Part shown: one piece after another, positions 1 to 10,680 of the stretch | Position numbering within the stretch: position 1 is the first letter of the stretch | Layout of the letters: each line of letters begins with the position of its first letter | Source of the DNA: Emcibacteraceae bacterium | Lineage (GTDB): Bacteria; Pseudomonadota; Alphaproteobacteria; Sphingomonadales; Emcibacteraceae | Length of the DNA: 10,680 nucleotides | Direction: 5' to 3' | Assembly (NCBI GenBank): GCA_016763335.1 | Contig: JAESUD010000061.1 | Coordinates: 1-10,680, forward strand | Program-made: the position numbers and the translations under genes | The notes under the pieces: model-generated | What the model was told of the DNA's origin: nothing | Databases searched by the model: none | The model's input: the letters and a program-made list of their open reading frames with translations, nothing else

Positions 1-744
1 ACCTTCTAATGATCGTGGCTTGATGTTCATCTCATAGTCAGGGCGTTGTGAAAAAACACTGAAACTAGGCATATCACCCTTGGTGGTTCCGAACCTTGCA
101 AGCCGAGTATTATTCAGGCCATCGGTGAGAAGATAAAAACTTCTCGAACTGCCCTGAAAACCTTTATATCGAGAAATTCCGCGCACCTGCTCCAACAATG
201 GGCTATCCACAGCTCTTTTGTCAGAGTTTTGAAGATCAGTAAGTATTTGTTCAACTTCTTCATTGTAGATTTTTTCGACTTCTTCGGCGCGTCGTTCCAG
301 ATAAGGGGCTGTCTTTTTAGCAGCGCCGATAGCGAGCATTTCTGACAGACTGGACGGATAGCGGCAAATTTCGAATATTGGAACGGGAAGAGACCCGCTA
401 ATATCTGACGCGGTTGAAAACATCATTATGCGACCATTGGGCGGCGAATTCTCGTAAGCCTGCCCTAAAGTCGTAGCGTAATCTCTTAACTGCGAAGCTG
501 ATTGTTGAGTATTCAGAGAGTTATCAATCCATATAGCGGTTTCGTGCTGGTCTTCCCGAAGAAAACAATAGTTTTCATCCGGCCCGTTCAATTCATCATT
601 AAGCAAGGAATTGAACCCCATCACGAACCCGGCAAAAACTAATAGTCCCAATCCTATTCCTAGTAAGTATTTCAGACCTTTCGAGGGGGTTGATTTATTG
701 CGCGCACGGAAATCACGGCGTGTTTTTTTGTTTTTGTTAAACAT
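1..744 (-). CDS. Membrane-anchored vWA-like protein, partial (C-terminus beyond window)
   Basis: An open frame of 248 codons starts at ATG 744-742 and has no stop before the window edge, so the C-terminus is missing. The start is supported by AAAGGA (752-758 on the complement) about 7 bases upstream. The first 23 residues are very basic, followed by one membrane segment at about residues 24-44 (LLGIGLGLLVFAGFVMGF). This predicts an N-in protein with its main domain outside the membrane. That domain looks like a divergent von Willebrand A fold: a first strand with IWIDNSLN (71-78), an IMMFS strand (106-110), and a YLLTDGLNN strand-loop (204-212) preceded by DSPLLEQVRGIS (180-191). The metal-site motif is DNSLN rather than canonical DxSxS, so metal binding is uncertain. 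Two cysteines (60 and 127) could pair outside the membrane. It is third in an operon with the 4-TM gene. Function is unknown; a cell-envelope complex is my inference. Confidence 0.75.
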   Translation of the reverse strand, partial: MFNKNKKTRRDFRARNKSTPSKGLKYLLGIGLGLLVFAGFVMGFNSLLNDELNGPDENYCFLREDQHETAIWIDNSLNTQQSASQLRDYATTLGQAYENSPPNGRIMMFSTASDISGSLPVPIFEICRYPSSLSEMLAIGAAKKTAPYLERRAEEVEKIYNEEVEQILTDLQNSDKRAVDSPLLEQVRGISRYKGFQGSSRSFYLLTDGLNNTRLARFGTTKGDMPSFSVFSQRPDYEMNIKPRSLEG

Positions 745-777
745 AATTTAGTCCTTTCATTAATCGTCCATGGTGAA

Positions 778-2025
778 TTATGGGGTGTTGATAAGAAACT
801 TGACGTAGGCGTGGTTTATGTTCGCCAAAGCCATTTCAAAGGTTGTATCGAGGCTTGTCAGCAATGTTGCAGGGTCAGGCCCGGTAGGAGGTGCAATAAG
901 TTTATCAAGCGAAGAAGTGGGAATTGGATCAATCTTTAAATTATCGAGGTCTTTAAAATTGATAAATGCTTTTTTGACTTTCCTGTCCGTCACAGCTTGG
1001 CGGTACTTTTGATCACTATCCTGCAAAGCTTTTAATTCACTTATTTCTGCACCAATTTCTGAACTGTATTCATTTACGCGCTCATTAATTTCCAATAGAG
1101 TTTCACGGGCTTCATCTGTAATTACTTTGCGTTCATCGGTGTAAGTCTTGAATTTTTCACGAATGGGACCGTAAACTTCTTGGAGCGCATAAACGGAATT
1201 GTCGTGGATTGTTTCACCAGCAGGATTAATGGTTTTTTCAACCATTTGGCAATGGTCTGAATACCCAACAATAGGGTCACTAATACCGTTGCGCCCTTTG
1301 TAGATACTTAATATGCCTCCTGCGATACCAAGTACAATTAAAGCAATGGCATAATAATCTTGGAACACAGCAAAAAAACTCACTGTTTGAAAATCAAATA
1401 TGTCCTTAGCGCTTCCCGTGATCCTAACCCGACCACCTGAGTAATAAAGACCCAACAAGCCAGCCAATCCGGTAACACCCCCAAACCACGCGGCAATTCT
1501 AAAATATAAATCGATTGGTTTTGGGTTTAATGAATACAGGCGGTAGCCCATATACCGCGCTGGAAAAAATCCTATCAACATGCCCCATATGAGATTGAGC
1601 GCCGCGATAGAAAAACCGACAGCAAACCCCATGGGTAAATCCATCACACCATCGGCAACGAGAATTGCCCCGCCAGCGAAACCCCCAATCAAAACACATA
1701 TTAATAAGAACGAAATGGTTTTAAAAATATCAGGGTTGTTAGGCGAACGTTCAATCTGATGATCAATAGTGAATCTGCGTTTATTTGTTTCCGCAGCCGC
1801 TTTTTCTTCCCTGAGAGCAATTAAAGCAGCTTCATTTTGAACTGCGATAGATTCTATTCCTGAGTTCGCATTTTTTGTAAGCGTCTTGAAGTCGGTATCG
1901 TGAAATCTATCATGCGGCGTCAGAAAATTCGCTATATCAGCTTTTAATTTCTGGCCTTGTCGTAAGAAACTTTCTAAAAGCCGAGCTGCTTCATCCGATG
2001 GATTTAATTTGATTGGAAAAGTCAT
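778..2025 (-). CDS. Four-TM membrane protein with C-terminal coiled coil
   Basis: This 415-residue protein is not one I recognise. The start has AAAGGA about 8 bases upstream, and the preceding gene stops 11 bases before the ATG, so translation is probably coupled. Residues 1-100 are polar and partly helical. Four hydrophobic segments follow at about 103-124, 131-154, 175-196 and 222-242. Residues 245-350 are charged and heptad-like (for example DERKVITDEARETLLEINER around 297-316) and should form a long coiled coil. A proline-rich linker (PPTGPDP, 379-385) leads to a short C-terminal helix. With four TM segments both ends lie on the same side, probably the cytoplasm. The next gene (33 bases downstream) encodes a vWA-like membrane-anchored protein, so the two may form an envelope complex. 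That last point is inference from gene order only. Confidence 0.8.
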   Translation of the reverse strand: MTFPIKLNPSDEAARLLESFLRQGQKLKADIANFLTPHDRFHDTDFKTLTKNANSGIESIAVQNEAALIALREEKAAAETNKRRFTIDHQIERSPNNPDIFKTISFLLICVLIGGFAGGAILVADGVMDLPMGFAVGFSIAALNLIWGMLIGFFPARYMGYRLYSLNPKPIDLYFRIAAWFGGVTGLAGLLGLYYSGGRVRITGSAKDIFDFQTVSFFAVFQDYYAIALIVLGIAGGILSIYKGRNGISDPIVGYSDHCQMVEKTINPAGETIHDNSVYALQEVYGPIREKFKTYTDERKVITDEARETLLEINERVNEYSSEIGAEISELKALQDSDQKYRQAVTDRKVKKAFINFKDLDNLKIDPIPTSSLDKLIAPPTGPDPATLLTSLDTTFEMALANINHAYVKFLINTP

Positions 2026-2036
2026 GAGTAATTCCT

Positions 2037-2456
2037 TTAATGAATATTTTTTGGTTCAGATGTGGTAGAATTTGAACCGCTTTGATCTCTGAGCTTTTGC
2101 CATAGTCGTGGATGGGAAATTATCAAGAACAAATCAATGAGCGATATACCCAAAATTTGGTCTTGAGTTATTTGGCATGGATCAGGAGTGTGAGCGGCGA
2201 CAATTACAGATTCCAACAATTCAATAGCACCATCTTCTTCGACGATTTCGATTACATCGTTTATTGAAGCCAATATTGGTTTGATAAAAAGGCCAGAGCA
2301 GGAAATCTTACCTTCATAGTCTCTTATGTTTTCGAAAACCCTTTGGGACAAAGGCATGTTTTGCAAATCAATATTAGCGATTATCAAAGCTAATTTTCTA
2401 ATATAAACGGGGCAATTTAACTCTAGCCCAGATCTTAATTTTAAATTTTTCAGCAT
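2037..2456 (-). CDS. Small hypothetical protein, first gene of the membrane/vWA operon
   Basis: The 139-residue product starts at ATG 2456-2454, chosen because AAAGGA lies 7 bases upstream. A longer frame from ATG 2486 would add ten residues (MIRSFRKEKI) but has no ribosome binding site, and those codons encode the Shine-Dalgarno itself. The protein is mostly helical and leucine/isoleucine rich, with three cysteines near residues 15, 43 and 83 and a polar tail (SGSNSTTSEP). There is no signal peptide, no clear TM segment and no motif I can name. It opens an operon with the 4-TM protein (11-base gap) and the vWA-like protein. The operator-like palindrome lies about 100 bases upstream. The tight spacing suggests it works with the membrane proteins, as adaptor or regulator; the sequence does not say which. 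Confidence 0.65.
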   Translation of the reverse strand: MLKNLKLRSGLELNCPVYIRKLALIIANIDLQNMPLSQRVFENIRDYEGKISCSGLFIKPILASINDVIEIVEEDGAIELLESVIVAAHTPDPCQITQDQILGISLIDLFLIISHPRLWQKLRDQSGSNSTTSEPKNIH

Positions 2457-2499
2457 GATTTTTTCCTTTCGAAATGAACGAATCATTAGAAAAATCTCT

Positions 2500-2528
2500 C
2501 ATACAATCATTTGGTAAGTATCAGGCAA
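2500..2528 (-). promoter_or_regulatory. Possible sigma70-type promoter for the left operon
   Basis: On the minus strand TTGCCT (2528-2523) and TGTATG (2505-2500) are separated by 17 bases. The -35 is fair and the -10 is weak, about 3 of 6 matches. An alternative uses TTTACA (2571-2566) with TAAACT about 19 bases downstream, which would place the -35 inside the palindrome. Both sit upstream of the gene starting at 2456. The assignment is tentative. Confidence 0.3.
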
Positions 2529-2531
2529 GGC

Positions 2532-2570
2532 TTAGGTAAAGTTTAAGTAAATTACATAACCTTATGTAAA
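2532..2570. promoter_or_regulatory. Operator-like palindrome and half-site array in divergent intergenic region
   Basis: TTACATAA (2552-2559), CC, TTATGTAA (2562-2569) is a perfect 8-bp inverted repeat with a 2-bp centre. Two further copies of the half-site pattern TTAxGTAAA lie at 2532-2540 (TTAGGTAAA) and 2543-2551 (TTAAGTAAA), 11 bases apart, about one helical turn, in the same orientation as the right arm. A looser copy, TTGGTAAGT, begins at 2511. The array sits between the minus-strand operon and the plus-strand repeat-protein genes, where one dimeric regulator could control both. The regulator is not identifiable here. AT-richness makes chance a partial explanation. Confidence 0.5.
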
Positions 2571-2615
2571 TAAAGAATAATTTAAAAAAAATTATTTATC
2601 GTGGTAAAGTTATGC

Positions 2616-3026
2616 ATGAAAGAAGGTTACGTAGATCGATTCACAGTCCGGACTGTCAGGGACAAAAAAACCAAAAACATCATTGGTGAATATTGGAATC
2701 TTGAGGGAGGACCGCCTCATAGAACTTTTGGTCCAGCTTATAGTGAATATCATCCTGTCACTGGAAAACCTCTAAAGGAAGCTTACTATACAATGGGTGC
2801 AGTGCATCGCCCTGAAAATGAAGGACCTTCGACTAGAATATGGTCACCCGAAACAGGAAAGCTAATTTATGAGGCTTATTGCGAATATGGTTCTTTTCAC
2901 AGATCGGGAGGTAAACCTGCCATAATATATTATGACGCTTATACAAGTGAGATAACAAAAACAGAGCACTATTTTCTTGGTCAGTTAGAAAAAGAAATTG
3001 ACCATGGCCCCAATATAACTCCTTGA
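2616..3026 (+). CDS. Three-fold 30-residue repeat protein (HR..GPA / MORN-like)
   Basis: About 136 residues from ATG 2616. A GTG at 2601 in the same frame would add five residues, and neither start has a convincing Shine-Dalgarno. The protein consists almost wholly of a roughly 30-residue repeat starting at 36 (GGPPHRTFGPAYSEYHP), 66 (GAVHRPENEGPSTRIWSP) and 97 (GSFHRSGGKPAIIYYDAY), plus a fragment at 127 (GQLEKEIDHGP), numbered from the GTG. Each unit has G..HR..G.PA, then an aromatic strand, a turn with TGK, and E.Y. This looks like a beta-hairpin repeat related to the MORN/YwqK-type repeats of phage and bacterial proteins. Similar HR..GPA repeats occur in uncharacterised proteins I recall. 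Such repeats usually act as binding scaffolds. There is no signal peptide or membrane segment. It lies 59 bases upstream of the ankyrin protein and may be co-transcribed. Confidence 0.7.
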   Translation: MKEGYVDRFTVRTVRDKKTKNIIGEYWNLEGGPPHRTFGPAYSEYHPVTGKPLKEAYYTMGAVHRPENEGPSTRIWSPETGKLIYEAYCEYGSFHRSGGKPAIIYYDAYTSEITKTEHYFLGQLEKEIDHGPNITP

Positions 3027-3085
3027 CTTTGTTTTCATAATGCAAAACCTTCTAGAGATTAAATTTCTTTGAGGAAGGTGCACTA

Positions 3086-5365
3086 TTGAAAGATACTGAA
3101 AAGTTTACTGCGAATATCGATTTCGAGATTTTTGAAGAAAATCTTAAAGATATTGAAAAATCATTACTAAGTAGGGCCATTGGTAAAACAATTCAGTCAT
3201 TCGTACACAAAAGAACAATTAAATTTACTGAGCGTGATAATGAATTAGACCGTGAAAAAACGCGTGAGGTTTTGGTGGATAATGCAGCAAAGCTCGTTAA
3301 GTTTGAAAGGGCTACAAATAATCCAAGCCTTGGCACCGACAATAATCAAGACAAAACATTATATCATTGGGTCAACAACTTAATTAATGGCTCAGGTGAT
3401 AATAGATTTGGGATCGCCATATATTATTGGTTTCATGTTAAGGAGCCTAACCCTATTTATTCTAAAAAAATAGATGATACTATTTTCGGGACTGGTATTT
3501 CTTATGAAATGAATTATGAGTGCTTAGTAGGTGGAAAAGTATACCCTCTAAAGGAACAAAAAAAATACCAACATTTTTTTAATTCAAAATCTAAAAACTA
3601 TTCCTACCGAGAAGAAAAAAATCAGGATCAAAAAAAAGAACCTGATTCAAAACCTACCTCTTTTAATAAAGCTACGCTGTTAACACATGAAGAAAAAGAG
3701 AAAATAACCTCACAAGTTAAAGATATATGTGAAAGCGGATTGATCAACATTGATTATACCCTGCCAAAATTAGGACATCAACCGACTCCTTTATTAGGTA
3801 ATATGGATATAGATCAAGAATATGTCGACCTTATTTGCGAAGGATTAAATTACGATTTTAAAATCGGTTTAAATAAGGTTGTTTTGGAGTTTAAATCAAA
3901 CGAAATTGTTTTAGAACGTCCGACAAATATTCAAACTACTCACGATCAACAAAATACATATTACTTTTCTAAAAATAAAACAGGAACACATTGGAAGGTT
4001 GCCTTCGAATCTTTTGCACCTGACAACTTTCTTAAAGATAACTTATTACGTTTTTCAAATGGAATTGTTCTTTATGCTAAATTAAATGACAGTGGAAACA
4101 AACCAACAATCACTGCAGCACATATCCTTCATCGAGATCATATTGAAATTAAGGCGATAACCAAGTCTTATGATGACCCTGTCGATTTTGAAAAAGAGAA
4201 ATATATCTATAAGATGATCGAGTGGGCGCTTTTGGAGTTTATAGATACAACATCCGTAGAGTTTAGCCTCGGCTTTGAGGATGAATATATTAAGAAAACT
4301 ATTGTAAATTCTGAAAACAAGATAGAAAAGATCAAAGAATGGGTGGAACGGTTAAGTAGCCTTAGCTCCTCTACATCGTCAAATTTTATTCATTTATTTA
4401 AATTATCTGGATTACCCAACGATATTTTTAAAGGAGAAACTCTGCAAAACTTAGATTTATCAAACTCGGATTTATCCATTTTGGATTTAAGAAACACCCA
4501 GCTTATTGATTGCAATTTAACCAATTCTAATTGGTTGAATTCCGGTGTAAGTGTAAAAGATATTTTAACTACAAGATTAGACCATTCTTATTTTCCGGAT
4601 AATAATTATCACTTCAATAAAGATTTGAAAACAGTTGCTGTTCGTATCGATTCTATATCCGTTACGAAATTTTTCGAGGACTGTCAGAAAGGCAAAATTG
4701 AAGCAGTAAAAAAAATATTAGCAACTGGATTTGATGTTGACAGCGTCTTGGACGGTTCAACAGCTTTGAAAAAATGTTCCCAGAGAATAGGGCAACTATC
4801 AATCATTAAGTTGCTACTGGATGCTAAAGCTGATCCCAATATACCTGATAAAAACGGTCAAACAGCATTGTCTTTTGCTAGTAAGTTTGGCCACCTTGAA
4901 ATTGTACAAATATTACTGAAATTTGGTGCTTTTGTAGATCAAGATGTTACTGGGTTTTGTTATTCCTCCTTACAGGAAGCTGCCAAGAGTAATCATGAAG
5001 AAGTTGTAAAAACATTAATTGGATACGGTGCAGAAATAGATAAAACAAACAAAAATATCAGCGGCGGCACTCCACTCATGGACGCTTGCTCTTTGGGGTA
5101 TAAAAGGATAGCCAAAATCTTGTTAGATGAAGGAGCCGACATAAATATCTGCATTTTGGACCCCTATCCACCGAACGAACGGACACCTTTAATGGCTGCT
5201 TGTGGTTCTAACCCTGATCTTGAAATAGTAAAGATAATAGTAAAAGCTGGAGCTAATATTAATTTTAAAACTCCAACGCTTGGACTTAATGCCCTCAGCC
5301 TAGCAAAAAGTGATGCAAGTGACGAAATTGTTCAATATTTACTAGCGAACGGCGCTAAACCATAA
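3086..5365 (+). CDS. Large protein with novel N-terminus, pentapeptide repeats and ankyrin repeats
   Basis: 759 residues. The start is TTG 3086, fixed by a strong GAGGAAGG at 3071-3078, 7 bases upstream. Residues 1-160 form a region I cannot assign (motif YHWVNNLINGSGDNRFGIAIYYWF, 93-116). A charged low-complexity linker runs 161-195, and a second unassigned domain spans about 200-445. Residues 451-485 are seven pentapeptide steps (LDLSN, SDLSI, LDLRN, TQLID, CNLTN, SNWLN and a preceding ETLQN). From about 526 to the end there are seven ankyrin repeats, with signatures such as GQTALSFASKFGHLEIVQILL (591-611) and GGTPLMDACSLGYKRIAKILL (660-680); the fourth and sixth are irregular. There is no TM segment or signal peptide, so the protein is probably cytoplasmic. 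Ankyrin and pentapeptide arrays are protein-binding or capping scaffolds; the effector role would lie in the N-terminal 445 residues, where I see no catalytic motif. Confidence 0.85.
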   Translation: MKDTEKFTANIDFEIFEENLKDIEKSLLSRAIGKTIQSFVHKRTIKFTERDNELDREKTREVLVDNAAKLVKFERATNNPSLGTDNNQDKTLYHWVNNLINGSGDNRFGIAIYYWFHVKEPNPIYSKKIDDTIFGTGISYEMNYECLVGGKVYPLKEQKKYQHFFNSKSKNYSYREEKNQDQKKEPDSKPTSFNKATLLTHEEKEKITSQVKDICESGLINIDYTLPKLGHQPTPLLGNMDIDQEYVDLICEGLNYDFKIGLNKVVLEFKSNEIVLERPTNIQTTHDQQNTYYFSKNKTGTHWKVAFESFAPDNFLKDNLLRFSNGIVLYAKLNDSGNKPTITAAHILHRDHIEIKAITKSYDDPVDFEKEKYIYKMIEWALLEFIDTTSVEFSLGFEDEYIKKTIVNSENKIEKIKEWVERLSSLSSSTSSNFIHLFKLSGLPNDIFKGETLQNLDLSNSDLSILDLRNTQLIDCNLTNSNWLNSGVSVKDILTTRLDHSYFPDNNYHFNKDLKTVAVRIDSISVTKFFEDCQKGKIEAVKKILATGFDVDSVLDGSTALKKCSQRIGQLSIIKLLLDAKADPNIPDKNGQTALSFASKFGHLEIVQILLKFGAFVDQDVTGFCYSSLQEAAKSNHEEVVKTLIGYGAEIDKTNKNISGGTPLMDACSLGYKRIAKILLDEGADINICILDPYPPNERTPLMAACGSNPDLEIVKIIVKAGANINFKTPTLGLNALSLAKSDASDEIVQYLLANGAKP

Positions 5366-5450
5366 AAAACAAGCAGATGCTATATCAAAATAATCAATCA
5401 GCTTATGACGATTCAAACTGTGATGGTTAAGGTTCATTAAAGGTGATAAT

Positions 5451-5675
5451 GTGCGCTTACGAGAAAACGCCTCCGTCGATTCTGAAATATTGGATGAAAT
5501 GAGGATCGGCCAAGTCGTTACTGTTGTATCTTCGGTAAAGTACTGGACCCAAGTAATGTATGAAAATGAAGAAGGCGAAGTTTGCACAGGATGGGTCTCC
5601 ACTCGGCTTGTGGCTAAGTTTAGGAATAAGTCGAGAGAAAACTTCCACTCAGTCATACAGCCACTTCACATTTAA
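5451..5675 (+). CDS. Short bacterial SH3-domain ORF, probably a truncated remnant
   Basis: 74 codons from GTG 5451, with AAAGGTGA 5 bases upstream. The sequence matches the bacterial SH3 (SH3b) pattern: VRLRENASVDSEILDEM, then IGQVVTVVS, YWTQVMY and GWVSTRLV. Two points suggest truncation. The frame upstream reads FIKGDN directly into VRLR, which is how the first strand of SH3b domains normally begins, and a TGA at 5421 then closes the frame with no start or signal peptide. SH3b domains usually sit on secreted or wall-binding proteins, and none is attached here. The tail RNKSRENFHSVIQPLHI is not SH3-like, and the last 23 bases overlap the 3' end of the convergent recombinase gene. It may be a free-standing small protein, but a fragment left by recombination is more likely. 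Confidence 0.5.
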   Translation: MRLRENASVDSEILDEMRIGQVVTVVSSVKYWTQVMYENEEGEVCTGWVSTRLVAKFRNKSRENFHSVIQPLHI

Positions 5676-6261
5676 GGTCTATATATTTTACTGCAATGCA
5701 GGGGGTGAACTCGGCAATTCTCCGCCGGACCGTTTCCGTACTTGTCTTTAATTGTCCAGCAACAGCCTTAAAACTTCTTCCAGCTTCTATTTGCTCAAGG
5801 GCATAGATAATTTGAGAATTCGTTAATGAACGGGGACGGCCCGGATACTTTCCTTCATCTGCCGCCGCTTCCATTCCCGCTATTGTTCTCTCGCGTATCA
5901 GGCCCAATTCAAATTGCCCAACCGCACCCAAAATCTGAAAAACCAATTCACCGATAAGGGCTGAAGTATCTATATTTTCCGTCAGGGACTCAAAATAAAT
6001 CCCTCTGGCTTTAAGATCATCATTAAACTCAATCAAATGCTTTAAAGACCGTCCTATCCGGTCCAGTTTCCATGTGCTTAAAGTAGCCCCACTGGGAATG
6101 TCTTTTAAAAGCCGGTCAAAATCAGGACGGTGCTTGAGGGAACCTGAAACCCCTTCATCGATATATATTTTATCGCATCCCGCCGCCTCTAAGGCATCGA
6201 CTTGCAAACCTATTGATTGTTCTTTTGTGCTAACGCGAACGTATCCAAATTTGGGGGACAT
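5653..6261 (-). CDS. Serine recombinase, resolvase/invertase family
   Basis: 202 residues, close to the usual 180-200 of small serine recombinases. It catalyses site-specific strand exchange through a 5'-phosphoserine intermediate. The N-terminal catalytic domain (about 4-130) shows GYVRVSTKEQ with nucleophile Ser11 and Arg9, the EGVSG motif (36-40), and KLDRIGRSL with Asp67, Arg68 and Arg71, the same numbering as the active-site residues of gamma-delta resolvase. The helix with FQILGAVGQFELGLIRERTIAGMEAA (108-133) leads into GRPRSL and a C-terminal helix-turn-helix (about 146-184, FKAVAGQLKTSTETVRRRI). All key residues are present, so it looks active. The start has AGGATC just before the ATG. 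The last 18 residues extend beyond the HTH and may be a recent end. The inverted palindromes at 6332-6353 and 6465-6482, immediately upstream, are its likely crossover sites, favouring an invertase role. Confidence 0.92.
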   Translation of the reverse strand: MSPKFGYVRVSTKEQSIGLQVDALEAAGCDKIYIDEGVSGSLKHRPDFDRLLKDIPSGATLSTWKLDRIGRSLKHLIEFNDDLKARGIYFESLTENIDTSALIGELVFQILGAVGQFELGLIRERTIAGMEAAADEGKYPGRPRSLTNSQIIYALEQIEAGRSFKAVAGQLKTSTETVRRRIAEFTPCIAVKYIDLKCEVAV

Positions 6262-6311
6262 GATCCTGACCTTTCCGTGTAAGTATTAAGGACAGAGCCA
6301 TCCACAGGGAC

Positions 6312-6332
6312 GGCCCTCACAACACACGGGCC
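6312..6332. other. Short GC hairpin upstream of recombinase
   Basis: GGCCC (6312-6316) and GGGCC (6328-6332) form a 5-bp stem with an 11-base loop. It lies between the recombinase start and the left crossover site. It has no T-run, so it is not a simple terminator. It could be leader structure in recombinase mRNA or an accessory binding element, and chance is possible. Confidence 0.25.
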
Positions 6333-6353
6333 ACAAAAAGGACCCTTTTTGTG
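6332..6353. repeat. Left inverted repeat, candidate recombinase crossover site
   Basis: CACAAAAAGG, AC, CCTTTTTGTG is a perfect 10-bp-arm palindrome around a 2-bp centre. This layout is typical of the ~26-bp hix, gix and cix sites of serine invertases, which have A/T-rich arms with a GG/CC-flanked 2-bp core. Nineteen bases (6334-6352) recur in inverted orientation at 6464-6482. The site lies about 70 bp upstream of the recombinase start codon. Confidence 0.6.
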
Positions 6354-6366
6354 ACGGGTCTTTTTT
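6337..6366. terminator. Terminator-like hairpin overlapping the left repeat
   Basis: GACCC (6341-6345) pairs with GGGTC (6356-6360) across a 10-base loop. A G-T wobble and A-T pairs extend the stem, and six T follow on the plus strand (6361-6366). On the minus strand the same stem is followed by CTTTTT, so it could terminate in both directions. No plus-strand gene ends just before it. It may therefore insulate the recombinase from transcription entering from the right. It overlaps the crossover palindrome and could not form together with that pairing. Confidence 0.45.
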
Positions 6367-6425
6367 GTCCTCTATTTTGCTTCTGCTTCTCCGGCAGAAT
6401 CCAGTTAATTCAATAGGTTAATTAA

Positions 6426-6454
6426 CTTATACGCAACGTATCACAAATTATACT
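6426..6454 (+). promoter_or_regulatory. Possible promoter inside the candidate invertible segment
   Basis: TATACT (6449-6454) is a good -10 (5 of 6), with CTTATA (6426-6431) 17 bases upstream as a weak -35. It would drive the secreted-protein gene at 6554 with a leader of about 90 bases that includes the right repeat. Two small symmetric elements, GTTAATTAAC just upstream and ATACG-CAA-CGTAT overlapping it, could bind a regulator. The call rests mainly on the -10 and position. Confidence 0.35.
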
Positions 6455-6463
6455 GCCATTGCA

Positions 6464-6482
6464 ACAAAAAGGGTCCTTTTTG
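6464..6482. repeat. Right inverted repeat, candidate recombinase crossover site
   Basis: CAAAAAGG, GT, CCTTTTTG (6465-6482) is a palindrome with 8-bp arms. Read on the complement, 6464-6482 is identical over 19 bases to 6334-6352. The core is GT here and AC at the left site, so the two sites are head-to-head in the arrangement that yields inversion rather than deletion. The flanks outside the 19 bases differ. Confidence 0.6.
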
Positions 6483-6553
6483 CGTCTAAAAACAGTAATA
6501 ACGCCAATGGGTTAGATGAGTTGTCCCGAAGGTGAAAAAAACAGGATTTTATG

Positions 6554-7087
6554 ATGTTTAATGACATAAAAAAGAATTTCGCAAGCCGCGCAGCAGCCGT
6601 TTCTATGGGCGCAACGGCTATATTTTCCCCGTTAACCGCCGTTTTTGCCGCCGACTCGGGCGAAGAAGCCGCGCCGCAAGTCGTGCAACAAACACATGAA
6701 ATCGCATCAGTTGAGACAGCATCACACGCACCGATTACAATAAGCGATAGAGCGGGATATAATGCTGCGCGTTGGGCAGAAGAAAATCCCGGAATCGGCG
6801 TAATTGTTGAAATTGGTTATGATACAGAAATCCCAACCGAAGCCATTGTTGATCTTCTTACACAGGATATAATGTCTATTCGAGGTGAAAATGGTGAACA
6901 GGTTGAGACTGTGGAGTTTTTCTTTAAGGAAAGTAAGGTCAATCGAGAAACAGGGGTTGGGTTTGTGTATGGCTCTGGTGGAACACCAAATGTAAATGTT
7001 ATGAAATCCCGACCTCTTGCTAGAGAAACAGCAACAAGTTATCTTTGGCGGCAATCAAAACCAAGCGTTGCTTATCAATACGATTGA
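6554..7087 (+). CDS. Secreted hypothetical protein downstream of the inverted repeats
   Basis: 177 residues from ATG 6554. An ATG at 6551 adds one Met, but AGGA (6543-6546) is better spaced, 7 bases, for 6554. The N-terminus is a signal peptide: a basic stretch (DIKKNFASR), a hydrophobic core (AAAVSMGATAIFSPLTAV) and a cleavage-like AVFA before ADSGEE, near residue 32. The mature part starts with an acidic, Gln/Ala-rich linker. A compact alpha/beta region follows, with GIGVIVEIGYD (about 80-90), VDLLTQDIMSIRG, VETVEFFFKES and GVGFVYGSGGTPNVNV. I do not recognise a family or catalytic motif. The signal peptide indicates periplasmic or extracellular location. The 289-bp region upstream carries the inverted repeats and candidate promoter, so its expression may be phase-variable. 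Its stop codon abuts that of the convergent gene, with no terminator between them. Confidence 0.75.
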   Translation: MFNDIKKNFASRAAAVSMGATAIFSPLTAVFAADSGEEAAPQVVQQTHEIASVETASHAPITISDRAGYNAARWAEENPGIGVIVEIGYDTEIPTEAIVDLLTQDIMSIRGENGEQVETVEFFFKESKVNRETGVGFVYGSGGTPNVNVMKSRPLARETATSYLWRQSKPSVAYQYD

Positions 7088-7930
7088 TTAAGTCATAGAA
7101 AGTGCGTCCAAAGTGCCGCCAGATTGCAGCTCAGGGTCAAACTCATCCGTATTCTGATCAAATTCCTCAATCTGTTCTGGCGTCAAAACACGCTCTAATA
7201 GTATCCTAGAACCCGTACTACTCTGAGAATACTCTTCGATAAGCTCACGTTTCTCTTCATCTGATAAATTCGGGTCATCCAGATTACGTTTTAATTCCTC
7301 AAGTTTTTCCAGATCATATTTTTCTTGTGCCAGCTTGGCCATTTCCCTTACGTCTTGGTCAGGGTGGTTTATATATTCATCCCTAATTTCACCTGTATCA
7401 GGATCAATCATTTTTTTATTCATTGCATCTTCTACACGTGCGCGCCAATCGGGGATTGATTCCCCGTCCTGACGTTCCGGCATTTCATCAGGGTCGAGTA
7501 TTTTCTGTGCCACAATCTCAACCCAAGCATCACCGTAGCGATCCTCAAAAGCTTGTTCCCTATCCGCAATCGAGTTTTCAAGATTAGCAATTCGATTATT
7601 AAGCTGACTTAACAGCGTAATCAGGTTGATTGTGTCGTTGCCCTTATTCTTTTTGGAATTCTTGCCATCGCCTTGCTCTTGTTGCGCTTTGATAACTGTT
7701 GCTGCACCTGTCAGGATCAAACCTTCATTACTCCCCGAAAGCTGCGCCATATCACTCGCATTCTCTGCAATTTGTTTGATTGTCTGTTGAGCCTTTGTAT
7801 ATTCTTCAAAATCATGACCACCGCCAAAAGCATTGCCCAAATGATCTTGGGGCAATGCCTTCGCAGCCGTTATATAATCGGCCTCTGTTTTAATGTTTTG
7901 CTCCGGTCCCTGAACCATATCATTCCCCAT
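7088..7930 (-). CDS. Acidic coiled-coil hypothetical protein
   Basis: 280 residues from ATG 7930. A second in-frame ATG at 7918 has GGGGAA just upstream and could be the real start. The protein is very acidic, has no signal peptide or TM segment, and is not recognised. Residues 15-85 are helical and Ala/Gln rich. A Lys/Asn linker (89-99, DGKNSKKNKGN) leads to a coiled coil (about 100-130, LITLLSQLNNRIANLENSIADREQ written here in part: LLSQLNNRIANLENS). Then come DRYGDAWVEIVAQKILDPDE (130-149) and an Asp/Glu-rich helical region with IPDWRARVEDAM, HPDQDVREMAKLAQEKYDL and LSDEEKRELIEEYSQ. The tail is acidic. It converges on the secreted-protein gene with directly abutting stop codons. Such acidic helical proteins are common in mobile-element cargo; no function can be inferred. 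Confidence 0.75.
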   Translation of the reverse strand: MGNDMVQGPEQNIKTEADYITAAKALPQDHLGNAFGGGHDFEEYTKAQQTIKQIAENASDMAQLSGSNEGLILTGAATVIKAQQEQGDGKNSKKNKGNDTINLITLLSQLNNRIANLENSIADREQAFEDRYGDAWVEIVAQKILDPDEMPERQDGESIPDWRARVEDAMNKKMIDPDTGEIRDEYINHPDQDVREMAKLAQEKYDLEKLEELKRNLDDPNLSDEEKRELIEEYSQSSTGSRILLERVLTPEQIEEFDQNTDEFDPELQSGGTLDALSMT

Positions 7931-8255
7931 ATTCAGTTATTTACACACACGCCCGAAGGCTTATTTTCTTTATTTACGGTTTCATGCTTTTTTTCGGGTT
8001 AATTCTAACTTTCAGCATGTTTTAGGCCGTAACTGTACTTTTATTCAACTGCGGATGAAATTGAATACACCGTATCATTCCCCCACATGCAGGCATTATG
8101 GGCTATTGAATTTAAAACTGAGTGAATTTATCGAGGCATTTATCTCAAATGCAAGCTATTAAGCTTTTGTAAATACTTAATAAAATGCTAGTTTTTAATT
8201 AAGCAAGATGAATGAGATATTTGAAAAATCAGAAAACATATGAAGGCGGCTATGT
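7931..8255. other. Intergenic stretch without recognisable gene
   Basis: 325 bases between two minus-strand genes. It should hold the promoter of the acidic coiled-coil gene and the 3' end of the HTH-repeat transcript. I see only a weak long-loop inverted repeat, CCCGAA (7952-7957) with TTCGGG (7993-7998). No open frame of useful length, RNA gene or clear terminator is visible. The stretch 8130-8240 is strongly AT-rich. Confidence 0.5.
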
Positions 8256-9059
8256 TTAGTTTTGAAGTATGATTTCAAGCATTTTTTGCTGTCGCTTTGC
8301 TTGCGCCTTATATTCGATCAGCACCCAGCTTAAATGGGCTTCCGATGCTGTTTTTGTAGTTCCCAATATCCAATGGTTTATCATAGTGCCATTAAGTGTT
8401 TTAGGGGAGCTATCTGATTGTTCATACAATTTGTTTGGACTTAAGCCCGTTGCCATTTTTAATTGAATCAGTTCTTCCTTGATTTCATCAGAAATAGAGA
8501 CTTGATCCATTTTATTTGTAGCGCATGAAGGAGATATGACCTTAACTTTTTTAAACTTTTTCGGTCTATCAGGAAATGATTTAATAGCCTTTAGAACAAA
8601 TTCCCATTCATCAATATAAGTTTTTACATTATCACCAGATAACCAGCGGGTTATTTTCAAATTATTGAGGCTATCTAAATATCGCGGACACATTCTTAAT
8701 ATAGCTGCACCTGTTTTTCCGGTTCTTTCAAATTCAGCTTTCAATTCCATCCTCATGGCCTCTGTAATGCTTATTTTAAGGCGAGAGGTTGGCTTGATTG
8801 CAATATTGGAAATGGTTGGCAGTGTATCTAAAAAAGTTACTATTTCCTGCCATATGAATTTTTCTATCTTCTTTGTTTTGCCTGTTTCAATATCCAGAAA
8901 AAATGCAACGGTATATTTTGGTTTTTCCTTTTCTAGAAAGCAGCCATTTAGTTTTGAATAACTCATCCGTGTGCGTCTGATTTCACTGATAAACAACTCA
9001 CGTTCTTTTTGACTGATTTTCAATATTTCCATTGTTGGAAAAGTCGTATAACGCCCCAA
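8256..9059 (-). CDS. 3' fragment of the five-repeat HTH-like gene
   Basis: 267 codons if initiated at TTG 9059, but that codon lies inside a repeat unit and has no ribosome binding site, and ATG 9032 has none either. It is best read as the distal part of the gene starting at 9479. It contains three complete module copies. The first (about 14-81, IRRT ... DIETGKTKK) is divergent. The second (about 97-163) is the clearest, with FERTGKTGAAILRM, ITRWLSGDNVKTYIDEWEFVL. The third (about 188-253) has MATGLSPNKLYEQ and INHWILGTTKTASEAHLSWVL. The common pattern is a helix, RTG, a turn, P..L, I..W(L)SG, and a closing helix with (F/W)VL. Linkers between copies are Lys-rich (RPKKFKKVKV). This resembles Xre-like DNA-binding folds. 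I recall RTGVG...WL.G repeats in alphaproteobacterial proteins, unverified here. Confidence 0.6.
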   Translation of the reverse strand: MGRYTTFPTMEILKISQKERELFISEIRRTRMSYSKLNGCFLEKEKPKYTVAFFLDIETGKTKKIEKFIWQEIVTFLDTLPTISNIAIKPTSRLKISITEAMRMELKAEFERTGKTGAAILRMCPRYLDSLNNLKITRWLSGDNVKTYIDEWEFVLKAIKSFPDRPKKFKKVKVISPSCATNKMDQVSISDEIKEELIQLKMATGLSPNKLYEQSDSSPKTLNGTMINHWILGTTKTASEAHLSWVLIEYKAQAKRQQKMLEIILQN

Positions 9060-9122
9060 TATAAAATTCCAATCTTCAACTAAGGCTGAATCTACTCTGC
9101 CAGTCAGAAGAGCAGAGGCTTT

Positions 9123-9479
9123 TTATGCAGAAAGACCTTTAGGCTTATCTGGATGATCCAGAATATATCCAGTAGATTTTATACCAGTTCTGGCGATTTC
9201 CTTTTGCAGAAATATCCATTTTTCCTTCGTAATGGACATTTTACGGTCCCCAAGGGAAGCGTAATAATCCAGAACAAAGTCCAGATCAACTTTTCTAATA
9301 TTCTTTATTTCACCAGAAACCCACCTTAAAAGGTGGGTCTTTTTGAAATGCTCTGGAATGTGCGGCGCAAGATCATAAAATTGTATTGCACGCACTCCTG
9401 TACGTTTAATCTCACGGCGAAGCCGCCCTTGAATTTCCGGTGAATTTTCAATAAATTTATCTCTAGCTGCACCTGTCAT
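9123..9479 (-). CDS. 5' fragment of the five-repeat HTH-like gene
   Basis: 118 codons from ATG 9479, which lacks a clear Shine-Dalgarno. Residues 14-75 are one full module: LRREIKRTGVRAIQFY, IPEHF, HLLRWVSGEIKN and DLDFVLDYYASL. Residues 82-118 are the first half of a second module (KEKWIFLQKEIARTGIKSTG, KPKGLSA) that stops just before the RW(V/L)SG segment. If translated alone it would give one and a half domains, and the half domain would not be expected to fold. The frame continues without shift into the downstream fragment. The module is probably helix-turn-helix, with RTG opening the turn and RW.SG in the following helix, so a DNA-binding regulator is my inference. Confidence 0.6.
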   Translation of the reverse strand: MTGAARDKFIENSPEIQGRLRREIKRTGVRAIQFYDLAPHIPEHFKKTHLLRWVSGEIKNIRKVDLDFVLDYYASLGDRKMSITKEKWIFLQKEIARTGIKSTGYILDHPDKPKGLSA

Positions 9480-9802
9480 GGATATAAGTGTAACTGATAT
9501 TTGTTGTGATTTGAAAGCCCATCATTTGCACTATTAACAGCGCACTTTTCTTAACTCATTTCATTTTGTGGTGTATCTTGGGTTTAAGATATTACGCGTC
9601 ATTACCCGCTGCTCGTTTCCCGTTGCATCCCTTCCGGCTAGCGCATCAAAAGCATAATAATATTATCAAATTGATTTAACCCCCTATTATGGTGTATTTA
9701 CATACAATACTAAACTTATGGTTTACTTGGGGAGTTTCTATAAAAACATCTCCATTAGACCCAAAACGGACATTAAAAAGCTAAACTGAAAAGGAGAAGC
9801 TG
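9480..9802. other. Divergent intergenic stretch without recognisable gene
   Basis: 323 bases between the divergently oriented HTH-repeat gene and the DUF3892/SIR2-like operon. A GC-richer patch at about 9596-9650 (CCCGCTGCTCGTTTCCCG and CCTTCCGGCTAGCG) differs from the AT-rich surroundings and may be a remnant. A 31-codon frame at 9689-9784 has no ribosome binding site. The only regulatory candidate is the promoter listed separately. No RNA gene or attachment-site repeat was seen. Confidence 0.5.
9663..9690 (+). promoter_or_regulatory. Possible sigma70-type promoter for the DUF3892/SIR2-like operon
   Basis: TTATCA (9663-9668, 4 of 6) and TATTAT (9685-9690, 5 of 6) are 16 bases apart. Initiation near 9697 would give a leader of about 105 bases before the ATG at 9803. 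It is the best match in the stretch, but the region is AT-rich. Confidence 0.35.
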
Positions 9803-10018
9803 ATGACAAAGGTAGTTGGAAATAATGACGGCCCAGGTGGTCGAAATGAGAGTTATAAAATTGGAAGTAGAAAAAATGTAAAACGTACGGCAGCTGTCAA
9901 AGAAGTTAAGCAAGGGAAACATTCTGGTGCTCACGTTGTAAAAGTAAATAATCGTGAATATGTTCGCGATAATCCTGACAACTCAAAGAGTGACAATGTG
10001 AACCGAAATAAGAAATAA
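9803..10018 (+). CDS. Small DUF3892-like protein
   Basis: 71 residues with a strong AAGGAG (9791-9796) 6 bases before the ATG. The sequence has conserved-looking blocks: NDGPGGRNESYKI (8-20), KRTAAVKEVKQGKHSGAHVVKV (27-48), REYVRDNPDNSKSDNVNR (51-68). From memory these match the small DUF3892 family (GPGGRNE..Y, V..G..H..HVV.VNG..YVR..PD....DNV); I could not check this. The protein is basic and Asn-rich, without signal or membrane segment. Its stop is 10 bases from the start of the SIR2-like gene, so the two form an operon. The function of the family is not established. Its pairing suggests a small partner or regulator of the larger protein. Confidence 0.75.
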   Translation: MTKVVGNNDGPGGRNESYKIGSRKNVKRTAAVKEVKQGKHSGAHVVKVNNREYVRDNPDNSKSDNVNRNKK

Positions 10019-10028
10019 GGTACGCCAC

Positions 10029-10680
10029 ATGCAACTTATGGAGTATGATGAGGTAATTGCTTCATTACTGAAAAAGAAGAGGAAACCAAACCTTCTTTTA
10101 GGTAACGGATTTAGTATGGCCTACAGTAGCGAAATATTTTCTTATAATGCGTTGTACGAATTCGTTGAGCAAATTCAAGACCAGAATTTGAGCAAGATAT
10201 TTGATATTGTGAAAACTAAAAATTTCGAACTAATAATGCAGCAACTCGATAATTTTTGCGAATTAATTGAAGTATTCGATCCCAACTCAGACCTGCAAAA
10301 AATTATAGAAGAAGCCAGTGTAAATCTAAAAAAGTCCCTTTTAGAAGCAATCAAAGAATTACATCCCGACCATGTGTTTAAAATATCTGATGACGAATGC
10401 TCTAAATGTGCAGAGTTTCTCAATCCCTATATGGAGAATAATGGAAATATATTTTCAACAAACTATGACATCCTGCTCTATTGGGTATTGATGAGAAGCG
10501 GCCTTGAAAATAGCGATGGCTTTGGAAAAGATAGGCTAGATGATCCTGATGATCGAGAGACTGAAGTTGAATATAGTGATGAGCTTTACTGGGGAAGAAA
10601 CAGAAGCTCACAATGTGTCTTCTACCTTCATGGAGCATTACCTTTATTTGATACAGGAATAGAAGTAATTAAAGAGCAAT
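10029..10680 (+). CDS. DUF4917-like protein with SIR2-type motifs, partial (C-terminus beyond window)
   Basis: 217 codons from ATG 10029 to the window edge with no stop. AAGG (10017-10020) is 8 bases upstream and overlaps the stop of the preceding gene. Three blocks fit a SIR2-like Rossmann fold: NLLLGNGFSMAYSSEIFSY (21-39) for the nucleotide-binding glycine loop, NGNIFSTNYDILLYWVLM (137-154) for the TxNxD element, and VFYLHGALPLF (196-206) for the catalytic-type histidine. This combination, with DGFG (161-164) between, matches what I remember of DUF4917. SIR2-like proteins outside the deacylase family often cleave NAD+ in anti-phage defence; the motifs are consistent with that, but activity is inferred. 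Residues 55-130 are a helical insert. There is no TM segment. Its partner is the small DUF3892-like protein 10 bases upstream. Confidence 0.8.
   Translation, partial: MQLMEYDEVIASLLKKKRKPNLLLGNGFSMAYSSEIFSYNALYEFVEQIQDQNLSKIFDIVKTKNFELIMQQLDNFCELIEVFDPNSDLQKIIEEASVNLKKSLLEAIKELHPDHVFKISDDECSKCAEFLNPYMENNGNIFSTNYDILLYWVLMRSGLENSDGFGKDRLDDPDDRETEVEYSDELYWGRNRSSQCVFYLHGALPLFDTGIEVIKEQ

Follow-up and report, generated by a model that had tools for sequence, protein, structure and literature searches.

A putative serine-recombinase inversion switch beside a secreted-protein gene in an Emcibacteraceae genome

The intergenic DNA between a serine recombinase gene and a divergent gene for a small secreted protein in an Emcibacteraceae bacterium very probably contains a site-specific invertible segment, the 129 bp enclosed between an AC and a GT core, whose reversal would make the expression of the secreted protein phase variable. 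The window, that is, the whole stretch of DNA analysed, is one entire contig of 10,680 bases belonging to a 2.89 Mb draft genome of 371 contigs. The gap between the leftward recombinase gene (5653-6261) and the rightward secreted-protein gene (6551-7087) holds both crossover sites, and it is the comparison with related loci that makes a switch likely. The features used throughout this work are the following.

5653-6261, minus strand: Gin-like serine recombinase of 202 aa with a resolvase/invertase catalytic domain and a C-terminal HTH, assigned from PF00239, PHROG and structure matches.
6330-6355, no strand assigned: recombinase-proximal crossover site, core AC at 6342-6343 (GT on the recombinase strand), 82 bp before the recombinase start.
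6461-6486, no strand assigned: distal crossover site in inverted orientation, core GT at 6473-6474 (AC on the recombinase strand), recognized by the inverted repeat and the site matrix.
6344-6472, no strand assigned: putative invertible segment of 129 bp between the cores, alignable to loci L093 and L094, with a flipped counterpart in L095/L096.
6408-6439, minus strand: composite motif ACGNNNCGY-N17-TTGAAT reading toward the recombinase, present in seven of eight module loci, with no good -10 box after it.
6426-6454, plus strand: previously proposed promoter candidate CTTATA-17-TATACT toward the secreted protein, at chance level.
6333-6368, plus strand: terminator-like hairpin GGACCC...GGGTC followed by T6, covering the proximal site and the segment end, as judged by folding; weaker on the other strand.
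6551-7087, plus strand: secreted protein of 178 aa with a signal peptide by eye, from an unnamed family of at least 122 homologues.
7088-7930, minus strand: convergent partner protein of 280 aa, weakly similar (11-32% identity) to the partner genes at other module loci.
8256-9059, minus strand: small repeat protein with 'RTG...RW.SG'-like units, HTH-like by eye, with counterparts beside the module in L093, L094, L097, L124 and L125.
9123-9479, minus strand: second protein whose sequence shows, by eye, the same repeat type as 8256-9059.

Two further genes of the window match models of phage-defence collections. The start of a DUF4917 protein (10029-10679; PF16263, 6.8e-28), which runs off the contig end, also matches the PADLOC candidate phage-defence family PDC-S21 (2.3e-68) and, weakly, SIR2 models. 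An ankyrin-repeat protein of 759 aa (3086-5365) also matches the PADLOC models PDC-M72A and Ankyrin.

A preliminary description of this DNA had reported identical 19-bp sequences in inverted order, each a palindrome around a 2-bp core, and this observation was reproduced exactly: the arms (6334-6352 and 6464-6482) are 100% complementary and the AC and GT cores lie 131 bp apart. Taken as 26-bp sites, 6330-6355 is palindromic at 11 of 12 arm positions and 6461-6486 at 9 of 12. When up to three mismatches are allowed, the pattern CAAAAAGGNNCCTTTTTG is matched three times in the window, by the two exact sites and by one place with three mismatches at 10327; 200 dinucleotide shuffles of the window gave a mean of 0.14 matches and not one of them contained three. 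A search of the whole assembly with up to two mismatches returned the two window sites and a single 2-mismatch place on contig C323, so that the window pair represents the only exact copies in the genome. Since a reversed control pattern gives two matches under the same conditions, the third place is at chance level. Shuffles and genome search together indicate that the site pair is not due to chance. The pattern of the site pair was found in one of 396 genomes of the order, which is the genome under study, and had no match in the viral contigs; an Rfam search produced nothing at gathering scores.

The recombinase itself is intact, in agreement with the preliminary description. Its reading frame is complete, the resolvase/invertase domain PF00239 is matched in full with an E value of 2.1e-39, and residues R9, S11, D67, R68 and R71, which we take to be those of the active site, are invariant in an alignment of the window protein with 11 relatives. 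The HTH match stays under the Pfam cut-off (23.5 versus 27.4 bits). The best PHROG family is 'DNA invertase' (1.7e-57), the best solved structures are two DNA invertases (136.6 and 135 bits, versus 80.1 bits for gamma-delta resolvase) and the Mu invertase displays 46% identity over 81% of the protein. These matches place the enzyme closer to the invertases than to the resolvases. Matches at E<=1e-42 occur in 3 of the 385 genomes of the class, own genome counted, and matches at 1e-30 in 52 of the 396 genomes of the order. Many relatives of the recombinase are present in the plasmid and phage collections, all below 60% identity among the matches listed. An alignment of six recombinase sequences used as query retrieved nine distant loci among the genome contigs, the best with 44% identity, and had no match in the viral contigs; the single sequence gave one match in the viral contigs, with 36% identity.

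In order to compare the upstream regions, 64 non-redundant recombinase loci were scanned over 2.5 kb on each side, where present, with a half-site matrix trained on 13 sites, namely those of L004 (the window), L093, L094, L095, L097 and L098 and the proximal site of L099. Two upstream sites were found in nine of the 64 loci, i.e. the six loci that provided both of their sites for training and L096, L048 and L073, and L124 constitutes a tenth; L096, L048, L073 and L124 lie outside the training set. The other 55 loci did not show two upstream sites at the threshold. They include L099 and L100, whose best-scoring distal sites are weak and below threshold (8.0 and 9.9 bits). L103 has one site only. 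No pair reached 15 bits in 600 shuffled upstream regions (60 per locus, ten loci), and the window sites, at 30.0 and 26.4 bits, form the best-matching pair of the set. With L099 and L100 included, the 12 two-site loci belong to ten genomes of the order (two loci each in G035 and G052) and, as the loci are related, this figure is not a count of independent events.

The layout of these 12 loci is conserved, though the core varies. In all 12 the proximal site precedes the recombinase start by 50-82 bp (from -50 to -73 in the 11 besides the window), the distal site follows 126-169 bp further out and the segment spans 124-167 bp. The two cores of a locus are reverse complements of each other in every case, with GT/AC pairs in seven loci, AG/CT in two and AA/TT in three, the last being found in two different families. 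The three core types would need at least two changes, both sites having been altered together each time. The Hin/Gin-type geometry attributed to the window sites is supported by the relatives, which share the two-site layout with covarying cores. An inversion at the cores demands such a complementarity, whereas plain binding sites do not, and in the work on Hin accessible as PMC4513852 core mutations that block pairing make the reaction revert to the parental sequence, matching cores being needed. These observations bear on an alternative in which no inversion takes place and the sites are binding sites for self-repression of the recombinase, or a res-like site for dimer or cointegrate resolution. 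The proximal position is indeed a usual place for self-regulation, and other recombinases of the set, e.g. those of L103 and L059, carry a single site-like palindrome at this position and lack a second one further out. We nevertheless consider this alternative improbable, given the reverse-complementary cores, an enzyme whose sequence is closer to invertases than to Tn3-type resolvases (136.6 versus 80.1 bits) and the behaviour of both sites in relatives, where they act as crossover sites and the segment is found flipped.

The flipped alleles are clearest in loci L095 (genome G192) and L096 (genome G351), which belong to two genera and share a common island with 82-100% identity in 150-base windows from -4991 to +5058, the flipped segment and the interval from -1391 to -342 being left out of this range. 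The 153 bp between their cores are 100% identical only when one copy is reverse-complemented (z 35.0, versus 4.3 in the same orientation). The inner half-sites are swapped between the two loci and the outer half-sites are kept, which places the exchange within the core. On a broader scale, orientation is split 3:2, with L095, L124 and L097 on one side and L096 and L048 on the other, and all ten pairwise comparisons agree. An inversion switch driven by the serine recombinase, as originally suggested, is therefore supported by natural flipped alleles in relatives. The outcome is different in the closest relatives. The window segment aligns in the same orientation to L093 (z 11.3) and L094 (z 5.6), which form one recombinase clade with the window (98), and no flipped allele was found within this clade of three. 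The comparison of relatives put forward in the preliminary description thus gave a flipped state in the wider group and a single orientation next to the window.

This last result could also mean that inversion is real in the relatives and frozen in the lineage of the window, with the segment locked and the sites kept as relics or for regulation. The single orientation of the window, L093 and L094 fits such a history, as does the want of a clear promoter in the window segment described below. We hold it to be unlikely: three genomes are too few to show fixation, and in the window both the enzyme and the sites are intact, the latter being the best-matching pair of all.

The regulatory content of the segment was examined next to its orientation. 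The preliminary description had proposed a promoter directed toward the secreted protein in the window, and this proposal was not supported by scoring. A consensus promoter scan of 6343-6474 found none, the candidate CTTATA-17-TATACT scores no better than shuffles (p 0.28) and no convincing -35/-10 pair was detected in the window segment in either direction; the pairs were scored with frequency tables against 100 simple shuffles each. All five loci of family f6 carry a promoter-like pair of the form TTGAA[T/A]-17-TA[A/G/T]G[A/T]T (TTGAAT or TTGAAA, 17 bases, then TAAGAT, TAGGAT or TATGTT) that turns with the segment, and it is directed toward the secreted-protein gene in L095, L124 and L097 and toward the recombinase in L096 and L048. 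Its shuffle p values range from 0.01 to 0.04 in four loci and reach 0.09 in L097. Rival pairs of nearly equal score are present on the other strand in L095/L096 (TTGTCA-18-TATTGT, 10.0 versus 10.4) and in L097 (9.9 versus 9.8), and at these loci the switched promoter may therefore work in both directions.

A second element, the composite motif ACGNNNCGY-N16/17-TTGA[AT][AT], was searched with spacers of 15-18 allowed. It occurs in seven of the eight module loci introduced below, L097 being the exception, turns with the segment, and appears in 0-2 of 200 shuffles of each of the seven segments that carry it; the four f5 loci lack it. The -35-like box of the promoter-like pair coincides with the TTGAA part of this motif in L095, L096, L048 and L124. 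As the motif was defined after inspection of the loci, it is to be taken as a hint only. In the window it runs from 6439 to 6408, faces the recombinase and lacks a good -10 box. The window may accordingly have been captured in the recombinase-facing state, opposite to the reading of the preliminary description.

The same description had also proposed that a terminator moves with the segment, and here the result is mixed. The sequence 6328-6372 folds on the plus strand with -18.9 kcal/mol (z -3.55), a value equalled by none of 200 shuffles, and on the minus strand with -14.7 kcal/mol (z -1.84), equalled by 12 of 200. A consensus terminator scan reported one weaker hairpin, on the minus strand at 6345-6328 (one found, against a shuffle mean of 1.6), the plus-strand hairpin being missed since its loop is longer than the scan permits. 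A strong hairpin built in part from the crossover site could therefore act as a terminator in the window. A scan of the seven other module loci showed a site-built hairpin in L097, with a clear T-run, and in L124, with an interrupted T-run, and in these two only, and it is thus not a conserved part of the switch. The hairpin lends itself to a wholly different explanation as well, in which the palindromes serve as ordinary terminators or delimit a small non-autonomous insertion element, and the recombinase plays no role. The inclusion of the left palindrome in a strong hairpin with a T-run speaks for it. This explanation is very hard to sustain. Folded singly, neither palindrome is more stable than shuffled sequence (z -0.03 and -0.49 for the right one). 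Ten genomes contain the pair, always in the same position next to a single recombinase family, and no further copy occurs in the genome under study. For the relatives, the flipped alleles with swapped half-sites refute the explanation.

The inversion switch that we favor can be briefly summarized as follows. The Gin-like recombinase (5653-6261) would bind both 26-bp sites as dimers, cut both strands at the 2-bp cores, rotate and rejoin them. The segment would thereby be reversed and the outer half-sites would stay in place. The segment would carry regulatory DNA that serves the secreted-protein gene (6551-7087) in one orientation and the recombinase in the opposite one. The outcome would be a reversible on/off, i.e. 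phase-variable, expression of the secreted protein, with feedback on the recombinase in the other state.

The arrangement resembles the Hin/Gin/Cin/Pin systems in its small serine recombinase and its two 26-bp sites with a short core in inverted order. As in Mu, where the annotated boundary of the G segment lies 67 bp before gin, one site is located just upstream of the recombinase gene (50-82 bp here) and the recombinase is outside the segment. The Hin recombinase gene sits inside its invertible segment. Hin of Salmonella acts on a flagellin promoter. According to PMC3798978, Hin turns a promoter and inverts about 1 kb between 26-bp sites, under the control of an enhancer with two Fis sites. 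The loci described here are like Hin in that a promoter-like pair turns with the segment in relatives, and unlike it in the length of this segment, 124-167 bp against about 1 kb, and in that no Fis protein over the curated cut-off was found in the five genomes tested. The Fis family NF001659 was searched in the genome under study, whose assembly is 90.6% complete, and in four others listed as 100% complete; as a control, it was above the cut-off in one of 14 genomes. The weaker matches sit in frames of 369-930 aa and are probably NtrC-type regulators.

Another serine recombinase, Mpi of Bacteroides fragilis, is described in PMC4747536 as turning promoter segments before surface-structure genes, acting on 13 regions, many of them far away. 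The combination of a serine recombinase and a candidate promoter segment is common to both systems, but the segment found here is a single local one accompanied by its own recombinase, and the NCBIfam Mpi model scores 30.4 bits on the window protein against a cut-off of 272. Short flipped segments also switch surface or motility genes in accounts of fimS of E. coli (314 bp, inverted by FimB, a tyrosine integrase) and of the RecV switches of C. difficile. The RecV enzyme belongs to the FimB type. The short segment is a feature shared with fimS and the RecV switches, the enzyme being a serine recombinase here, unlike FimB.

The switch is part of a recurring module carried by eight loci, i.e. the window, L093, L094, L095, L096, L048 (identical to L125), L097 and L124. 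The parts follow one another as they do in the window, starting with the recombinase and continuing with the invertible segment, the divergent gene for the small secreted protein and the gene for its convergent partner. Small repeat proteins similar to those of the window are added in L093, L094, L097, L124 and L125. The repeat proteins beside the module are built of units around 'RTG...W.sG+.k', and the four that were scanned, including the 8256-9059 protein and the L124 and L125 copies, have no Pfam match. Among the f5 loci, L073, L098 and L099 have a divergent gene that by eye resembles one for a lipoprotein, and L100 shows an extra small gene in between.

The secreted protein has a thioredoxin-like fold by prediction, without cysteine. 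Its family comprises at least 122 homologues at E<=1e-3, and no Pfam domain was found in any of the 120 listed. At E<1e-10 the family is present in seven of the 396 genomes of the order, and the two-site switch accompanies it in all seven; three further matches in genomes of the order have E values from 3.5e-4 to 8.1e-4. A search of the relatives of G192, G151 and G188 and of the genus of G351 (overlapping sets of 98, 89, 88 and 3 genomes) added one more genome, G803, also with a switch. Where it stands beside the switch, the family is probably phase variable. No relative of the L048 secreted protein was found in the plasmid collection, and the L095 DNA matched the plasmid and phage collections over a stretch of about 90 bases only, mostly within recombinase genes. 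The secreted-protein and partner genes probably travel together, as 18 of the 33 homologues of the L125 partner match a listed secreted protein in the length of their longest contig. Between L095 and L096, identity falls to 39-77% from -1391 to -342, which corresponds to the 3' parts of the partner and secreted-protein genes; in this one pair of loci, the two genes appear as a fast-diverging pair compared with their surroundings. The divergence looks like cassette exchange or strong diversifying selection.

An ArdA-like antirestriction protein, a Fic-domain protein and a type IV secretion coupling protein are encoded beside the module in L125 (8084-11595). These genes, together with the large serine recombinase held by L124, point to mobile-element surroundings for at least these two loci. 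All of the above could tentatively be joined into a single picture, which is possible and less than even in our estimation: a self-contained, Fis-free mini-invertase cassette on alphaproteobacterial mobile elements, in which a serine invertase would flip about 125-170 bp, perhaps with the ACGNNNCGY/TTGA motif and the repeat proteins as an accessory system, and would bring about phase variation of the fast-diverging, thioredoxin-like secreted protein together with its convergent partner, the two possibly serving the element in exclusion or competition.

The promoter-inversion systems found in the literature consulted come mostly from enterobacteria, Bacteroides and Clostridioides. The present loci add a compact switch module that recurs within a single alphaproteobacterial order and for which flipped alleles exist in nature; in none of the five genomes tested was a Fis protein recognised. 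They also draw attention to an unnamed secreted-protein family with at least 122 members. With only 124-167 bp to form it, the loop of the segment has to be very tight, and the module offers a small, testable system for a serine invertase working without a Fis enhancer.

Two side observations concern other recombinase loci. Assembly breaks occur in genome G047 near two very similar recombinase genes at contig ends (L101 and L102, on contigs C25 and C26), and 65-aa starts of such a gene are found at the ends of contigs C11 and C23, which are probably duplicated copies in one genome. In Abiotrophia defectiva (L038), two similar palindromic sites with GA and TC cores lie in inverted order 773 bp apart, at about -81 and +691, on both sides of a more distant serine recombinase gene (about 35% identity), which is possibly a self-inverting recombinase gene.
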